This document shows, piece after piece, positions 1-64,000 of a stretch of DNA of 64,000 nucleotides; the first letter of the stretch is position 1; the number at the start of each line of letters is the position of its first letter. The stretch spans positions 124,001-188,000 of the forward strand of contig NZ_LRUC01000020.1 in assembly GCF_001550095.1 (NCBI RefSeq). Direction: 5' to 3'. This stretch comes from Celeribacter ethanolicus (GTDB lineage Bacteria > Pseudomonadota > Alphaproteobacteria > Rhodobacterales > Rhodobacteraceae). The notes under the pieces were generated by a model that saw only the letters and a program-made list of their open reading frames with translations, was not told where the DNA came from and did no database searches. Position numbers and translations under genes: made by a program.

Positions 1-198
1 GTCGACTTCGTGCTGAGCCAGGACGGTCAGGATCTCGTGCTCGACATGGGCTACATCCCGGCCCGGAACGGCATGGGCGTGCCCGCCGGCTTCCCGGCCC
101 GCGCGGACATCAAGCTGATGAGCTTCGACCCGATCGAGGCGCTCGCGAACGCCGAGGCCAACAAGGCGAAATTCACCGAGCTCTTCGGCGCAGAATAA
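1..198 (+). CDS. ABC transporter periplasmic substrate-binding protein, C-terminal end (partial)
   Basis: Only the last 65 codons lie in the window; the reading frame is open from base 1 and closes with TAA at 196-198. The visible tail is that of an extracellular solute-binding protein of the iron/phosphonate/polyamine type, but the assignment rests mainly on position: the stop shares one base with the start of a fused permease, and an ABC ATPase follows. The protein would capture the substrate in the periplasm for the transporter encoded downstream. The substrate cannot be read from this fragment. The rest of the gene is outside the window, so the signal peptide and binding lobes are unseen. 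Confidence 0.7.
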   Translation, partial: VDFVLSQDGQDLVLDMGYIPARNGMGVPAGFPARADIKLMSFDPIEALANAEANKAKFTELFGAE

Positions 199-1901
199 TG
201 TCCCCGACGCTGCAAAAAGGAGGCAGCCGGTCCGAGACCCGGCTGCTTTCCACCATTCTCCTCCTCGCGATCTGCCTGACGCTGGCACCGGTGCTGCGCC
301 TCCTCATCGAGGGCGTGACCGATCAGGGCGCGCCTTCGCTGTCGCGGATCGACACGGTGCTGGCACAGCCCGCGACGCTCAGCGCGCTCAGGCATTCGCT
401 GATCACCGCCGGTCTCGGCACGCTGGTCTCGCTCGTGCTGGGCTCTGCCTTCGCCTTTCTCGTCGCACTCACGGATCTGCGCGCCAAGGCGGCGCTGGTG
501 TTTTGCCTGATGATCCCGATGATGATCCCACCGCAAATCACCGCGCTGTCGTGGACGCAGATCATGGGCCCGTCTTCCGTTCTGCTGAAAACCCTTGGGA
601 TCGCACCACCTCTCGGTGCGCCGCAGCCGCTCTATTCGCCCGAAGGCATCATCTTTCTGCTGGGCATTCAGCACATGTCGATCGTTTTCCTGACCCTGCG
701 CGCAGGGCTGCGCGCCATCCCGCAGGACGTCGTCGAAGCCGCCCGGATCAGCGGCGCGCGCGGCCTGCGCACCTGGTGGCAGGTGATCATGCCGCTGACG
801 CTCCCGAGCCTCGCTGCGGGCACCGCCATCACCTTTGTCACCGCCCTCGGAAATTTCGGCATCCCCGCGATGCTCGGCATCCCTGCGGGCTATGTGACGC
901 TGCCGACGCTGGTCTACCAAAAACTCGCCGGGATGGGCACGGGCGTGCTGGCCGAGGTTTCCGTCCTCGCCATGCTGATCGGCGCCGTCGCGGTCACGGG
1001 CATTCTGATCCAGCGGTTTTTTCAAAGCCGCCAGAAAATCCATCTCGTCGGCTCCACTTCCCGCCCGCTCGCGATCCCCTTGGGTGCGGCGCGACTGCCG
1101 GTGGAAGCCCTGCTCTGGGCCGTGGTCTTTGCGATCCTCGTCCTGCCGATGTTCGGCCTTTTGGCGACCTCCCTGGTGCCTGCTTACGGCGTGCCGCTGC
1201 GCCTCGACACGGTGACGCTCGCCTCATGGAATGACGTGCTGTTCCGTCAGCCCGTCACCGCCCGCGCCTTCGTCAATTCCTTCAGCCTCGCCTCCGGGGC
1301 GGCGGTGGTTCTCATGCTGATCTGCCTGCCGCTGGCCTGGTTGATGGAGCGCCATCCCACCCGCCTCTCGCGCCTGTTCGACAGCCTGCTCGACCTGCCC
1401 TATGCGCTGCCGGGCGTCGTCCTCTCGATCTCGATGATCCTCCTGCTGATCAAGCTGCCCTTCACCGACGCCACGCTCTACGGCACGATCTGGATCATCT
1501 TCCTCGCCTATCTCGCGCGGTTCTTCGCCGTCATGTTCCGCCCGGTGCAGGCAAGCCTCAAGCAACTCGACCCTGCCATGGCCGAGGCCGCACAATCGGT
1601 CGGTGCGGGGCTGTTCCAGCGCCTGCGCGACGTGATCCTGCCGCTTTCAGCCCCTGCGGCGGCGGCGGGGGCGATCCTCGTCTTCCTCACCGCGTTCAAT
1701 GAGCTCACCGTCTCCGCGCTGCTGTGGTCCTCGGGCACCGAGACCCTCGGCGTGGTGATCTTCAACCTCGACGACAGCGGCGACACCGCCATGGCCAGCG
1801 CCCTCGCCATGACCATCGTCCTCGTGGTCATGGCACTCATGGGCCTGATCCAATTGGTCTCCCGCCGCTTCCCGAAAGGAGTCGTTCCATGGCAGACATA
1901 G
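198..1901 (+). CDS. ABC transporter permease, fused two-domain (FbpB-like)
   Basis: Inner-membrane permease of 567 residues, about twice the size of a single binding-protein-dependent permease. Two halves are visible, each with about six hydrophobic segments and its own cytoplasmic EAA loop: EAARISGARG near residue 180 and EAAQSVGAG near residue 460. Such fused permeases belong to the iron(III)/2-aminoethylphosphonate/thiamine group of importers. The ATG overlaps the TAA of the binding-protein gene by one base, and its 3' end overlaps the ATPase start by 13 bases, so the three genes are translationally coupled. The substrate is unknown; the phosphatases downstream make an organic phosphate a reasonable guess but this is inference. 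Confidence 0.9.
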   Translation: MSPTLQKGGSRSETRLLSTILLLAICLTLAPVLRLLIEGVTDQGAPSLSRIDTVLAQPATLSALRHSLITAGLGTLVSLVLGSAFAFLVALTDLRAKAALVFCLMIPMMIPPQITALSWTQIMGPSSVLLKTLGIAPPLGAPQPLYSPEGIIFLLGIQHMSIVFLTLRAGLRAIPQDVVEAARISGARGLRTWWQVIMPLTLPSLAAGTAITFVTALGNFGIPAMLGIPAGYVTLPTLVYQKLAGMGTGVLAEVSVLAMLIGAVAVTGILIQRFFQSRQKIHLVGSTSRPLAIPLGAARLPVEALLWAVVFAILVLPMFGLLATSLVPAYGVPLRLDTVTLASWNDVLFRQPVTARAFVNSFSLASGAAVVLMLICLPLAWLMERHPTRLSRLFDSLLDLPYALPGVVLSISMILLLIKLPFTDATLYGTIWIIFLAYLARFFAVMFRPVQASLKQLDPAMAEAAQSVGAGLFQRLRDVILPLSAPAAAAGAILVFLTAFNELTVSALLWSSGTETLGVVIFNLDDSGDTAMASALAMTIVLVVMALMGLIQLVSRRFPKGVVPWQT

Positions 1902-2929
1902 AGATCGCCTCTCTCGGCAAACTCTTCGCCGGCACCCCCGCGCTTCAGGATATCACGACCCGTTTCGAAGACGGCGAGTTCATCGCCCTCCTCGGCCCTT
2001 CGGGCTGTGGCAAGACCACACTCCTGCGCCTGCTCGCGGGCTTCGAGATGCCATCGAGCGGCAGGCTGAGCATCGGCGGGCGCGACATGGCGACGGCGAC
2101 CACGATGGTTCCGCCAGAAGATCGCAACATCGGATTCGTGTTCCAAAGTTACGCGCTCTGGCCGCATATGTCGGTGCGCCGCAACGTTTCCTACCCGCTG
2201 GAGATCCGCAAGCTGACGAAGCCCGAGATCGCCGACCGGACAGAGGCCGCACTCGCCGCCACCGGCCTCACGGCCTATGCTGATCGGATGCCCTCCGATC
2301 TTTCCGGCGGCCAACGCCAGAGGGTCGCGCTCGCCCGTTGTCTGGTGTCAGACCCGGACGCCGTTCTTCTCGATGAGCCGCTCGCCAATCTCGACGTCGC
2401 GCTGCGCGCCTCGATGCAGACCGTGTTCACCGATTTTCACAAACGCACCGGCGCGACCATGGTCTATGTCACCCACGATCAGGCCGAAGCCATGGCCATG
2501 GCCGACCGGATCGCGGTGATGGATCAGGGCCGCATCCAGCAATTCGACACGCCGCAAACGCTCTATGAACGACCGAAAAACCGGTTCGTGGCGGAATTCG
2601 TCGGGCGCGGCACCGTCGTGCCGGTGAACGCGGTCGAACACCGCGAAAGCCAACTCCACGCCGATGTGCTGGGCACCCGGATCGCGATCCGCAGCGATGC
2701 GACGACCGGCATCAGCCACGTCTGCCTGCGCCCTGAGAACCTGAGCATTTCCGAGACCGGCGATCTGCGCGCGAAAGTGGCGCGTGTCACCTATCTCGGT
2801 GGCAAATACCTTCTGGAGACCGTCTCCGCCTGCGGCACACGGCTTCTGGCCGAGACCCGCGCGAAATTCGAGGTCGGCACCCAGCTCGGTCTCACCATCA
2901 CCACCCCATGGGCCTTTTCCGAGGATTGA
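1889..2929 (+). CDS. ABC transporter ATP-binding protein
   Basis: Cytoplasmic ATPase of 346 residues that powers the preceding permease. Walker A GPSGCGKTT is near residue 36, the signature LSGGQRQRV near 138, Walker B with D-loop LLDEPLANLD near 158 and the H-loop THD near 195; a C-terminal region of about 100 residues resembles a TOBE-type regulatory domain. The ATG at 1889 is chosen because AAAGGA sits 8 bases upstream and translation from there gives a standard N-terminus; an in-frame codon further upstream lies inside the permease gene. The stop TGA is directly followed by the ATG of the metallo-hydrolase, so the cassette continues without a gap. Confidence 0.93.
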   Translation: MADIEIASLGKLFAGTPALQDITTRFEDGEFIALLGPSGCGKTTLLRLLAGFEMPSSGRLSIGGRDMATATTMVPPEDRNIGFVFQSYALWPHMSVRRNVSYPLEIRKLTKPEIADRTEAALAATGLTAYADRMPSDLSGGQRQRVALARCLVSDPDAVLLDEPLANLDVALRASMQTVFTDFHKRTGATMVYVTHDQAEAMAMADRIAVMDQGRIQQFDTPQTLYERPKNRFVAEFVGRGTVVPVNAVEHRESQLHADVLGTRIAIRSDATTGISHVCLRPENLSISETGDLRAKVARVTYLGGKYLLETVSACGTRLLAETRAKFEVGTQLGLTITTPWAFSED

Positions 2930-3997
2930 ATGCAAAGCGTCAGACTACTTTCCGGCATCGGGGACAAGGGGCCCGCCTGCATACAATTGACCGTCGAGGA
3001 TCGCATCTGGCTTCTGGATTGCGGCTTCGGCCCCGAAGCCAATGCGCATTTCAATCCCGACTGGCTCAAGGGCGCCTCCGCAGTGTTCATCACCCATGAC
3101 CACATCGACCATATCGGCGGCGCCTCCCATGCGGTGGAGGCCGGTCTTCCGATCTACGCCACCGCGCAGACCGCCAAATCCCTGCCCCCCGCCGCCAAAG
3201 TGCATCTTTTGCCGGAACAGGGCGAAACCGTCATCGACGGGGTGAAACTCACCACCGGGCGCAACGGCCATGCCATGGGCGGGGTCTGGATGCATTTCGA
3301 TCTGGGCGAGGGGCTGTTCTATTCCGGCGACTGGTCCGAGGAATCCGACTGGTTCCCGCTCGACCTGCCGCCGCCCGCCGCAACCGCCATTCTCGATTGC
3401 TCCTACCATCTCGACGACGTGCCGCAGGCCGAACGCTTCGCGGTGCTCGATGCCCTGCTCGACGGGTTGCACGGTCAGGTGCTTTTGCCTGTGCCGCCGT
3501 CGGGGCGCGCAGGCGAGATGGCCCTGCACCTGATCCGGCGCCATGGCGAAGCCAGCGTGATGCTCGACCCGGAATGCCAGACTGCGCTGCGCGCCGCCCT
3601 TGCCAGCCGCACCCTCGCCCCTGAGGTACAGGAGATCGCGCCCCTCCTCGACCGAGGCCCGATGGAGATGGCGCGCTTTCTGATCTGCGACACGCCCAAT
3701 GCCGATGGCGGTGCCGCCTGGGGGTACGTGCGTGCCTGGAACGAAAGCGGCCGTCTGGGCCGGGACGCCCATGTGGTATTCACCGGCCATATGACGGCCC
3801 ACGCCCGTGGTATCTGCGCCGTGCCCGGCGGGTATTTCCGGCGCTGGAACGTCCATCCGCCGCTGCGCGATCAGGTCAAGATGCTCGAACGTCTGGGCGC
3901 CAAACGCTTTGCCCCCGCCTTTTGCGCCCAACCGGAAGATTACCTGATCGAAGATCTCGGCGTGGAAATCTTCCTGCACGATCCGGTGCGGTTATGA
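2930..3997 (+). CDS. MBL-fold metallo-hydrolase, beta-CASP/RNase J-like
   Basis: Cytoplasmic protein of 355 residues with the metallo-beta-lactamase signature HDHIDH (His56, His58, Asp60, His61), a further metal-ligand candidate in NGHAMGG (His114) and SGDW (Asp134). The second half contains FTGHMTAHARG and a late NVHPPLRDQ segment; this layout resembles nuclease-type (CPSF/RNase J) hydrolases rather than glyoxalase or lactamase types. Family members cleave phosphodiester bonds, but nuclease activity here is inferred. The ATG directly abuts the ATPase stop, and the stop overlaps the next ATG, which implies that the enzyme works on the imported compound or a product of it. Confidence 0.75.
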   Translation: MQSVRLLSGIGDKGPACIQLTVEDRIWLLDCGFGPEANAHFNPDWLKGASAVFITHDHIDHIGGASHAVEAGLPIYATAQTAKSLPPAAKVHLLPEQGETVIDGVKLTTGRNGHAMGGVWMHFDLGEGLFYSGDWSEESDWFPLDLPPPAATAILDCSYHLDDVPQAERFAVLDALLDGLHGQVLLPVPPSGRAGEMALHLIRRHGEASVMLDPECQTALRAALASRTLAPEVQEIAPLLDRGPMEMARFLICDTPNADGGAAWGYVRAWNESGRLGRDAHVVFTGHMTAHARGICAVPGGYFRRWNVHPPLRDQVKMLERLGAKRFAPAFCAQPEDYLIEDLGVEIFLHDPVRL

Positions 3998-4533
3998 CAG
4001 AAATCCCAGCCAAAAGCTTCTGTCTGATCCGGCATGGCGAGACCACGGCCAATGCCGAAGGCCTGATCGCCGGGCGCACGGATGTGCCGCTCACGGAACT
4101 GGGGCGGGCGCAGGCCCGCGCCCTCTCCCGGCGCGATTGGCCCGCCCGGATCGCGCTCTACGCCAGCCCGATGGCACGCGCGCAGGAAACCTGCGAACTG
4201 GCCTTTCCCGACCGCCCCTTCACCCTGCACGACGGGCTGCGCGAACGCGACTGGGGCGTCTATGAGGGCCGCCCCCTGCGCACGCAACCCGACAGGAACG
4301 CGACCCCCGAACAGGGGGAAAGCTGGCCGGACATGATCCGGCGCGTCGAACGGGCGATTGTCGGGATCTGCCAGACCGGCACCGACACCCTGCCCGTCCT
4401 GGTCTGCCATTCCGGCGTCATCCGCGCCGCGCGCCTGCTCTGGACCACCGGAGAGGTCGGCTCCCGCCCCCCCAATGCCACACCTCTTTTGTTCAAACGC
4501 TCGGGCAGCACCTTCAAGGAAAAAACCCTATGA
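3994..4533 (+). CDS. Histidine phosphatase family protein (phosphoglycerate mutase-like)
   Basis: Protein of 179 residues with the family hallmark RHGET at residues 13-17, where His14 is the expected phospho-acceptor. The acid/arginine segment LRERDWGVYEGR and the second histidine in VLVCHSGVIRA complete the active site. The family removes phosphate from small phosphomonoesters or, less often, moves it. ATG at 3994 lies in an ATGA overlap with the stop of the metallo-hydrolase gene, which decides the start; its own stop overlaps the next gene in the same way. Substrate unknown; the cassette suggests dephosphorylation of an imported compound. Confidence 0.88.
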   Translation: MTEIPAKSFCLIRHGETTANAEGLIAGRTDVPLTELGRAQARALSRRDWPARIALYASPMARAQETCELAFPDRPFTLHDGLRERDWGVYEGRPLRTQPDRNATPEQGESWPDMIRRVERAIVGICQTGTDTLPVLVCHSGVIRAARLLWTTGEVGSRPPNATPLLFKRSGSTFKEKTL

Positions 4534-4991
4534 CACATCCCTCCAAACCCTGCGTGGTCTTCGATGTCGATGGAACGCTTGCGGAATTCGATGCCGACAG
4601 GCTCGGTCATCTCGTGCACGGGGTCGAGAAACACTGGGACGCCTTTCATCACGCCATGGCCGACGCCCCCCCGATCGCTCCGATCGCACGCCTGTTGCGA
4701 CGGCTGAAGGAGAGCGGCGAGACCATCGTGATCTGTTCCGGCCGGCCAAGCGGCTGGGCCGAACACACCATGGCCTGGCTCCAGAAACACGACCTGCCTT
4801 TCGACGGCCTCTACCTGCGTGCGGCGGATCAGGACGCGGCCAGCGACCCCGATGTCAAACGCCGCGCGCTTGCCGAGATGAAGGCCGACGGGCTCGCCCC
4901 CTGGCTGATCATCGACGACCGCAGCTCCGTCGTCGAAGCCTGGCGCGCCGAAGGGCTCGTCTGCCTGCAATGTGCACCGGGCGAGTTCTAA
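4530..4991 (+). CDS. HAD-family phosphatase resembling the T4 polynucleotide kinase 3'-phosphatase domain
   Basis: Protein of 153 residues consisting of a single HAD domain. The catalytic motif FDVDGT places the nucleophile at Asp12 and the general acid at Asp14; SGR starts at Ser70, a lysine follows at 110, and IIDDRSSVVEAW carries the Asp129-Asp130 metal site. This last segment and the ending QCAPGEF match, as I remember it, the end of the phosphatase domain of T4 Pnk, which strips 3'-phosphates and 2',3'-cyclic phosphates from nucleic acid ends and nucleotides. There is no kinase domain. It overlaps the histidine phosphatase gene by ATGA and is the last gene of the cassette. Action on nucleotide 3'-phosphates is inference. 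Confidence 0.8.
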   Translation: MTHPSKPCVVFDVDGTLAEFDADRLGHLVHGVEKHWDAFHHAMADAPPIAPIARLLRRLKESGETIVICSGRPSGWAEHTMAWLQKHDLPFDGLYLRAADQDAASDPDVKRRALAEMKADGLAPWLIIDDRSSVVEAWRAEGLVCLQCAPGEF

Positions 4992-5776
4992 GAGCCGCCG
5001 CAAAACAGTGATGTGCCCCTTGAAATTTGGCCTTGGGGAAAGGCTGAATTCCGAGCGGAGCACCGCATGGAGCACGGTTTTCCCGATCCCGGTCAGATCG
5101 AGCGGCGCGCGATGGACTTCGGAGCTGTCACGATCCGGGAGTTCATGCCATCGGACAACCCTCTGTGAAATGCCCCCCCCCGGGCAAACCCGCCCGGTTC
5201 GCCCTTTAGAAGTCTCCACGCATTCTCCGCGGGGTTCCGCGCACCCATTCGGTCTCTGAAAAATAGAGAAAGATTTAGTCATCTCCGGGGCGCTTAATAG
5301 GTTGTTAGCCCATTTCCCGGCTTCATGAGGGAGAAGTGTATAAGTTGTGAACAGGAATGGTCGTCAGGATGGCGCAACCGAGCTTGCCTGAACCTGTCAG
5401 CCCCAAAGCAAAGGGAAGCGGTTTCTGGCACATAGGCGGCCAAGCAAAGCGTCCTGGAAGTTCTTACCAGCGGGTTCGCATGGGACCACACGCCCCCTGC
5501 GGGCCAAATGCAGCTTGTGAATGACGATGGATCAGTTGTCGAGTGTGCCTTGGTTTTGATGAGCGACATCGGTGCCAAGCTACCCGATCTGATCGCCCCC
5601 TGACACATGTCACATGACAAGCCCAAGAGGTTGTACCCTTGGTGTTGGCAGGATCAGCAGCTTTGGCAACATTTTCGAAATATATATTTTTCACGACTAC
5701 AGCCAAATTGCGAACATACAACGCGACATGCAAAGGCTCTTTGAAATCAAATTTACCCAATGAAATCAATGGGCAA
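4992..5776 (+). other. Gene-free region upstream of (beyond the 3' end of) tRNA-Ser
   Basis: About 785 bases between the phosphatase gene and the tRNA. No reading frame here has recognisable motifs, a convincing ribosome binding site or the codon bias of the neighbours. From about 5260 the sequence is visibly richer in A and T than the surrounding genes, for instance around 5670-5770. The stretch adjoins the 3' end of a tRNA gene, a common integration site, and may be a remnant of an old insertion, but no integrase or direct repeat of the tRNA end was found. Confidence 0.5.
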
Positions 5777-5866
5777 TGGCGGAGACGAAGGGATTCGAAC
5801 CCTCGAGACGGTTTCCCGCCTACTCCCTTAGCAGGGGAGCGCCTTCGACCACTCGGCCACGTCTCC
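5777..5866 (-). tRNA. tRNA-Ser (anticodon GCT)
   Basis: Read on the minus strand, the 90-base gene starts GGAGACG and ends with the complementary CGTCTCC, discriminator G and an encoded CCA at 5777-5779. The anticodon loop CTGCTAA has the anticodon GCT at 5830-5832, reading serine AGC/AGT codons. The long variable arm typical of serine tRNAs and the T-loop GGTTCGAATCC are present. Confidence 0.97.
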
Positions 5867-5943
5867 GTCGACCCGTGTAATGGAGCCGTCACAGAGACAC
5901 AAGCCAAAACAGAAGGCAAAATCACACGTCGAAGGTATCGCGC

Positions 5944-6954
5944 TCAGGCGTTGTAATATTGCCGATACCAGCGCACGAAATTGGCCACGCCTTCGGGCAC
6001 CGTGGTCTTCGGGGCATATCCCGTCAGGCTTTTCAAAAGCGAGGCATCCGCCCAGGTGGCCGGCACGTCGCCCGGCTGCATCGGCATCAGGTTGCGCTCT
6101 GCCTCCCGGCCCGTCGCCGTCTCGATGGCGGCGATGAAATCGGTGAGCTGCACCGCATCGTTATTGCCGATGTTCACCACGCGGTAGGGCGCCACGGGAG
6201 AGAGGCTGTCGCCCTCTTCGACCACGCCGTCCTCGGGTCGCACCGGCACCGCGTCGATCAACAGGCGGATGGCGTGGACGAGGTCTTCGACATAGGTGAA
6301 ATCGCGCTTCATATCGCCGTAATTGTAAACGTCGATCGGCTTGCCCTCGAGGATCGCCTTGGTGAATTTGAACAGCGCCATATCGGGCCGCCCCCACGGA
6401 CCATAGACGGTGAAGAACCGGAACATGGTGATCGGCAGATCGAAAAGATGGGCATAGCTGTGCGCCATGCTCTCGGTCGACTTCTTCGTCGCCGCATAGA
6501 AGGACATCTGGTGATCGGCCTTGTCGGTCTCGCGGTACGGCATCTCTTCATTGGCGCCGTAAGCCGAGGAAGTGGAGGCCAGCAGCATATGCTTCGGCGG
6601 GTGCGCGCGTGCGGCCTCCAACAGCTCAAACGTGCCGATGATGTTGCTCTCGAGATAGGAGCGCGGGTTCTCGATTGAGTAGCGCACCCCGGCCTGAGCC
6701 GCGAGGTGGATCACCACCTCGGGTTTTTCCGCCTCGAACAGCGACATCAAAAGACCCGGCGTCTCCACCTTGTCATGCACCGAGCGATAGCCGTCATAGG
6801 CCGCAAGCGTCTCCTCGCGCCGCTCCTTGAGCGCCACATCGTAATAGTCGGACAGGCAATCGAGCCCGATAACCCGCCAGCCTTCCTCCAGAAGCGTGCG
6901 ACAGACGAAAGAGCCGATGAACCCGGCGGCGCCGGTGACGAGAGCTGTGGGCAT
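5944..6954 (-). CDS. NAD-dependent epimerase, probable UDP-glucuronate 4-epimerase
   Basis: Protein of 336 residues of the extended short-chain dehydrogenase family. The nucleotide-binding motif GAAGFIG is at residues 8-14, a catalytic SST segment and YAATK (Tyr-x3-Lys) lie in the middle, and the region GRPDMALFKF matches UDP-glucuronate 4-epimerases, which make UDP-galacturonate. The ATG at 6954 is preferred because it gives the standard N-terminus directly before the Rossmann motif. The gene follows ugd by 10 bases on the same strand, and Ugd supplies its substrate. The product would feed exopolysaccharide or lipopolysaccharide synthesis. Confidence 0.88.
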   Translation of the reverse strand: MPTALVTGAAGFIGSFVCRTLLEEGWRVIGLDCLSDYYDVALKERREETLAAYDGYRSVHDKVETPGLLMSLFEAEKPEVVIHLAAQAGVRYSIENPRSYLESNIIGTFELLEAARAHPPKHMLLASTSSAYGANEEMPYRETDKADHQMSFYAATKKSTESMAHSYAHLFDLPITMFRFFTVYGPWGRPDMALFKFTKAILEGKPIDVYNYGDMKRDFTYVEDLVHAIRLLIDAVPVRPEDGVVEEGDSLSPVAPYRVVNIGNNDAVQLTDFIAAIETATGREAERNLMPMQPGDVPATWADASLLKSLTGYAPKTTVPEGVANFVRWYRQYYNA

Positions 6955-6964
6955 ATCCGGATCC

Positions 6965-8131
6965 TCAGTCGGCGTGGAACAGGTCGCGGGTGAAGATCTT
7001 ATCCGCCACATCCGCAATCTCGTCGGTCATCCGGTTGGCAATGATCACATCTGCCTCCGCCTTGAACGCCGCGAGATCGCGCACCACGCGGGAGCCGAAG
7101 AAATCGTCTTCCTGCATCACCGGCTCATAGACGATGACCTCGATCCCCTTCGCCTTCACCCGTTTCATGATGCCCTGAATGGAGGACTGGCGGAAATTGT
7201 CCGACCCGGCCTTCATCACCAGACGATAGACGCCAACAACCTTCGGACGTTTGGCAATGATCTGATCGGCAAGGAAATCCTTGCGCGTCCGGTTGGTGTC
7301 GACAATGGCCGCGATCAGGTTCTGCGGCACCTCGGAATAGTTCGCCAGGAGCTGTTTCGTGTCTTTCGGCAGGCAATAGCCACCATAGCCGAAGGACGGG
7401 TTGTTGTAGTGATTGCCGATCCGCGGGTCGAGCGAGACCCCGTCGATGATCTGCCGCGTGTCCATGCCGCGCGACATCGCGTAGCTGTCGAGTTCGTTGA
7501 AAAACGCCACCCGCATGGCGAGATAGGTGTTGGCGAAAAGCTTGATCGCCTCCGCCTCGTCCGCATCGGTGAACAGCACCGGCGTGTCCTTGTCCATCGC
7601 CCCTTCGAGCAGCAGATCGGCAAAGGTACGGGCACGCTCGGACTGCTCGCCGACGATGATCCGCGAGGGGTGCAGGTTGTCGTAAAGCGCGCGGCCTTCG
7701 CGCAGGAATTCGGGGCTGAAAATCACCTGATCGGTGTTCATCTCGGCCCGCACGCGGCTCACGAAGCCCACCGGGATGGTCGATTTCACCACGATGGTCG
7801 CGTTCTTGTTCACCGCGATCACCTGTGCGATCACCGCTTCCACCGAGGAGGTGTCGAAATAGTTGGTATGCGTGTCGTAATTGGTCGGCGTCGCGACGAT
7901 GACGAAATCCGCGTCGCGATAGGCCGACGGCCCGTCCGTCGTCGCCTTGAGGTGCAGGTCCTTATGCGCGAGAAAATCCTCAAGCTCGACATCCACGATG
8001 GGCGAACGCCGGTCGTTGACCAGGGCGACGCGCTCCTCGGAAATATCGACCGCCGTCACCTCATGATGCTGCGACAGCAAAACGGCATTGGACATGCCCA
8101 CATAGCCGATCCCGGCAACTGCAATTTTCAT
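6965..8131 (-). CDS. ugd: UDP-glucose 6-dehydrogenase
   Basis: Cytoplasmic enzyme of 388 residues that oxidises UDP-glucose to UDP-glucuronate with two NAD. The N-terminal Rossmann motif [10 protein letters not shown] starts near residue 7; the catalytic cysteine is in [12 protein letters not shown] near residue 255. The length matches the short bacterial form (E. coli Ugd is 388). It is first in a two-gene unit with the epimerase downstream. The same product is also the substrate of the UDP-xylose synthase at 12770-13738 in this window, so Ugd may serve two branches. Confident assignment. Confidence 0.95.
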
Positions 8132-8484
8132 CTCCGGCCCCTCAATAGAAATTCTTATGCTCCCCGTGTTACCGGATACGCCTCCGCCTATCCAGTCCGC
8201 TTTTGCCGCGCCCCTTCCCCGTCAACAATCTCCCCCCGTCCCGGCCCATCTGTCATCCCCCTGAGACAATTCCCGCCTATGACCGGGGCAACGACCCGGA
8301 ATCAGTCCTGTGGGAAGCTGAAAATGACCGAGATCCGACCTTTCGCCTTCGTACTCGCCTGTCTGTGGGAACCCTCCCGCAACGGCGTCCGCGCTACCTT
8401 GCGTCGCGCCCTCAAGCTCTGAGGCCGACACGGCTTGCCACGCGCCCCGGTTTTCTGGCTCAATGCCAAAAACGGGAGGCCGAC
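8132..8484 (+). other. Divergent intergenic region between ugd and the aldehyde dehydrogenase gene
   Basis: About 350 bases that should hold the promoters of both flanking genes. No clear terminator, RNA or operator was recognised. A 32-codon frame at 8324-8422 (starting MTEIRPF) has a weak purine-rich stretch upstream but no other support and is not called as a gene. Confidence 0.4.
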
Positions 8485-9882
8485 ATGACAACCGAACTCG
8501 AGACCACCTTCGCACGGGCAAGCGCCGCCCAGCGCGCCGCGCCTGTGGTCTCTCTCGACACACGTCTGGATCGGCTCGACCGGCTCGCCACTGCGCTGCT
8601 GGCCGCAGAACCCCGGCTGATCGCTGCCATGTCCGCCGATTTCTCCCATCGCCCGGCGGTGGAGAGCCGTCTCTATGACATCGACCTCGTTCTGGGCGAG
8701 ATACGCCATGCCAAACAGCATCTGAAACGCTGGATGCGGGTCCGCCGCGCGCCCGTGCCGCTGATCTACAAACCCGCCCGCGCCGAGATCCGGCCGCAAC
8801 CTCTGGGCGTCGTCGGCATCATCTCACCGTGGAATTTCCCGGTACAGCTTGCCCTTGCGCCCATGGTCGCGGCTCTGGCGGCGGGCAACCGGGTGATGCT
8901 CAAACCCTCCGAGCTGACGCCCCGCACCTCCGACGCGCTGGCCGAGATGCTCGCGGGCGCCTTCTCCCCCGAAGAGGTCGCGACCGTCACAGGCGGACCG
9001 GAAGTGGCCAGCGCCTTTTCCGCCCTGCCCTTCGACCATCTGTTCTTCACCGGCTCCACCGCCGTGGGCCGCAAGGTGGCCGAGGCCGCCGCACGCAATC
9101 TCACGCCTGTCACCCTGGAACTGGGCGGCAAGAGCCCCGCCGTCGTGCTGCCCGGCGCCGATCTCGACCGTGCCGGGCGGCGCATCGCCTGGGGCAAGGC
9201 CATGAATGCCGGTCAGGTCTGTGTCGCCCCCGATTACGTTCTGGTGCCGCGCAAAAAGATGCTGCCCATGGCCGATGCGATCATGGGGGCCTTCATGCAT
9301 TTCTTCCCTGAAGGCCCGGAAAGCCCGGATCTCGCCGCCGTGGTCTCCGACCGTCATCTCGCCCGGCTCGACACTCTTCTGGCCGAGGCCGAGGCGCGCG
9401 GTGCGAAAATCCTCCGCCTAGAAGGCCCCTCCGGCAATGCCCGCAAATTCGCCCCCGCCGTGGTGCTCGATCCGCCCCCCGACATCGCATTGATGCAGGA
9501 GGAAATCTTCGGCCCGATCCTGCCGCTTATCCCCTATGACAGCCCCGACGAAGCTCTCGCCTTCGTCACCGCCCGCGACCATCCGCTCGCGCTCTATCTC
9601 TTCTCCGAAGACAAGGCGGAACAGGCGCATTGGCTCGACCACACGATCTCCGGCGGGGTCACAATAAACGACACGACGATCCATGTCGGCTTTGGCTCGC
9701 TGCCCTTCGGCGGTGTCGGTCCCTCCGGTCAGGGTGCCTATCACGGTCGCACAGGCTTCGAAACTTTCAGCCATCTCAAACCCGTGGTGCGTCAGGCGAA
9801 ATGGAACGGCATGGCCGTGGCCGAACCGCCCTTCAAAGGCTGGCGCAAACGCGCCCTCGGGCTGATGCGCAAACTGATGTGA
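8485..9882 (+). CDS. Aldehyde dehydrogenase, ALDH3/coniferyl-aldehyde dehydrogenase type
   Basis: NAD(P)-dependent enzyme of 465 residues that oxidises aldehydes to acids. Motifs in order: SPWNFPVQLA near residue 114, FFTGSTAVGRK near 188, the glutamate in LELGGKSP (Glu212) and the catalytic cysteine in NAGQVCVAPD (Cys246). The APD after the cysteine and the ending region FGGVGPSGQGAYHG are typical of the ALDH3/CalB group acting on hydrophobic or aromatic aldehydes. The ATG at 8485 has GGGAGG six bases upstream and gives the normal family length. It stands alone on the plus strand, so the physiological aldehyde is not apparent. Confidence 0.92.
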   Translation: MTTELETTFARASAAQRAAPVVSLDTRLDRLDRLATALLAAEPRLIAAMSADFSHRPAVESRLYDIDLVLGEIRHAKQHLKRWMRVRRAPVPLIYKPARAEIRPQPLGVVGIISPWNFPVQLALAPMVAALAAGNRVMLKPSELTPRTSDALAEMLAGAFSPEEVATVTGGPEVASAFSALPFDHLFFTGSTAVGRKVAEAAARNLTPVTLELGGKSPAVVLPGADLDRAGRRIAWGKAMNAGQVCVAPDYVLVPRKKMLPMADAIMGAFMHFFPEGPESPDLAAVVSDRHLARLDTLLAEAEARGAKILRLEGPSGNARKFAPAVVLDPPPDIALMQEEIFGPILPLIPYDSPDEALAFVTARDHPLALYLFSEDKAEQAHWLDHTISGGVTINDTTIHVGFGSLPFGGVGPSGQGAYHGRTGFETFSHLKPVVRQAKWNGMAVAEPPFKGWRKRALGLMRKLM

Positions 9883-10017
9883 TCCTGTCACGCAAGTTTT
9901 GCGGAATTTTGACCAAACGGTCGCAAATCCGTTGCGTTTCTTCGGTTCCTTGCGCGCATCGCTCCCGCACATCCTCGTGCCGGGACGACGAAGAAACGCA
10001 TCACACAGGACAGTGAC

Positions 10018-11328
10018 ATGACCAAACCCGTTTACGGTGCAGCGCTTGCTGCGCTTATGCTTGCCGGTGCCGCCCAGGCCCAAGAGGCCTTTCCCGCCAC
10101 GCTCAAAGCCCAGGCCGAGCTTTCCGGCCACACCTTCGTCCCCGCCCCCGAAGGCGCCTCGGCCTATTACAACACCTCCGGCCGCTTCACCAATGGCGCG
10201 CGCAATGAGGCGCTTTACAGCAATTTCCAAGAAGCCACCGGCCTCGCGCTGCCTTTCCCCGGCCAGCCGCTTCAGGGGTTTTCCGGCATCCGCTCCTTGG
10301 GTGACGACCGTTTCCTCGTGCTGACGGACAACGGTTTCGGCTCCAAAGCCAATTCGTCGGACATCGTCCTGATGTTCAACATCGTCAAAGTCGATTGGGA
10401 GACCGGTCGTGTTGGCATCGAAAAAACGGTCCAACTGTCCGACCCGGACCACGTCGTCCCCTTCCCGATCATGAACGAAGCCACAGAGGCCCGCACCCTC
10501 ACCGGCGCGGATTTCGATCTGGAATCCATCCAGCCGGTTGGTGAAAACTTCTGGATCGGCGACGAGTTCGGCCCGTGGCTCATCGAAGTGAACGGCGAAG
10601 GCGAAGTGCAACAAATTCTGGCGACCGAGCCGGGCGGCCAGTTGATCCAATCCCCCGACAACTTCTTTGTGGCCACACCGAACCCGGGTGCCGAACTGCC
10701 CGAGACCGTCGTCTCCTACCGCTCCGGAGGCTATGAGGGCATGGCCTTGTCCGAGGACATGAAAACCCTCTACCCGCTGTTGGAAAAGCCGGTCTATGAC
10801 CCGGAAACCGGCGGTAAGAAACATGTCGGCGGCAAACCGGTTCTGTCGATGTTCGAACTGTCCACCGAGACCGGCGCATGGGGTGACACGGTGCGCTACT
10901 TCCCGCTTGAGGACGAAAACCACGCCATCGGGGATTTCAACCTGATCGAAGGCACCCGCGGCCTCATCATCGAGCGCGACAACTTCCAGGGCGATCCGCG
11001 CGAAGGCTGGTCGGAGCAACCGGCGATGTTCAAACGCATCTACCTCATTGATCTGGAGCGGATGGACGAAAACAATGTCTTGGAAAAAATCGCCTACATC
11101 GACCTGATGAACATTCAGGACCCCGACGGCATCGCACCGCGTGGCACGATGGATGGGGTCTACACCTTCCCCTATTTCACCATCGAGGATGTGGATCGTG
11201 TCGACGAGACCACCATCGTCGTCGCCAATGACAACAACTACCCCTTCTCGACCGGTCGCCAGCAAGGCCGTGTCGACGACAACGAGATGATCCTTCTCGA
11301 CGTCGCGGACTTCCTGAAGGCAGAGTAA
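10018..11328 (+). CDS. Secreted esterase-like/phytase-like family protein
   Basis: Protein of 436 residues with a Sec signal peptide: basic start, hydrophobic stretch and cleavage probably after AQA near residue 21. The mature part reads as a beta-propeller of the phytase-like family (an esterase-like domain seen in many alphaproteobacteria), with segments such as LTDNGFGSKANSSD, GDEFGPWLIEV and YEGMALSED. These proteins are periplasmic or secreted; enzymatic activity on phosphoesters is suggested by the family name but is not established for this subgroup. It is preceded by 135 bases of intergenic DNA and followed by a hairpin, consistent with a single-gene unit. Confidence 0.82.
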   Translation: MTKPVYGAALAALMLAGAAQAQEAFPATLKAQAELSGHTFVPAPEGASAYYNTSGRFTNGARNEALYSNFQEATGLALPFPGQPLQGFSGIRSLGDDRFLVLTDNGFGSKANSSDIVLMFNIVKVDWETGRVGIEKTVQLSDPDHVVPFPIMNEATEARTLTGADFDLESIQPVGENFWIGDEFGPWLIEVNGEGEVQQILATEPGGQLIQSPDNFFVATPNPGAELPETVVSYRSGGYEGMALSEDMKTLYPLLEKPVYDPETGGKKHVGGKPVLSMFELSTETGAWGDTVRYFPLEDENHAIGDFNLIEGTRGLIIERDNFQGDPREGWSEQPAMFKRIYLIDLERMDENNVLEKIAYIDLMNIQDPDGIAPRGTMDGVYTFPYFTIEDVDRVDETTIVVANDNNYPFSTGRQQGRVDDNEMILLDVADFLKAE

Positions 11329-11334
11329 TTACCG

Positions 11335-11366
11335 CCCCGGAGCGGCCTCCCCGTCGCTCCGGGGTT
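11335..11366 (+). terminator. Probable terminator after the phytase-like gene
   Basis: A 10-base GC-rich inverted repeat (CCCCGGAGCG at 11335-11344 and CGCTCCGGGG at 11355-11364) begins 6 bases after the stop codon. Only two T residues follow, so it is a weak intrinsic terminator or a processing-stable 3' end. Confidence 0.55.
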
Positions 11367-11428
11367 CCCCCATCTGGCCTTCCCTCTTTTGGCCTCATAT
11401 GCTGCGCCCGAACCATGAGGAGGCGCAG

Positions 11429-12769
11429 ATGTGGCTTGAACGCAGAGAGAGTTGGAGCGGACATTCCGAAGACGCGCGCGGTGCGGGCGATGTGGACTAT
11501 GCCCGCGTGATCCATTCGGCCTCCTTTCGGCGGCTTCAGGGCAAGACGCAAATCCTCAACCTCGGCGACAGCGATTTCTATCGCACGCGGCTGACGCATT
11601 CGCTGGAAGTGGCGCAGATCGCCGGAGGCCTCGCGCGCCAGTTGGAACAGAGCTTTCCCAACCATCCCGCCACTGCCCACCTGCCGGATCGTTCGATGAT
11701 CCACGCCATCGGCTGTTCGCACGATCTGGGCCATCCGCCCTTCGGTCATGGCGGCGAGGTGGCGCTGAATTATTGCATGCGCGAAGCGGGCGGGTTCGAG
11801 GGCAACGGACAAAGCCTGCGCATCCTATCCCGGCTGGAGAGCTTTTCCCAAAACGCGGGCGCAAACCTCACCCGGCGCAGCCTTATGGGGCTGTTGAAAT
11901 ATCCGGTTTCTTACGCACAGGCGCGCAACTCCGCGCTCAGGCCGAAACTGAGCGACAGTCCCGCAACGCTTAAACTCATCGACACTGAGGCCTCGACCCC
12001 GCCGAAATGTTACCTCGACAGCGAGCAGGACGTGGTGGAGTGGGTGCTTTCACCGCTCTCCCCCGAAGACCGCGCAGCGTTTTGTGCCATGCGACCGGTG
12101 GAGGCGGGAAAACACCGCAAGGCGCTGCATAAATCCTTTGATTGCAGCATCATGGATCTGGCCGATGACATCGCCTACGGGGTGCATGATCTGGAGGACG
12201 CGATTGCGCTCATGCTTTTGACGCGTGAGGATTTCGTGGCGCATGTGTCGGCGGATGAGATCGGCGATTTTCTCGACATGCTCAAAGGCAAATACCCGGA
12301 TCAGTTCGGCAATGACGTCTACGGCCAGATGCTCGATGGCTTGTTCGGCGACCGCAACACCCGCAAGCGCTTCATCTCGCGGTTTGTGAATTACTTCATC
12401 ACCGCTGTGGGTTACACCGAAGTACCAGAATTCGCCGAACCGCTCCTGCGCTACCGCGCCAGCCTGCCCTCGGCACGGCGTCCGGTGTTGAAAGCGCTGA
12501 AAGACCTGGTGTTCAAAGTGGTGATCAAAAGCCCCAACGTGCAGCAGCTCGAATTCAAGGGCCAGCAGATGGTGGTCTCTGTCTTCGAAGCGCTCTGTTC
12601 CGATCCCGAGCGGCTTTTGCCGCGCGATCATCAGGAGCGCTATTCCGAAAGTGCCGGCGACCTTCGGGTGATCTGCGACTATGTCGCCGGCATGACCGAT
12701 GCGGCGCTCCTCAAGACCTATGAACGTCTCTTCGCGCCGCGCATGGGATCGGTGTTCGACCGGCTCTGA
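11429..12769 (+). CDS. dGTPase-like HD-domain deoxynucleoside triphosphate triphosphohydrolase
   Basis: Cytoplasmic protein of 446 residues related to Dgt, which hydrolyses dNTPs to the nucleoside and triphosphate. The HD metal site is visible as RLTHSLEVAQ near residue 60 and SHDLGHPPFGHGGE near residue 105, and DLADDIAYGVHDLEDA supplies the second Asp region. ATG at 11429 is preferred because GAGGAG lies seven bases upstream; an ATG at 11399 would add ten residues before that site. Alphaproteobacterial members are annotated as dGTPase-like proteins and may act on several dNTPs. Its stop abuts the stop of the convergent sugar-nucleotide gene with no spacer. Confidence 0.92.
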   Translation: MWLERRESWSGHSEDARGAGDVDYARVIHSASFRRLQGKTQILNLGDSDFYRTRLTHSLEVAQIAGGLARQLEQSFPNHPATAHLPDRSMIHAIGCSHDLGHPPFGHGGEVALNYCMREAGGFEGNGQSLRILSRLESFSQNAGANLTRRSLMGLLKYPVSYAQARNSALRPKLSDSPATLKLIDTEASTPPKCYLDSEQDVVEWVLSPLSPEDRAAFCAMRPVEAGKHRKALHKSFDCSIMDLADDIAYGVHDLEDAIALMLLTREDFVAHVSADEIGDFLDMLKGKYPDQFGNDVYGQMLDGLFGDRNTRKRFISRFVNYFITAVGYTEVPEFAEPLLRYRASLPSARRPVLKALKDLVFKVVIKSPNVQQLEFKGQQMVVSVFEALCSDPERLLPRDHQERYSESAGDLRVICDYVAGMTDAALLKTYERLFAPRMGSVFDRL

Positions 12770-13738
12770 TCAGGCCTTCAGCTCCGGCAGAAGCGCGCGG
12801 AAATAGGCCACCGTGCGCTCCAGCCCCGCCTCGAGCGCGATTTCCGGCGCCCAGCCAAGCGTTTCGCGCGCCAGGGCAATCTCCGGCTGGCGCTGTTTCG
12901 GATCGTCCTGCGGCAGATCGCGGAACACCAGCTCCGACGCCGCCCCCGTCATCGCCACCACCTTTTCCGCCAGTTCGCGGATGGTGAACTCGGCAGGGTT
13001 GCCCAGGTTGATCGGACCGCTGACCTCGGGCCCGGTGTCCATCAGCCGGATGAACCCCTCGACCAGATCGTCGACATAGCAGAAGGACCGGGTCTGATTG
13101 CCATCGCCATAAAGCGTGATCGGCTCCCCCATCAACGCCTGCACAATGAAATTCGACACCACACGCCCGTCGGCATGATGCATCCGCGGCCCGTAGGTGT
13201 TGAAAATCCGCGCCACCTTGATCTCCAGACCGTGCTGGCGGTGATAGTCGAAAAACAGCGTCTCCGCGCAGCGCTTGCCCTCGTCGTAACAGGATCGCGG
13301 CCCGATCGGATTGACATTACCCCAATAACCCTCCGGCTGCGGATGCACCGCCGGATCGCCGTAGACCTCGCTGGTCGACGCCTGAAAGATCTTGCATTTC
13401 AGCCGCTTGGCCAGCCCCAACATGTTGATCGCACCATGCACCGAGGTCTTGGTCGTCTGCACCGGGTCATGTTGGTAATGCACCGGGGACGCGGGACAGG
13501 CGAGGTTGTAGATCTCGTCCACCTCGACATAGAGCGGGAAGGTCACGTCATGACGCATGAATTCGAAACGCGGATGGCCATGCAGATGGTCGATGTTGCG
13601 TTTGGTGCCGGTGAACAGGTTGTCGGCACAGATCACATCATGCCCCTGCTCCAACAGCCGGTCCATCAGATGCGAACCGATGAACCCCGCCCCTCCGGTC
13701 ACAAGAATGCGTTTTCGACTGTCGTAAAGGCGTGCCAT
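12770..13738 (-). CDS. UDP-glucuronate decarboxylase (UDP-xylose synthase)
   Basis: Protein of 322 residues, extended short-chain dehydrogenase fold, with [10 protein letters not shown] at residues 13-22, the dinucleotide-binding [19 protein letters not shown] and the catalytic YDEGKR (Tyr-x3-Lys). ACPASPxHYQ and SEVYGDP are hallmarks of UXS enzymes, which decarboxylate UDP-glucuronate to UDP-xylose using bound NAD. ATG at 13738 gives a normal N-terminus. It lies 31 bases downstream of a GT90-type glycosyltransferase gene on the same strand. Ugd in this window supplies the substrate. Confidence 0.93.
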
Positions 13739-13769
13739 ATCAAATCTTTCCAAAGGGTTGCGGCCCGGA

Positions 13770-14819
13770 TCAGGCCCAGTTCCGTTCAATGATCTCCGTC
13801 GCCCGCCGGGTCTCGCTTTCGAAGGTGAGCGCACGGGCAAAGGCCTGACCGTGTTCGGCGATTTCACGCGCCTCACGGTCGTGGCTGCGCACCCAGTCGA
13901 CCTTCTCGGCAAGATCGGACATGTCCGACTTCACCGGCACGAAATGTTCGAAGGGCACGAGTTGATCATAATACCACTGCCGGAAACCGAACTGGCTATC
14001 GACCTTGAGCACGCAGCAGCCAAGCTTGAGCCGCTGCATGAAATTGCACCAGGCATTGGAGAACCCGTCCACGTCGAGCGCGTATTTGTCCCCGGCCCAG
14101 TCCTGCCAGTTCCGTCGCGGCCCCATCAGCCCGGCGGCGGCGCATTGCGCCTCTTGCCTGTGGGTCACCCCCGGCACGAAGCGGGCATCGACCCCCTCGA
14201 TTTCGCGCGCCGCCATGGCGAAGCGCAGCCGCTGCATCACCCAGGGTTTGTCCATATGTTCCGGCGCCAGAGAAAACAGCCCGACGCAGTTGTTCTGCCC
14301 GCGCCAATAGATCGTCTCTCCGCGATCCGCCCATTGCGGCGCCTCCAGCGCCAGCCGGTCAGTCTCGGCATAACCGCGATCACGGAAGAAATGCTGGTCC
14401 GGCACGAGCACCTTGTCGCGAAAACAGCTCGAATAGGTGAAGCGCGCATGGCCCACGAATTCCCCGTCAGAAAGATCGCAGGAGATCCGTTCGACTTCGG
14501 GGGCGCTTTGCGAAAACCAATAGATATAGGCCGATGAGATATGCTGGTTCTGCGAAGCGTGGCGCAGGAAGTATTCCGGGTGATAGAGATACCGGATTTT
14601 GTCCCCTTCGCGGACGAGATGGAACTCCAGCTCGCTCTCCACCTCTTCTGAGGCGGAAAACGCAAGCTCGGGCAAGCTCACCCCCGCCCGTTCGAAATAG
14701 CCACGCACATGCTCGGCCACCCTCTGCTCGGTCACATCGCGTTTGCGCAAATCCCGCGCCGCGCGCCGACGCTGCCTGTAAGCCTCATACCATTCCGTCT
14801 TCTTCATCGCCCGCAACAT
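13770..14819 (-). CDS. GT90/CAP10-family glycosyltransferase
   Basis: Protein of 349 residues without a signal peptide. The features of the CAP10/GT90 domain are visible: IYWRGQNN near residue 167, [14 protein letters not shown] near 241, [14 protein letters not shown] near 261 and a C-terminal [18 protein letters not shown] segment. Eukaryotic relatives transfer xylose or glucose, and bacterial ones modify lipopolysaccharide. It precedes UDP-xylose synthase by 31 bases, so UDP-xylose is the attractive donor, by inference. The start at 14819 has GGCGGAGG about 10 bases upstream; a second ATG lies four codons on. It follows ychF by 24 bases and may share its transcript. Confidence 0.82.
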
Positions 14820-14843
14820 GATGCGCAGCCTCCGCCCTAGCGA

Positions 14844-15941
14844 TCAGGTGTTGAACAGGAAGTGCATCACGTCGCCGTCCTGCACGATGTAGCTCTTGCC
14901 TTCCGCACGCATCTTGCCCGCGTCTTTCGCCCCCGTCTCACCCTTGCAGGCGACGTAATCGTCAAAGGCGATGGTTTCGGCCCGGATGAAGCCACGTTCG
15001 AAATCGCCATGGATCACGCCCGCCGCCTGCGGCGCCGCCGTGCCTTTGCGAATGGTCCAGGCGCGCGCTTCTTTCGGGCCGACGGTGAAGTAGGTCTCAA
15101 GATGCAAAAGCTCGTAACCCGCGCGAATGAGACGGTCGAGACCGGCCTCGTGCAGCCCCAGCTCCTCAAGGAACATCTCCGCCTCTTCCGCGTCGAGCTG
15201 GGAAATCTCTTCCTCGATCTTGGCGGAGATCACCACCGTGCCCGCGCCCTGCTCCTCGGCCATTTTCGCGACCGCGTCCGAGAAGGCGTTGCCCTTCGCG
15301 GCATTCTCTTCTTCGACGTTGCACACATAAAGGATCGGCTTTTGCGTCAGAAGTTGCAGCATGTTCCACTGCTTGCGCTCTTCTTCCGTCACCTCGACGC
15401 TGCGCGCCGGTTTGTCGGCCTCCAAAGCCGCCTGCGCCCGCGCCAAAAGATCGTCCTGAAGTTTCGCTTCCTTGTCGTTGCCCTTGAGCTTGCGCACAAG
15501 GTTGGCACGGCGTTTGGCGATGCTTTCCAGATCGGCCAGCATCAGCTCCATCTCGATCACCTGCGCATCGTCGACCGGATCGACGCGGCCCTCGACGTGT
15601 GTCACGTCACCGTCCTCGAAACAGCGCACGACGTGGGCGATCGCATCGCATTCGCGGATGTTCGCCAGGAACTGGTTGCCCAGCCCCTCACCCTTGGACG
15701 CGCCCTTCACAAGGCCCGCGATGTCCACAAAAGACATGCGCGTCGGGATGATCTGTTTCGAGCCTGCGATCTCCGCAAGCTTGTCCAAACGCGGGTCCGG
15801 CACGGCCACATCGCCCACGTTGGGTTCGATGGTGCAGAACGGAAAGTTCGCCGCCTGCGCCGCGGCGGTTTTGGTCAGCGCATTGAAAAGCGTCGATTTG
15901 CCGACGTTCGGCAGTCCGACGATGCCCATCTTGAAGCCCAT
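14844..15941 (-). CDS. ychF: Redox-regulated ATPase YchF (Obg-like)
   Basis: Universal TRAFAC-class protein of 365 residues that binds ribosomes and hydrolyses ATP in preference to GTP. The P-loop GLPNVGKST is near residue 8, the switch region SFVDIAGLVKGASKGEGLGN near 65, and the C-terminal TGS-like domain includes AWTIRKGT and GFIRAE. The ATG at 15941 has a strong AAAGGAGG six bases upstream, which decides against an in-frame start nine codons earlier. It heads a minus-strand group with the GT90 and UDP-xylose synthase genes, although there is no functional reason for the linkage. Confidence 0.97.
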   Translation of the reverse strand: MGFKMGIVGLPNVGKSTLFNALTKTAAAQAANFPFCTIEPNVGDVAVPDPRLDKLAEIAGSKQIIPTRMSFVDIAGLVKGASKGEGLGNQFLANIRECDAIAHVVRCFEDGDVTHVEGRVDPVDDAQVIEMELMLADLESIAKRRANLVRKLKGNDKEAKLQDDLLARAQAALEADKPARSVEVTEEERKQWNMLQLLTQKPILYVCNVEEENAAKGNAFSDAVAKMAEEQGAGTVVISAKIEEEISQLDAEEAEMFLEELGLHEAGLDRLIRAGYELLHLETYFTVGPKEARAWTIRKGTAAPQAAGVIHGDFERGFIRAETIAFDDYVACKGETGAKDAGKMRAEGKSYIVQDGDVMHFLFNT

Positions 15942-16068
15942 TGCGGCCTCCTTTGTCCGAAATTCCAAGGCTGTCTAAGGTGCAACGGGGTCTCGCGCAA
16001 GCCTTCCCCATTGCACTTACGGCAAAGATCGGCCAAACCCGTTGCGCAAACAGCCAGGGAGCCGCCCG

Positions 16069-16860
16069 ATGACCCGTATCGACGCCAAATTCGCCGAGTT
16101 GAACGCCGCAGGCAAGAAAGCCTTCGTCGCCTATGTCATGGCGGGCGATCCCGACGAGGCCAAGTCGCTCGAAATCGTCAAGGCCCTGCCCGGCGCCGGG
16201 GTCGACATCATCGAACTGGGCCTGCCCTTCACCGACCCGATGGCCGACGGCCCGACCATCCAGCTCGCCGGTCAACGCGCGCTCGATCAGGGCATGACGC
16301 TCAACAAGACCCTCGCCATGGCCGCAGACTTCCGCAAAACCGACGACACCACGCCGATCGTGCTGATGGGCTATTACAACCCGATCTATTCGCACGGCGT
16401 CGATCAGTTTCTGGTGGATGCGGTGGAGGCCGGGATCGACGGGTTGATCGTGGTTGACCTGCCGCCTGAAGAGGACGATGAGCTCTGCATCCCGGCGCAA
16501 AAGGCCGGTCTGAACTTCATCCGCCTGGCGACCCCCACGACCGATGACAAACGCCTGCCCACCGTGCTGCAAAACACCTCCGGCTTCGTCTATTACGTCT
16601 CCGTGACCGGCACCACCGGGGCCGCCGCCGCATCCGGCGCCGATGTCGCGCCCGAAGTGGCCCGGATCAAATCCAAGACCGACCTGCCGGTGATCGTGGG
16701 CTTCGGTGTCCGCACCCCGGAAAAAGCCCAAGAGATCGCCGCTGTCGCGGACGGCACCGTCGTCGGCTCCGCCATCGTGAACGAGATCGCACAGGGCAAA
16801 TCCGTCGCAGAGGTCACAGCTTACGTGAAATCTCTGGCGGACGGCGCACACCGCGCCTGA
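16069..16860 (+). CDS. trpA: Tryptophan synthase alpha subunit
   Basis: Subunit of 263 residues that cleaves indole-3-glycerol phosphate and passes indole to TrpB. Signature [17 protein letters not shown] near residue 48 contains the catalytic Glu and Asp; [10 protein letters not shown] and TGTTGA near the phosphate site are also present. The ATG at 16069 follows CAGGGAG. In this window trpB and trpF lie 14 kb away on the other strand, so the subunits are not co-transcribed. A strong hairpin with a T-run follows the gene. Confidence 0.97.
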
Positions 16861-16883
16861 TCCTGCTCCATTCTGTATATACA

Positions 16884-16909
16884 AAAAGCACGGGCAACCG
16901 TGCTTTTTT
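16884..16909 (+). terminator. Intrinsic terminator after trpA
   Basis: Perfect 10-base stem AAAAGCACGG/CCGTGCTTTT with a GCAA tetraloop, continuing into a run of T. It lies 23 bases past the trpA stop and separates trpA from nspC. Confidence 0.93.
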
Positions 16910-16982
16910 CTTGCCCCTCGCCCTGAATCGCCCTAAGTGCAGCGCTCTATTGCCGTTCCTTTGGACCCTTGGGGGAACCACG

Positions 16983-18077
16983 ATGATCCAGACGCCTTAC
17001 TACCTGATCGACAAGGCCCGCCTGCTTCCGAACATGGAGAAAATCGCCCGGCTGCGCGAAGCCTCCGGCGCGAAGGCCTTGCTTGCGCTCAAATGCTTCT
17101 CCACATGGCCCGTGTTCGACTTCATGCGCGACTATATGGACGGCACGACCTCGTCCTCGCTCTATGAACTGCGCCTTGGGGCCGAGAAATTCGGCAAAGA
17201 GACGCACGCCTATTCCGTCGGCTGGGCCGATCATGAGATCGACGAGGCGGTCAGCTACGCCGACAAGATCATCTTCAACTCGCTGGGCCAGCTTGATCGC
17301 TTCGGCGACAAGGCCAAGGGCATCGCCACCGGCCTGCGCCTCAACCCGCGGTTTTCGACCTCCGGGTTTGACCTCGCCGACCCGGCGCGGCCCTTTTCGC
17401 GTCTGGGCGAATGGGACATGGCCCGGCTTGAGATGGCCGAAAATCGCATCAACGGCGTGATGATCCACTACAATTGCGAGAATGATGACTTTGTCCTGTT
17501 TTCAGAGCAATTGAGCCGGATCGAACGTGATTTTGGTTCGTTTTTGAAAAATTTGGATTGGGTCTCTTTGGGCGGCGGCATCCATTTCACCGGCGAGGGC
17601 TATCCGCTCGACAAGCTGGCGGATCGGTTGAAAGCCTTCTCCGACGCGATGGGCGTGCAGGTCTATCTGGAACCCGGCGAGGCCTCGATCACCAAATCGA
17701 CCACGCTGGAGGTCTCCGTTCTCGACATCATCGACAACGGCAAAAAAGTCGCCATCGTCGACAGCTCTATCGAAGCCCATATGCTCGACCTGCTGATCTA
17801 TCGCGAAACCGCCAAGCTGCCGCAGACCGGCACGCATGACTACCAAATCGCGGGCAAAACCTGCCTCGCGGGCGACATCTTTGGCGATGCCAAATTCGAC
17901 AAACCGCTCGAAATTGGCGATCGTATCTCCATCGACGATGCTGCCGGTTACACAATGGTTAAAAAGAACTGGTTTAACGGGGTGAAGATGCCGGGTATCG
18001 CCGTGCGCGAACTCGACGGTACCGTCAAACTGGTGCGTGACTTCGGTTACGAGGATTTCGTCGCAGCCCTTGGATAA
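16983..18077 (+). CDS. nspC: Carboxynorspermidine/carboxyspermidine decarboxylase
   Basis: PLP enzyme of 364 residues, fold III (alanine-racemase-like barrel). The N-terminal ALLALKCFSTWPVF segment holds the PLP lysine, VMIHYNCEN and LGGGIHFTGEGYP follow, and CLAGDIFGD near residue 295 contributes the catalytic cysteine of this family. It decarboxylates carboxynorspermidine or carboxyspermidine in the alternative route to (nor)spermidine. The ATG at 16983 has GGGGGAA upstream. The dehydrogenase that makes its substrate is 45 bases downstream, so the two genes form an operon. Confidence 0.93.
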   Translation: MIQTPYYLIDKARLLPNMEKIARLREASGAKALLALKCFSTWPVFDFMRDYMDGTTSSSLYELRLGAEKFGKETHAYSVGWADHEIDEAVSYADKIIFNSLGQLDRFGDKAKGIATGLRLNPRFSTSGFDLADPARPFSRLGEWDMARLEMAENRINGVMIHYNCENDDFVLFSEQLSRIERDFGSFLKNLDWVSLGGGIHFTGEGYPLDKLADRLKAFSDAMGVQVYLEPGEASITKSTTLEVSVLDIIDNGKKVAIVDSSIEAHMLDLLIYRETAKLPQTGTHDYQIAGKTCLAGDIFGDAKFDKPLEIGDRISIDDAAGYTMVKKNWFNGVKMPGIAVRELDGTVKLVRDFGYEDFVAALG

Positions 18078-18122
18078 GCGCTGCTCCATTCACCACCCGA
18101 AACGATAAGGGGGTCTCTACAG

Positions 18123-19367
18123 TTGAAACAGAACGTACTCATCATCGGCGCCGGCGGCGTCGCTCAGGTCGTCGCGCATAAATGCGCCCAAAACAACGAT
18201 GTGCTTGGCGAAATTCATATCGCAAGCCGGACGCTTTCGAAATGCGAAGCGATCCTTGAGTCGGTCCGTGAAAAGGCCGCGATGAAACAGGAGGGCGTTC
18301 TTGAGGCCCATCAGGTCGACGCGATGGACAGCAAAGCCGTCGCCGCCCTGATCGAAAAAATCGGCGCTCAGATCGTGATCAACGTGGGTTCCGCATTCGT
18401 CAACATGACCGTGCTCGACGCCTGTATCGAGACGGGTGCGGCCTATATCGACACGGCCATTCACGAAGACCCGACCAAGATCTGCGAAACCCCGCCGTGG
18501 TATGGCAACTACGAGTGGAAGAAACGCGATCTCTGCGCGGAGAAAGGCGTCACCGCCATCCTCGGCGCCGGTTTCGATCCGGGGGTGGTGAACGCCTATG
18601 CGCGTTTCGCCATCGACATGATGGATGAGGTCAAATCCATCGACATCGTCGACATCAACGCCGGCTCCCACGGCAAATATTTCGCCACGAATTTCGACCC
18701 GGAGATCAACTTCCGCGAATTCACCGGCGTGGTCTACTACTGGGAAGACGGCCAGTGGAAAGAGAAAAAGATGTTCGAGTCTGGCCGCGACTGGGACCTT
18801 CCGGTCGTCGGCACCTGCCGCGCCTATCAGTCCGGCCATGACGAAGTGCATTCGCTCGCGACCAACTATCCGCAGGCCGATGTGCGCTTCTGGATGGGCT
18901 TTGGCGAGCATTACATCAATGTCTTCACCGTGCTCCAGAACCTCGGGCTTCTCTCCGAACAGCCGGTGAAAACCGCGGAAGGGCTTGAAGTCGTGCCGCT
19001 CAAGGTCGTCAAGGCCGTGCTGCCCGACCCGTCGTCTCTGGCGCCGAATTACGAGGGCAAGACCTGCATCGGCGATCTGGTCAAAGGCACCAAGGATGGC
19101 AAGGATTTCGAGGTCTTTGTCTATAACGTCGCGGACCACAAAGAGGCCTATGAAGAGGTCGGCTCGCAGGGCATTTCCTACACCGCAGGCGTACCACCCG
19201 TCGCCGCCGCCATGCTGATCGCCTCGGGCGAATGGGATGCGGGCACGATGAAAAACGTCGAGGAACTGGACCCGAAACCGTTCTTTACGCTGCTCGACAA
19301 GATCGGCCTTCCGACCCGCGTGCAAATCGGCGGGCTTGGCGGCGAAGACAAGGCCTGGGACGCCTGA
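18123..19367 (+). CDS. Carboxynorspermidine/carboxyspermidine dehydrogenase (saccharopine dehydrogenase family)
   Basis: NADPH-dependent enzyme of 414 residues that condenses aspartate semialdehyde with a diamine. The Rossmann motif VLIIGAGGVAQVVAHK begins at residue 5; GAAYIDTA and ILGAGFDPGVVNAY are typical of the saccharopine dehydrogenase/CASDH family. The gene starts with TTG at 18123: AAGGGGG lies nine bases upstream and no ATG or GTG gives a sensible N-terminus. Its partner nspC is directly upstream and a terminator follows. Together they make spermidine or norspermidine without S-adenosylmethionine decarboxylase. Confidence 0.9.
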   Translation: MKQNVLIIGAGGVAQVVAHKCAQNNDVLGEIHIASRTLSKCEAILESVREKAAMKQEGVLEAHQVDAMDSKAVAALIEKIGAQIVINVGSAFVNMTVLDACIETGAAYIDTAIHEDPTKICETPPWYGNYEWKKRDLCAEKGVTAILGAGFDPGVVNAYARFAIDMMDEVKSIDIVDINAGSHGKYFATNFDPEINFREFTGVVYYWEDGQWKEKKMFESGRDWDLPVVGTCRAYQSGHDEVHSLATNYPQADVRFWMGFGEHYINVFTVLQNLGLLSEQPVKTAEGLEVVPLKVVKAVLPDPSSLAPNYEGKTCIGDLVKGTKDGKDFEVFVYNVADHKEAYEEVGSQGISYTAGVPPVAAAMLIASGEWDAGTMKNVEELDPKPFFTLLDKIGLPTRVQIGGLGGEDKAWDA

Positions 19368-19397
19368 GCACGGATCAAACCGTTCAAAACCCGAACC

Positions 19398-19424
19398 AAA
19401 GACCCGCATTTCGCGGGTCTTTTC
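19398..19424 (+). terminator. Intrinsic terminator after the polyamine operon
   Basis: Stem AAAGACCCGC/GCGGGTCTTT with a five-base loop and terminal T-run, 30 bases after the dehydrogenase stop. Confidence 0.9.
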
Positions 19425-19489
19425 GTGTCATTTAAGCGAATGGAAAGGCGAATCGGCCAGCCTGCCCCTGAATCATATCTGAGGCTCTC

Positions 19490-20377
19490 ATGCGCGTACT
19501 GTTTCCCTTCCTCCTGTCTCTCCTGCTGAGCCTCGCGTTTTTGCCCGACACGGCGCTCGCCGACACCGCAACCGGCTATGACCGTCAAATCCAAATGATC
19601 GGACGCCAGAGCAGCCTTGGCCATCGCCTCGTGCGGAGCCTGTGTTTCGCGCAGGCCGGGATCGACACCGCCCGCAATCTCCGTGTCATCGAAGACAGCC
19701 GCACGGAGGTCCGAAACACCCTCCACACCCTTCTCGAGGGCGATCCCACCCGCGGCATCGCCGCCATCGACAACAGCAATATCCGCACCCAGATCGGGTC
19801 TCTCGAAAAGGTCTGGAACGCGCTCGACAAAAAGACCACGGCCTTTCTCGACGGCACGGCAATGAGCGACGAAGAGGTCATAAAGATGACCTTCAAGGCG
19901 GAGTCTCTCGAAAAACTCTGGCGCAATGTCAGCCAGTCGCTCGAAACCATGACCTCCATCGACAGCACGCCCGAAAACCTCGCCCGCGCCCGCATCATCG
20001 TCACCGCGACCGATCAGAACCGCCTCTTGCAACAGGCGGGCAAGGACGCCTGCCTGATCCATCTCGCAGGCGGCGCTGCCGAAGCGGGCCATCAGGTCGA
20101 AGAACTCAACGCGGCGCTCGCCACCTTCGATCGCAACATTTTCGATCTGACCTTCGTTCGCCCCGCCGCCATCAATGCGTCGCCGCAACCCGAGGCGATG
20201 GAACAGGCCGCCTTCGACACCTGGCAGACCTGGGTCGGGCTCGAATCCCTGTTTCAGGGCGTGAGCCACCCCGGCAAGGACGAACGGCTCGACATGCTGC
20301 TGCCGGAGATTTCCTTCACCGTCGAATATCTCGATCAGGCATTGCAGGACACACTCGAGGTGTTCCTGAGCCTGTGA
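19490..20377 (+). CDS. Exported protein with PilJ-type helical sensor-like domains
   Basis: Protein of 295 residues with a signal peptide (long leucine-rich core, cleavage probably after ALA near residue 24). The mature part is mostly helical. Residues about 35-110, with RQSSLGHRLVRSLCFA, resemble the N-terminal sensor module of type IV pilus methyl-accepting proteins (PilJ/NarX-like), and residues about 175-250 (QNRLLQQAGKDACLI) look like a second, weaker copy. No signalling domain follows, so it is a free periplasmic protein; its partner is unknown. GAGG sits five bases before the ATG. It ends 7 bases from the convergent ZIP transporter gene. Confidence 0.7.
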   Translation: MRVLFPFLLSLLLSLAFLPDTALADTATGYDRQIQMIGRQSSLGHRLVRSLCFAQAGIDTARNLRVIEDSRTEVRNTLHTLLEGDPTRGIAAIDNSNIRTQIGSLEKVWNALDKKTTAFLDGTAMSDEEVIKMTFKAESLEKLWRNVSQSLETMTSIDSTPENLARARIIVTATDQNRLLQQAGKDACLIHLAGGAAEAGHQVEELNAALATFDRNIFDLTFVRPAAINASPQPEAMEQAAFDTWQTWVGLESLFQGVSHPGKDERLDMLLPEISFTVEYLDQALQDTLEVFLSL

Positions 20378-20384
20378 CGTCCCC

Positions 20385-21158
20385 TCAGCCGAGCGCCACG
20401 TCAAGCACCATCATCAGGATCAGGCCGGTCAACAACCCGGCCGTGGCGTAATTCTGATAGCCGTTGCGATGAGTCTCGGGGATGATCTCGTGGCTGATGA
20501 TATACAGCATCGCCCCTGCGGCAAAGCTCAGCCCCCAGGGCAGCACATGCACCGACACATGCACAAGGCCGACGCCAAGCGCTCCGCCCACCGGCTCGAT
20601 CAGCCCGGTCAGGAGCGCCAGACCGAAGCTCCGGAGACGGCCATAGCCCTGTCCCCGCAGCGCCACGGCCACCGCCAGTCCTTCGGGCGCGTTCTGCAAC
20701 CCGATGCCGGTCGCGAGCGACATGCCATTGGTGACATTCCCGCCGCCAAAGCCGATGCCCACCGCCATGCCCTCGGGAAAATTGTGAATGGTGATGGCGA
20801 TGACGAACAGCCAAATCTTCGACAATGCGCCCGGATCTGCCCCCTCCGGCCCGGTGACGAAATGCTCATGCGGCAGGGTCTCGTTCAGAACCGCCACAAG
20901 CCCCGCGCCCAGCGCCACCCCCGCCGCCGCGATCAGCGCCGACAGCCATTTGGACTCGTACAACACCTCCGCAGCGTCGAGCCCCGGCATCAGCAGCGAA
21001 AAGAACGAGGCGGAAATCATCACCCCGGCGGCAAAGCCCAGAAGCATGTCATAGGTGCGCTTCGACATCGACTTGTCGAACAGCACCGGGATCGCCCCTG
21101 CCCCGGTCATGAGCCCGGCCCCGAGCGACGCCAGTATTCCGATCCAGATCACACTCAT
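20385..21158 (-). CDS. ZIP-family divalent metal transporter (ZupT-like)
   Basis: Inner-membrane protein of 257 residues with about eight hydrophobic segments. The metal-binding helix IV motif HNFPEG and the helix V motif NAPEG are both visible, and HEIIPE lies near the C-terminus. ZIP proteins take up zinc and related divalent ions such as iron or manganese. It is transcribed alone on the minus strand, away from lldD. No Zur- or Fur-like site was recognised upstream. Confidence 0.92.
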   Translation of the reverse strand: MSVIWIGILASLGAGLMTGAGAIPVLFDKSMSKRTYDMLLGFAAGVMISASFFSLLMPGLDAAEVLYESKWLSALIAAAGVALGAGLVAVLNETLPHEHFVTGPEGADPGALSKIWLFVIAITIHNFPEGMAVGIGFGGGNVTNGMSLATGIGLQNAPEGLAVAVALRGQGYGRLRSFGLALLTGLIEPVGGALGVGLVHVSVHVLPWGLSFAAGAMLYIISHEIIPETHRNGYQNYATAGLLTGLILMMVLDVALG

Positions 21159-21251
21159 GACACCCTCTCATTTCGCGCTCACACTGTCCGCTTTCACCCC
21201 AAGACACCAGAGACAACCGGATTGCACCTTGGCTCCGCCCGGAATATGTGC

Positions 21252-21278
21252 GAATTGGTTCGCCAAGCAAACCAATTC
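21252..21278 (+). promoter_or_regulatory. Inverted repeat, candidate operator of lldD
   Basis: GAATTGGTT (21252-21260) and AACCAATTC (21270-21278) form a perfect 9-base dyad with a 9-base spacer, ending 25 bases before the lldD start. Half-sites of the TTGGT/ACCAA kind are used by GntR-family lactate regulators, so control of lldD is plausible. The identity of the regulator is inferred and no regulator gene lies next to it. Confidence 0.6.
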
Positions 21279-21303
21279 TCCGCAATAACCCCGGGAGAGC
21301 ACC

Positions 21304-22467
21304 ATGCCCGTCATCACCAATATCGACGACCTGAAACGGCTGCACAAAAGGCGCACGCCGAAGATGTTCTATGACTATTGCGAAAGCGGCTCCTGGACCG
21401 AGCAGACCTTTCGCGAAAACGTGTCGGATTTCGATCAGATCCGCCTGCGCCAACGCGTCGCCGTCGATATGGAGGGCCGCTCCACCGCCACGAAAATGAT
21501 CGGCCAGGACGTCGCGATGCCCGTGGCGCTCGCCCCGGTCGGCCTCACCGGCATGCAGCGCGCCGATGGCGAGATCAAGGCGGCGAAAGCGGCGGAGAAA
21601 TTCGGCGTGCCCTTCACGCTCTCGACCATGTCGATCTGTTCGATCGAAGACGTCGCCGCCCACACCACGAAACCCTTCTGGTTTCAGCTCTATGTGATGC
21701 GCGATCAGGACTTCCTGAAAAACATCATCCAGCGCGCCAAGGACGCCGGTGTCTCCGCCCTCGTGCTCACCCTCGATCTGCAAATCCTCGGCCAGCGCCA
21801 CAAGGACCTGAAAAACGGCCTCTCCGCCCCGCCGAAACTCACCCCCGCCGTGCTCGCCGATCTGGCGACGAAATGGAGCTGGGGGCTCGAAATGCTTCAG
21901 ACCAAACGTCGCGGTTTCGGCAACATCATCGGCCACGCCAAGAACGTCGACGATCCGTCCTCCCTGTTCAAATGGACCGCCGAGCAATTCGATCCGCGTC
22001 TCGACTGGGGCAAGATCGAAGCCATCAAGAAGATGTGGGGCGGGCCTTTGATCCTCAAGGGCGTGATGGAGCCGGAAGATGCCGTGATGGCCGCGAAAAC
22101 CGGCTGCGACGCCATTGTCGTGTCGAACCACGGCGGGCGGCAGTTGGACGGCGCGCTTTCCTCGATCCGCGCCCTGCCGCCGATCCTAGACGCGGTGGGC
22201 GACAGTGTCGAAGTGCATCTCGACAGCGGCATCCGTTCCGGTCAGGACGTGCTCAAGGCGATAGCGATGGGCGCGAAAGGCACCTACATCGGCCGCGCCT
22301 TCATCCACGGCCTCGGCGCCATGGGCGAAGAGGGCGTGACCAAGGCGCTCGAAGTGATCCACAAGGAAATGGACATTTCCATGGCGCTCTGCGGGCGCAA
22401 ACATATCGAGGAGGTGGATCGCGACATCCTGCGCGTGCCGGAAGATTTCGCCGGTCGCTGGGCCTGA
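21304..22467 (+). CDS. lldD: L-lactate dehydrogenase (quinone/cytochrome), FMN-dependent
   Basis: FMN enzyme of 387 residues of the alpha-hydroxyacid oxidase family, oxidising L-lactate to pyruvate at the membrane. The FMN/substrate motif SNHGGRQLDGA (with the catalytic His) is near residue 277, and LDSGIRSGQDVLKA and GAKGTYIGRAF bind the FMN phosphate. The tyrosine near residue 23 and the motif FWFQLYV are also as expected. GGGAGA precedes the ATG. A dyad repeat upstream may be its operator, and a bidirectional terminator follows. Related family members use glycolate or mandelate, so specificity is inferred from overall similarity. Confidence 0.88.
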   Translation: MPVITNIDDLKRLHKRRTPKMFYDYCESGSWTEQTFRENVSDFDQIRLRQRVAVDMEGRSTATKMIGQDVAMPVALAPVGLTGMQRADGEIKAAKAAEKFGVPFTLSTMSICSIEDVAAHTTKPFWFQLYVMRDQDFLKNIIQRAKDAGVSALVLTLDLQILGQRHKDLKNGLSAPPKLTPAVLADLATKWSWGLEMLQTKRRGFGNIIGHAKNVDDPSSLFKWTAEQFDPRLDWGKIEAIKKMWGGPLILKGVMEPEDAVMAAKTGCDAIVVSNHGGRQLDGALSSIRALPPILDAVGDSVEVHLDSGIRSGQDVLKAIAMGAKGTYIGRAFIHGLGAMGEEGVTKALEVIHKEMDISMALCGRKHIEEVDRDILRVPEDFAGRWA

Positions 22468-22471
22468 ATCC

Positions 22472-22494
22472 AAAGGCGCCCTCAGGGCGCCTTT
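22472..22494. terminator. Bidirectional terminator between lldD and the MFS gene
   Basis: Perfect 10-base stem AAAGGCGCCC/GGGCGCCTTT with a three-base loop. The loop TCA at 22482-22484 is the reverse complement of the stop codon of the minus-strand MFS gene, so the hairpin includes the last codons of that gene. Confidence 0.85.
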
Positions 22495-23663
22495 GACACC
22501 AACCGCCCGGTGCGGGACATCCGCTCGAATTGCATCACCGCAGGGGCGACCAGGGCCAGCAACAGCGCAAGCGCCAGAAACGCCCCGCGCAGCCCGACAT
22601 GTTCCGCCAGAAATCCCATGGCGGAGGGGCCGACGAAAAACCCCGTGAATCCGACCATCCAGGCCCGCGACAGTGCCAGATTGCGCTGACGCCGGTGCAC
22701 CCGCTTGCCCAGAAGCGAGGTCGCCGTCGGCACGATCACCGCAAGCCCCGCCGCCGCGATGCCGATGCCCGAAAGCGCCACGCCCTGGCCCTGCGCCGAA
22801 GACAAAAGGAACACCCCGGTCATCGCCAGAAGCCCGGACCACAAAAGCACCCGCGCCTCGCCAAAGCGCTGCGTGGTGACATAGCCCAGAAGCCGGAAAC
22901 AACCCATCACGAGCCCCAGCATGGCCGGGCCGAATGCCCCATGCCCCGCCGCCACGCCGAGATCGCGTTCGAGGAAGATCGACGACCAGGTGTCGACCGC
23001 ATTCTCCCCCACGAAAGAGGCAAAGAGCATCACCGCGATCAAAACGATCGCCCGCCACGGCAAGCCCCCCGTGACCGGCGCCTCGTCCGGATCGTCCGGC
23101 ACCTCCTCCCAGCCACGCTCCCATGTCAGCACCGACAGCCCCGCCACAACCAGCCCCATGAGCGGAAAGATCACCTCCATCGCCACGCCATGCGCCCGCA
23201 GCGTGCCGGTCACAAAGGCCGACAGCCCGAAGGCCAGCGAAAACGCCCCGTGGTTGAGGTTCATCAGATGCAGCCCCGATGTCCCCTCAAGCGAGGAAAT
23301 CCGCAGGTTGGCGTTGATGTCGAAACTGCCGATGGACATGCCCATGGCCGCCATCACGACAAACAACATGACAGAAGACTGCGCCACCACCGGCAATTGC
23401 AGCGCCAGGACCGAAAACACCCCCAGCACCGGCAAGACCCGGTGCCCCAGAAGGGCAAACAGCCGGGGGGCCGCGAAAATCGCCAACATGCCACCGGCGG
23501 CGGAGCCCAGAAGCGCCAGCCCGAACAGCGCATCCGATGCCCCCGTCTGCGCCTTGATCGCTGGCACCATGGCCGAAAAACAACCCCAGCTTACCCCAGT
23601 GGCACTCAAAGCCATCAGCGGCGCACGCGACACCGCGAGGGCGCGAAAAAGAGAATGAGCCAT
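22482..23663 (-). CDS. MFS transporter
   Basis: Inner-membrane protein of 393 residues with about twelve hydrophobic segments in two halves separated by a hydrophilic loop (EEVPDDPDEAPVTGG, near residue 195). The overall pattern is that of the FucP/YbjJ-like group of the major facilitator superfamily, which includes sugar uptake and efflux proteins; no substrate can be read. ATG at 23663 has GGGAGCG upstream and removes an unlikely hydrophilic N-terminal extension. It converges on lldD with a shared terminator, so the two are separate units. Confidence 0.88.
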   Translation of the reverse strand: MAHSLFRALAVSRAPLMALSATGVSWGCFSAMVPAIKAQTGASDALFGLALLGSAAGGMLAIFAAPRLFALLGHRVLPVLGVFSVLALQLPVVAQSSVMLFVVMAAMGMSIGSFDINANLRISSLEGTSGLHLMNLNHGAFSLAFGLSAFVTGTLRAHGVAMEVIFPLMGLVVAGLSVLTWERGWEEVPDDPDEAPVTGGLPWRAIVLIAVMLFASFVGENAVDTWSSIFLERDLGVAAGHGAFGPAMLGLVMGCFRLLGYVTTQRFGEARVLLWSGLLAMTGVFLLSSAQGQGVALSGIGIAAAGLAVIVPTATSLLGKRVHRRQRNLALSRAWMVGFTGFFVGPSAMGFLAEHVGLRGAFLALALLLALVAPAVMQFERMSRTGRLVSKAP

Positions 23664-23814
23664 GGAGCGCTCCCGAATTGTCACGAAACTCCGCCCGGTC
23701 CAGAATAAAACCAAAGCGCTTTGGCAACTTACGCTCCCGGTCTTCCCTCGCACAAGAAAAAACTGCGCCAGGACCTGTGCCCTAGCGCAGCCGGCATTTG
23801 CAATTCCGTCACCC

Positions 23815-25428
23815 TCAGGGCGTGACGTCGAGCGCTTCCCCGGCGATCACCTCAAACGGAACATGCGGCTGACTGCCGTCCTCCATCCGCAGCTCAAGCG
23901 CATAACCCCCGGCGGCCATCGCCACCTCTGCCGTCCCGGGACGGCGGGAGAACACCACCTCCCCCGTCGCGTCCAGCACCGCCCAGCGCGCCAAGCCGGC
24001 CCCCTCGACATCGAACCGCACCGGCGCGGCGTTCAACGCGATCACTGGGGCCACGACCTCGTCCGCCGCCACGACAAACGGCATCTCGACCTCAATCCCG
24101 TCGAGCTTCGCTTTTGCGATATACGTCCCAGCAGGCAGTTTGATGCTTTGCCCTGCCACCACCTGCGAGACATGCGCCCCGCTCGTGGTCTCGGCGAATT
24201 TGACCATGACGCGCGCATCAACCTCCGTGCCGTTTTCGGCCCAGACCACCTTGGGCGCCACAGTGCCAAAGGCAAAACTCAACTCGACCGTCCGGCTCTC
24301 CCCGGCCTTGAGCATCACCTCGGTCTCGACCTCGACACCCGCCGCTTTCTTCGCGGACACCGTCGTGCGCCCCGCCGGGAAATAGAAGGTCTCGCCGGAA
24401 TTCCCGGCCAGCGCCGTACCCTTGACACCCTCAATGCGAAAGCGCTCATCGCTTGGCACCTGATCTTCGCCCTCGAAAATCAAAACCGTCACCCGCGCCA
24501 TATCGAGATCGAAATGGACAGCGTTGTCCTGATCCTCCAGCACGTCGAGCTGCTGCGTAAACTCCCAGCTCCCGACCCGCAGCGTCACGTCATAGACCCC
24601 GGCAGGCACGTCGAACACCGGTTCCGCCCCGCGTTCCCGATCGGCGACCTTGCCTGTGTCGACATTGCGCACCGTCCAACTCACACCGGGATCGCGCAAC
24701 AGCGGTCCGTTCGGAGACAGAGATGCCGTCGCGCTCAACGTCGTTGCCGGAACGGCTTCGGGCTTGGGCGTCTCGATCACCACAGCCTCCTGCACCGGCG
24801 GAAGCACCGTCGCCCCAAGCGCCTCTTTGAGACCTTCGGCATTCCCGGCATCGAAATATTGCCCGCCTGTGCCCTCCGCCAGACAGGCCACCTGTGCGCC
24901 TTCTTCCTCGGTCAACCCGAAGCCCACCACATGCACCTTGAGATCGACCCCGCTCTGCGCCAGCGCCTGTGCCAGCGCACAAGGGTCGGCGTCACAGGTC
25001 TCGATCCCGTCGGTTACAAGCACCACCGCGCCCGAAGCTGCATCAGATCCGGCGCCCAACTCCGCCGCCGCCTGCCGTACCGCTTCGGTCAGAGGCGTCT
25101 TGCCTTTGGGATTGATCCGCGACACCTTGTCGAAAATCGCCTCCGCCGTGCCCGGTTTCGGCGCCGCGATCCGCTCGATATCGCCACAATCGCCCTTGCG
25201 CCGGTGCCCGTAGGCGATGAGGCCAAGCTCAGCCTCTTCCGGCAGCTCCGTCAACACCTCGCCCAGCACGTCGCGGGCGATGACGATCTTGTTGGTGCCG
25301 TCGATCTGGCCCCACATGGAACCCGAGGCATCGAGCACGATCATCGTCCGGTCCGCCGCCACGGCACCGCTTGCCCCGATCCCGAGCAGAAAGCCACAGA
25401 TCACAGAAAACAAATTTGAGAATTTCAT
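23815..25428 (-). CDS. Exported von Willebrand factor A domain protein
   Basis: Protein of 537 residues with a signal peptide ending near AVA (residue 24). The vWA domain follows directly: LDASGS (MIDAS residues), KGKTPLTEAV and VTDGIETCDADPC place the metal-ion-dependent adhesion site within residues 30-190. The remaining 300 residues are beta-rich with repeated segments such as LPAGTYIAKAKL and VPAGVYDVTLRV that suggest carboxypeptidase-regulatory-like beta domains. It is periplasmic or cell-surface located and binds an unknown ligand. ATG at 25428 with GGGGGGA upstream is chosen. The gene stands alone on the minus strand. Confidence 0.85.
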   Translation of the reverse strand: MKFSNLFSVICGFLLGIGASGAVAADRTMIVLDASGSMWGQIDGTNKIVIARDVLGEVLTELPEEAELGLIAYGHRRKGDCGDIERIAAPKPGTAEAIFDKVSRINPKGKTPLTEAVRQAAAELGAGSDAASGAVVLVTDGIETCDADPCALAQALAQSGVDLKVHVVGFGLTEEEGAQVACLAEGTGGQYFDAGNAEGLKEALGATVLPPVQEAVVIETPKPEAVPATTLSATASLSPNGPLLRDPGVSWTVRNVDTGKVADRERGAEPVFDVPAGVYDVTLRVGSWEFTQQLDVLEDQDNAVHFDLDMARVTVLIFEGEDQVPSDERFRIEGVKGTALAGNSGETFYFPAGRTTVSAKKAAGVEVETEVMLKAGESRTVELSFAFGTVAPKVVWAENGTEVDARVMVKFAETTSGAHVSQVVAGQSIKLPAGTYIAKAKLDGIEVEMPFVVAADEVVAPVIALNAAPVRFDVEGAGLARWAVLDATGEVVFSRRPGTAEVAMAAGGYALELRMEDGSQPHVPFEVIAGEALDVTP

Positions 25429-25730
25429 ACGTCCCCCCATCTTGGCGCCGTCTTGTCCCCAACCTTGTCGTGCCGCCATCGTCGATCCATGAGAGGCTGA
25501 GACAACAGTCCGGGGGCCGGCCTCACGACATTCAATTGCGCGCATATGTTTACGCCGATCTCACTGCGAAAACACGGGGAAAACCCCGGAAAAAGCCCCT
25601 GAAAGGCCCCCGAAAGGCGGACAAACCGGACGAAATAGCCCTTTCCATTTCACCGATTCCCGTGTAAGGCCACGGCTTCACGCGGGACTACAGCCTTGGA
25701 GGAGTCCCGCCTTAACCTAGGAGAATTAAA
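25429..25730 (+). other. Divergent intergenic region upstream of rplY with phased A-tracts
   Basis: About 300 bases between the vWA gene and rplY. Five short A-tracts start at 25569, 25580, 25590, 25602 and 25613, spaced 10-12 bases, the arrangement that produces intrinsic DNA curvature. A hairpin at 25682-25710 lies in the probable rplY leader. No gene was found. Confidence 0.5.
25682..25710 (+). promoter_or_regulatory. Leader hairpin upstream of rplY
   Basis: GCGGGACT (25682-25689) pairs perfectly with AGTCCCGC (25703-25710) across a 13-base loop, ending 20 bases before the rplY ATG. There is no T-run, so it is not a simple terminator; a role in translation or in L25 autoregulation is possible but unproven. 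Confidence 0.45.
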
Positions 25731-26348
25731 ATGGCTGGTGAGATTCCTGATCTTATTGCCGTGGAACGTGTGGGGACAGGCAAGGGCGCCGCTCGCAAAG
25801 CTCGTCGTGAGGGCTACGTTCCGGGGATCGTGTATGGCGACGACAAAGAGCCGCTTCCGATCAACATCAAGTTCAACGAACTGCTGAAACGCCTGAAACA
25901 GGGCCGTTTCCTGTCCACGCTCTTCAACCTCAAGGTTGAAGGTCAGGACGACGTTCGTGTGATCTGCCGTGGCGTGCAACGCGACGTCGTGAAAGACCTT
26001 CCGACCCACGTCGATTTCATGCGCCTGCACCGCAACTCCCGCATCAACCTCTTCATCCCCGTTGTCATCACCGGCGAAGAAGCGGCTCCGGGCATCAAAC
26101 GCGGCGGTGTCGTGACCCACGTCCGTTCCGACGTCGAGCTGATCGTGACCGCGTCCGACATTCCGGACCACATCACGCTGGACATCACCGGCGGCAAAAT
26201 CGGCGATGTGTACCACATCTCCGACGTCACCCTGCCGGAAGGCGTCAAGCCGGTCATCGAGCGTGACTTCGTGATCGCCAACATCGCGGCTCCGGCCGGC
26301 CTCGGCGGCGGTTCCGACGAGGAAGAAGAAGCCACTGCGGAAGAATAA
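25731..26348 (+). CDS. rplY: 50S ribosomal protein L25/general stress protein Ctc
   Basis: Ribosomal protein of 205 residues that binds 5S rRNA. This is the long (Ctc/TL5) form: an N-terminal L25 domain ([21 protein letters not shown] at the start) followed by a C-terminal beta domain and an acidic tail ([11 protein letters not shown]). GGAG lies about eight bases before the ATG. The tail and length agree with other alphaproteobacterial members. A terminator follows, and pth lies 223 bases downstream, the usual order. Confidence 0.96.
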
Positions 26349-26376
26349 TTCCACAGTCGTCTTCGGACAGATTTGA

Positions 26377-26406
26377 AACGCGGGTCTCTCGGGGCCCGCG
26401 TTTTTC
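26377..26406 (+). terminator. Intrinsic terminator after rplY
   Basis: Stem AAACGCGGG/CCCGCGTTT closing a 10-base loop, followed by further T residues, 29 bases after the rplY stop. Confidence 0.88.
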
Positions 26407-26441
26407 TTTGCGCAAACCGCCCGGACAGTTACCGCAGGGGT

Positions 26442-26480
26442 CCGACAAAAGTCCGACACAAAGCCGACGCAAATCCGACT
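26442..26480 (+). repeat. Four short repeats with an 11-base period upstream of pth
   Basis: The hexamer TCCGAC (GCCGAC in the third copy) begins at 26442, 26453, 26464 and 26475, an exact 11-base period, so all copies face the same side of the helix. The array starts 130 bases before the pth start codon. It may be a binding site for a protein that contacts successive turns; function unknown. Confidence 0.55.
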
Positions 26481-26571
26481 GCGGAAAATCCCTCTCTGAC
26501 GGCAAGAGATTGCATGCCCCCGCCCCCGCCCATATGGTGCCGGTAACATGTTACAAGAGGGGAGAGGGGCC

Positions 26572-27252
26572 ATGCGTCTCTTCGTCGGCCTCGGCAATCC
26601 GGGCGCGAAATATGCGGGCAACCGCCACAACATCGGCTTCATGGTTCTGGACCGGATCGCCTCCGATCACGGGTTTTCCCCTTGGCGCGCCAAGTTTCAG
26701 GGCCTGACCTCCGAGGGCCGTCTGGGCCGCGACAAGGTCGTGTTGCTCAAGCCCGAAACCTTCATGAACCTCTCCGGTCAGGCGGTCGGCGAAGCGATGC
26801 GGTTTTACAAGCTCACCCCTGCCGATGTCGTTGTTTTTCATGACGAACTGGACCTCGCCCCCGGCAAGGTCCGAACCAAGACCGGCGGCGGCCATGCCGG
26901 GCACAACGGGCTGCGTTCGATCCATCAGCACATCGGCCCGGATTATGACCGCGTGCGTCTCGGCATCGGTCATCCCGGTCACAAGGACCGGGTCGCGCCC
27001 TATGTGCTCTCCGATTTCGCCAAGGCGGATCAGGTCTGGCTCGACGATGTGATCCGGGGCTGTTCCGATGGCGCAGCAGCCCTCGCAGATGGCGAGGCCG
27101 CGAAGTTTTCCAACGCCGTAGCGCTGCGCACCGCGCCGCCCCGCAGCTCGACCGGGACGAAGCCGCCCAAGGCGCCCCCCGCCCCACAAGGCGAAGCCCC
27201 CAAAGAAGACACCCGCACGCCATTCGAGAGGTTAAGAGATAAATTTCAATGA
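26572..27252 (+). CDS. pth: Peptidyl-tRNA hydrolase
   Basis: Enzyme of 226 residues that frees tRNA from stalled peptidyl-tRNA. Signature [18 protein letters not shown] (with Asn and the catalytic His) starts near residue 6, and [13 protein letters not shown] and [12 protein letters not shown] follow near residues 90-115. The C-terminal 30 residues are a Pro/Lys-rich extension ([16 protein letters not shown]) seen in relatives. ATG at 26572 after GGGGAGAGG is chosen over an in-frame ATG eight codons upstream. The stop overlaps the next ATG by ATGA, giving translational coupling with the DUF2332 gene. Confidence 0.96.
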
Positions 27253-28289
27253 CTTGGAAAAACGCATTTTCAGCACAAGCCAAATCCTGCCGCGACCTCG
27301 GATCGTCTTTTACCGCCGCATTGCTCGATAGTTTTGTCACATTTGGACTGCCGGATGGCCCGATCGGCGCGCGTATCGCCCATTGGCCCGGCGATATTTC
27401 CAGCAACGGCGCCTCCGTGCCGCTCCGCCTTGCGGGGGCGCTCCATGGGCTGGTTCTCGAAGGTCGCGACACGGAGTTAGCGGCATTTTATCCTCCGCAT
27501 CCCTTGGCCGAACCTGCGGAACTCCATAACGCCGCCTGCGCCGCCATTTCCCGTCACGAGGCCTATATCGACCATCGCCTCAACGACGCGCCGCAAACCA
27601 ACGAAGTGGCCCGCGCCAGCGCCCTGATCCTTGCCGCCGATGCGCTGGCCGCGCAAACCGACCTGCCGATTGTGCTCTCTGAACTGGGCGCAAGCGCCGG
27701 GCTGAACCTCAATTTCGACCGCTTCCGGCTTGTCACGCCTGCGGGGGATTTCGGCCCGTCCGACAGCCCCGTGGTCCTGACGCCCGACTGGCGCAGCCCC
27801 GCGCCCGCGCCGCATGGTTTCACCATTACCGAACGTCAGGGCGTCGATCTCAGCCCCCGCGATCCGGTCGCGGAACGCATCCGGCTTTTGTCGTTCATCT
27901 GGCCCGATCAGACCGCGCGGTTTCATCGCATCGAAGCGGCGCTCGACATCGCCGCAACCCAACCGCCCAAAGTCGCCAAATCCGATGCGGTGGACTGGCT
28001 TGCCGAACGGCTGTCAGAGGCCCATCCCGGGCATTTGCATCTCGTTTATCACACGGTTGCGTGGCAATATTTTCCGGCAGAGGTTCAGACCCGTGGCGAA
28101 GCGATTTTGGCCGAGGCCGGGGCGCGAGCAACGCCAGAAGCCCCGCTGGCCCGCCTTGCCATGGAAGCCGACGGGCAAGGCCCCGGTGCCAAACTGACGC
28201 TCACGCTCTGGCCCGACGGGACGACGCATGATCTTGGGCGGTTTGATTTTCACGGACGTTGGATCGACTGGTCCCCGCCCCGGTTCTGA
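27249..28289 (+). CDS. DUF2332 family protein
   Basis: Protein of 346 residues of the uncharacterised DUF2332 family, common in alphaproteobacteria and actinobacteria. Visible features are [17 protein letters not shown] in the middle, a glycine-rich loop compatible with a methyltransferase-like nucleotide site, and [12 protein letters not shown] near residue 260. No signal peptide or membrane segment is present. It is coupled to pth through an ATGA overlap and followed 11 bases later by a DUF2237 gene. The function is unknown; the Rossmann-like appearance suggests, but does not prove, SAM-dependent chemistry. Confidence 0.85.
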
Positions 28290-28300
28290 CGGAGAACGAC

Positions 28301-28675
28301 ATGGAAAAAGCGCCTGCTCTCAATGTTTTGGGCGAGGTTCTCAGCCCCTGCTCCACCTCCCCGCTCACCGGCTATTTCCGCGACGGCGCCTGCAACACCT
28401 GTGCCGAGGATCACGGCAGCCACACGGTCTGCGCGGTGATGACGGCGGAATTTCTGGCCTATTCGAAATATGTCGGTAACGATCTTTCGACGCCCCGACC
28501 CGAATACGGCTTTGTCGGACTGAAACCGGGCGACCAGTGGTGCCTCTGCGCCAGCCGGTTTCTTCAGGCCCATGATGAAGGCTGTGCGCCCAAAGTCTCG
28601 CTGAGTGCAACACATCTGCGCGCGCTCGACATCGTGCCACTTGCGATACTCGAACAGCACGCGCTTGACGGCTAA
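28301..28675 (+). CDS. DUF2237 family protein
   Basis: Small protein of 124 residues. The N-terminal NVLGEVLSPCSTSPLTGYFR and CNTCAEDHGSHTVCAVMT are the conserved segments of the DUF2237 family; the later GDQWCLCASRF segment adds further cysteines. Several conserved cysteines could bind metal. ATG at 28301 with GGAGAA upstream gives the family length; an in-frame codon at 28259 overlaps the previous gene. It is the last gene of the pth group. Function unknown. Confidence 0.85.
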   Translation: MEKAPALNVLGEVLSPCSTSPLTGYFRDGACNTCAEDHGSHTVCAVMTAEFLAYSKYVGNDLSTPRPEYGFVGLKPGDQWCLCASRFLQAHDEGCAPKVSLSATHLRALDIVPLAILEQHALDG

Positions 28676-28676
28676 C

Positions 28677-29189
28677 TCAGGCCACTTGCTCCGCCGCTTC
28701 TGGCAGAAAACGATCCTCCATCAGATCGTCGAGAAACAGGCTCAAAAGCTGCGAAGCGCCATTGACCCCCGCCTTGCGATAGACCGCATTGGTTTGCGCC
28801 TTGACGGTCCCTTCGGAGGTTTCGCGCAGCCGGGCGATCTCCGCGATGGGAAAGCCCTTGATCAGGAAAAGCGCCACCTCGCGTTCGGCAGGCGTCAGCC
28901 CCCATGCGGAAAAGCGTTCTTCCAGCACATCGGCAAAGGCCGAAGCCGCCCGGCGCAGCTTACCTTCGGCCAGGTTCCGCCGCACCATCGAACGACGAAG
29001 CGCCAGCCCGCCCATGATCACGCCCAGGATCAGGCCAAGCGCGGCGCCCAGTTCGATGACCTCGCGTATTTGCCAGGAGATGGGACGCGCGCGCAGGCCG
29101 AGGACTGATGCGACAATATCGAACACGAAAAACACGGCACAGAGGCTCTGCACCATGAGGATAATGGCAAGGAGAGCACTGTCTTTCAC
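28677..29189 (-). CDS. Membrane-anchored LuxR-family transcriptional regulator
   Basis: Protein of 170 residues. Two hydrophobic segments (about residues 5-30 and 45-65) are followed by a linker and a C-terminal LuxR/GerE helix-turn-helix: LTPAEREVALFLIKG near residue 98 and the recognition-helix region EGTVKAQTNAVYRKAGV near residue 125. A DNA-binding domain tied to the membrane suggests that a periplasmic or membrane signal is read directly. It starts with GTG at 29189 after AGGA. It lies 12 bases downstream of the gene for an exported acidic-tailed protein and is probably in the same transcript. Confidence 0.85.
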   Translation of the reverse strand: MKDSALLAIILMVQSLCAVFFVFDIVASVLGLRARPISWQIREVIELGAALGLILGVIMGGLALRRSMVRRNLAEGKLRRAASAFADVLEERFSAWGLTPAEREVALFLIKGFPIAEIARLRETSEGTVKAQTNAVYRKAGVNGASQLLSLFLDDLMEDRFLPEAAEQVA

Positions 29190-29201
29190 CGGATCCTGCC
29201 C

Positions 29202-29642
29202 TCAGTCATCATCGTCGTCATCGTCATCGTCGCCGCTGTCGTCATCGCGGTCATCGTCGTCGTCGTCCCGATCATCGTCATCGTCGTCGTCGCCATCATC
29301 GTCGTCCCGATCATCGTCCCGACTCGTTTCACCACGTTCACGACCGCCGCGGTCACTGTCCCGATCATCGTCCTCCTCCTCGATCTCCCAGTAATCACGG
29401 AGGATTTCCCCCGTCGCGGGGTTCACGATGATCTCTCGCCGCATCGTATCGTTTACCGCCACGATCCGGGTCCGCCCCAGAAGCGTCCGCCCCATGCTGA
29501 TCTTGGTATAGCCCTGGGCCTTGAGCTGGACGACCACCTGATCAATCACGCTCGCCCCCTGCGCCAGGGCGGGCGAGGCGGTCAGAAAACTCGTGGCCAG
29601 AAAACTCGTGACAAGTCCGGTGATGAAAAGCCTGCGGTGCAT
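29202..29642 (-). CDS. Exported PepSY-like protein with Asp-rich C-terminal tail
   Basis: Protein of 146 residues. A signal peptide (cleavage probably after ALA-Q near residue 27) precedes a small domain of about 60 residues with VVVQLKAQGYTKISMGRTL and EIIVNPATGEILRDYWEI, resembling a PepSY domain. The last 55 residues are almost only Asp with Arg, Gly and Ser, giving an extremely acidic tail that could bind calcium or other cations. ATG at 29642 is chosen because it directly starts the signal peptide. It lies 89 bases after a second gene of the same design and 12 bases before the regulator gene. Confidence 0.8.
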   Translation of the reverse strand: MHRRLFITGLVTSFLATSFLTASPALAQGASVIDQVVVQLKAQGYTKISMGRTLLGRTRIVAVNDTMRREIIVNPATGEILRDYWEIEEEDDDRDSDRGGRERGETSRDDDRDDDDGDDDDDDDRDDDDDDRDDDSGDDDDDDDDD

Positions 29643-29731
29643 GATGTCCTTTCCTGTCCTCGCCCCTTGCTTACCATAGAGACGGCCTGCCCCACCATGG
29701 GACAGACCTCTGCTGTCATACCTGCAACCGA

Positions 29732-30193
29732 TCAATCATCGTCGCGGTCATCGTCCTCATCGTCGTCATGATCGTCATCGCGGTCATCGTCATCATCATC
29801 GTCGTCGCGATCATCATCCCGGTCGTCGTCACGGTCGTCGTCACGGTCGTCATCGTCATAACGATCATCGTCATCGCGCTCGTCATCGTTCTCGACCTCG
29901 ACACCGTCTACCGTTTCGCTGCGATCATCGTCCCTGACCTCGTCGCGCCATTCCTCGTCGCTCAGAGCCTTCTCGCTCTGCGCCACGACCTCCCCGCTGG
30001 CATTCTCGATCCGCAGGTCAATTTCCTTGCCGTCCATATAGACCTCGACCTCGGTATAGCGAAACCCGCGGTCGATCTCGATCCGGGTCGCGCCCGGATA
30101 CATCGCGACGATCTCTTCCGTGGTGGGTTGCGCCACGGCAACCGTCGTACCGAGCCCGGTGACCAACGCCGACATCATGAGAACCTTACGCAT
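29732..30193 (-). CDS. Exported PepSY-like protein with Asp/Arg-repeat tail
   Basis: Protein of 153 residues. A signal peptide (about 22 residues, ending AVAQ) is followed by a PepSY-like domain: EEIVAMYPGATRIEIDRGF, then YTEVEVYMDGKEIDLRI and a GEVV segment. From about residue 90 the chain is acidic and the last 45 residues are DDDR/DDD repeats. It is a paralogue in design, not close in sequence, of the downstream neighbour. ATG at 30193 after AAAGGA fits the signal peptide. It is probably the first gene of a three-gene unit ending in the LuxR-type regulator. Confidence 0.8.
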   Translation of the reverse strand: MRKVLMMSALVTGLGTTVAVAQPTTEEIVAMYPGATRIEIDRGFRYTEVEVYMDGKEIDLRIENASGEVVAQSEKALSDEEWRDEVRDDDRSETVDGVEVENDDERDDDDRYDDDDRDDDRDDDRDDDRDDDDDDDDRDDDHDDDEDDDRDDD

Positions 30194-30374
30194 ATTCCTG
30201 TCCTTTCCTGAACTTCTGAACAAATCAAATGTATCGGGCCACTGTGGCCTCGATCCCCGATTTGCCAGCATCACGGTCCTGCGGCCATTGGCGTGAGGTT
30301 TACCCGGGTTTACGCAGATGTCCCTAAACCTTTGGCAACCAAACATAAACTCTGGTTTAAAGAGGTTTTGCACG

Positions 30375-30402
30375 AAAAAAGCCGCCCCGAAGGACGGCTT
30401 TT
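30375..30402 (-). terminator. Intrinsic terminator after trpB
   Basis: On the minus strand AAAAGCCGTCC pairs with GGGCGGCTTTTTT around a TTCG loop (one G-T pair), ending in a T-run, about 20 bases past the trpB stop. Confidence 0.88.
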
Positions 30403-30423
30403 CCTGAAAAACGGTCGTGTCGC

Positions 30424-31674
30424 TTACTCCGCGTCGCGCCCTTCATCGCCCGCGAGATCCGCGCCGAGATGACGTGCCACGGTGAAGATGTCCTTGTCGC
30501 CACGGCCCGAGAGGTTCACGACGATGATATGATCCTTCGGCAAATCGCCTGCGATCTTCATCACATGCGCCACCGCATGGCTCGATTCGAGCGCCGGGAT
30601 GATGCCTTCGGTCCGGCAACAGAACTGGAACGCCTCGAGCGCCTCCTTGTCGGTGATCGAGACATATTGCGCCCGCCCCGTATCGTGCAGCCACGAGTGC
30701 TCCGGCCCGATCCCCGGATAGTCGAGACCCGCCGAGATCGAATGCCCCTCAAGGATCTGCCCGTCTTCGTCCTGCAAAAGATAGGTGCGGTTGCCGTGCA
30801 AAACGCCCGGACGCCCGCCGGTCAGAGAGGCGCAATGCTCCATCCGGTCGTCGACGCCATGGCCGCCGGCCTCAACGCCGATGATGCCCACGCTCTCGTC
30901 ATCAAGGAACGGATGGAACAGCCCCATCGCATTCGAGCCCCCGCCCACAGCCGCGACGAGCGTGTCGGGAAGCCGACCTTCGCCCTCTTGTTCTGCCAAC
31001 TGCCAGCGGGTTTCCTGCCCGATGATCGCCTGAAAATCACGCACCATCGCCGGGTACGGGTGCGGGCCCGCCACCGTGCCGATGCAATAGAACGTGTCGC
31101 GCACATTGGTCACCCAGTCGCGCAGCGCATCGTTCATCGCATCCTTGAGCGTCCCGCGCCCGGATTTCACCGGAACGACCTTGGCGCCCAGAAGGTGCAT
31201 CCGGAACACGTTCGGCTTTTGCCGCTCCACGTCGGTGGCGCCCATATAGACGATGCACTCAAGCCCGAACTTGGCGCAGACCGTCGCCGTCGCAACCCCG
31301 TGCTGACCCGCACCGGTTTCAGCGATGATCCGGGTCTTGCCCATACGGCGTGCGAGCAGGATCTGCCCCAGCACGTTGTTGATCTTATGCGCGCCGGTGT
31401 GGTTGAGCTCCTCGCGCTTGAGGTAAATCTTCGCGCCGCCCAGCTCCTCGGTCATCTTCTCCGCGAAATAGAGCGGGCTCGGACGGCCGACATAATGCTT
31501 CCAGAGATCGCGCATCTCGTCCCAGAATTCAGGATCGTCCTTGGCCCTGTTATACTCTTCCTCGAGGGCGAGGATCAGCGGCATCAGCGTCTCGGACACG
31601 AAACGTCCGCCATAAATGCCAAAGCGCCCCTTCTCGTCCGGGCCACTCATGAAACTGTTGTAAAGATCGTTCAT
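30424..31674 (-). CDS. trpB: Tryptophan synthase beta subunit
   Basis: PLP enzyme of 416 residues that joins indole and serine to make tryptophan. The PLP lysine is in [14 protein letters not shown] near residue 100; [11 protein letters not shown] and the phosphate loop [14 protein letters not shown] are present. ATG at 31674 follows GGGAGC and gives the family's N-terminus [15 protein letters not shown]. It is downstream of trpF by 100 bases and ends in a terminator; trpA is at a separate site in this window (16069-16860). This trpF-trpB pairing is common in alphaproteobacteria. Confidence 0.97.
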
Positions 31675-31774
31675 CGCGATGCTCCCTTGCGGATCGCCCA
31701 TGGATGTAGCGCAGGGGCCACGCACCGTAAAGCGCGCCCGTTTCCTTTGCTGTCGAAATACTCGAAAAAGCCCG

Positions 31775-32416
31775 TCAGGCGGCGCGGATCGCCTCAATGA
31801 AGGCGCGGATTTTCGCGGGTTCCTTCACGCCCGGCGCGCTTTCCACGCCCGAGGACACATCCACCTGCTTCGCACCGGTCATCTGAATGGCCAGAACCAC
31901 GTTCTCCGGCGTCAGCCCGCCCGCCAGCATCCAGGGCCGGTTCCAGCCGCGTTTGGAAATCAGTCGCCAGTCGAACGCGAGACCGTTTCCCCCCGGCAGA
32001 TCGGCGCCTTTCGGCGCCTTTGCATCCACCAGCAACTGATCGCAGACCATGCCATAAGCGTCGAGCGCCTGCACATCGGAGGGCTCGGCCACACCCACGG
32101 CCTTCATCACCGGCAAACCGTAGCGCGCCCGGATTTCCGTCACCCGCTCCCGGCTTTCCTTGCCATGAAGCTGCAACATGTCGAGCGGCACCTCACCGGT
32201 GATCCGGTCAAGCTCCTCATCCGTCGCATTCACCACAAGCGCCACCTTGGCCACACCGACCGGCACTTCAAGCGCCAGATCGCGGGCCTGCGGAATCTCC
32301 AGATGGCGCGGCGATTTCGGGAAGAAGACAAAGCCCAGATAATGCGCCCCGGCCTCAACAGCCGTCTCCACCGCCTCGGGCGTCTTCAGCCCGCAGATTT
32401 TTACGCGTGTGTCCAT
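31775..32416 (-). CDS. trpF: Phosphoribosylanthranilate isomerase
   Basis: TIM-barrel enzyme of 213 residues for the third committed step of tryptophan synthesis. The catalytic VKICGLKT is at residues 5-12, [10 protein letters not shown] near 29, LQLHGKE near 83 and the phosphate site [10 protein letters not shown] and DVSSGVE near the C-terminus. It lies 14 bases after the LapA-like gene and upstream of trpB on the same strand. Confidence 0.97.
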
Positions 32417-32430
32417 ATGTCTGTCGCTAA

Positions 32431-32778
32431 TCAGCGCTCCAGAAGGGCAAGCACCTCGTCGCCCTCCTTCTTCGCCTTGTCGACCTTCAGCTTGTCGACC
32501 TCGCGGGCCAACTGTTCCTTCTCGCGCTTATGCGTCGAGGCGGCAGAGCGGTGTTTGTATTCGCGCATCCACTCCCAGACGAAGCCGATCAACAGCCCCG
32601 CAAGAATCGCACCAAAGATCACCGCGAACAGCGGCAGTTGGATGGAAAGCGAAATGCCGGAGAGCGTCGCAAGCTCTCCCGGCAACAGATAGAGCGTTAC
32701 GACATCCCGATTGGCCAAAGCCATGGTTACAAGCACCACGGCAAGTGCTCCGAGGAAAGCGTAACGGATATATCGCAT
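32431..32778 (-). CDS. LapA-domain inner-membrane protein
   Basis: Protein of 115 residues with two hydrophobic segments (about residues 6-22 and 45-68), the second continuing into [10 protein letters not shown], then a charged coiled-coil-like C-terminus rich in Lys and Glu. This is the layout of LapA (YciS) proteins, which in E. coli act with LapB to control lipopolysaccharide synthesis. There is no lapB next to it; the position between ihfB and trpF is conserved in alphaproteobacteria. The role in LPS control is inferred from family. Confidence 0.82.
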
Positions 32779-32790
32779 TTTAAATCGGCC

Positions 32791-33072
32791 TTATTCTTCG
32801 TTCAGACGGTCGCGCAGCAGCTTGCCGGTCTTGAAGAAGGGCACATGCTTTTCCTCGACGGGAACGCTGTCGCCGGTGCGCGGGTTACGCCCCATTCTGG
32901 CATCCCGCTTCTTGACAGAAAAGGCCCCAAATCCGCGCAGCTCCACCCGGTCGCCGCGCGCCATAGCTTCGATGATTTCTTCGAAGATCGTGTTCACGAT
33001 CCGCTCGACATCTCGCTGGTACAAATGCGGATTTTCGTCTGCGATCTTCTGGATCAGCTCGGACCGGATCAT
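32791..33072 (-). CDS. ihfB: Integration host factor beta subunit
   Basis: DNA-bending protein of 93 residues, HU/IHF family, forming a heterodimer with IhfA. The start [11 protein letters not shown], the helix [13 protein letters not shown] and the beta-arm [20 protein letters not shown] with the DNA-intercalating proline are all visible. ATG at 33072 follows GGGGGAGA. It lies downstream of rpsA, the conserved rpsA-ihfB order, with 368 bases and a terminator between them, so it probably has its own promoter. Confidence 0.96.
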
Positions 33073-33393
33073 GAAGTCTCCCCCTGGATGACGCGTTTCT
33101 TGTGACGTTCTGGTATCGCATTCAGCCCTTGGCCAAGGCGCCCAGCACCCCGGCATGACCATGGAGAGACTATAGGACGGGATATGTATTCGGGGAAGCG
33201 TCTGTTCCGCTCTCACGGGCTGTTTTTTGCCGGTAATGTGCTGAGATTTGGCCTAAAAATCCCTCAAGGCATTGCATTTTGCACAAGCCGGAACCCGGAT
33301 GTTAGCGCTGCGATGCGGCATTCCCCAAAGCGATTCGAATCAACCCCGCACGGTGACCTGTCGAAAAGGACAGGTTGCGGTCCAGGCAAAAGA
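33073..33393 (-). other. Intergenic region between rpsA and ihfB
   Basis: About 320 bases that must hold the ihfB promoter. A small hairpin (ACCTGTC at 33356-33362 with GACAGGT at 33369-33375) lies near the rpsA end. No gene or other element was recognised. Confidence 0.4.
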
Positions 33394-33415
33394 AAAGGCC
33401 CCCGAAGGGGCCTTT
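33394..33415 (-). terminator. Intrinsic terminator after rpsA
   Basis: Stem AAAGGCCCC/GGGGCCTTT with a four-base loop and T-rich continuation on the minus strand (TTTTCTTTT), 25 bases past the rpsA stop. Confidence 0.9.
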
Positions 33416-33440
33416 CCACAATTCCGGTCGCACTCTGCGA

Positions 33441-35120
33441 TCACTCGTCGCCGCCCTTGAGCGCTGCACCGAGAATGTCGCCCAGCGACGCACCCGAGTC
33501 GGAGGAACCGTACTGTTCGACGGCTTCTTTCTCTTCGGCGATCTCGCGGGCTTTGATCGACAGACCCAGGCGACGGGTTTTCTGATCCACGTTGGTCACG
33601 CGCACATCGACGTGATCGCCGACCTGGAAGCGCTCGGGGCGCTGTTCGGCACGGTCACGGGACAGGTCGGAGCGGCGGATGAAGGATTTCGCACCTTCAT
33701 ATTCCACTTCGATGCCGCCGTCTTCGATCGCGGTGACGGTCACGGTGATGATGGAGCCGCGTTTCACGCCTTCAACCGCACCGGAGAAGCTGTCGTCGAG
33801 GGCTTTGATCGAGAGGGAGATACGCTCTTTCTCGACGTCGACCTCGGTGACCACGGCCTTGACCATGTCGCCCTTGCGGTAGTTCTGGATGGCATCCTCG
33901 CCACGCTCTTCCCAGGACAGATCGGACAGGTGAACCATGCCGTCGATGTCGCCCGGCAGACCGACGAACAGACCGAATTCGGTAATGTTCTTGACTTCGC
34001 CTTCGACCACAGTGCCTTCCGGGTGAGTCTCGGCAAAGAGCTCCCACGGGTTGCGCATGGTTTGTTTGAGGCCGAGGGACACACGACGTTTCGCGCTGTC
34101 GATCTCGAGCACCATGACTTCCACTTCCTGCGAGGTGGAAACGATTTTGCCCGGGTGGACGTTTTTCTTGGTCCAGGACATTTCGGAAACGTGAACCAGA
34201 CCTTCGACGCCCGGCTCGAGTTCCACGAAAGCGCCGTAGTCGGTGATGTTGGTCACGCGACCGGTGTGCACGGATTCGAGCGGGTATTTCGATTCAACGG
34301 AATCCCACGGATCGGCCTGAAGCTGTTTCATGCCGAGGGAGATACGGTGGGTGTCTTTGTTGATCTTGATCACCTGAACCTTGATCGTCTCGCCGATGGA
34401 GAGGATCTCGGACGGGTGGTTCACGCGACGCCATGCCATGTCGGTGACGTGCAGCAGGCCGTCGACACCGCCGAGGTCCACGAAGGCCCCGTATTCGGTG
34501 ATGTTCTTGACGACACCGTCAACGGTCTGACCTTCGGTGAGGTTGCCGATGACTTCAGCGCGCTGTTCCGCACGGGACTCTTCGAGGATCGCACGACGGG
34601 AAACAACGATGTTGCCACGACGACGGTCCATCTTGAGGATCTGGAACGGCTGCTTGAGACCCATGAGCGGGCCAGCGTCGCGCACCGGACGGACGTCGAC
34701 TTGGGAGCCCGGAAGGAAGGCAACTGCGCCGCCGAGATCGACGGTGAAACCGCCTTTGACACGGCCAAAGATGGCGCCTTCGACGCGCTCTTCGGAAGCG
34801 TAGGCTTTTTCCAGACGATCCCAGGCTTCTTCGCGACGGGCTTTGTCGCGGGAGATGACGGCTTCGCCACGGGCGTTTTCAACGCGGTCGAGGAACACTT
34901 CGACTTCGTCGCCAACGGCCACGGAGGGTGCTTCGCCCGGGTTGGAGAATTCTTTCAGATCAACGCGGCCTTCCATTTTGTAGCCGACGTCGATGATGGC
35001 TTGACCTGCCTCGATGGCGATCACTTTGCCTTTGACAACCGAGCCTTCAGCCGGGGTGTCGATTTCGAAGCTTTCATTCAGGAGGGCTTCGAAATCCTCC
35101 ATAGATACGTTCTGAGCCAT
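33441..35120 (-). CDS. rpsA: 30S ribosomal protein S1
   Basis: Protein of 559 residues made of six S1 RNA-binding repeats; examples are GVVKNITEYGAFVDLGGVDGL-type segments near residue 200, GRVTNITDYGAFVELEPG near 285 and GEVKNITEFGLFVGLPG near 370. It carries mRNA to the ribosome. The start MAQNVSMEDFEALL is standard. In many proteobacteria cmk lies directly upstream; here cmk is 4.1 kb away, separated by four other genes. A long open frame on the opposite strand is only a shadow of its codon bias. Confidence 0.97.
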   Translation of the reverse strand: MAQNVSMEDFEALLNESFEIDTPAEGSVVKGKVIAIEAGQAIIDVGYKMEGRVDLKEFSNPGEAPSVAVGDEVEVFLDRVENARGEAVISRDKARREEAWDRLEKAYASEERVEGAIFGRVKGGFTVDLGGAVAFLPGSQVDVRPVRDAGPLMGLKQPFQILKMDRRRGNIVVSRRAILEESRAEQRAEVIGNLTEGQTVDGVVKNITEYGAFVDLGGVDGLLHVTDMAWRRVNHPSEILSIGETIKVQVIKINKDTHRISLGMKQLQADPWDSVESKYPLESVHTGRVTNITDYGAFVELEPGVEGLVHVSEMSWTKKNVHPGKIVSTSQEVEVMVLEIDSAKRRVSLGLKQTMRNPWELFAETHPEGTVVEGEVKNITEFGLFVGLPGDIDGMVHLSDLSWEERGEDAIQNYRKGDMVKAVVTEVDVEKERISLSIKALDDSFSGAVEGVKRGSIITVTVTAIEDGGIEVEYEGAKSFIRRSDLSRDRAEQRPERFQVGDHVDVRVTNVDQKTRRLGLSIKAREIAEEKEAVEQYGSSDSGASLGDILGAALKGGDE

Positions 35121-35350
35121 GTGGTCTCTAGATTCCTTTTCAAACGTTTATGCGGGCCGGGTGGTTGTCTCCACCGGTCTTGATTTCAGATTGCCTATGG
35201 AACCAACGCTCAGAAGGCACTGCGAGAAAAACACAAATCAGGGCCGAAGCTGTTCTTCGACCCTGCCCGCATTGCCTTGATGACGTCTGATGGCCTCATA
35301 GACTGGCGCGCGTATAGGCGCGAATCCCGTGAAAAGCAAGGGAAATCGGG

Positions 35351-36727
35351 TTAATCGGCCATGAGAGCGTGAGCATGGCTAAGGACGTTTTCGTGATCTG
35401 GGATGTAGTGGGGGCCGAGACCTTTCAGAACTTTAGCCCAGCCGAAGTACTCGCCGCCACCTTCAGGTGGTGGCAATCTATAGGCACTGTCGTCCAATCG
35501 AAGTAAAGGCGCACATTGCTTTTGAACAAACTGATCCCGTTCGTACTCTTGCTTCTGCGCTTTTTCCCGATTTTCCCAACGATCAACGTTTAAAAACTTT
35601 TCAGCAATTTCAGGTGTCAGTGCAATGCGGGGCAACCACTCTTCCTGAACAACGCAGCCCGCCTCTTTAAAGGCCATCCACACCAACAACGAACGATCCA
35701 AAGGCATATCAACATAACATCTGAGCGCCACTTCAACCCGATCTAACACACGTTCGATTTGCCTAAAGGACAAGCTGCTAGCCTTTACGATTTTACCCAC
35801 AAGCTCCGCAGCGGCCTGCACAGAAAAGGCTGGATCGTCGCCATAAGGCGTACCTATTTCCAGTCTTTTCATAACCAACTGCCAAGCCGCTTCCGCTTTT
35901 CTTTGCGCCGTCGCCTTCAACGCCAGCCGCAGATCGACGAATTTGTCGAGATAGCGCTCCCCCTCACCATGCGCGCCGAACCGATGCTGCGCGACTTTCT
36001 CTAGGTAATCCGCATTCACCATCAGGCAGAACACATAGCCGGGCCTGTCGAACACATGTTTCATCGCCTCCAACAGCGCGATGGCATATTCCGGGTGACA
36101 CCGGTCCAACTCGTCGATCAGGATGATCACCCGATCCGTATCCTTGCCCTTGGTCAACTCGTCTTTGAGGGCGTCGAGCTGCGCGGGGAGTTCCTTTTGA
36201 ATTGCCTTTTCTGCGGCCAGTTGCGTGGCGATCATCTGCGCGGCGGTTTTGGACATTTCCTCACCGACGCTGTCGGCCATGCTTTGCAAGGCCTCTTGTC
36301 CTTCGAACACCTCTCCGAGTTGGCCGGAAATGGCATCAATCGCCTCATCGGCCCCGGCCTTGAGCACCGCCTTGGCCACGGTCCGCACCGCGACACCGCC
36401 GTATTTCTTCCCGATTACGCCTATTTTCTGAACCTTGTTCTTCTCTTCTTCCGGCAAGAGCGCAAGCAAAGCCCCAAGAAAAGTCACCACAGGATCGCCG
36501 GAATGATCCGAGCGTTGCGCATCAACCTCGACCACGACCTCGCCGGATTGACGCAGATGCTCGGCCCAAGCTTTGCGGAAAAAGGTCTTGCCGTGACCAA
36601 ACCCTGCCTCGATGGAGATCACCTTGCTGTCATCCACCGTCTGAATCAACCGGGTGAAGGTCTCCCCGAGTTTTTCATATCCGAGAAGATCGTTCGTCCA
36701 AGGGGAGATAGGTTCAATTTGTGACAT
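35351..36727 (-). CDS. KAP-family P-loop NTPase
   Basis: Protein of 458 residues. Walker A is AGFGHGKT at residues 41-48 and Walker B IILIDELDRC near residue 205, followed by LLEAMKHVFDRPGYVFCLMVN: the conserved heart of KAP NTPases. The long helical insert between the two motifs is typical. Some KAP proteins exclude phages (PifA of F plasmid) or act in membrane-linked defence, but others have unknown roles; defence here is inference. Its 3' half is visibly AT-richer than the neighbours, suggesting transfer. The gene follows a BLUF photoreceptor gene by 42 bases on the same strand, within a block that separates rpsA from cmk. Confidence 0.85.
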   Translation of the reverse strand: MSQIEPISPWTNDLLGYEKLGETFTRLIQTVDDSKVISIEAGFGHGKTFFRKAWAEHLRQSGEVVVEVDAQRSDHSGDPVVTFLGALLALLPEEEKNKVQKIGVIGKKYGGVAVRTVAKAVLKAGADEAIDAISGQLGEVFEGQEALQSMADSVGEEMSKTAAQMIATQLAAEKAIQKELPAQLDALKDELTKGKDTDRVIILIDELDRCHPEYAIALLEAMKHVFDRPGYVFCLMVNADYLEKVAQHRFGAHGEGERYLDKFVDLRLALKATAQRKAEAAWQLVMKRLEIGTPYGDDPAFSVQAAAELVGKIVKASSLSFRQIERVLDRVEVALRCYVDMPLDRSLLVWMAFKEAGCVVQEEWLPRIALTPEIAEKFLNVDRWENREKAQKQEYERDQFVQKQCAPLLRLDDSAYRLPPPEGGGEYFGWAKVLKGLGPHYIPDHENVLSHAHALMAD

Positions 36728-36769
36728 GACAAAGACTTTTCAAACGAAACAACTCTCAGTCTATCGCTC

Positions 36770-37285
36770 TCAAGCCAACCCGTCGAGCCGCTCCAGATAC
36801 GCCCCGTCCTCTTCCCCAGGGAAGCGCGAATAGGGGAAGGCGGAGCCGTAAGCGTCGACGCTGGTTGACGTCTTGGCGAAAAGCGCGATCAGGTCGTGGG
36901 CCCGCACGGGCGTGATTTCCGGGTAATGACCGTCGTCTTCCAGCCCGAGGTTCTGTTCGAACCCCATCAAAGCATCGTAGGCCATCGACCAGTTGCCGAA
37001 GGGCGTCTCGACCGGAGCCTCTTCGCGCAACAGCACCTCCATGTACTTATGCCTCGGATCGACCGCAATCCGCGCCACAAGCGCGTCAACCTCGGCCTCG
37101 GGGCCGTGCAGCACCTGAAAGAACTGCTCGTCGATCCGCAACAAAAGCCCGGTGATCCCGTGCGCTGCATTGAATTTTATGGAACGGCGCAAAATATCGA
37201 GGTCCGACGGGTGGAAATCCTCATGACACGCCAAGGAACGATACAACACCTGAATATACGGAATCACGAGCCTCTCCATCCTCAT
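36770..37285 (-). CDS. BLUF-domain blue-light photoreceptor
   Basis: Protein of 171 residues: a BLUF domain (about residues 11-105) plus a 65-residue C-terminal extension, no output domain. The flavin-contact residues are all in place: Tyr15 in VLYRS, Asn39 in FNAAHGITG, Gln57 in FFQVLHGP and Trp99/Met101 in NWSMAY, with nearly the same spacing as in AppA. Short BLUF proteins act through partner proteins. The start is uncertain: ATG at 37285 or 37279, both near an AGAGG sequence. The next gene downstream, 42 bases on, encodes a KAP NTPase and may be its partner. Confidence 0.9.
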   Translation of the reverse strand: MRMERLVIPYIQVLYRSLACHEDFHPSDLDILRRSIKFNAAHGITGLLLRIDEQFFQVLHGPEAEVDALVARIAVDPRHKYMEVLLREEAPVETPFGNWSMAYDALMGFEQNLGLEDDGHYPEITPVRAHDLIALFAKTSTSVDAYGSAFPYSRFPGEEDGAYLERLDGLA

Positions 37286-37457
37286 GTCGACCGGGTGAAC
37301 CGCGACGATCGCACGGCTGCGCGACGCTGCACCAGAGCCGTGAACGGGGGCAAGTCAAATTTGCACAACGCTGTTCAAAAAAGAACGGGACGAGCGAAAA
37401 ATTTCGACCGTCCCGATCGTTTTTTGCATTTCAGCACAGAGAACTCCTCCGGCCTGT

Positions 37458-38090
37458 TCAATTCAGATCGGTCACCAGATCATAGGCCGGTTTGCGGACT
37501 TTCTTGAGCGGGGCGAGCCAGTCGCCTTCCGCCGCACGGGTCCCGAGTGCCAAAGCCACCACAGATTTCAACCCCTTGTCAGCCAGCCCCAGGATATCGT
37601 CGAACCTCGCCGCGTCGAACCCTTCCATCGGCGTGCTGTCAACTTCAAGCTCGGCAGCCGCGGCCAGAGCAAAACCAAGCGCGATATAGGCCTGACGTGC
37701 GGCATGTTCGAAATTCACCTGGGCATCACGCGGCAAATAAGCTGCCTTAAGATTACTATAATAGGTGTCGAGCGCCGCTTCGGTGCCCGGACGCTCCGCC
37801 GCGTGACGCGCCACAACCTCGTCGATCCGCGCTGCTGTGTAGGTGTCATACGCCGCAAAAACCAAAAGATGTGAACTGTCTGTCACAAGGTCCTTGGCAT
37901 TGGCCGCCGCCTTGAGTTTGGATTTCAACTCCGGGTTACGGATTACGAAGAGATGGAAGGGTTGAAGCCCGGATGAGGTCGGAGCCATGCGAATGGCCTC
38001 CAAGATTTGTGCCACCTTAGCCTCGGGAACCGGTTTTGAAGGGTCCATCTTCTTGGTGGCATAGCGCCAGTTCAGCTTATCGAGAAACAT
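37458..38090 (-). CDS. NAD(P)H-dependent nitroreductase family oxidoreductase
   Basis: FMN-dependent oxidoreductase of 210 residues, NfsB-like. LNWRYATKKMDP (FMN phosphate binding) is at the start, MAPTSSGLQPFHLFVI near residue 38, and AARQAYIALGFALAAAAELEVDSTPMEGF near 133 completes the dimer-flavin site. The ATG at 38090 is preferred over 38099 because AAGGA is eight bases before it. Substrates may be quinones, nitroaromatics or other electrophiles. It is in the accessory block between rpsA and cmk. Confidence 0.88.
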   Translation of the reverse strand: MFLDKLNWRYATKKMDPSKPVPEAKVAQILEAIRMAPTSSGLQPFHLFVIRNPELKSKLKAAANAKDLVTDSSHLLVFAAYDTYTAARIDEVVARHAAERPGTEAALDTYYSNLKAAYLPRDAQVNFEHAARQAYIALGFALAAAAELEVDSTPMEGFDAARFDDILGLADKGLKSVVALALGTRAAEGDWLAPLKKVRKPAYDLVTDLN

Positions 38091-38274
38091 TGGAAACATC
38101 CTTGCAGATATGTGTGTTCGCTTCGGGATATGGGGAGGGATCGGGTCACGACAAGCGCCCGAAATTCGGCACAGCCACCTGATCCTTTACGCAACCGACT
38201 GATTATAATGGATTTCACCCCAAGTCCTCTGCGGCAACGCTCACCCCCTTGAGCGGCACTGCGCGTAAGATGGC

Positions 38275-39219
38275 TCAGGGATTGCCCAACCCGAGGCGCC
38301 CGGGCGGAAATCCGATCTCGGCAAAGCGCTCCAAGACCCTGGCCTCGAACGCCGGATCGTCGAGCCAGAGGCATTGCGAGAAATACCAGTAGAGGAATTT
38401 CGTGTAATCCTGCGGCTGCGACACCGCGCGCTCAAGCGCCGCCGGGAAATCCTCCGAGGCCTTCACCACTTCGGCGGCCTGATCGAAATCGGCGCGGGCA
38501 AAGAGCACCGTCGGCGTGCCATGCAGAAACCCTTCGATTGAGGCAGCGGAATTGGCCGACACCGTCACCGCCGCCTGCCGCAACAGGTCATGCACATTGG
38601 CATTGGTCTTGATCGGCGCATAGCCCTCCGCCTCGAAGGCACGGATGACTTTGAGCCCCTCGTCCTTGCGCAGCGGATGCGGCTTGATATAGACCGGACG
38701 CCCGCCCGCGCCGTCGAGCACGGCCCGGATCATCTTATCGCGGCCCATATAGGCATGGCCCCGTCGATAGGGCGGCGGGCCTTGCAGGAAGATCACGATG
38801 CCTTCCGGGTCGATCTCTTCTACCTGTTTCTTCTGATGATAGCGTGAGTGACGCGGATCGGAAAACCGGGCGCGCAGATCGCCGACATAGGCCTCGGCCT
38901 CTTCCGCATCGACCCGCGCAGGATCAAAAAAACGATCCGCAATAGAACTGTCCGCCAACACGCCTTTCGGGTCGAGATGCCAGCAGCGATCCAAATAGGC
39001 CAGCACCGAAATCAACGTATCGGGATGCGGCTGGCGCGCATTGTCGACGATATGAAGATTGCCATCCGGTTCGGTCGGCGGAAACCGCGGCGCGATCTCG
39101 ACCACGCCGCCCCGCCGCTCGACCATGCGCTTGATCCGCGGATAAAGCGTCGACATCTTGCCCGCCTCCAGAAGCGCCTGCTCGTGTTCGGGCAGGTGGA
39201 GGACGAGCTTCGCCGTCAT
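38275..39219 (-). CDS. Capsular polysaccharide biosynthesis-like protein (KpsC/KpsS superfamily)
   Basis: Protein of 314 residues, no signal peptide. The C-terminal half has the nucleotide-sugar transferase features of the capsule polysaccharide (Kdo transferase) family: [12 protein letters not shown] near residue 178, then [19 protein letters not shown] near 213. The N-terminal half carries PxxPPTEPDG and HIVDN. Such enzymes transfer Kdo from CMP-Kdo. The ATG overlaps the cmk stop (ATGA), so it is translationally coupled to cytidylate kinase. No other capsule gene is near. Family membership is likely, the precise reaction is not known. Confidence 0.65.
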
Positions 39220-39824
39220 CCCCGGCGCGCCTCAATGAGGGCAATCACCTTGGCGACTGCCTCCTCGATGCTCATCTCTGTGGTGTCGATCACCGTCGCG
39301 TCTTCGGCGGGCTTCAAAGGCGCTGTGGCGCGTGCCGCATCGCGCTCGTCGCGCTCGCGCAGATCGGCCAGCACCTCTTCAACGCTCACGTCTTCGCCTT
39401 TTCCAGTCAGCTCTTTCTGACGCCGCTCGGCCCGCACCTCATCGGAGGCGGTGACATAGAGTTTGACCTCCGCATCCGGGCAGATCACCGTGCCGATGTC
39501 ACGCCCATCGAGAACCGCCCCACCTTCGCGCCGCGCAAAGGCCTGTTGGAAATCCACCAGAGCGCTGCGCACTTCGGGAATGGCCGCAACCCGCGAGGCC
39601 GCCTGCCCCGCATCGCCGGAGCGCAGGTCGTCGCGGGACAGATCCTCTGCTGCCAGCCCCTCTGCCGCCTCAATGGGCGACAGCCCCTCAAAGGTCTTCG
39701 CCCCCACCGCCCGGTACAACAACCCGGTATCCAGATGCGCAAATCCGAAATGCGCCGCGACGGCTTTGGAAATCGTGCCTTTCCCGGCAGCGGCGGGGCC
39801 ATCAATGGCGATGCAAAAACTCAT
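39216..39824 (-). CDS. cmk: Cytidylate kinase
   Basis: Enzyme of 202 residues that phosphorylates CMP and dCMP with ATP. The P-loop [11 protein letters not shown] is at residues 7-17, and [30 protein letters not shown] and [11 protein letters not shown] are the standard CMP-binding and LID segments. It follows aroA by 59 bases on the same strand, the classical order, and its stop overlaps the start of the capsule-type gene. Confidence 0.96.
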
Positions 39825-39883
39825 GGTCTGTCCTTTCCCGAGGGGTCCCCACGCTGCACCCAGGCGCCGCCAAGGTCAAGAGA

Positions 39884-41233
39884 TCAGTTGCCCCGCACCA
39901 CATGCGCGCCGAGACCAGTCATGAGTTTCTCAAACACCGGGAAAGACGTCGCAATCGGCCCGCCATCGTCCACGCTCACCGCCTCTTGCGACGCCATGCC
40001 GAGGATCAGGAAAGACATGGCGATGCGGTGATCGAGATGAGTCGCACAGATCGCCCCCCCCTTGACCCCATTCGGGCCAAGCCCATGCACGATCAGCGTA
40101 TCCTGATCTTCCTCAATAGCCACGCCACAGGCCTCAAGCCCGCGCGCCATGGCGTCGATCCGGTCGCTTTCCTTAACCCGCAATTCCTTGACGCCGCGCA
40201 TGGTGGTCGTACCCTCGGCATAGGCGGCCACGGCGGAGAGGATCGGGTATTCGTCGATCATCGAAGCGGCGCGCTCTGCCGGAACTTCAATGCCTTTGAG
40301 TTTGGAATATTTGACCCGCAGATCCGCCACCGGCTCGCCGCCCTCTTCGCGCTCGTTCTCAAACGTGATGTCGGCACCCATCTCCTTGAGCGTGATGAAC
40401 AACCCGTTGCGGGTCGGATTCTGGCTGACGCCGGGCACGAAGACCTCGGAGCCGGGCACGATCAGCGCGGCACAAACCGGGAAGGCCGCCGAAGACGGGT
40501 CGCGCGGCACGGCAACCTCCTGCGGCCTCAATTCGGGCCGTCCGGTCAGCGTGATCTTGTTATAGCCTTCCGGCGTTTTCTCCGTCGTCAGCTCCGCCCC
40601 GAACCCAACAAGCATCCGCTCCGTGTGATCGCGTGTCGCCTCTTTCTCGATGACCACCGTCTTGCCCGGCGCGTTCAGCCCGGCCAGAAGCACCGCGGAT
40701 TTTACCTGCGCCGAAGGCACCGGCGTCTGATATTCGACCGGCACCGGATCGGAGGCCCCCACCAGCGTCAAAGGCAACCGGCCGCCCGAGCGTCCCACCG
40801 ATTGCGCCCCGAACAGCGCCAAAGGATCGGTCACCCGCGCCATCGGACGTTTGCGCAGCGAGCCGTCGCCGGTAAAGGTCGTACAAAAATCATAGGTCGC
40901 GACACAGCCCATGATGAGCCGCACACCCGTTCCCGAGTTGCCGCAGTCGATCACGTCCTCAGGCTCGGTAAATCCGCCGACACCCACACCATGCACGGTC
41001 CATTCGCCCGCCCCTTCGCGCACCACCTCGGCACCGAGCGCCTGCATGGCTTTCGCGGTGTCGAGCACATCCTCGCCCTCCAGAAGCCCGGTGATCTTGG
41101 TCTCCCCCACGGCCATCGCACCGAAAATCAGCGCGCGGTGGGAAATCGACTTGTCCCCCGGCACCAAGGCCGTGCCTTTCAGGGGGCCGTTCTTGCGGGC
41201 GGTCATCGGGATCGGGGTGCCGTGGCTGGACAT
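39884..41233 (-). CDS. aroA: 3-phosphoshikimate 1-carboxyvinyltransferase (EPSP synthase)
   Basis: Shikimate-pathway enzyme of 449 residues that transfers enolpyruvyl to shikimate 3-phosphate. The signature [15 protein letters not shown] is near residue 26, [13 protein letters not shown] near 97 and [15 protein letters not shown] near 355. The sequence reads as a complete, functional copy. It heads the group aroA-cmk and its start at 41233 is followed by a normal N-terminus. Confidence 0.96.
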
Positions 41234-41319
41234 GGGTCGCTCTCCTCACATTCCTCGCCGACCTGATACCGCAAGCCGGACAGACGGTCTATCGGCTGTC
41301 TTCATGGCAGCCGAAATAC

Positions 41320-42039
41320 TCAGACTTTTTTGAAGGTCATATAATGCGGCGTGCGGCCTTCGCGGATCGCCTTTTGCTCATAGCGCGTCGAAATCCAGTC
41401 CGACCACGGTTTGCGCCAATCTTCCGGCCCTTCGGCCAACCATTCGAACCCGGCGCGCGGCACTTCTTCCATGGTCTGGCGCACATAATCGGGAATGTCG
41501 GTCGCCACCCGGAATTCCGCCCCGTCCTTCAGCACACGGTGCAGCGGGTCGAGATGTTCGTCGGTCACGAACCGGCGGCGATGGTGGCGCTTTTTCGGCC
41601 AGGGATCGGGGTAGTTGAGAAACGCCTTCTCGATGGAGCCGTCCGGCAGCACGTCGAACAGATCGCGCGCATCGCCCGCATGGATCGCGATATTGTCGAA
41701 CGGCCCCTCCCGGCGCATTTTGCCAAGACACATCGCGACGCCGTTCACGAACGGCTCACAGCCGATGATGTAGACATCCGGATAGCTCCGCGCCATGTGC
41801 ACCAAGTGCTCTCCGCCGCCGAAACCGATCTCGACCCAAACCGGCTTGCCCGCAAAGCGCTTGGCCATGTCGATCTTAACGCGCTCCGGGTTTTCCTCCC
41901 AGGACACTCCACCGGGCGCGAGATCCGGCAGGTCTTCATCGAGATAGTCCACCTGCGCCTTGTTCAACGTCTTGCCATGAATACGGCCATAGAAGTTGCG
42001 CCAAGGCGCCCCCGATTGGTGCTGTTGATCGTCAGACAT
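41320..42039 (-). CDS. trmB: tRNA (guanine-N7-)-methyltransferase
   Basis: SAM-dependent enzyme of 239 residues that makes 7-methylguanosine at position 46 of tRNA. The SAM motif VEIGFGGGEHLVHMA is near residue 70, FLNYPDPWPKKRHHRRRF near 139 is the conserved substrate motif, and the C-terminus has the typical STRYEQKAIREGR. A terminator of the preceding hypothetical gene lies just 3 bases upstream of its ATG, so it must have a promoter inside or before that hairpin or be reached by read-through. Confidence 0.95.
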   Translation of the reverse strand: MSDDQQHQSGAPWRNFYGRIHGKTLNKAQVDYLDEDLPDLAPGGVSWEENPERVKIDMAKRFAGKPVWVEIGFGGGEHLVHMARSYPDVYIIGCEPFVNGVAMCLGKMRREGPFDNIAIHAGDARDLFDVLPDGSIEKAFLNYPDPWPKKRHHRRRFVTDEHLDPLHRVLKDGAEFRVATDIPDYVRQTMEEVPRAGFEWLAEGPEDWRKPWSDWISTRYEQKAIREGRTPHYMTFKKV

Positions 42040-42041
42040 GG

Positions 42042-42070
42042 AAAACCCCGCGTGTTACGGCGGGGCTTTT
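42042..42070 (-). terminator. Terminator after the hypothetical gene, abutting trmB
   Basis: On the minus strand CCCCGC pairs with GCGGGG and is followed by TTTT directly before the trmB ATG. A stem of six GC pairs extended by further A-T pairs; the stem has a bulged base. Confidence 0.65.
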
Positions 42071-42097
42071 GCCAAATCGTGCCGCGACGAGCAAGGA

Positions 42098-43018
42098 CTA
42101 CTGCGCAACTACGCGGGTCAGCATCGCCAAAATTGTGATCCCAGCCCCCCCGAAGATGAGGGCTTTGCGCCATAGCGGGAGGTTTTCAAACCAAATGACA
42201 AATTCGGATTTGAGGATCGCTGACACCAGCACCGTCACATTCCTCAGACACAACGGGCATCGCTTTGCGAGGCCCCAACGCAGTTCCTGTTGCGCGTTCA
42301 GCCCGTTTGCCGCCCCATATGACCATAGGATTTTAAGAACGCGATCGGACGCCTCCTGGGGGACGTTTCGCATAACCATATCCGTCGCCCGGCGCGCCAC
42401 CTCTCCCGCAAGCGCCGGATAGCGATCAAGCGGATAGGCTGAGGCCCAGGCGTAAAGATCGCAGAGCAAAGGCACGACGGGGACGCCCTGCGAAAGGGGC
42501 TTGCGCAGCTGCCCGGCATAAGTTGCCAACAAGGTCGGGGCCAGCGCGCCGAATCGCGCCTCAAACTGCACGAGATAGGGCATGAACACCTCAGGAATGT
42601 CGCCAGACACACAAGGCTCCACAATCCCCAGATGCAAAACTGTCGTCATAGCATCCGCTTCCTCGGTTTCAGACACCTGCCACAAACGGGTCAAAATCGC
42701 CATTGCGCGTTTCGTTTCGTCAAGATCGGAGGACAATCCGCGATCATCTTTCGCATGCGCGCCGACGCCCGCATCACGAAAGAACGCATTGCAATGCAAC
42801 AAAAGCCAAAGAGCCTCGCCGCCATGTGTCGCGAAGCGGTCACCATATTCCGTCATCAAGGGCACGAGGGCCGGATGCGCATCTCCCCACCCATACTGGG
42901 TCCCCGGTGGTGAGCGCAGGTAATAGTCCTCTCTAGGGAGCCAATGATCGAGAAAGCTCAGCCCGACATCCGCCGCGACGAGTGCTGAAATATCGGCAAT
43001 ATCGGCGGGATTTTGCAT
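42098..43018 (-). CDS. Hypothetical protein with C-terminal membrane anchor
   Basis: Protein of 306 residues not recognised as any family. It is mostly helical and hydrophilic, with CPLCLRN (a CxxC pair) near residue 256 and a single hydrophobic segment of about 20 residues near the C-terminus (ALIFGGAGITILAMLTRVV), predicting a tail-anchored cytoplasmic protein. ATG at 43018 is chosen; the frame extends upstream only to a TTG. The 5' flank (43019-43200) is markedly AT-rich, which hints at transfer. It lies in the metK-trmB neighbourhood but separately transcribed, with its own terminator. Confidence 0.6.
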   Translation of the reverse strand: MQNPADIADISALVAADVGLSFLDHWLPREDYYLRSPPGTQYGWGDAHPALVPLMTEYGDRFATHGGEALWLLLHCNAFFRDAGVGAHAKDDRGLSSDLDETKRAMAILTRLWQVSETEEADAMTTVLHLGIVEPCVSGDIPEVFMPYLVQFEARFGALAPTLLATYAGQLRKPLSQGVPVVPLLCDLYAWASAYPLDRYPALAGEVARRATDMVMRNVPQEASDRVLKILWSYGAANGLNAQQELRWGLAKRCPLCLRNVTVLVSAILKSEFVIWFENLPLWRKALIFGGAGITILAMLTRVVAQ

Positions 43019-43217
43019 CGTTTCTTTGTTCACATGCACCAAATTCCACCTCAAAACATACTAAAAACCAGCCGACAAATCCCAATTTGGTCCCCGTTCT
43101 CTTCGGCAAACAAAAAGGTGTCTGGAGGCGGAAAGCTCAGCCCACCCATGAAAATCGCCTCATTCTCTTTGGCAGGCAAACTTTACCCAACTCGTCATGC
43201 ATACCCGGCACGAAAAA

Positions 43218-43682
43218 TCAGACCCGCCCGCGATAGGGCGGCACGCCCTGTTCGGGGATCCAAATATCCCTGGGCTCCGGCCCGGTGGCCCAGAAGACGT
43301 CAATCGGAATGCCGCCGCGCGGATACCAATAGGCCCCGATGCGCAACCATTCCGGATCGAGCAGCTCGGCCAGACGCTTGCCGATATAGACCGAACAATC
43401 CTCGTGAAACGCGCCGTGATTGCGGAACGATCCCAGAAACAGCTTGAGCGATTTGCTCTCCACCAGCCATTTGCGCGGGATGTAGTCGATCATCAGATAG
43501 CCGAAATCCGGCTGACCGGTCATCGGGCAAAGCGAGGTGAATTCCGGCGCGGTAAAACGCGCCACATAGCGCTCGCCCTCATGGGTGTGCGGCACGCGTT
43601 CGAGCACCGCCTCTTCCGGACGGGTCGGAAGCGCCGTCGCACCACCAAGTTGCGTGAGCCCGGAGGTGTCCGTCTTGGGCAT
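43218..43682 (-). CDS. queF: NADPH-dependent preQ0 reductase
   Basis: Single-domain enzyme of 154 residues that reduces 7-cyano-7-deazaguanine to preQ1 in queuosine synthesis. The catalytic cysteine is in [14 protein letters not shown] near residue 51, the substrate segment [20 protein letters not shown] lies near 75, and VFWATGP near 130. The start MPKTDTSG is one base past the upstream macro-domain gene stop, so metK, the macro-domain gene and queF are likely one transcript controlled by the SAM/SAH riboswitch. QueA, the next enzyme, uses SAM, which makes the linkage sensible. Confidence 0.95.
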
Positions 43683-43683
43683 G

Positions 43684-44199
43684 TCAGTTTTCCTCGCTCA
43701 AATCATCCAAAGCCGCCTGCAAAATCGCGGCATCCGGGGCGGAAAAGGCGCAGAGCAGCACCTCCATTTCCTCCCCAGCTTTCAATTCATCGCGGATCGT
43801 GCGCGCCGCGATCCGGGCTGCACGGGTTTTCGGAAAGCCGTAAATCCCGGTCGAGATTGCAGGGAATGCGATGGACCGAAGCCCACGCGCCAGCGCGATC
43901 CGCATGGCTTCACGGTAACAGGATGCAAGCACCGCGTCCTCCCCCCGATCGCCGCCGCGCCAGACGGGACCGACCGTGTGGATTACAGAACGCGCCTTGA
44001 GATCGTAACCGCCCGTCAGCTTGGCTTGCCCCGGCAGGCAACCGCCCAGCCCCCGACATTCCGCCAGAAGCCCCGGCCCCGCCGCACGGTGGATCGCGCC
44101 ATCGACACCGCCGCCGCCCAGAAGCGTGGAATTGGCCGCGTTGACCACGGCGTCCACGTCCAGATCGGTGATCGAGCCGGTGACGACGCGCAGCGGCAT
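43684..44199 (-). CDS. Macro-domain protein (O-acetyl-ADP-ribose deacetylase type)
   Basis: Protein of 171 residues formed by one macro domain. [24 protein letters not shown] near residue 19 is the ADP-ribose binding loop with the catalytic Asn and Asp of YmdB/MacroD-type hydrolases; [12 protein letters not shown] near 107 is the diphosphate loop. It removes ADP-ribose from substrates or deacetylates O-acetyl-ADP-ribose. The start codon overlaps the metK stop by one base, and queF follows after one base, so it is embedded in the metK operon. Why a macro domain is regulated with SAM synthesis is unclear. Confidence 0.92.
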
Positions 44200-45392
44200 C
44201 AGACGGCTTTCACCAGAACCTCGGCCAGATCGGTGCGTTCCCAGCTGAACCCGCCATCCGCTTCCGGCGCACGCCCGAAATGGCCATAGGCCGCGGTGCG
44301 CTGATAGATCGGTTTGTTGAGCTGAAGCCGGGTGCGAATGCCGCGCGGGGTCAGGCGGAATCCGAGCGTGTCGGCATCGGCCAGAACGGCCTCAATACGG
44401 GCGGCATCGACCCTGCCCGTGTCATGCAGATCGGCATAGATCGACAGCGGCTCCGCCACACCGATAGCATAAGACAACTGGATGGTGCATTTTTCCGCAA
44501 GCCCCGCCGCGACGACGTTCTTCGCCAGATAGCGTGCGGCATAAGCGGCAGACCGGTCGACCTTGGTCGGATCTTTGCCGGAAAACGCACCGCCACCATG
44601 CGGCGCGGCACCGCCATAAGTGTCCACGATGATCTTGCGCCCGGTCAGGCCCGCATCGCCATCGGGACCGCCGATCACGAATTTTCCCGTCGGATTGACG
44701 TGCCAGATGGTATTGGCGGTGAGCCACCCCTCGGGCAGCACCTCTTCGATATAGGGCGCGACAATGGCGCGTACATCGGCGGAATTCAGAGCCTCGTCGA
44801 GGTGCTGGGTCGAGAGCACCAGAGAGGTCACTTCGACGGGTTTGCCATCGCGGTAGCGCACCGAAATCTGAGCCTTGGCATCGGGGCCGAGCGCCGGTTC
44901 CGTGCCATTCTTGCGCACTTCGGCCAGACGGCGCAGCATCGCGTGGGAATACTGGATCGGCGCGGGCATCAGCGCCTCGGTCTCATTGGTCGCAAAGCCG
45001 AACATGATGCCCTGATCGCCCGCGCCCTCGTCCTTGTCCCCCGCCGCGTCGACGCCCTGCGCGATATGCGCGGATTGTTCGTGCAGATAGTTCTGCACCT
45101 CGAGTGTCTGCCAGTGGAACTTGTCCTGCTCGTAGCCGATGTCGCGCACGCAGTCGCGCACGATGCCGTCGACCTTGTCCATATAGGCGTGTAGCTTATC
45201 CTTGTCCGACAGCCCGACCTCACCGCCGATCACCACACGGTTGGTGGTCGCGAAGGTTTCGCAGGCGACACGCGCTTCCGGCTCCTCGGCGATGAACGCA
45301 TCGAGGACGGCATCGGAAATGCGGTCGCAGACCTTATCGGGGTGGCCTTCGGAAACCGATTCCGAAGTGAAGACGTAATCTTTGCGGGACAT
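44199..45392 (-). CDS. metK: S-adenosylmethionine synthetase
   Basis: Enzyme of 397 residues forming SAM from methionine and [19 protein letters not shown] is at residues 8-23, [12 protein letters not shown] near 124 and [19 protein letters not shown] near 262 (the P-loop-like motif). A complete member of normal length. It is preceded by a SAM/SAH-type riboswitch that includes the Shine-Dalgarno sequence, so translation should fall when SAM or SAH is high. It is the first gene of a unit with the macro-domain gene and queF. Confidence 0.98.
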
Positions 45393-45400
45393 GGGGGTCG

Positions 45401-45448
45401 TGCTCCATTGGGTTATGATTCCCGCACGTCAGGAAGCCGTTGTGCGGG
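45401..45448 (-). promoter_or_regulatory. SAM/SAH riboswitch upstream of metK
   Basis: On the minus strand the 48-base element opens with CCCGCACAACGGCTTCC, continues TGACGTGCGGG to close the P1 stem (CCCGCAC pairs with GTGCGGG), and ends with AACCCAATGGAGCA. The core CAACGGCTTCCTGACGTG and the final TTGGAGCA/ATGGAGCA with the embedded GGAG match the SAM/SAH riboswitch class reported from Rhodobacterales metK leaders (from memory). The GGAG lies 10 bases before the metK ATG, so the pseudoknot should mask the ribosome binding site. Confidence 0.9.
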
Positions 45449-45464
45449 CCTTTGATTAAAATGC

Positions 45465-45491
45465 GATATAACTCGCCCCGGGGAGGGTCAA
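45465..45491 (-). promoter_or_regulatory. Candidate metK promoter
   Basis: On the minus strand TTGACC (45486-45491) is a candidate -35 and TATATC (45465-45470) a candidate -10, spaced 15 bases. Transcription would start a few bases before the riboswitch. The -35 box overlaps the lnt stop codon. Confidence 0.45.
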
Positions 45492-46984
45492 TCTGTTTTT
45501 CTGCCGCGCCTCAGAGCTGTACCGATGCCGCCACTTAACACCAGAAGGGTTAACAACCCCCAAACGGGACCTTCCTCGAACCGAACATAAACGGTCTCGG
45601 GAAGGGCACCGGGCAGATCGGCGGTAAACGCCCCCGACGTGCCCAACGGAATCGCCGCCCGAACCCGGCCGCGCGCGTCGATCAGCGCGGAAATACCGGT
45701 ATTCGCGGCGCGCACCATCGGCAGGCCGGTCTCAATCGCCCGGAACCGTGCCTGCGCCAGCGCCTGTTGCGGGCCGGAAAAGGTGCCGAACCACGCATCG
45801 TTGGTCATCTGCAACAGCCAGTCGGGGCGCGTTTCGGTGCGTAGATCACGCGGAAAAATCGCCTCGTAACAGATCAGCGGAAGAGCAGACCCAAGCGCCC
45901 CCATATCCATGAGATGCGGTCCGGGACCCGCGGAGTAGCCATAGCCGTTCTGCGCCGTGAACGCCCGCAAACCGATCCGCTCCAGCAGCCACGGCAGAGG
46001 CATGTATTCACCGAAAGGCACAAGATGATGCTTGTCGTAGAGATCGGCGACCTGGCCCTTTTCGTCGAGCAGAACCGCCGTGTTGTACCCCTGCATCCCG
46101 TCCACCCGGTTGAGCCCGACCACGGCGCGCGCGGGAGCTGCCGTTTGGGCGACCTCGAACAACTCCGGCCCGGCGGCATAGAGAGGGGCTGCCACGGAGG
46201 TTTCCGGCCAGATCACCAGATCGGCGCCCTCGGGCGGCGTGACGGAGAGCGCGCGGCGGTAGAACTGGCCGACATACTCCGGGTCCCATTTGAGATGTTG
46301 CGGTGCGTTGGGTTGCACCACGCGAATGGCGTGATCGCGGTCCGGTGGCAGGGGCGCGGATTGGCGTTGCCAGCCGACCATAAAGGCGGCGGCAAAAAGC
46401 ACGGCGGCCACAGCGCCAATCCGCCAAGAGCGTTGTAAAACGGCATGGGCCAAGAGAGCGGCAAGCGCAAAACTCAGCGCCGTGAGTCCGTAAGGCCCAA
46501 TGAAAGCAGCAAGCTGCGCCAGCGGAGTGTCGAGCCAGATATAGCCGGGCATGGCCCATGGAAAGCCAGTGAAGATATGCCCGCGCGCGAGCTCCGCCGC
46601 ACCCCAGAAACCTGCGAGGCCCGGCAGGCCGGTCTTGAGTATTTTCGCGAGGAAGAAGGCCAGGGCCCAGAACAGCGCCAGCCCCCCCGCCATGAGGAAC
46701 AGCGCAAACGGGATCATCCATCCGTCACGCATCGGCTCGACAAGGAAGGGATTCACGATCCAGTTGAGCGATATGAGGAAGGTGGAAAACCCCACAAGCC
46801 AGCCGCGCAGGGCGGCCTGACCGGGCGTCAGCGCCATGCGCCAGGCGATGGCCGACATCACAAGCCCAGCGACCGCCACCGGCCAGAACCCAAGAGGCGC
46901 CTGACCGGCAGCGATCAGAAAGCCCGCCCCGAGCGCGAAGGCCCGGGGCGGGGTCAGAACATGCCGCAGCCTTGGCAGGCGCAT
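45488..46984 (-). CDS. lnt: Apolipoprotein N-acyltransferase
   Basis: Inner-membrane enzyme of 498 residues that adds the third acyl chain to lipoproteins. Several hydrophobic segments fill the first 200 residues, then a nitrilase-like domain follows: the catalytic Glu in IWPETSVAAPL near residue 258, a lysine near 330 and the cysteine in PLICYEAIFPRDLR near 385. The start overlaps the corC-like stop by one base (minus strand). The order ybeY-corC-lnt is conserved in alphaproteobacteria. The stop overlaps the candidate metK promoter. Confidence 0.94.
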   Translation of the reverse strand: MRLPRLRHVLTPPRAFALGAGFLIAAGQAPLGFWPVAVAGLVMSAIAWRMALTPGQAALRGWLVGFSTFLISLNWIVNPFLVEPMRDGWMIPFALFLMAGGLALFWALAFFLAKILKTGLPGLAGFWGAAELARGHIFTGFPWAMPGYIWLDTPLAQLAAFIGPYGLTALSFALAALLAHAVLQRSWRIGAVAAVLFAAAFMVGWQRQSAPLPPDRDHAIRVVQPNAPQHLKWDPEYVGQFYRRALSVTPPEGADLVIWPETSVAAPLYAAGPELFEVAQTAAPARAVVGLNRVDGMQGYNTAVLLDEKGQVADLYDKHHLVPFGEYMPLPWLLERIGLRAFTAQNGYGYSAGPGPHLMDMGALGSALPLICYEAIFPRDLRTETRPDWLLQMTNDAWFGTFSGPQQALAQARFRAIETGLPMVRAANTGISALIDARGRVRAAIPLGTSGAFTADLPGALPETVYVRFEEGPVWGLLTLLVLSGGIGTALRRGRKTD

Positions 46985-47916
46985 CAGGCCTCGACTTTCG
47001 GTTTCACGGCGGAGGGCAGGCGCACACGAATGCGTTTGATCCGGCGCGGATCGGCATCGACGATCTCGAACTCGGCCCCCGACGGATGCGGGATCACCTC
47101 GCCGCGCGCGGGGACCCGACCGGAGAGCAGGAAGACCAGACCGCCCAGAGTGTCGATCTCTTCTTCTTCCTCTTCGTCGGTCAGACGCATGCCGATGGCC
47201 GCCTCGAACTCGTCGAGCGGGGCCTTGGCCTGGGCGATGAACACGCCCGGCGCGGACTGGGTCCAGAACGCATCGTCGTCGACATCGTGCTCGTCCTCGA
47301 TCTCCCCGATCACCTGCTCGACAAGGTCTTCGAGCGTCACAAGCCCGTCCACGCCGCCGTATTCGTCGATCACCAGCGCCATATGCATCCGCTCCGTCTG
47401 CATCTTTTGCAGCAGTACCCCGATCGGCATCGACGGCGGCGCATAGAGCAGCGGGCGCAGCATCTTGCGCAGGTTGAACCGCTCCCCCTTGCCGTTGAAG
47501 CCATGGGTGAGGGCGAAATCCTTGAGGTGCACAAGCCCGACAGGCGTGTCCAGCGTGCCCTTGTAGACCGGCAATCGGGTCATCCCGCTTTCGCGGAACA
47601 CCTCCACCAGATCCTCTTTCTTGATGTCCAGAGGCACGGCGACGATCTCCGCTTTCGGGATCGCCACGTCATCGACCCGCATCCGGCGCAGGTTAACCAT
47701 GCCGGGGCGCTGCACGGGCTGAGGCGGAACCACGGAAGAGTTCGCCCCGGCCAAGGCTGTCGTGTCGGAAGTTTTGGCGGTAAATGCCGCCTTCATGCGG
47801 TCGAACCAGCCAGAGGATTTGCGCACGATGCGGCGCGTGTCGCTCTGCGGTCTGCTTATGGGGTCGATCGGCGCGCTCTGCGCTGCCGTAGAAGACCCAG
47901 GCTCGGTGTCGCCCAT
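46984..47916 (-). CDS. CorC/HlyC-type CBS-domain protein (hemolysin family)
   Basis: Protein of 310 residues with a disordered N-terminal 70 residues, two CBS domains (about residues 85-205, with MRLPVYKG-type TRLPVYKG and ALVIDEYGGVDGLVTLEDLVEQ) and a C-terminal transporter-associated CorC_HlyC domain that ends in an FAD-like PCMH fold. These proteins are linked to magnesium/cobalt handling. ATG at 47916 follows AAAGGA. The stop overlaps lnt by one base. Position between ybeY and lnt is the usual one. Confidence 0.92.
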   Translation of the reverse strand: MGDTEPGSSTAAQSAPIDPISRPQSDTRRIVRKSSGWFDRMKAAFTAKTSDTTALAGANSSVVPPQPVQRPGMVNLRRMRVDDVAIPKAEIVAVPLDIKKEDLVEVFRESGMTRLPVYKGTLDTPVGLVHLKDFALTHGFNGKGERFNLRKMLRPLLYAPPSMPIGVLLQKMQTERMHMALVIDEYGGVDGLVTLEDLVEQVIGEIEDEHDVDDDAFWTQSAPGVFIAQAKAPLDEFEAAIGMRLTDEEEEEEIDTLGGLVFLLSGRVPARGEVIPHPSGAEFEIVDADPRRIKRIRVRLPSAVKPKVEA

Positions 47917-47965
47917 GCGTCCTTTCCAATATGAACAATCTGAACTGGTCTTTTCGACCGTTCGC

Positions 47966-48454
47966 CTAATATGGGTCCTTGACCCCCATGGTTGCAAGTA
48001 TTTCGACCTCGGTCGCTTCCATAATTTCCGCGTCCCTGTCGGTTATGTGATCATAACCCAACAGATGTAACAGACCATGAACGAGCAAATGGGTGACGTG
48101 GTTGGCGAATGTCTTGTCCTGCTCCTCTGCCTCGCGCAGACAGGTTTCATAGGCAATCGCGATATCGCCCAGCTCGATGGACCCGTCGAAATCCGGCTCC
48201 GGCAGGGGCGGGCGTTCACCGGGTGCCGCACGTTCTTCGGCGGGCCAGGACAGGACGTTCGTCGCCTTGTCCTTTTCCCGGAAATCCGCGTTCAGGACCT
48301 TGATGCGCGCATCGTCACAGGCCAACACGGACCCTTCGCAAAGCTCCGCATCCAACCCGAGATGCGCAAGCGTTGCGGCCTCGGCGGCTTCCACCAAGAC
48401 CTCAAGCCCCGCCTCGTCCCAGCGGTCGTCCTCAAAGATCACCTCTACGGCCAC
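47966..48454 (-). CDS. ybeY: Endoribonuclease YbeY (rRNA maturation)
   Basis: Metal-dependent endoribonuclease of 162 residues for 16S rRNA 3' processing and ribosome quality control. The zinc motif HGLLHLLGYDH near residue 123 (H-x3-H-x5-H) and NADFREKDKATNVLSWP near 57 are diagnostic. It is 18 bases downstream of the phoH-like gene and 49 bases before the corC-like gene. Confidence 0.95.
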   Translation of the reverse strand: MAVEVIFEDDRWDEAGLEVLVEAAEAATLAHLGLDAELCEGSVLACDDARIKVLNADFREKDKATNVLSWPAEERAAPGERPPLPEPDFDGSIELGDIAIAYETCLREAEEQDKTFANHVTHLLVHGLLHLLGYDHITDRDAEIMEATEVEILATMGVKDPY

Positions 48455-48472
48455 GGGGCCCTCCGACTTGCG

Positions 48473-49483
48473 TTACTGCGCTTCGTCGGCCTCATACGCT
48501 TCGATGATCGCGGCGACAAGCGGGTGGCGCACCACGTCTTTCGAGGTGAAGTAGTTGAACGAGATGTTTGGCAGGCCCGCGAGAATGCGCTCCGCATCCC
48601 GGAGACCGGATTGCACCCCCCGTGGCAAGTCGACCTGCGAGCGGTCGCCGGTGATCACCATGCGCGAGCCTTCACCCAAGCGGGTCAGGAACATTTTCAT
48701 CTGCATGGTGGTGGCGTTCTGCGCCTCATCCAGAACCACGAACGCGCGCGACAGAGTCCGCCCGCGCATGAAGGCCAGCGGCGCGATCTCGATGGTCTTT
48801 TCCTCGCGCATCTTCTGCACTTGCTTGGCCGGGATGAAGTCGTTCAGCGCGTCGTAGAGCGGCTGCATATAGGGATCGACCTTCTCGTCCTGCGTGCCGG
48901 GCAGAAAGCCGAGACGCTCCCCCGCCTCAACCGCAGGTCGCGACAGGATGATCCGGTCGACGTGGCCGTTGATCAACATGTTCACACCCACGGCCACGGC
49001 GAGATAGGTCTTGCCGGTCCCCGCCGGACCGATGCCAAAGGCCAACTCGTGTTTGAACAGGTTGGTGACATAGTCCTTCTGCGCCGCCGTGCGCGGTTCC
49101 ACCAGCTTCTTGCGGGTCTTGATCTCGACATCGCCGCCGCGGAACATCTCCATCTGATCGCCCGGCAATCCCTTGTCGCTCTCAGCCTCCCCCATGCGGA
49201 TCATGCCGTCGATGTCGCCCGGCTCGATCTCGCGACCGGCTTCGAGCTTGCCGTAGAGATCCTGCAACACCGCAGAAGCGCGGCCCCGGGCGCTGCCGGT
49301 GCCCATGACGGACAACATATTGCCGCGTCGGACGATCTGGACTTCGAGCTTGTGTTCAATTTGAGCGAGGTTCCGGTCGAACTCTCCACACAGGTCAATC
49401 AACAACCTGTTGTCGTGGAATTCGAGAAGCGTTTCGTGGACTGCGTCCTGCGATTTCGGGGGTGTCAACGCGCTCAGGCCCAA
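48473..49483 (-). CDS. PhoH-like ATPase
   Basis: P-loop ATPase of 336 residues of the PhoH/YbeZ family, which works with YbeY. The Walker A GIGPAGTGKTYLAV is near residue 152, Walker B VVLDEAQNAT near 246 and MVITGDRSQVDLP near 271. The start is placed at TTG 49483 because GGAG lies seven bases upstream and the resulting N-terminus (LGLSALTPPKSQDAV) is that of relatives; a frame extension to GTG at 49558 lacks such support. It heads the phoH-ybeY-corC-lnt unit. Confidence 0.9.
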   Translation of the reverse strand: MGLSALTPPKSQDAVHETLLEFHDNRLLIDLCGEFDRNLAQIEHKLEVQIVRRGNMLSVMGTGSARGRASAVLQDLYGKLEAGREIEPGDIDGMIRMGEAESDKGLPGDQMEMFRGGDVEIKTRKKLVEPRTAAQKDYVTNLFKHELAFGIGPAGTGKTYLAVAVGVNMLINGHVDRIILSRPAVEAGERLGFLPGTQDEKVDPYMQPLYDALNDFIPAKQVQKMREEKTIEIAPLAFMRGRTLSRAFVVLDEAQNATTMQMKMFLTRLGEGSRMVITGDRSQVDLPRGVQSGLRDAERILAGLPNISFNYFTSKDVVRHPLVAAIIEAYEADEAQ

Positions 49484-49630
49484 ATATTGTCTCCGACTCT
49501 GGAATGGCTCCTGAGTCCGATGGTGCCAAGGGATAGGGCTTCTGGCAAGCGGGGACACAAAATCTTCGCAATCGACCCGGCGAACCCCTGCTCAAAAAAT
49601 GGCGCATCGCCTAATTTTTCACCAAAATAC

Positions 49631-49657
49631 AAAACGGCCGCCCCGAAGGACGACCGT
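49631..49657 (-). terminator. Intrinsic terminator after the lipoprotein gene
   Basis: On the minus strand ACGGTCGTCC pairs with GGGCGGCCGT (with G-T pairs) around a short loop, followed by TTTT. It ends the OmpA/lipoprotein unit and separates it from phoH. Confidence 0.85.
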
Positions 49658-49681
49658 CGACTTGAGGAATCGCAGGACCGA

Positions 49682-50011
49682 TCAGATCGGATCATAGAAC
49701 GGCGAACCGTCCTTGTACGGACCGACAGCCGTATTCGGAGCCGCCGTACCGGAGCAGACCGGCATGCCGTATTTGTCGACGCGCGGGGACAGGTAGCCCT
49801 CGACCCCGTCGTCGATGATCCAGTGGTCACAGCCTTCCGGGTCGATCCAGATGCCGGCCACCAGCGTCGACAGGTGTTTCGTGTCGAAGCCGCGGTCCAC
49901 GGTCTTGTCCGTCTTGTGGGATTCATACCCGGCCTCTCCCATCATCGCCTCGGTACAGGCGGTGGTGGAGCCGAGCACGGCGAGAAGGGCGATCGCTTTG
50001 ATGGCTTTCAT
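49682..50011 (-). CDS. Small lipoprotein with a WIDPxGC motif
   Basis: Protein of 109 residues with a lipoprotein signal: hydrophobic core LLAVLGSTTAC with the probable lipidated cysteine near residue 19. The mature part has IWIDPEGCDHW and DDGVEGYLSPRVDKYGMP, which closely match a segment of the OmpA-family protein encoded just upstream. ATG at 50011 follows GAGAGA. The gene is 11 bases downstream of the OmpA-family gene. Function unknown; the shared motif suggests a common ligand or a common envelope site. Confidence 0.8.
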   Translation of the reverse strand: MKAIKAIALLAVLGSTTACTEAMMGEAGYESHKTDKTVDRGFDTKHLSTLVAGIWIDPEGCDHWIIDDGVEGYLSPRVDKYGMPVCSGTAAPNTAVGPYKDGSPFYDPI

Positions 50012-50022
50012 CGTCTCTCTCC

Positions 50023-50595
50023 TCACTTCACACAGATGATTTCGACGCGGCGGTTCTTTTGCATCCCCGCAGCGGTCGAGTTCGAGGCGATCGGCTGGCG
50101 TTCGCCATAGCCGCGCACATCGACGACATTGGCCCCGACCGAGGCCGCGATCTTGGCAACCGCATTGGCACGGTTATAGCTCAGACGCATGTTATATTCG
50201 TCGGAGGCCCGGCTGTCCGTATGACCCACGATGATATAGGCCGTGGCGCCCGCCTGCTGGAAGAAATCAGTGAGGCGTTTGCGGCCCGCAGCGGAGATCA
50301 CGTATTTGTCCGTGGCGAAAAGCTGATCGGAGTTCATCACGGCACAGCTCTGCACCGGGTGGCAGGTCGGTTTGCCCTGACGGTCGCGCTTGAGGTCCAT
50401 GTAGCCCTCGACCCCGTCGTCCATCACCCAGTGTTCACAGCCATCCGGATCGATCCAGATCGTCGGTTTGTACACTTCGCCATTCACCGTGCCCGGCACC
50501 ATTTGCGCATTGGCCGTCGCCGCCGCAAAAGCAAGAGCGACCCCCGCGCAGAGGCCCAGCCCCCGTCGCGTTGTCTTCAGAAATTCGATGGTCAC
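50023..50595 (-). CDS. OmpA-family protein with a WIDPxGC motif
   Basis: Protein of 190 residues with a signal peptide (cleavage after ANA-Q near residue 30). The first mature part contains IWIDPDGCEHW and DDGVEGYMDLKRDRQGKP, then a C-terminal OmpA-like peptidoglycan-binding domain: VGHTDSRASDEYNMRLSYNRA and GYGERQPIASN followed by NRRVEIICVK. It would sit in the periplasm and bind peptidoglycan without a beta-barrel. GTG at 50595 is chosen because GGGGGA is eight bases upstream. It precedes the lipoprotein gene, which shares the first motif. Confidence 0.85.
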   Translation of the reverse strand: MTIEFLKTTRRGLGLCAGVALAFAAATANAQMVPGTVNGEVYKPTIWIDPDGCEHWVMDDGVEGYMDLKRDRQGKPTCHPVQSCAVMNSDQLFATDKYVISAAGRKRLTDFFQQAGATAYIIVGHTDSRASDEYNMRLSYNRANAVAKIAASVGANVVDVRGYGERQPIASNSTAAGMQKNRRVEIICVK

Positions 50596-50851
50596 GTCTA
50601 CCGTCCCCCAACTGTTTGCGTTTTCGGGCCGTTCCAAAACACGCGCCCCCTGCAGCCGTGAGACTGCTGCGCCCTACTCACCAAGATTGTGGCTAAAGGA
50701 TAGCAAACTTCGGGTCCAAGTGAAGAAAAATAACCAGATATTGTGTCGCATATCTTGACGAACTCCCGCAGGCACCGGGATTGTTGCCAAGATACTCCAC
50801 CCTGCGGTAAAAACTTTGCCGGTGCGCGCCGCCTGCCACCCCCGGCGGTTC

Positions 50852-52189
50852 TCAGCGCAGCAGGACCCCGCCCAGGGAATTCGGGCCGCTTTCGATGATT
50901 CTCACGCGCTGGATGTCCCCCACGGCGACATCGTCGGTGACGTGAACTGCATGAAGATATTCGGATTTTCCAACCATCTGCCCCGGCAGACGCCCCTTGC
51001 GTTCGAACAGAACCGAGACCTCGCGACCGACCATCGCATCCTGAAACGCGTGTTGCTGTTCGGTGATCAGCGTCTGCAAGCGATGCAGCCGTTCGGAGGC
51101 CACATCGGGGTCGATCATCTTCGCCTCTTTCTCGGCGGCGGGCGTACCCGGGCGCGGCGAGTATTTGAACGAGAACGCAGAGCCATAACCGACCTCACGC
51201 ACGAGGCTCATCGTGTCCTCGAAATCCTGATCCGTCTCGCCGGGGAAACCGACGATGAAGTCGCCGGACATGGCGATGTCAGGCCGCGCGGCGCGGATGC
51301 GTTCGATCAGGCGAAGATATTCCTCGGCGGTGTGTTTGCGGTTCATCGCCTTGAGGATTTTGTCGGAGCCGGACTGCACCGGAAGATGCAGGTAAGGCAT
51401 GAGCTTGTCGCAATCGCCATGCGCCGCGATCAGGTCGTCTTCCATGTCGTTCGGATGCGAGGTGGTGAAGCGGATGCGCTCCAAACCATCGACCTTTGCA
51501 AGCGCGCGAATGAGCCGCGCCAACCCCCATGTGCCGCCCTCTCCTGCGCCGTGATAGGCATTCACATTCTGCCCCAAGAGGGTGATCTCCCGCACACCGC
51601 GCTCCACCAGATCGCGCGCCTCATCGAGCACGCGCTCAACCGGGCGCGACACCTCGGCACCACGGGTATAGGGCACAACGCAGAAGGCACAGAACTTGTC
51701 ACAGCCCTCCTGCACGGTCAGAAACGCCGCAGGGGCCCGTTTCGCCTTGGGCCGGGATTTCAGTTTCTCGAACTTGTCCTCTTCCGGGAAATCCGTATCG
51801 AGCGCCTTTTGCCCGTGCCCGGCCTTCGCCTCAAGCTCCGGCAGGCGGTGATAGCTCTGCGGTCCCACGACGAGATCGACCATCGGCTGGCGCCGCATGA
51901 TCTCTTCACCCTCGGCCTGGGCCACACAGCCCGCCACGCCGATCTTGAGATCGGGATTGGCAATCTTGAGGTCTTTGTAGCGGCCAAGTTCGGAATAGAC
52001 CTTTTCCGCCGCCTTCTCGCGAATATGGCAGGTGTTCAAAAGGATCATGTCCGCCTCTTCCGGCGAAGACACTTCGGTATAGCCCGACCCGCCCAGCGCT
52101 TCGGCCATGCGTTCGCTGTCGTAGACGTTCATCTGACAGCCATAGGTCTTGATATAGAGCTTCTTGGTGGTGCTCGGCGTCTCGGACAT
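50852..52189 (-). CDS. miaB: tRNA-2-methylthio-N6-dimethylallyladenosine synthase
   Basis: Radical-SAM enzyme of 445 residues that thiomethylates tRNA at A37. The N-terminal MTTase domain has [11 protein letters not shown] and NTCHIREKA; the radical-SAM cluster is CDKFCAFC near residue 155; a C-terminal TRAM domain follows after residue 375. ATG at 52189 is preferred to 52195 because it leaves better space for GGA. In this group of genomes miaB commonly precedes phoH; here two envelope-protein genes sit between. Confidence 0.95.
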
Positions 52190-52377
52190 GGGCATGGGTC
52201 CACGAATGCTGGGAATTGAGGCGGTGTCCTAGCGCAAGAGGGCCAAGAGGGCAAGCGCCTCGGACCGGACCGCCATAAGCAGGCTCATGACGAAATTGTT
52301 TCCACAATCCTTGCAATCCCCTGCCCTTCATGCATTTTTTACCGGAAACGGGGACACTGCCCCGGCAAAGGATTTTC

Positions 52378-53241
52378 ATGCGATACGACAGCCTCGACAC
52401 GTTTCTCACCGACGGCAAGGACGCCCTTTTGAAAGGGCCGATCGCGATGATCTTTGCCGAAGATCTCGTGGAAGTGGACACGACGCTGCGCCATCACCTC
52501 TCGCTGGGGTTCAAACAGGTGATCCTGTTCGCCCCCGACGAACTGAAACTCCCCGAGGGGCTGGAAGCGAAAATCCACCGCATCCGCTACGCCACTCGCG
52601 CGCCGGAGATGCTCACCAAAGCAGTCAACCGGATCATCGCCGCCGCGCCGGGGATCTGGATGTATTACTGCTACAATGCGGAATACCTGTTCTTCCCGTT
52701 CTGCGAGACCCGCACCATCACCGACATGCTGACCTTCCACACCGAGGAACGCCGCGATGCGATGCTGTGTTATGTCGTCGATCTCTACGCCGACGATTTG
52801 AACGCGCATCCCAATGCCGTCTCGCTCGAAGACGCCCATCTCGACCGCTCGGGCTATTACGCCCTGGGGCGCCCCGATGCCGCAGGGCGTGCGAAAGAGC
52901 GGCAGCTCGACTTTTTCGGCGGGCTGCGGTGGCGGTTTGAAGAGCACATGCCGCCACACCGCCGCCGCATCGACCGGATCGCGCTTTTCAAGGCGAAAAA
53001 GGGGCTCCGGCTCAGCGAGGAACATCTGTTCGGCGACGAGGAATACAACACCTACGCCTGCCCCTGGCATCACAACCTGACCGCCACCATCGTGTCCTTC
53101 CGCACCGCCAAGGCACTCAAGACCAACGCCGGATCGACCTATGACATTTCCACCTTCCGCTGGCACAATTCCATCGAGTTCGAATGGCACAGCCAGCAAT
53201 TGCTGGATTTGGGCCTGATGGAACCGGGGCAGTGGTTCTAA
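52378..53241 (+). CDS. Probable glycosyltransferase family 2-like protein
   Basis: Protein of 287 residues, no signal peptide. Features resemble a group of small glycosyltransferase-2-like proteins of alphaproteobacteria: LGFKQVILFAPDELKLPE in the N-terminal third, YYCYNAEYLFFPFCETRT near residue 95, and the ending HNLTATIVSFRTAKALKT and YDISTFRWHNSIEFEW. A canonical DxD is not obvious, although LCYVVDLYADD offers acidic residues. ATG at 52378 follows AAAGGATTTTC. Not part of an evident operon. Assignment is tentative. Confidence 0.5.
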   Translation: MRYDSLDTFLTDGKDALLKGPIAMIFAEDLVEVDTTLRHHLSLGFKQVILFAPDELKLPEGLEAKIHRIRYATRAPEMLTKAVNRIIAAAPGIWMYYCYNAEYLFFPFCETRTITDMLTFHTEERRDAMLCYVVDLYADDLNAHPNAVSLEDAHLDRSGYYALGRPDAAGRAKERQLDFFGGLRWRFEEHMPPHRRRIDRIALFKAKKGLRLSEEHLFGDEEYNTYACPWHHNLTATIVSFRTAKALKTNAGSTYDISTFRWHNSIEFEWHSQQLLDLGLMEPGQWF

Positions 53242-53243
53242 GA

Positions 53244-53266
53244 GCGTTTTGGCAAAGCCAAAACGC
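53244..53266 (+). repeat. Perfect hairpin directly after the glycosyltransferase-like gene
   Basis: GCGTTTTGGC (53244-53253) and GCCAAAACGC (53257-53266) are perfectly complementary across AAA. It starts two bases after the stop codon. There is no T-run, so it may be a REP-like element that protects the transcript or terminates weakly. Confidence 0.6.
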
Positions 53267-53304
53267 GTGACCACGCCTCAAAAAGCGCAGCGTTTCTAAA
53301 ACAT

Positions 53305-53350
53305 CCGCATGTGAGGCAGCGTTTTCCTAGAAAAACGCGTTCACATGCGG
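53305..53350 (+). repeat. Nested palindrome in the intergenic region before the FKBP gene
   Basis: Outer arms CCGCATGTGA (53305-53314) and TCACATGCGG (53341-53350) enclose inner arms GCGTTTT (53319-53325) and AAAACGC (53332-53338). The inner arm repeats the GCGTTTT of the hairpin at 53244. The whole can form a cruciform or long RNA hairpin of about 46 bases. Confidence 0.65.
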
Positions 53351-53489
53351 TTCTTGCGATTGGTTTTGCGGCTTTTTCCCACCATCGGGTTGCATTTCAC
53401 AGATCACCGCCTATCCTTTCGCGCAATCGTCATTGGGCACCCGTAAAGACGCGGCCCCAAAAACTCACCCCGAACAGTTAGGACTCTTC

Positions 53490-53918
53490 ATGACCGAAGT
53501 TAAATCGGGCGACAAAGTTCGTATTCACTACACCGGCACGCTCGCAGACGGCACCGTGTTCGACAGTTCCGAAGGCCGCGAACCGCTCGAATTCACCGTC
53601 GGCTCCGGCCAGATCATTCCGGGCATGGACAAGCACCTGCCGGGCATGACCGTGGGCGAAAAGAAAACCATCGTCGCTGTCGCCGATGAGGCCTATGGCC
53701 AGCGTCACCCCGATGCACAGCAAGCCGTGCCGCGCGCCCAGATCCCGGCGGAGATCCCGCTTGAGGTTGGCCTTCAGCTTCAGATGCAGTCCCCGACCGG
53801 TCAGGTGATCCCCGTCACCGTGGTCGAAGTGACCGACGAGGAAGTGACGCTCGACGCCAACCACCGTCTGGCGGGCGAGGACCTCACCTTCGCGATCGAG
53901 CTGGTGGAAATCGTCTGA
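53490..53918 (+). CDS. FKBP-type peptidyl-prolyl isomerase (SlyD-like)
   Basis: Cytoplasmic protein of 142 residues. The FKBP fold shows VRIHYTGTLADGTVFDSS, GSGQIIPGMDKHLPGM and GEKKT; an inserted flap around residues 65-125 and the ending VTLDANHRLAGEDLTFAIELVEI are as in SlyD. The His-rich metal-binding tail of E. coli SlyD is absent. ATG at 53490 follows AGGA. It is a single gene with a hairpin after it. Confidence 0.93.
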   Translation: MTEVKSGDKVRIHYTGTLADGTVFDSSEGREPLEFTVGSGQIIPGMDKHLPGMTVGEKKTIVAVADEAYGQRHPDAQQAVPRAQIPAEIPLEVGLQLQMQSPTGQVIPVTVVEVTDEEVTLDANHRLAGEDLTFAIELVEIV

Positions 53919-53947
53919 AGCTGAGTATTTCTCAGCAAAGGAAACAG

Positions 53948-53977
53948 GGCGGCGCGCGATAGGCGGGCCGCCTTTTT
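53948..53977 (+). terminator. Terminator after the FKBP gene
   Basis: GGCGGC (53948-53953) pairs with GCCGCC (53967-53972), followed by five T residues, 30 bases past the stop codon. Confidence 0.75.
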
Positions 53978-54013
53978 CATTGATCGGGCGCGGGTTTGGC
54001 GTCAAATGGCGGT

Positions 54014-54505
54014 ATGAACCCCGAGTTTTTGCCAGACTGTTCGAACTGTGCCGCGCTCTGTTGTCTGGCGCTGGCCTTCGATGCCGACGAGATGTTCGGC
54101 CACGACAAACCGGCGGGCCTGCCCTGTCACAATCTCGATGGGTTCTCCTGCTCCATTCACGCCGATCTTGCGGACAGGGGCTATCGCGGCTGTGTCGCCT
54201 TCGATTGTCTTGGCGCGGGGCAGCGGGTGACGGCGCTGTTTTCCGAAGACTGGCAGAAGCGACCCAAGCTCACCGCCCCGATGATGGAGGCGTTCCGTCA
54301 GATGCGTGCGGTGCAGAGCCTGCATCAGATGCTTCTGACCGCCGGGGCCTTGCCCCTGCCCGATGACACGCGCGCGGAGTTGCGGGACCGAATTGCGGAT
54401 CTGGAGGTGGCGAAGACGGAGCTTGCGGCATTGGCGCGCTTCGATCCGGCCGAAGCAAAGCGATGGCTCAAGAGCCTTGCCCCGTTGCTCAGACCGGCAG
54501 GGTAA
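54014..54505 (+). CDS. CxxCxxxCC-type cysteine-cluster protein
   Basis: Protein of 163 residues. The N-terminus has CSNCAALCC, then CHNL, SCSIHADL and GCVAFDCLGAGQ, so eight or more cysteines are spaced as in the YkgJ/UPF0153 metal-cluster family. The C-terminal half is helical and charged. It probably binds zinc or an iron-sulfur cluster. ATG at 54014 is chosen; a TTG six codons upstream is possible. The 3' end overlaps the convergent tag gene by 17 bases. Confidence 0.7.
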   Translation: MNPEFLPDCSNCAALCCLALAFDADEMFGHDKPAGLPCHNLDGFSCSIHADLADRGYRGCVAFDCLGAGQRVTALFSEDWQKRPKLTAPMMEAFRQMRAVQSLHQMLLTAGALPLPDDTRAELRDRIADLEVAKTELAALARFDPAEAKRWLKSLAPLLRPAG

Positions 54506-55094
54506 ACGCCGCCCGCGCCGCCACCGCCTTGGCATGATGCGCACAGCCGGGGTGATGATCGTTGACCATGCCCATGGCCTGCATGAAGGCATAGCAGGTG
54601 GTCGGCCCAACGAATTTCCAACCCTTTTTCTTGAGCGTTTTTGACAGGCGTTGCGAGGTCGGCGTCTGGGCCACCACCTCGCCGCCGCTCTCGTCCGTTT
54701 CCGGCGCGAAGGACCAGAAGAAAGCGGCCAAAGAGCCATGTTCGCGCTCCATCTCTATGGCGCGGGCGGCGTTGTGGATCACCGCTTCGATCTTGCCCCG
54801 ATGCCGCACGATGCCCTTGTCCTGCACCAGACGCTCGACATCCTCGGGGCCGAACTCCGCCATCCGGTGAAAATCGAACCCTGCAAAGGCGGCGCGGAAA
54901 TTCTCGCGCTTTTGCAGGATGGTCCACCACGACAGGCCTGACTGGAAGCCTTCGAGACAGATCTTCTCGAACAGGCGGATGTCATCGGCGACCGGGTAGC
55001 CCCATTCTTCGTCGTGGTAGCGGATGTATTCAGGATCGGAAGCGCACCAGCAGCACCGGCTCACCCCGTCACTTGCGACAAACAAACGCTCCAT
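54489..55094 (-). CDS. tag: DNA-3-methyladenine glycosylase I
   Basis: Base-excision repair enzyme of 201 residues, helix-hairpin-helix superfamily, removing 3-methyladenine. The start CCWCASDPEYIRYHDEEWG (zinc-binding cysteine, conserved tryptophans) is diagnostic, and GLSWWTILQKRENF and FVGPTTCYAFMQAMGMVNDH are the catalytic segments. Zinc histidines DHHPGC lie near the end. ATG at 55094 with GGGAG six bases upstream is chosen. Confidence 0.95.
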   Translation of the reverse strand: MERLFVASDGVSRCCWCASDPEYIRYHDEEWGYPVADDIRLFEKICLEGFQSGLSWWTILQKRENFRAAFAGFDFHRMAEFGPEDVERLVQDKGIVRHRGKIEAVIHNAARAIEMEREHGSLAAFFWSFAPETDESGGEVVAQTPTSQRLSKTLKKKGWKFVGPTTCYAFMQAMGMVNDHHPGCAHHAKAVAARAAFTLPV

Positions 55095-55113
55095 GACATT
55101 CTCCCACATGATA

Positions 55114-55139
55114 AAAGCCCCGCCAGAGGGCAGGGCTTT
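55114..55139 (-). terminator. Terminator after irr
   Basis: On the minus strand AAAGCCCTGCC pairs with GGCGGGGCTTT around a short loop and is followed by T residues, about 50 bases past the irr stop and just before tag. Confidence 0.8.
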
Positions 55140-55190
55140 CTCATAACTGTCAAGCTGTTCGCCCGGTCTTTTCCGCTCAGGCTTTTCCGC

Positions 55191-55625
55191 TCAGTGGCGC
55201 GATTTCGGACGCAACCGGATCACCACATCGACGGAGGCGATCTCCATCCCCTCAGGCGGCGCCGGCAGGCGTTCGATCTTCAGCTCTTCGGACGGTGCAT
55301 CGGTCAACTCGCCCTTGTCTTCCCAGAAGAAATGCGGGTGCTCGTCCATGTTGGTGTCGAAATAGCTGCGGGAGCCATCGACCGTGACCTCCTGCATCAG
55401 ACCGGCCTGACAGAAGGCGCGAAGCGTGTTGTAGACGGTCGCGAGAGAGACTTTCTCCCCCGCATCGCGGGCGGCATCGAACAGGCTTTCGGCCGTGACG
55501 TGCCGGTCATGGCCATCGCCCACCAGAAGCGTCGCCAGCGCGATCCTTTGACGCGTCGGGCGCACACCGGCAGTCGCAAGCCAAGCTGCACCGCGACGGG
55601 TTTCGATGTTTTCGGTCTGGGTCAT
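55191..55625 (-). CDS. irr: Irr-type Fur-family transcriptional regulator
   Basis: Regulator of 144 residues. The winged helix-turn-helix includes GVRPTRQRIALATLL and VSLATVYNTLRAFCQAG; DEHPHFFWED carries the histidine-rich metal/haem-responsive site of Irr rather than the Fur zinc sites. In alphaproteobacteria Irr reports haem status and controls iron genes. It is transcribed away from fabA-fabB-fabI, a linkage often found in this group, and so may regulate the fab genes or only share the intergenic region. No clear ICE motif was identified. Confidence 0.9.
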   Translation of the reverse strand: MTQTENIETRRGAAWLATAGVRPTRQRIALATLLVGDGHDRHVTAESLFDAARDAGEKVSLATVYNTLRAFCQAGLMQEVTVDGSRSYFDTNMDEHPHFFWEDKGELTDAPSEELKIERLPAPPEGMEIASVDVVIRLRPKSRH

Positions 55626-55842
55626 GGGCGTCCAATTCCTGGGAATACCGATGGAATATACAGGATCAGCCCCGCAAATTTCAATTGGAAATCCTCTAAT
55701 TCTTATTTCACATGTGTTTCACCGTGTCGAAAGCGCGTCAAAAACGCCGCTCGTCTCCAGCCCTGTTGCGCTTGCGTGCGCGGGGGCCGGGGTGATAGAG
55801 GGGATACGACTTTGAAAGATGATGAGGAAGGCAAGGGCGTTC

Positions 55843-56352
55843 ATGGCCGATTACCCCACGAGTTTCACCAAGGAAGACCTGCTCAAATGTGCGGCAGGCG
55901 AGCTCTTTGGACCGGGCAACGCACAACTTCCGGCGCCGCCGATGCTGATGATGGACCGGATCACCGAAATTTCCGGTGATGGCGGACTGCATGGCAAGGG
56001 CCATGTGGTGGCGGAATTCGACATCACGCCGGATCTGTGGTTCTTCGAATGCCATTTTCCCGGCAACCCGATCATGCCCGGCTGTCTCGGTCTCGACGGG
56101 CTGTGGCAGCTCACCGGCTTCAACCTCGGCTGGCGCGGCTGGCAGGGGCGTGGCTATGCGCTTGGCGTCGGCGAAGTGAAGCTCACCGGCATGGTGCGCC
56201 CGGATCGGAAGATGCTGACCTACAAGGTCGATTTCAAGAAAGCCGTGCAAAGCCGCCGCCTGACCATGGGCGTGGCCGACGGCATCGTCGAAGCCGACGG
56301 CGAAGTGATCTATCAGGTCACCGATATGAAGGTTGCGCTGTCCGAGAGCTGA
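55843..56352 (+). CDS. fabA: 3-hydroxydecanoyl-ACP dehydratase/isomerase
   Basis: Enzyme of 169 residues that introduces the double bond for unsaturated fatty acids. The active-site His is in [21 protein letters not shown] near residue 70, and the Asp follows in [28 protein letters not shown] at the start is typical. ATG at 55843 follows AAGG; an in-frame ATG eight codons earlier lacks support. fabB and fabI follow on the same strand. Confidence 0.97.
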
Positions 56353-56395
56353 TCTCGGACCGACCGTCAAGGAACATATAGGGAAGGAACAGGCC

Positions 56396-57625
56396 ATGCG
56401 TCGCGTCGTCGTCACCGGGTTGGGGATCGTCTCCTCCATCGGCAATACTGCCGAAGAGGTGCTTGCCTCTTTGAAAACCGGGAAATCCGGCATCACCGCC
56501 AATGAGGACATGAAGGAATACGGCTTCCGTTCGCAGGTCGCCGGGTCCATCGACATCGACATCAAGGAACATGTCGACAAGCGCGCCCTGCGTTTCATGG
56601 GGCCGGGGGCAGCCTATGCCTATATCGCCATGAAACAGGCGATTGCCGACTCGGGCCTCGAAGAGAGCGAAGTCGTGAACCCGCGCACCGGTCTGATCGC
56701 TGGCTCCGGCGGCCCGTCCACCTCCGCCATGCTGACCGCGCATCAGTCGGTTCTGAACACCAAATCCACCAAACGCGTCGGACCGTTCGCGGTGCCCAAA
56801 TGTATGGGCTCCACCATCTCGGCCAACCTCGCGACCGCCTATCAGATCAAGGGCATCAACTATTCGATCACCTCGGCCTGTTCGACCTCCCTGCACTGCA
56901 TCGGCAATGCAGCGGAGCAGATCATGATGGGCAAACAGGACGTGATGTTCGCGGGCGGTGGCGAGGAACTCGACTGGACCCTGTCCTGCCTGTTCGACGC
57001 CATGGGCGCGATGTCGTCCAAATATAACGACACGCCTGAGAAAGCCTCCCGTGCGTTTGACGCGAACCGTGACGGGTTCGTGATCTCCGGCGGCGGTGCG
57101 ATCCTCGTGCTCGAAGAGCTGGAACACGCCAAGGCGCGCGGCGCGAAAATCTACGCCGAAGTGACCGGCTTTGCCGCCACCTCCGACGGCGCCGACATGG
57201 TCGCCCCCTCGGGCGAAGGCGGCGAACGGGCGATGCGTCTGGCGCTTTCCACGCTCGAAGAAGGCCGCAAGGTCGGCTATATCAACGCGCATGGCACCTC
57301 GACCCCCGTCGGCGACGTGGGCGAGGTCGAAGCGGTGCGCCGCGTCTTCGGTGAAGGCCAGACCCCGGTGATTTCCTCGACGAAATCCATGACCGGCCAC
57401 TCCCAGGGCGCCACCGGCGCGCAAGAGGCGGTCTATTGTTTGCTGGCGCTGCAGAACGATTTCATCATCCCGTCGATCAACGTCGAAACGCTTGATCCGG
57501 CGATCCGCGAGGGTGAGATCGCCACGAAACTGGTGGAAAATGCGGGCCTCGATACGGTGATGACCAACTCGTTTGGGTTCGGCGGCACCAACGGCTCGAT
57601 GTTGTTGTCGAAATATCTTGGGTAA
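56396..57625 (+). CDS. fabB: 3-oxoacyl-ACP synthase I
   Basis: Condensing enzyme of 409 residues that elongates unsaturated acyl-ACP. The nucleophilic cysteine is in [12 protein letters not shown] near residue 163, the two histidines in [12 protein letters not shown] near 298 and [12 protein letters not shown] near 333. GAAGGA precedes the ATG at 56396. It lies 43 bases after fabA and eight bases before fabI. Confidence 0.97.
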
Positions 57626-57633
57626 AAACACAA

Positions 57634-58422
57634 ATGGCTGATCTTCTCAAAGGCAAACGCGGGCTCGTGATGGGCGTCGCCAATGAGCGCTCCATCGCAT
57701 GGGGCATCGCGAAAGCCTGTGCCGACGAGGGCGCAGAGCTGGCGTTTACCTATCAGGGCGAAGCCTTCGGCAAACGCCTCGAACCGCTCGCGGCTTCCGT
57801 CGGCTCCGACACGATGGTCGATGTGGATGTCACCAATCCGGAGCAAATGGACGCGGCCTTTGCGGCGCTCAAGGCGAAATGGGGCAAGCTCGATTTCGTC
57901 GTCCACGCCATCGCCTACTCGGACAAATCCGAACTCACCGGACGCTTCCGTGACACCACCGAGGCAAATTTCAAGAATTCGCTGCATATCTCGTGTTTCA
58001 GCTTCATCGATGTCGCCAAACGCGCCTCCGAGTTGATGACCGAGGGCGGCACCTTGATGACGCTGACATTTGCGGGCTCGAACATGGTCGTGCCGAATTA
58101 CAACGTGATGGGCGTGGCCAAGGCGGCGCTCGAATCTTCGGTGCGCTACCTCGCCAACGATCTCGGCCCTGAGGGCATCCGCGTCAACGCGATTTCCCCC
58201 GGTCCGATGAAAACCCTTGCAGGCTCTGCCATCGGTGGCGCGCGCCGGACGTATAAGCACGCCGAACAAAACGCCCCAATGCAATCCAACGCCACGCTCG
58301 AAGCAGTCGGCGCCACGGCGGTCTATCTGGCCTCTGACGGCGGCGCCTACACCACCGGCGAGATCATCCGCGTCGATGGCGGCTATCACATCATGGGCAT
58401 GCCCCGGATCGAAAACCTCTAA
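57634..58422 (+). CDS. fabI: Enoyl-ACP reductase (NADH)
   Basis: Enzyme of 262 residues that reduces enoyl-ACP. The N-terminal GLVMGVANERSIAWGIA, then the catalytic NYNVMGVAKAALES (Tyr-x6-Lys) near residue 155, and SPGPMKTLAGSAIGG near 190 identify FabI. The Shine-Dalgarno sequence is weak, which fits coupling to fabB eight bases upstream. A tandem repeat and a terminator follow. Confidence 0.97.
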   Translation: MADLLKGKRGLVMGVANERSIAWGIAKACADEGAELAFTYQGEAFGKRLEPLAASVGSDTMVDVDVTNPEQMDAAFAALKAKWGKLDFVVHAIAYSDKSELTGRFRDTTEANFKNSLHISCFSFIDVAKRASELMTEGGTLMTLTFAGSNMVVPNYNVMGVAKAALESSVRYLANDLGPEGIRVNAISPGPMKTLAGSAIGGARRTYKHAEQNAPMQSNATLEAVGATAVYLASDGGAYTTGEIIRVDGGYHIMGMPRIENL

Positions 58423-58427
58423 ACCAT

Positions 58428-58471
58428 TTGCCGGACGAGTCTTGGCCAGACGAGTTTTGGCCAGACGATTG
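58428..58471 (+). repeat. Three tandem 14-15 base repeats after fabI
   Basis: Units begin at 58428, 58442 and 58457, each TTGCCGGACGAGT/TTGGCCAGACGAGT/TTGGCCAGACGATT, directly between the fabI stop and its terminator. Non-coding; probably replication slippage. Confidence 0.7.
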
Positions 58472-58475
58472 TTTG

Positions 58476-58500
58476 AACCCCGCCTCTTCGGCGGGGTTTT
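58476..58500 (+). terminator. Intrinsic terminator of the fabA-fabB-fabI operon
   Basis: AACCCCGCC pairs with GGCGGGGTT across TCTTC and continues into TTTT, 54 bases past the fabI stop. Confidence 0.92.
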
Positions 58501-58601
58501 CATTTTGAGTATTTGCCGAAGCAAAGGAAACATGACGCCACGTTTCACGCGCCGCCCGGAAAAACTGACGTAGCCTCTCCCCAGGGGGGGAGAGAGCCAT
58601 C

Positions 58602-60191
58602 ATGTACGATTACATCATCATCGGCGCCGGATCGGCGGGCTGCGTTCTGGCGAACCGGCTGTCGGGCGACACGGGCAAACGCGTATGCCTGATCGAAGCG
58701 GGCGGCAAGGATCGCTCGCCCTTCATTCACATTCCTTTGGGGCTGGCGGTTCTGGCACGACTCAGGGGAGTGAACTGGAACCATCGCACCGCGCCCGAGT
58801 CGGCGCTGAACGGGCGACGGCTGTTCTGGCCGCGCGGACGGGTACTGGGCGGGTCTTCCTCGATCAATGCGATGATCTACATCCGCGGTCATCGGGAGGA
58901 TTACCACGGATGGGCGCGTGCGGCAGGTGAGAACTGGGACTGGGCACGGGTGCTGGAACTGTTCAAACGGCTGGAAAGCAATGCCCAGCTTGCCGGTGAC
59001 TTTCATGGCAGCGAGGGACCTTTGTCGGTCTCCGACCTCCGCAGCCCCAACCCGCTCTCGAACGCCTTCGTCAAAGCCGGGTGCGAGGCCGGTTTCTCAG
59101 AGCGACGCGATTTCAACGGCGCGGATCAGGAGGGCGTCGGCCTCTATCAGGTCACCCAGAAAGACGGGCAACGGTTCTCGACCGCTCGGGCCTTTCTCGA
59201 TCCAGCGCGCCATCGCGACAATCTCGACATCCTCACCGGCGCGCAAGTGACGCGTGTGCTGTTCGACGGGCGTCGTGCCGATGGCGTGGCGTTGACAGAC
59301 CGCGAACTCCGGCTCAATCCCGGCGGCGAAGTGATCCTGTCCGGCGGCGCTATCAACTCGCCGCAGCTTTTGATGCTGTCCGGCATCGGCCCCGGCGAGA
59401 CGTTGCGCAACCACGGGATCGAGGTCTTGCATGATCTGCCCGAGGTTGGGCGCAATCTGGCGGATCATCTCGACATCACGGTGATGTCTGCGGCGGCGGA
59501 TCGCCTGCCCATCGGCATTGCCCCCTTCTACCTGCCGCGTGTGCTCCGGGCGGCATGGCAGTTTGCCCGACAGAGGCAGGGTGAACTGACCTCGAATGTC
59601 GCCGAGGCGGGCGGGTTTGTGCGCTCAGACCCTGAGCGCGACCGGCCCAATCTGCAATTTCATTTCATCCCGGCCTATCTGCGCGATCACGGGCGCAAGA
59701 CCTCGTATGGCTATGGCATGACCCTGCATGTCTGCGATCTGCTGCCCGGCTCGCGCGGCACGATCACGCTGGCCTCTCCCGATCCGCTGAAGCCTCCGAG
59801 GATCGACGCGAATTATCTCAGCGCGCCCGAGGATGTGGAGACACTTCTGGCGGGTCTCAAGCAGGCGCGGCAGGTGATGCAGGCCCCTGCCCTCGCCCGC
59901 CATGTCAAAGCCGAGCTTTTTCCGGGACCGGACATACAGGGCGATACCGCCCTGATCGACGACATCCGCGCGCGGGCGGAGACGATTTATCACCCGGTCG
60001 GCACCTGTCGCATGGGGATGGACGCCGGATCGGTGGTCGACCCGGAGGGCCGTGTGCGCGGGGTTGAGGGGCTTCGGGTGGTCGACGCCTCAATCATGCC
60101 CACGATCATTGCGGGCAACACCAATGCGCCGACGATGATGATCGCAGAGAACATCGCCGATCGGATGGGCGCCCCCGCACGACTGCTTTGA
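58602..60191 (+). CDS. GMC-family oxidoreductase (choline/alcohol dehydrogenase-like)
   Basis: FAD enzyme of 529 residues. The N-terminal [18 protein letters not shown] is the FAD motif, [18 protein letters not shown] near residue 85 the GMC signature 1, and [17 protein letters not shown] near 249 signature 2; the C-terminal [10 protein letters not shown] and [24 protein letters not shown] hold the catalytic His. It oxidises a primary alcohol such as choline, or an aliphatic alcohol; specificity is not evident. GGGGGGAGAGAG precedes the ATG. No betaine-related gene lies nearby. Confidence 0.93.
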
Positions 60192-60193
60192 GC

Positions 60194-60814
60194 TTAGTGG
60201 CAGCCGCCCGGCCCGCAACCGTCGCAGCCCTCACAAGCCCGCGCCCGGCCCTTCATCTCGATGAATTTCTCGTCCCAGGCCTCGCCGTCGCCGAATTCCA
60301 GAAAATGCTGATACTGCTCATGGCGATCCGGCAGGGCGCGGGCGTGTTTGATCGGGCACCAGTAATATTCCGTCCGCCCCGCCACCTCGCGCACATAGGC
60401 CAGAAGGCCGTTGCAATAGCCGCAATAGACGCAGTTCAGCTTCTGCATGAAGTTGAGATAGGTGAGCTTGTGCCGGTCCACCGCGATGTATTTTTTACGC
60501 TGCACTTTCGGGATGCCATAGACCGGAAAACAGATCGCCTGATAGACCGTCACGAAGAGATCCATCAGTGCAAAAGGGATGATCAGCCCGTAGATCACCG
60601 GCGCCGTCACGATCTCCCAGGGCCGCGCACGGCGCAGAAACACCGACCAGCGCACCTTGAGCGCCCGGCCACGGCGACGGGCCTCCTCTTCGAAGACCAC
60701 CCGGCCGTTGCTCAGATGATACTGGAATTTTTCGCGTGCCTCGACCGCCTCCTTTTCGAGCTGCACCTGCAACTCGCGCAGGCTCTCGCGCAGTTTCTCC
60801 ACCGTGCCGTTCAT
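60194..60814 (-). CDS. Conserved hypothetical membrane protein with cysteine-rich tail
   Basis: Protein of 206 residues. A coiled-coil-like N-terminus (residues 1-50, KLRESLRELQVQLEKEA) is followed by one hydrophobic segment near 75-95, a central CVYCGYCNGLLAY, then YYWCPIKHA and a terminal CEGCDGCGPGGCH. At least eight cysteines are paired in CxxC fashion, which suggests bound zinc or an iron-sulfur cluster. ATG at 60814 follows GGAGGG. It is convergent with the GMC gene, ending two bases from it. I recognise the pattern as widespread in alphaproteobacteria but cannot name a family; function unknown. Confidence 0.7.
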   Translation of the reverse strand: MNGTVEKLRESLRELQVQLEKEAVEAREKFQYHLSNGRVVFEEEARRRGRALKVRWSVFLRRARPWEIVTAPVIYGLIIPFALMDLFVTVYQAICFPVYGIPKVQRKKYIAVDRHKLTYLNFMQKLNCVYCGYCNGLLAYVREVAGRTEYYWCPIKHARALPDRHEQYQHFLEFGDGEAWDEKFIEMKGRARACEGCDGCGPGGCH

Positions 60815-61076
60815 CGGGCCCTCCAGCCTCTTTGCGTTCCGTCCCGACAAGGTAAGGCGTTTCGTGGAAAAAACGAAACCATCCTTGCACGGGCCCATCG
60901 CTTCCCGGCGAAGTGTTGCTCCATGACGTCCACTGTTGGCCCCCGGGAAACAATGCGTTGAGCCCCGGCTCGCGCCCGCCTGGGCGGGCCATTCGCACCC
61001 CGATTGCCACATTCTCGCCACATTCAGGGCCGATCACATCCGACACAGACATAAAAAGGCCGCAATTCGACTCACC

Positions 61077-61856
61077 ATGACCTTTCTCCTGCTTGCCATC
61101 GCGCTCGGGCTTTTCGCCCTGCCGCTCGTGACGCGCCCCCTGACAAGCCAGGGACGCATTCGCGCGAGCGGGTTCAATGGTGCGGGCGTGATCGTCGGGT
61201 TTGTCATCACCGTTGCGGTCGTTTCCCTGACCTCGCCGCGCTTCGGTTTCGGCTTTGTCCTTGCCGTGATGCTGCATGAACTAGGCTCGGCCTATGCCTG
61301 TCGCATCATCGGCCACGAGGTCGCCCGCGTGCGCCTCATTCCCCTGCCGTTACTGGCCGCACCGCGTTCCGACCGCCCCTTCGGCCATGCGCTCGAGGAA
61401 AGCTTCACAGCACTCTACGCCCCGGCGCTCGCCATCGTACCGATGGTGCTGTGCTTCGGGCTGTTTCCCATCCTCGCCCCCATCGCTCCAATGGTGGCCA
61501 ATCTATTGCGCGTGACGGCAATCATGCTCGGGACGTTCAACTTCATCATGCTCCTGCCCTTCCTGCCGTTTGCGGGCGGGCGGGTGATGCGGGCCATCTC
61601 GGGCGCCTTCTGGCCCCGGTTCGGCACCACCGTCACCCTCTTCATGACCGCCGCCTTCACCTCTGCGGCGCTGCGCGATCACTCCATCGCCATGGCGCTT
61701 CTGGCCGCCGCCGGTCTCCAGAGCCTGTGGCACCGGCGCCAACCGGAACAGGCCCCGCTGAGTTCCAACGAGGCGCTGCTGGTCATGGCCTGTTACGCCT
61801 TCGTTCTCACCGTGCATTACCTCGGCGGCTCATGGCTCCTGAACGGGCTGCGCTAG
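61077..61856 (+). CDS. Site-2-protease-like membrane protein with degenerate active site
   Basis: Protein of 259 residues with about six hydrophobic segments. HELGS at residues 67-71 stands where an M50 site-2 protease would have HELGH, so the second zinc histidine is replaced by serine. Near residue 155 NFIMLLPFLPFAGG resembles the NxxPxxPxDGG motif, but the third zinc ligand Asp is Ala166. The fold is probably kept while peptidase activity is lost, or the assignment is a chance resemblance. ATG at 61077 is chosen on hydrophobic start; AAAAAGG is 18 bases upstream, further than usual. Confidence 0.55.
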   Translation: MTFLLLAIALGLFALPLVTRPLTSQGRIRASGFNGAGVIVGFVITVAVVSLTSPRFGFGFVLAVMLHELGSAYACRIIGHEVARVRLIPLPLLAAPRSDRPFGHALEESFTALYAPALAIVPMVLCFGLFPILAPIAPMVANLLRVTAIMLGTFNFIMLLPFLPFAGGRVMRAISGAFWPRFGTTVTLFMTAAFTSAALRDHSIAMALLAAAGLQSLWHRRQPEQAPLSSNEALLVMACYAFVLTVHYLGGSWLLNGLR

Positions 61857-61907
61857 GGCTTTCGTCCCGGACACGGACGTGACAGTCTGCGCCCAAAGGA
61901 GATCCCA

Positions 61908-62741
61908 ATGGTTCAGCATTTCACCACGAAAGACGGATTGAAACTCGCCTATGACATTCAGGGCGACGGCGCGCCGCTGCTCTGTCTCGCCGGGCTGACC
62001 CGCAACATGGACGATTTCGAGCCGGTGGTGGATCATTTCGCCGACCGGGCTCAGGTCATCCGCCTCGACAGTCGCGGCCGTGGCGCCTCCGATTACGATC
62101 CGGCCTTCATGAATTACACCATCCCGCAGGAGGCGGCGGACGCTTTGGCGCTGCTCGATCATCTCGGGATCGACAAGGCCGCGATCCTCGGCACCTCGCG
62201 CGGCGGGCTGATCGCCATGGGATTGACCGCGGCGGCGAAACATCGGCTCTCCGGCGTGCTCCTGAACGACATCGGCCCGGAGCTCGACCCGTCCGGCCTC
62301 AGCCACATCATGGACTATCTCGGTCGCCCCTCCGCCTACAAAAGCTTCGACGATGCTGCCGAAAAACTGCCGAAAGCCCTCGGCGCGCAGTTCCCGAACG
62401 TCTCCCATGAACAATGGCGGAGCTATGCGCGGCGGATCTGGGCCGAGGGCGAGCGGCGTCTGGAACTGCGTTACGACCCGAAACTGCGCGACGCGATCGA
62501 GGCCCAGAGTGTCACCGGCGCGGTCGATCTCTGGCCCTTCTTCGACGCCTTCGAAGACCTGCCTCTGGCCCTGTTGCGCGGAGAGAACTCCAACCTCCTG
62601 TCGCGCGCCTGCGTGGCGGAGATGCAGCGCCGCCGCCCCGACATGATCTCAGCCGAGGTCAGGGATCGCGGCCATGTGCCCTTTCTCGACGAACCCGAAA
62701 GTCTCGATGTCATCGCGCGGTTTCTGGAGGCCCTGTCATGA
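61908..62741 (+). CDS. Alpha/beta-hydrolase
   Basis: Hydrolase of 277 residues. The oxyanion/strand segment LLCLAGLTRNMDDF, RLDSRGRGASD (typical of the family's strand 4) and the nucleophile elbow GTSRGG with Ser97 are visible; the late DRGHVPFLDEP holds the catalytic His. AAAGGAG is eight bases before the ATG. Substrate unknown. The stop overlaps the pcaD-like ATG (ATGA), and two further alpha/beta-hydrolase genes follow, giving three in a row. Confidence 0.9.
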   Translation: MVQHFTTKDGLKLAYDIQGDGAPLLCLAGLTRNMDDFEPVVDHFADRAQVIRLDSRGRGASDYDPAFMNYTIPQEAADALALLDHLGIDKAAILGTSRGGLIAMGLTAAAKHRLSGVLLNDIGPELDPSGLSHIMDYLGRPSAYKSFDDAAEKLPKALGAQFPNVSHEQWRSYARRIWAEGERRLELRYDPKLRDAIEAQSVTGAVDLWPFFDAFEDLPLALLRGENSNLLSRACVAEMQRRRPDMISAEVRDRGHVPFLDEPESLDVIARFLEALS

Positions 62742-63652
62742 GGATTGCGCTCGACAACATCACGCTCAATGTCGAGATCACCGGACCGGAAAACGGCGCG
62801 CCCGTGGTCTTCGCCCATGCGCTCGGCACCAATCTGCACCTCTGGGATGCGGTTCTGCCGCATCTGCCCGGCGGCCTGCGGCTCATCCGCTACGACCTGC
62901 GCGGGCATGGCCTCTCGGATGTGCCGAAAGGCCCCTATGCCATGGGCACGCTGGTGCGCGACGCGGAGCGGCTGCTCGACACGTTGAAGGTGAAAGACGC
63001 GGTTTTCGTCGGGATTTCCATCGGCGGTCTGATCGCACAGGGGCTCGCAGTCAAGCGGCTCGATCAGGTCCGCGCGCTGGTGCTGTCAAACACAGCGGCC
63101 AAGATCGGCGCGCGCAGCATTTGGGACAAACGCATCGCCGAGATCCGCGACAAGGGGCTTCAAAGCATCGTCGCCCCCACGCTCGAACGCTGGTTCGCCC
63201 CCGGATTTCGCAAGACGGACACCGCGAAACGCTGGGGCCAGTCCATTCTCGACACCCCGGTTGAGGGCTATCTCGGTTGTGCCGCCGCCATTGCCGGGAC
63301 GGATTTCTACACGCCGACCTCGGGGCTTCGGCTGTCCTGCCTCGGCATCGCGGGAGGCTATGACGGCTCGACCCCACCCGATCTGGTACGCGAGACTCTG
63401 GGCGTCATTCCCGGGTCTCGGTTCGAATTGATGCGCCGTTCCGGTCACCTGCCGCCCGTCGATGCGCCGGAGGACTATGCCGCGCTTCTGGGCCGGTTCC
63501 TGACCGAGATCGCCCATGTGAAACGCGATCCCAATCCGCATGATCACATCCCCGATCTCGGGTCCGGTCACGACCATCATCACAACGATCATCATGGTCA
63601 TCATCATGACCATCACGATCATGATCATTCCGGAGGCTGTCACCATGACTGA
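62738..63652 (+). CDS. pcaD: 3-oxoadipate enol-lactonase-like alpha/beta-hydrolase with His-rich tail
   Basis: Protein of 304 residues. Residues 1-262 match the enol-lactonase PcaD of the beta-ketoadipate pathway: FAHALGTNLHLWD, YDLRGHGLSD, nucleophile elbow GISIGG (Ser94) and catalytic SGHLPPVDAPE. The last 37 residues contain 17 histidines, with Asp and a cysteine, which is not part of normal PcaD and could chelate nickel, zinc or copper. There is no other pca gene visible, and the tail makes a true lactonase role less certain. The start overlaps the previous stop; the next gene starts inside its last codons. Confidence 0.75.
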   Translation: MRIALDNITLNVEITGPENGAPVVFAHALGTNLHLWDAVLPHLPGGLRLIRYDLRGHGLSDVPKGPYAMGTLVRDAERLLDTLKVKDAVFVGISIGGLIAQGLAVKRLDQVRALVLSNTAAKIGARSIWDKRIAEIRDKGLQSIVAPTLERWFAPGFRKTDTAKRWGQSILDTPVEGYLGCAAAIAGTDFYTPTSGLRLSCLGIAGGYDGSTPPDLVRETLGVIPGSRFELMRRSGHLPPVDAPEDYAALLGRFLTEIAHVKRDPNPHDHIPDLGSGHDHHHNDHHGHHHDHHDHDHSGGCHHD

Positions 63653-64000
63653 CCCGAGCGTCCTCCTGATCCACGGCTCCGCCCATGGCGCGTGGTGTTG
63701 GCGCGATCTTCTCGCGGAATTGCACGCCCGTGGCCTCAAGGCCCGCGCGCTCGACCTGCCCTCCCATGGCGCGGATCGAACGCCTTACGACGAGATCGGC
63801 CTCGACAGCTATCGAGACGCGATCCTCGCCGACATGCGCCGCGCGGCGCAGGACCATCCGGTGCTCGGCCTGATCGAGAAGACCGAAGACGGGCGGGCCT
63901 TTCGCTTCAAACCCGAGGCAGGCGTCGAGGCCCTGTGTCACGACTGTTCCGAAGAGGTGAAAACCTACGTCCGCGATCATATCGGCCCGCAAGCGATCCG
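63645..64000 (+). CDS. Alpha/beta-hydrolase, partial, apparently lacking the nucleophile elbow
   Basis: The frame begins with ATG at 63645 inside the end of the previous gene (8-base overlap) and runs open to the window end (118 codons). MTDPSVLLIHGSAHGAWCWRD and ALDLPSHGADRTP match strands 3-4 of a small hydrolase family. After DAILAD at about residue 65 the usual strand 5/nucleophile elbow (VGHSMGG) and the next helix are absent; the text continues MRRAAQDHPVLGLIEKTEDG, which in relatives lies about 50 residues later. This looks like an in-frame internal deletion that would remove the catalytic serine. The rest is outside the window. Confidence 0.65.
   Translation, partial: MTDPSVLLIHGSAHGAWCWRDLLAELHARGLKARALDLPSHGADRTPYDEIGLDSYRDAILADMRRAAQDHPVLGLIEKTEDGRAFRFKPEAGVEALCHDCSEEVKTYVRDHIGPQAI

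Follow-up and report, generated by a model that had tools for sequence, protein, structure and literature searches.

What would an ABC importer operon do with a beta-CASP-fold metallo-hydrolase and a phosphatase of the T4 polynucleotide kinase type? This question is raised by the first genes of a 64,000-nucleotide stretch of the Celeribacter ethanolicus genome (hereafter the window; contig NZ_LRUC01000020.1, positions 124,001 to 188,000), all of them on the forward strand. The window opens with the C-terminal end of a binding protein (SBP) of the AfuA/FbpA class (1..198; SBP_bac_6, by profile and sequence match), the complete gene of which begins before the window (G000:C13:123230-124198). It is followed by a fused ABC permease holding BPD_transp_1 twice (198..1901), an importer ATPase with ABC_tran and TOBE_2 (1889..2929), the metallo-hydrolase (MBL; 2930..3997; Lactamase_B_2, with its motifs and predicted fold), a branch 1 histidine phosphatase (HIS; 3994..4533; His_Phos_1) and a free-standing HAD phosphatase belonging to PF25109, the family of the T4 Pnk 3'-phosphatase (4530..4991). 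All five junctions have been verified in the sequence: the TAA of the SBP and the ATG of the permease have one base in common, at 198, the permease and ATPase overlap by 13 bases, the ATPase is joined to the MBL with zero gap, and the MBL/HIS and HIS/HAD junctions are both ATGA. The five complete genes and end of a sixth described by the initial annotation, with these junction types, are present as claimed, and its protein families have all been borne out by Pfam matches. A divergent DeoR-family gene lies just upstream of the window (L002:7291-8058), and the whole unit, which exceeds the window, comprises seven genes: this regulator, then SBP, permease, ATPase, MBL, HIS and HAD. In a Phaeobacter plasmid record the cassette has only generic names, such as "iron ABC transporter permease", "MBL fold metallo-hydrolase" and "HAD family acid phosphatase".

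A check of conservation across relatives, suggested by the initial annotation, has revealed a gene order that is not due to chance, since the seven genes are complete in all 13 family genomes (the window's own included) that hold a close HAD orthologue (at least 63% identity) among 394 searched. A search through the MBL, from which the best 80 of 196 relatives were kept, shows them complete at 64 of these 80 loci, with related species not independent of each other. Within these best 80 loci the HAD is absent from 15 and the DeoR gene from nine, while L105 lacks both phosphatases. Chance co-occurrence in a single genome, which had been named as a refutation, can be set aside, as the cassette is conserved well beyond, occurring in several alphaproteobacterial genera and in other classes of the phylum, probably gammaproteobacteria. 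A cassette coherent in uptake and dephosphorylation is supported.

In distant genomes the importer and MBL are kept and the phosphatase differs, with 34 of the 42 mapped distant loci showing one of four clean layouts, whose protein families were checked on examples. Layout A (11 loci) carries HIS and HAD in nine cases and HAD alone in two, always with a DeoR regulator (11/11); layout B1 (8 loci) has a DSP/PTP-like phosphatase and a LacI regulator in 5/8; layout B2 (4 loci) has HIS and no constant regulator; and layout C (11 loci) has SurE, with a SorC type regulator in 9/11. The DSP/PTP-like proteins have weak Pfam matches, one of them also a marginal match to PTP-SAK (RNA repair). Trees built separately for the MBL, the SBP and the permease (38 rows: 33 of the 42 distant loci, L152 also being omitted, and 5 of the 13 Rhodobacterales) each recover every layout as a single clade, with a support of only 92/85 for type A in the MBL tree. 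In three further genomes, designated type D, the gene after the importer belongs to the EEP family, and its product bears a weak resemblance to NucH and ExoIII. An MBL of the cassette type is absent there; A5 gives partial MBL matches only (best E 2.2e-8). A 250-aa gene of type D has no Pfam or NCBIfam match and a single negligible chain (E 0.093); a Nudix fold proposed for its product was not borne out by the searches. The eight loci outside the clean layouts are partial or odd (L144, where no phosphatase was seen beside the MBL, L166, L167, L175 and L183), or hold ordinary beta-CASP RNases or no core (L190-L192). These maps derive from a simple codon-usage caller that misses genes (the MBL of L144, the HIS of L142, located at 11019-11570, and the ATP gene of L146). 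A DUF4432 gene adjoins L142.

The beta-CASP-like character claimed for the MBL has been supported by both its motifs and its predicted fold. Its AF2 model has a pLDDT of 93.5, and the 50 best Foldseek matches in the PDB (TMq 0.66-0.83) are CPSF73/100, aCPSF, TTHA0252, Integrator 11, RNase J, FttA and Cas14 entries, all of which we take to be beta-CASP proteins. In A6, the AF2 alignment of the MBL covering 50 of the 80 loci and the window, motifs 2 (HxHxDH), 3 (H) and 4 (D) are represented by H56, H58, D60, H61, H114 and D134 in 51/51 rows, as are the acidic residue of motif A (D156) and motif B (H309), the last two with corresponding positions in 40/40 cassette rows. At motif C, beta-CASP enzymes of the RNA type carry a His and those of the DNA type a Val. 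This His is replaced in A6 (F331 in 51/51 and C332 in 48/51 rows), and across layouts the stretch, with a register uncertain by 1-2 residues, shows F in 27/27 A/B rows and His in 13/13 type-C rows. The MBL thus shares with CPSF73, aCPSF1, TTHA0252, RNase J and SNM1 the fold, motifs 2, 3, 4, A and B and the GRxxE stretch, but differs from these nucleases in its length of 355 aa, in the replaced motif-C His and in lying in an importer operon and not with RNA or DNA processing genes. Judged by these motifs, it is a divergent beta-CASP protein rather than one of the canonical RNases or DNases, and its likely role is that of a cytoplasmic phosphodiesterase. A reading of the MBL as a lactonase of the UlaG type was rejected, UlaG being absent from its 11 NCBIfam matches and 50 best folds.

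The HAD protein is, as had been claimed, like the phosphatase of T4 Pnk, matching HAD_PNKP (PF25109) with 81.9 bits, where the cut-off stands at 27.6, and the phage polynucleotide-kinase family phrog_415 at 1.1e-36; all the motifs originally quoted can be read in its sequence, namely FDVDGTL, IIDDRSSVVEAW and a GEF terminus. The catalytic residues of the T4 Pnk 3'-phosphatase are D165, D167, S211, R213, D254, K258, D277 and D278, a set matched in the HAD, on a correspondence counted by hand on an alignment, by D12, D14, R72, D106, K110, D129 and D130, invariant in 13 rows, together with S or T at position 70. T4 Pnk R176 is only roughly matched by the invariant R24. Unlike T4 Pnk, with which (as with Pnkp1) it shares family membership and catalytic residues, the HAD is a stand-alone protein of 153 aa without a kinase domain and carries an insertion of about 13 residues behind its DxD motif. 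A below-cut-off match to the HAD_SAK RNA-repair domain has also been detected. The model nearest to HIS is alpha-ribazole (5'-phosphate) phosphatase, again below cut-off, and HIS is probably a phosphomonoesterase. A defence-system reading was discarded, as a PADLOC search returned no match for the MBL, the HAD, HIS or one DSP/PTP-like protein.

Regarding the importer, the best named models for the SBP and permease are PhnS2 (138 of 393 bits) and PhnU2 (183 of 593 bits), both far under their curated cut-offs; that for the ATPase is potA, below cut-off, with PhnT2 (306 of 458 bits, again far under its cut-off) third after two potA models. By sequence, the nearest solved protein to the SBP is AfuA (3.6e-26), with P5PA also among the closest. 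The phosphate contacts of AfuA, S37 (S/T), S148 and G149, correspond to T56, S159 and G160 of the SBP, invariant in 41 rows, whereas the sugar motif H205, D206 and E229 aligns to V212, D213 and V238, and position 212 lacks His in 41/41 rows. A further alignment, A8, covers 38 loci and has as its first row the Celeribacter homologue L042 in place of the window's own SBP. Only D206 of the three essential sugar residues being kept, AfuA's ligand is not that of the cassette SBP. To our knowledge, no enzymes travel with AfuABC, a hexose-phosphate system which, like the PLP system P5PAB, is set apart from the cassette by the fused permease of the latter. AfuA binds sugar phosphates and P5PA binds PLP, both ligands being monoesters.

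Two elements lie upstream of the operon. One is a Pho-box-like repeat, examined in 68 distinct regions (those left after removing regions sharing a 40-mer). In 54 of these its best site falls 60-90 bp upstream, on the strand of the operon, against 6.4 expected. It scores at least 11/14 in 36/68 regions against 11/1360 shuffles, under a Pho-box consensus whose Y positions were chosen after the regions were seen. With a consensus fixed beforehand (CTGTCAT repeats), 17/68 regions are found against 9/1360 shuffles, 47/68 having the site in place, and when 40 loci from further lineages and with different layouts were scored, 17/40 reached at least 12/14, against 2/800 shuffles. The site in the window's own genome scores just 10/14, a value reached by 242/1660 shuffles and 94/283 other intergenic regions. 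Beside the repeat, some 22 bp ahead of the SBP gene, lies a palindromic operator, TTTCGWWCGAAA, in 65/68 regions, its pattern likewise chosen after these were seen. Earlier counts, 44/83 and 56/73 for the Pho-like repeat and 70/73 for the operator, hold some genomes twice and are superseded by the 68-region counts. A wider DeoR regulon was looked for and rejected, the operator 14-mer having one exact site in the whole of its own genome and one in G232. The use of the substrate as a phosphorus source is supported by the Pho-box-like sites upstream of the operon.

The computed results, namely the order of the genes, the folds and catalytic residues of their products, the swapping of phosphatases and the positions of both upstream elements in relatives, are consistent with a phosphate-starvation-responsive, substrate-inducible system for phosphorus acquisition, and we consider it probable that the cassette imports a phosphodiester, cleaves it to a monoester and releases Pi. 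The SBP would bind a small organophosphate, which is most likely a phosphodiester ending in a sugar-like or nucleoside-like group and would pass through the importer intact. The MBL would then hydrolyse the diester to a phosphomonoester, probably in the cytoplasm, and Pi would be freed by one or two exchangeable phosphatases, here HIS and the PNKP-type HAD. A DeoR-family repressor on the palindrome might be released by the phosphomonoester intermediate, with PhoB activating from the upstream box. The evidence supports salvage as such. Its substrate may be a nucleotide, and a sugar phosphodiester would suit the data equally well.

Several explanations compete for the substrate. Nucleotide salvage, for which we see a real prospect short of an even chance, would involve the import of 2',3'-cyclic nucleotides, 3'-nucleotides or very short oligonucleotides released as RNA or DNA decays. 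With similar reserve, the beta-CASP enzyme may open or shorten these, the PNKP-type HAD (SurE elsewhere) removing the 3'-phosphate and the CobC-like HIS the other phosphate. The beta-CASP, PNKP-type HAD, SurE and EEP families each include enzymes acting on nucleic acids or nucleotides, and the RNA-repair matches of the HAD and of one DSP/PTP-like protein, the NucH- and ExoIII-like EEP of type D, the alpha-ribazole-5'-phosphate phosphatase model nearest HIS and the occurrence of SurE, a 5'/3'-nucleotidase, all fit; SurE of E. coli is active on 3'-AMP, according to a review. Family names do not fix substrates, however, DSP and HIS being broad families, and the closest relatives of the SBP bind sugar phosphates and PLP. 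DeoR, LacI and SorC regulators usually respond to sugars or sugar phosphates, and those found here are of the DeoR/GlpR, LacI and SorC types. Flanking genes gave no substrate clue: when the 572 neighbour genes of the 80 loci were clustered, generic ATPases came top (16 loci), the next cluster reached five loci, and neither a nucleoside or nucleoside-salvage family nor a sugar catabolic family was prominent among the 22 largest clusters. The latter absence weighs against uptake of a sugar phosphodiester with the released sugar phosphate as repressor effector, as in the agrocinopine acc system, to which we give the same limited credence, and which sits poorly with an operator having a single exact site in its own genome. 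The AfuA-like SBP, the DeoR, LacI and SorC/Sugar-bind regulators and the DUF4432 gene beside L142 speak for it.

The acc operon of Agrobacterium is under dual control by phosphate, and ugpBAEC-ugpQ is a Pho-controlled glycerophosphodiester importer whose operon also encodes an intracellular diesterase. The cassette, for which Pho control is predicted, would resemble ugp in both respects; ugp differs in having an unrelated GDPD diesterase, no phosphatase pair and another SBP cluster. As described, acc comprises the importer AccA-E, the phosphodiesterase AccF, the putative phosphatase AccG and the repressor AccR, with arabinose-2-phosphate as effector, and the cassette, judged by its part families, would likewise combine importer, phosphodiesterase, phosphatase and dedicated repressor. 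AccR senses a phosphomonoester product, and the predicted cassette repressor is likened to it by function; the cassette, unlike acc, has a beta-CASP MBL as putative diesterase, HIS and a PNKP-type HAD as phosphatases and an SBP of the AfuA/FbpA class. It is rather doubtful that the phosphatases act directly on an imported monoester while the MBL hydrolyses a lactone or non-phosphorus ester: the monoester ligands described for AfuA and P5PA, the missing motif-C His and a weak UlaR match of the DeoR gene favour such a role, yet UlaG is lacking among the MBL matches and type D has EEP, another phosphoesterase family, after the importer. An importer for phosphonates of the 2-aminoethylphosphonate type beside unrelated enzymes is quite unlikely; the Phn models and Pho-box-like sites agree with it, but those models all fall far under their cut-offs, and the cassette has no C-P-cleaving gene, a bond that phosphatases do not cut. 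Least credible is an iron importer with nucleic-acid enzymes adjoining by chance, since the order is conserved and the layouts come out alike in the trees of the importer and of the MBL; the Pho-box-like sites also count against it, even though RefSeq names an "iron ABC transporter permease" and the iron-binding FutA1 and HitA rank second and third, nearly as close as AfuA, in an SBP fold search with the L042 homologue.

Dissolved organic phosphorus nourishes many of the microbes of sea and soil, and a large, poorly assigned share of it consists of phosphodiesters. If the proposed role is true, the cassette would offer a rare instance of a beta-CASP enzyme with a small nutrient as its substrate, and the repeated replacement of the phosphatase, perhaps also of the diesterase, would mean that the step under selection stays while the enzymes performing it change; it also supplies a ready set of proteins for testing. 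More tentatively, the importer might be of high affinity and dedicated to intact nucleotides or tiny RNA or DNA fragments, such as 2',3'-cyclic or 3'-nucleotides, with nucleic-acid enzymes redirected to nutrition under phosphate starvation; on the same doubtful footing, these would be a beta-CASP nuclease and phosphatases of nucleic-acid ends that can replace one another, whether a PNKP-type HAD, SurE, a DSP/PTP-like protein or a single EEP enzyme resembling ExoIII. A literature search, in which most papers were judged from titles or listings, did not find a description of the cassette. A paper on Pseudomonas lists a Pi-responsive "Fe3+ ABC transporter".

The cassette, in which a DeoR-family gene faces an operon for an ABC importer, a beta-CASP-like metallo-hydrolase (MBL), a histidine phosphatase (HIS) and a T4 Pnk-like phosphatase (HAD), very likely serves organophosphate scavenging. 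The fuller reading is probable, if held less firmly: the importer would bring in an organophosphate, a diester would be cleaved and the product dephosphorylated. The imported diester may be a nucleotide or sugar diester. This logic of import, cleavage and dephosphorylation matches that of the agrocinopine operon, in which AccF produces arabinose-2-phosphate and AccR takes this product as its effector. Pho-linked import of a diester, paired with a diesterase inside the cell, is known in kind and the cassette constitutes a variant; no description of a beta-CASP enzyme in such a role, or of phosphatase swapping, was found in the open-licence papers searched.

The six operon genes (window 1-4991) and five junctions listed by the initial annotation proved exact in every position when gene coordinates were rechecked. 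Pfam families comprise a fused permease, an ATPase with TOBE, Lactamase_B_2, His_Phos_1 and HAD_PNKP. Since the whole substrate-binding protein (SBP) gene and the divergent DeoR-family gene were found in the genome piece 5' of the window, the natural unit has seven genes. A tRNA-Ser (GCT) lies closely 3' of the cassette (window 5777-5866, minus strand), the sole ARAGORN tRNA within the window.

HAD matches of any strength occur in 23/394 family genomes: 13 close (at least 63% identity, own genome counted), four at 34-39% and six with E-values of 2.9e-4 to 8.6e-4. The order DeoR / SBP-permease-ATPase-MBL-HIS-HAD is kept in 13/13 close-HAD genomes, and the concern that the operon might be a chance of one genome is thereby answered. 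Mapping of the loci showed no cassette in any of the four genomes at 34-39%, one of which (L040) carries a general-type permease and ATPase about 8 kb away. An MBL scan of GTDB contigs, with the best 80 of 196 relatives retained, gave all seven genes in order at 64 of these 80 loci, with HAD missing from 15, a recognisable DeoR gene from nine, both HIS and HAD from L105 and SBP from L114. At L105 (10041-10230), neither phosphatase can be recognised 3' of MBL and a short frame follows, so the cassette looks broken. The record titles of these 80 loci name, among other genera, Celeribacter, Sulfitobacter, Shimia, Tritonibacter, Paracoccus, Devosia, Roseibium, Thalassospira and Kiloniella. The Kiloniella-labelled locus L113 (MBL identity 80%) reflects horizontal transfer or a mislabel, while L076 (JAHVJD010000008.1), labelled Nocardioides marinus, has a Rhodobacterales-type cassette and its label looks wrong. 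Phaeobacter accounts for 27 of the 70 plasmid records with an MBL match, and plasmid pPGA2_239 of P. inhibens 2.10 carries all seven, generically named.

The MBL sequence matches aCPSF1, CPSF73, Ysh1 and TTHA0252. Its AlphaFold2 model (51-row alignment, pLDDT 93.5, pTM 0.90) supports the predicted beta-CASP-like fold, the 50 best PDB matches all being beta-CASP proteins, a few of them presumed to be. Alignments of relatives show no variation in the metal motifs, motif A or motif B; the motif-C histidine is absent, with F331/C332 at its position, and type-C relatives have a His within the motif-C stretch. The likeness of HAD to T4 Pnk was likewise borne out, Pnkp1 and T4 Pnk being closest, along with phage polynucleotide-kinase families, and the T4 Pnk catalytic residues have their counterparts in HAD. 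HIS is closest to alpha-ribazole-5'-phosphate phosphatase, below the cut-off (82.6 of 162.9 bits).

Beyond the family, MBL matches occur in 17/398 phylum genomes and in four more genome sets (28/247, 10/244, 5/247 and 7/194, the second and last overlapping). Six different genomes in the 10/244 and 5/247 sets match only at 1e-20 to 1e-23; the neighbourhoods of three (L190-L192) were examined and are not cassettes. Four layouts accommodate 34 of the 42 mapped distant neighbourhoods. Layout A has a DeoR regulator, with HIS and HAD in nine loci and HAD alone in two; B1 (n=8) has a DSP/PTP-like phosphatase and, in five, a LacI regulator; B2 (n=4) has HIS; C (n=11) has SurE, with a SorC-type regulator in nine. 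Pfam checks covered two DSP/PTP-like proteins, scoring at or under cut-offs, and one example each of SurE, LacI, SorC-type and B2 HIS, remaining members being labelled through BLAST likeness to these. In MBL, SBP and permease trees built separately, every layout forms a single clade. Because four unrelated phosphatase folds follow the same importer and MBL, the phosphomonoesterase step is a shared need of the cassettes. Mannitol/fructuronate dehydrogenase-, UxuA- and Gfo/Idh-like genes, read from sequence, adjoin the DSP-type cassette at L148, and genes of like size flank L149, a possible sign of a connection to sugar acids. A DUF4432 (PF14486) gene lies immediately 3' of HAD at L142 (12063-13241), with similar-sized genes shortly 3' of HAD at L186 and L188.

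Profile ranking of the SBP placed AfuA first (3.6e-26), then 8x1a (VcA0625) and P5PA. For a fold model of a close homologue (38-row alignment), the top Foldseek match was AfuA with glucose-6-phosphate, followed by the iron-binding FutA1 and HitA, whose E-values are nearly equal and whose TM-scores exceed that of AfuA; the ligand cannot be told from the fold alone. Published descriptions of AfuA name S37, S148, G149 and T150 among the phosphate contacts, and H205, D206 and E229 as sugar contacts; the aligned SBP residues are T56, S159, G160 and A161, and V212, D213 and V238, which indicates that the phosphate end is largely retained and the sugar end is not. The invariance of K120, a PSPLYSGAA stretch and G193-N194-G195 in 41 SBPs from all MBL-bearing layouts suggests one common ligand class.

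An SBP search gave 13 matches in 269 genomes, four outside the MBL matches of the 398-genome search. In three (L238-L240) the genes after the importer encode a nuclease-like EEP-family protein (73-76% mutual likeness), a 250-aa protein that belongs to no known family and a PhzF-like isomerase. This may be a fifth layout, using another diesterase. At L237, the remaining one, the importer stands by itself. The L240 EEP protein is weakly similar to ExeM/NucH and ExoIII. A gap of about 1.3 kb 5' of the EEP gene makes the importer link less firm at L239. Direct searches of the three genomes with a wide MBL alignment gave partial matches only (best E 2.2e-8). In Lentibacter (L083, 2955-5017), an ATPase read as UgpC/MalK-like and another EEP-family protein (PF03372) lie directly upstream of SBP.

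Removal of regions sharing a 40-mer left 68 DeoR-SBP gaps, 65 of which contain TTTCGWWCGAAA, with 55 of 75 sites at 16-28 bp before the SBP start; about 0.004 would be expected by chance in 73 regions, the set before duplicate removal. Across the own genome the full 14-mer operator matches exactly once, at the cassette. A Pho-box-like direct repeat scoring at least 11/14, its Y positions set after the regions were seen, occurs in 36/68 gaps versus 11/1360 dinucleotide shuffles, and the best site lies on the operon strand 60-90 bp 5' of the SBP start in 54/68 (6.4 expected). The Pho consensus as first tried, CTGTCAT repeats, gave 17/68 versus 9/1360 shuffles, with 47/68 in place. Set beside the remaining intergenic regions at these loci, the contrast is smaller: 24/283 of those reach 11, compared with 44/83 gaps (duplicates included). 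A search of 300 bp at each of 40 loci from other lineages and of other layouts gave at least 12/14 in 17/40 versus 2/800 shuffles (A 3/11, B1 3/8, B2 2/4, C 6/12, L144 1/1 and the EEP type, D, 2/4), some distant loci having no strong site (L146 8, L168 9, L238 8). The own-genome site, at 10/14, is alone not distinguishable from chance. On contigs C10 and C48 of this genome, five Pho-pattern matches recur, displaced by 111,717 bases in every case. This suggests that the contigs are redundant, perhaps through duplication in the assembly.
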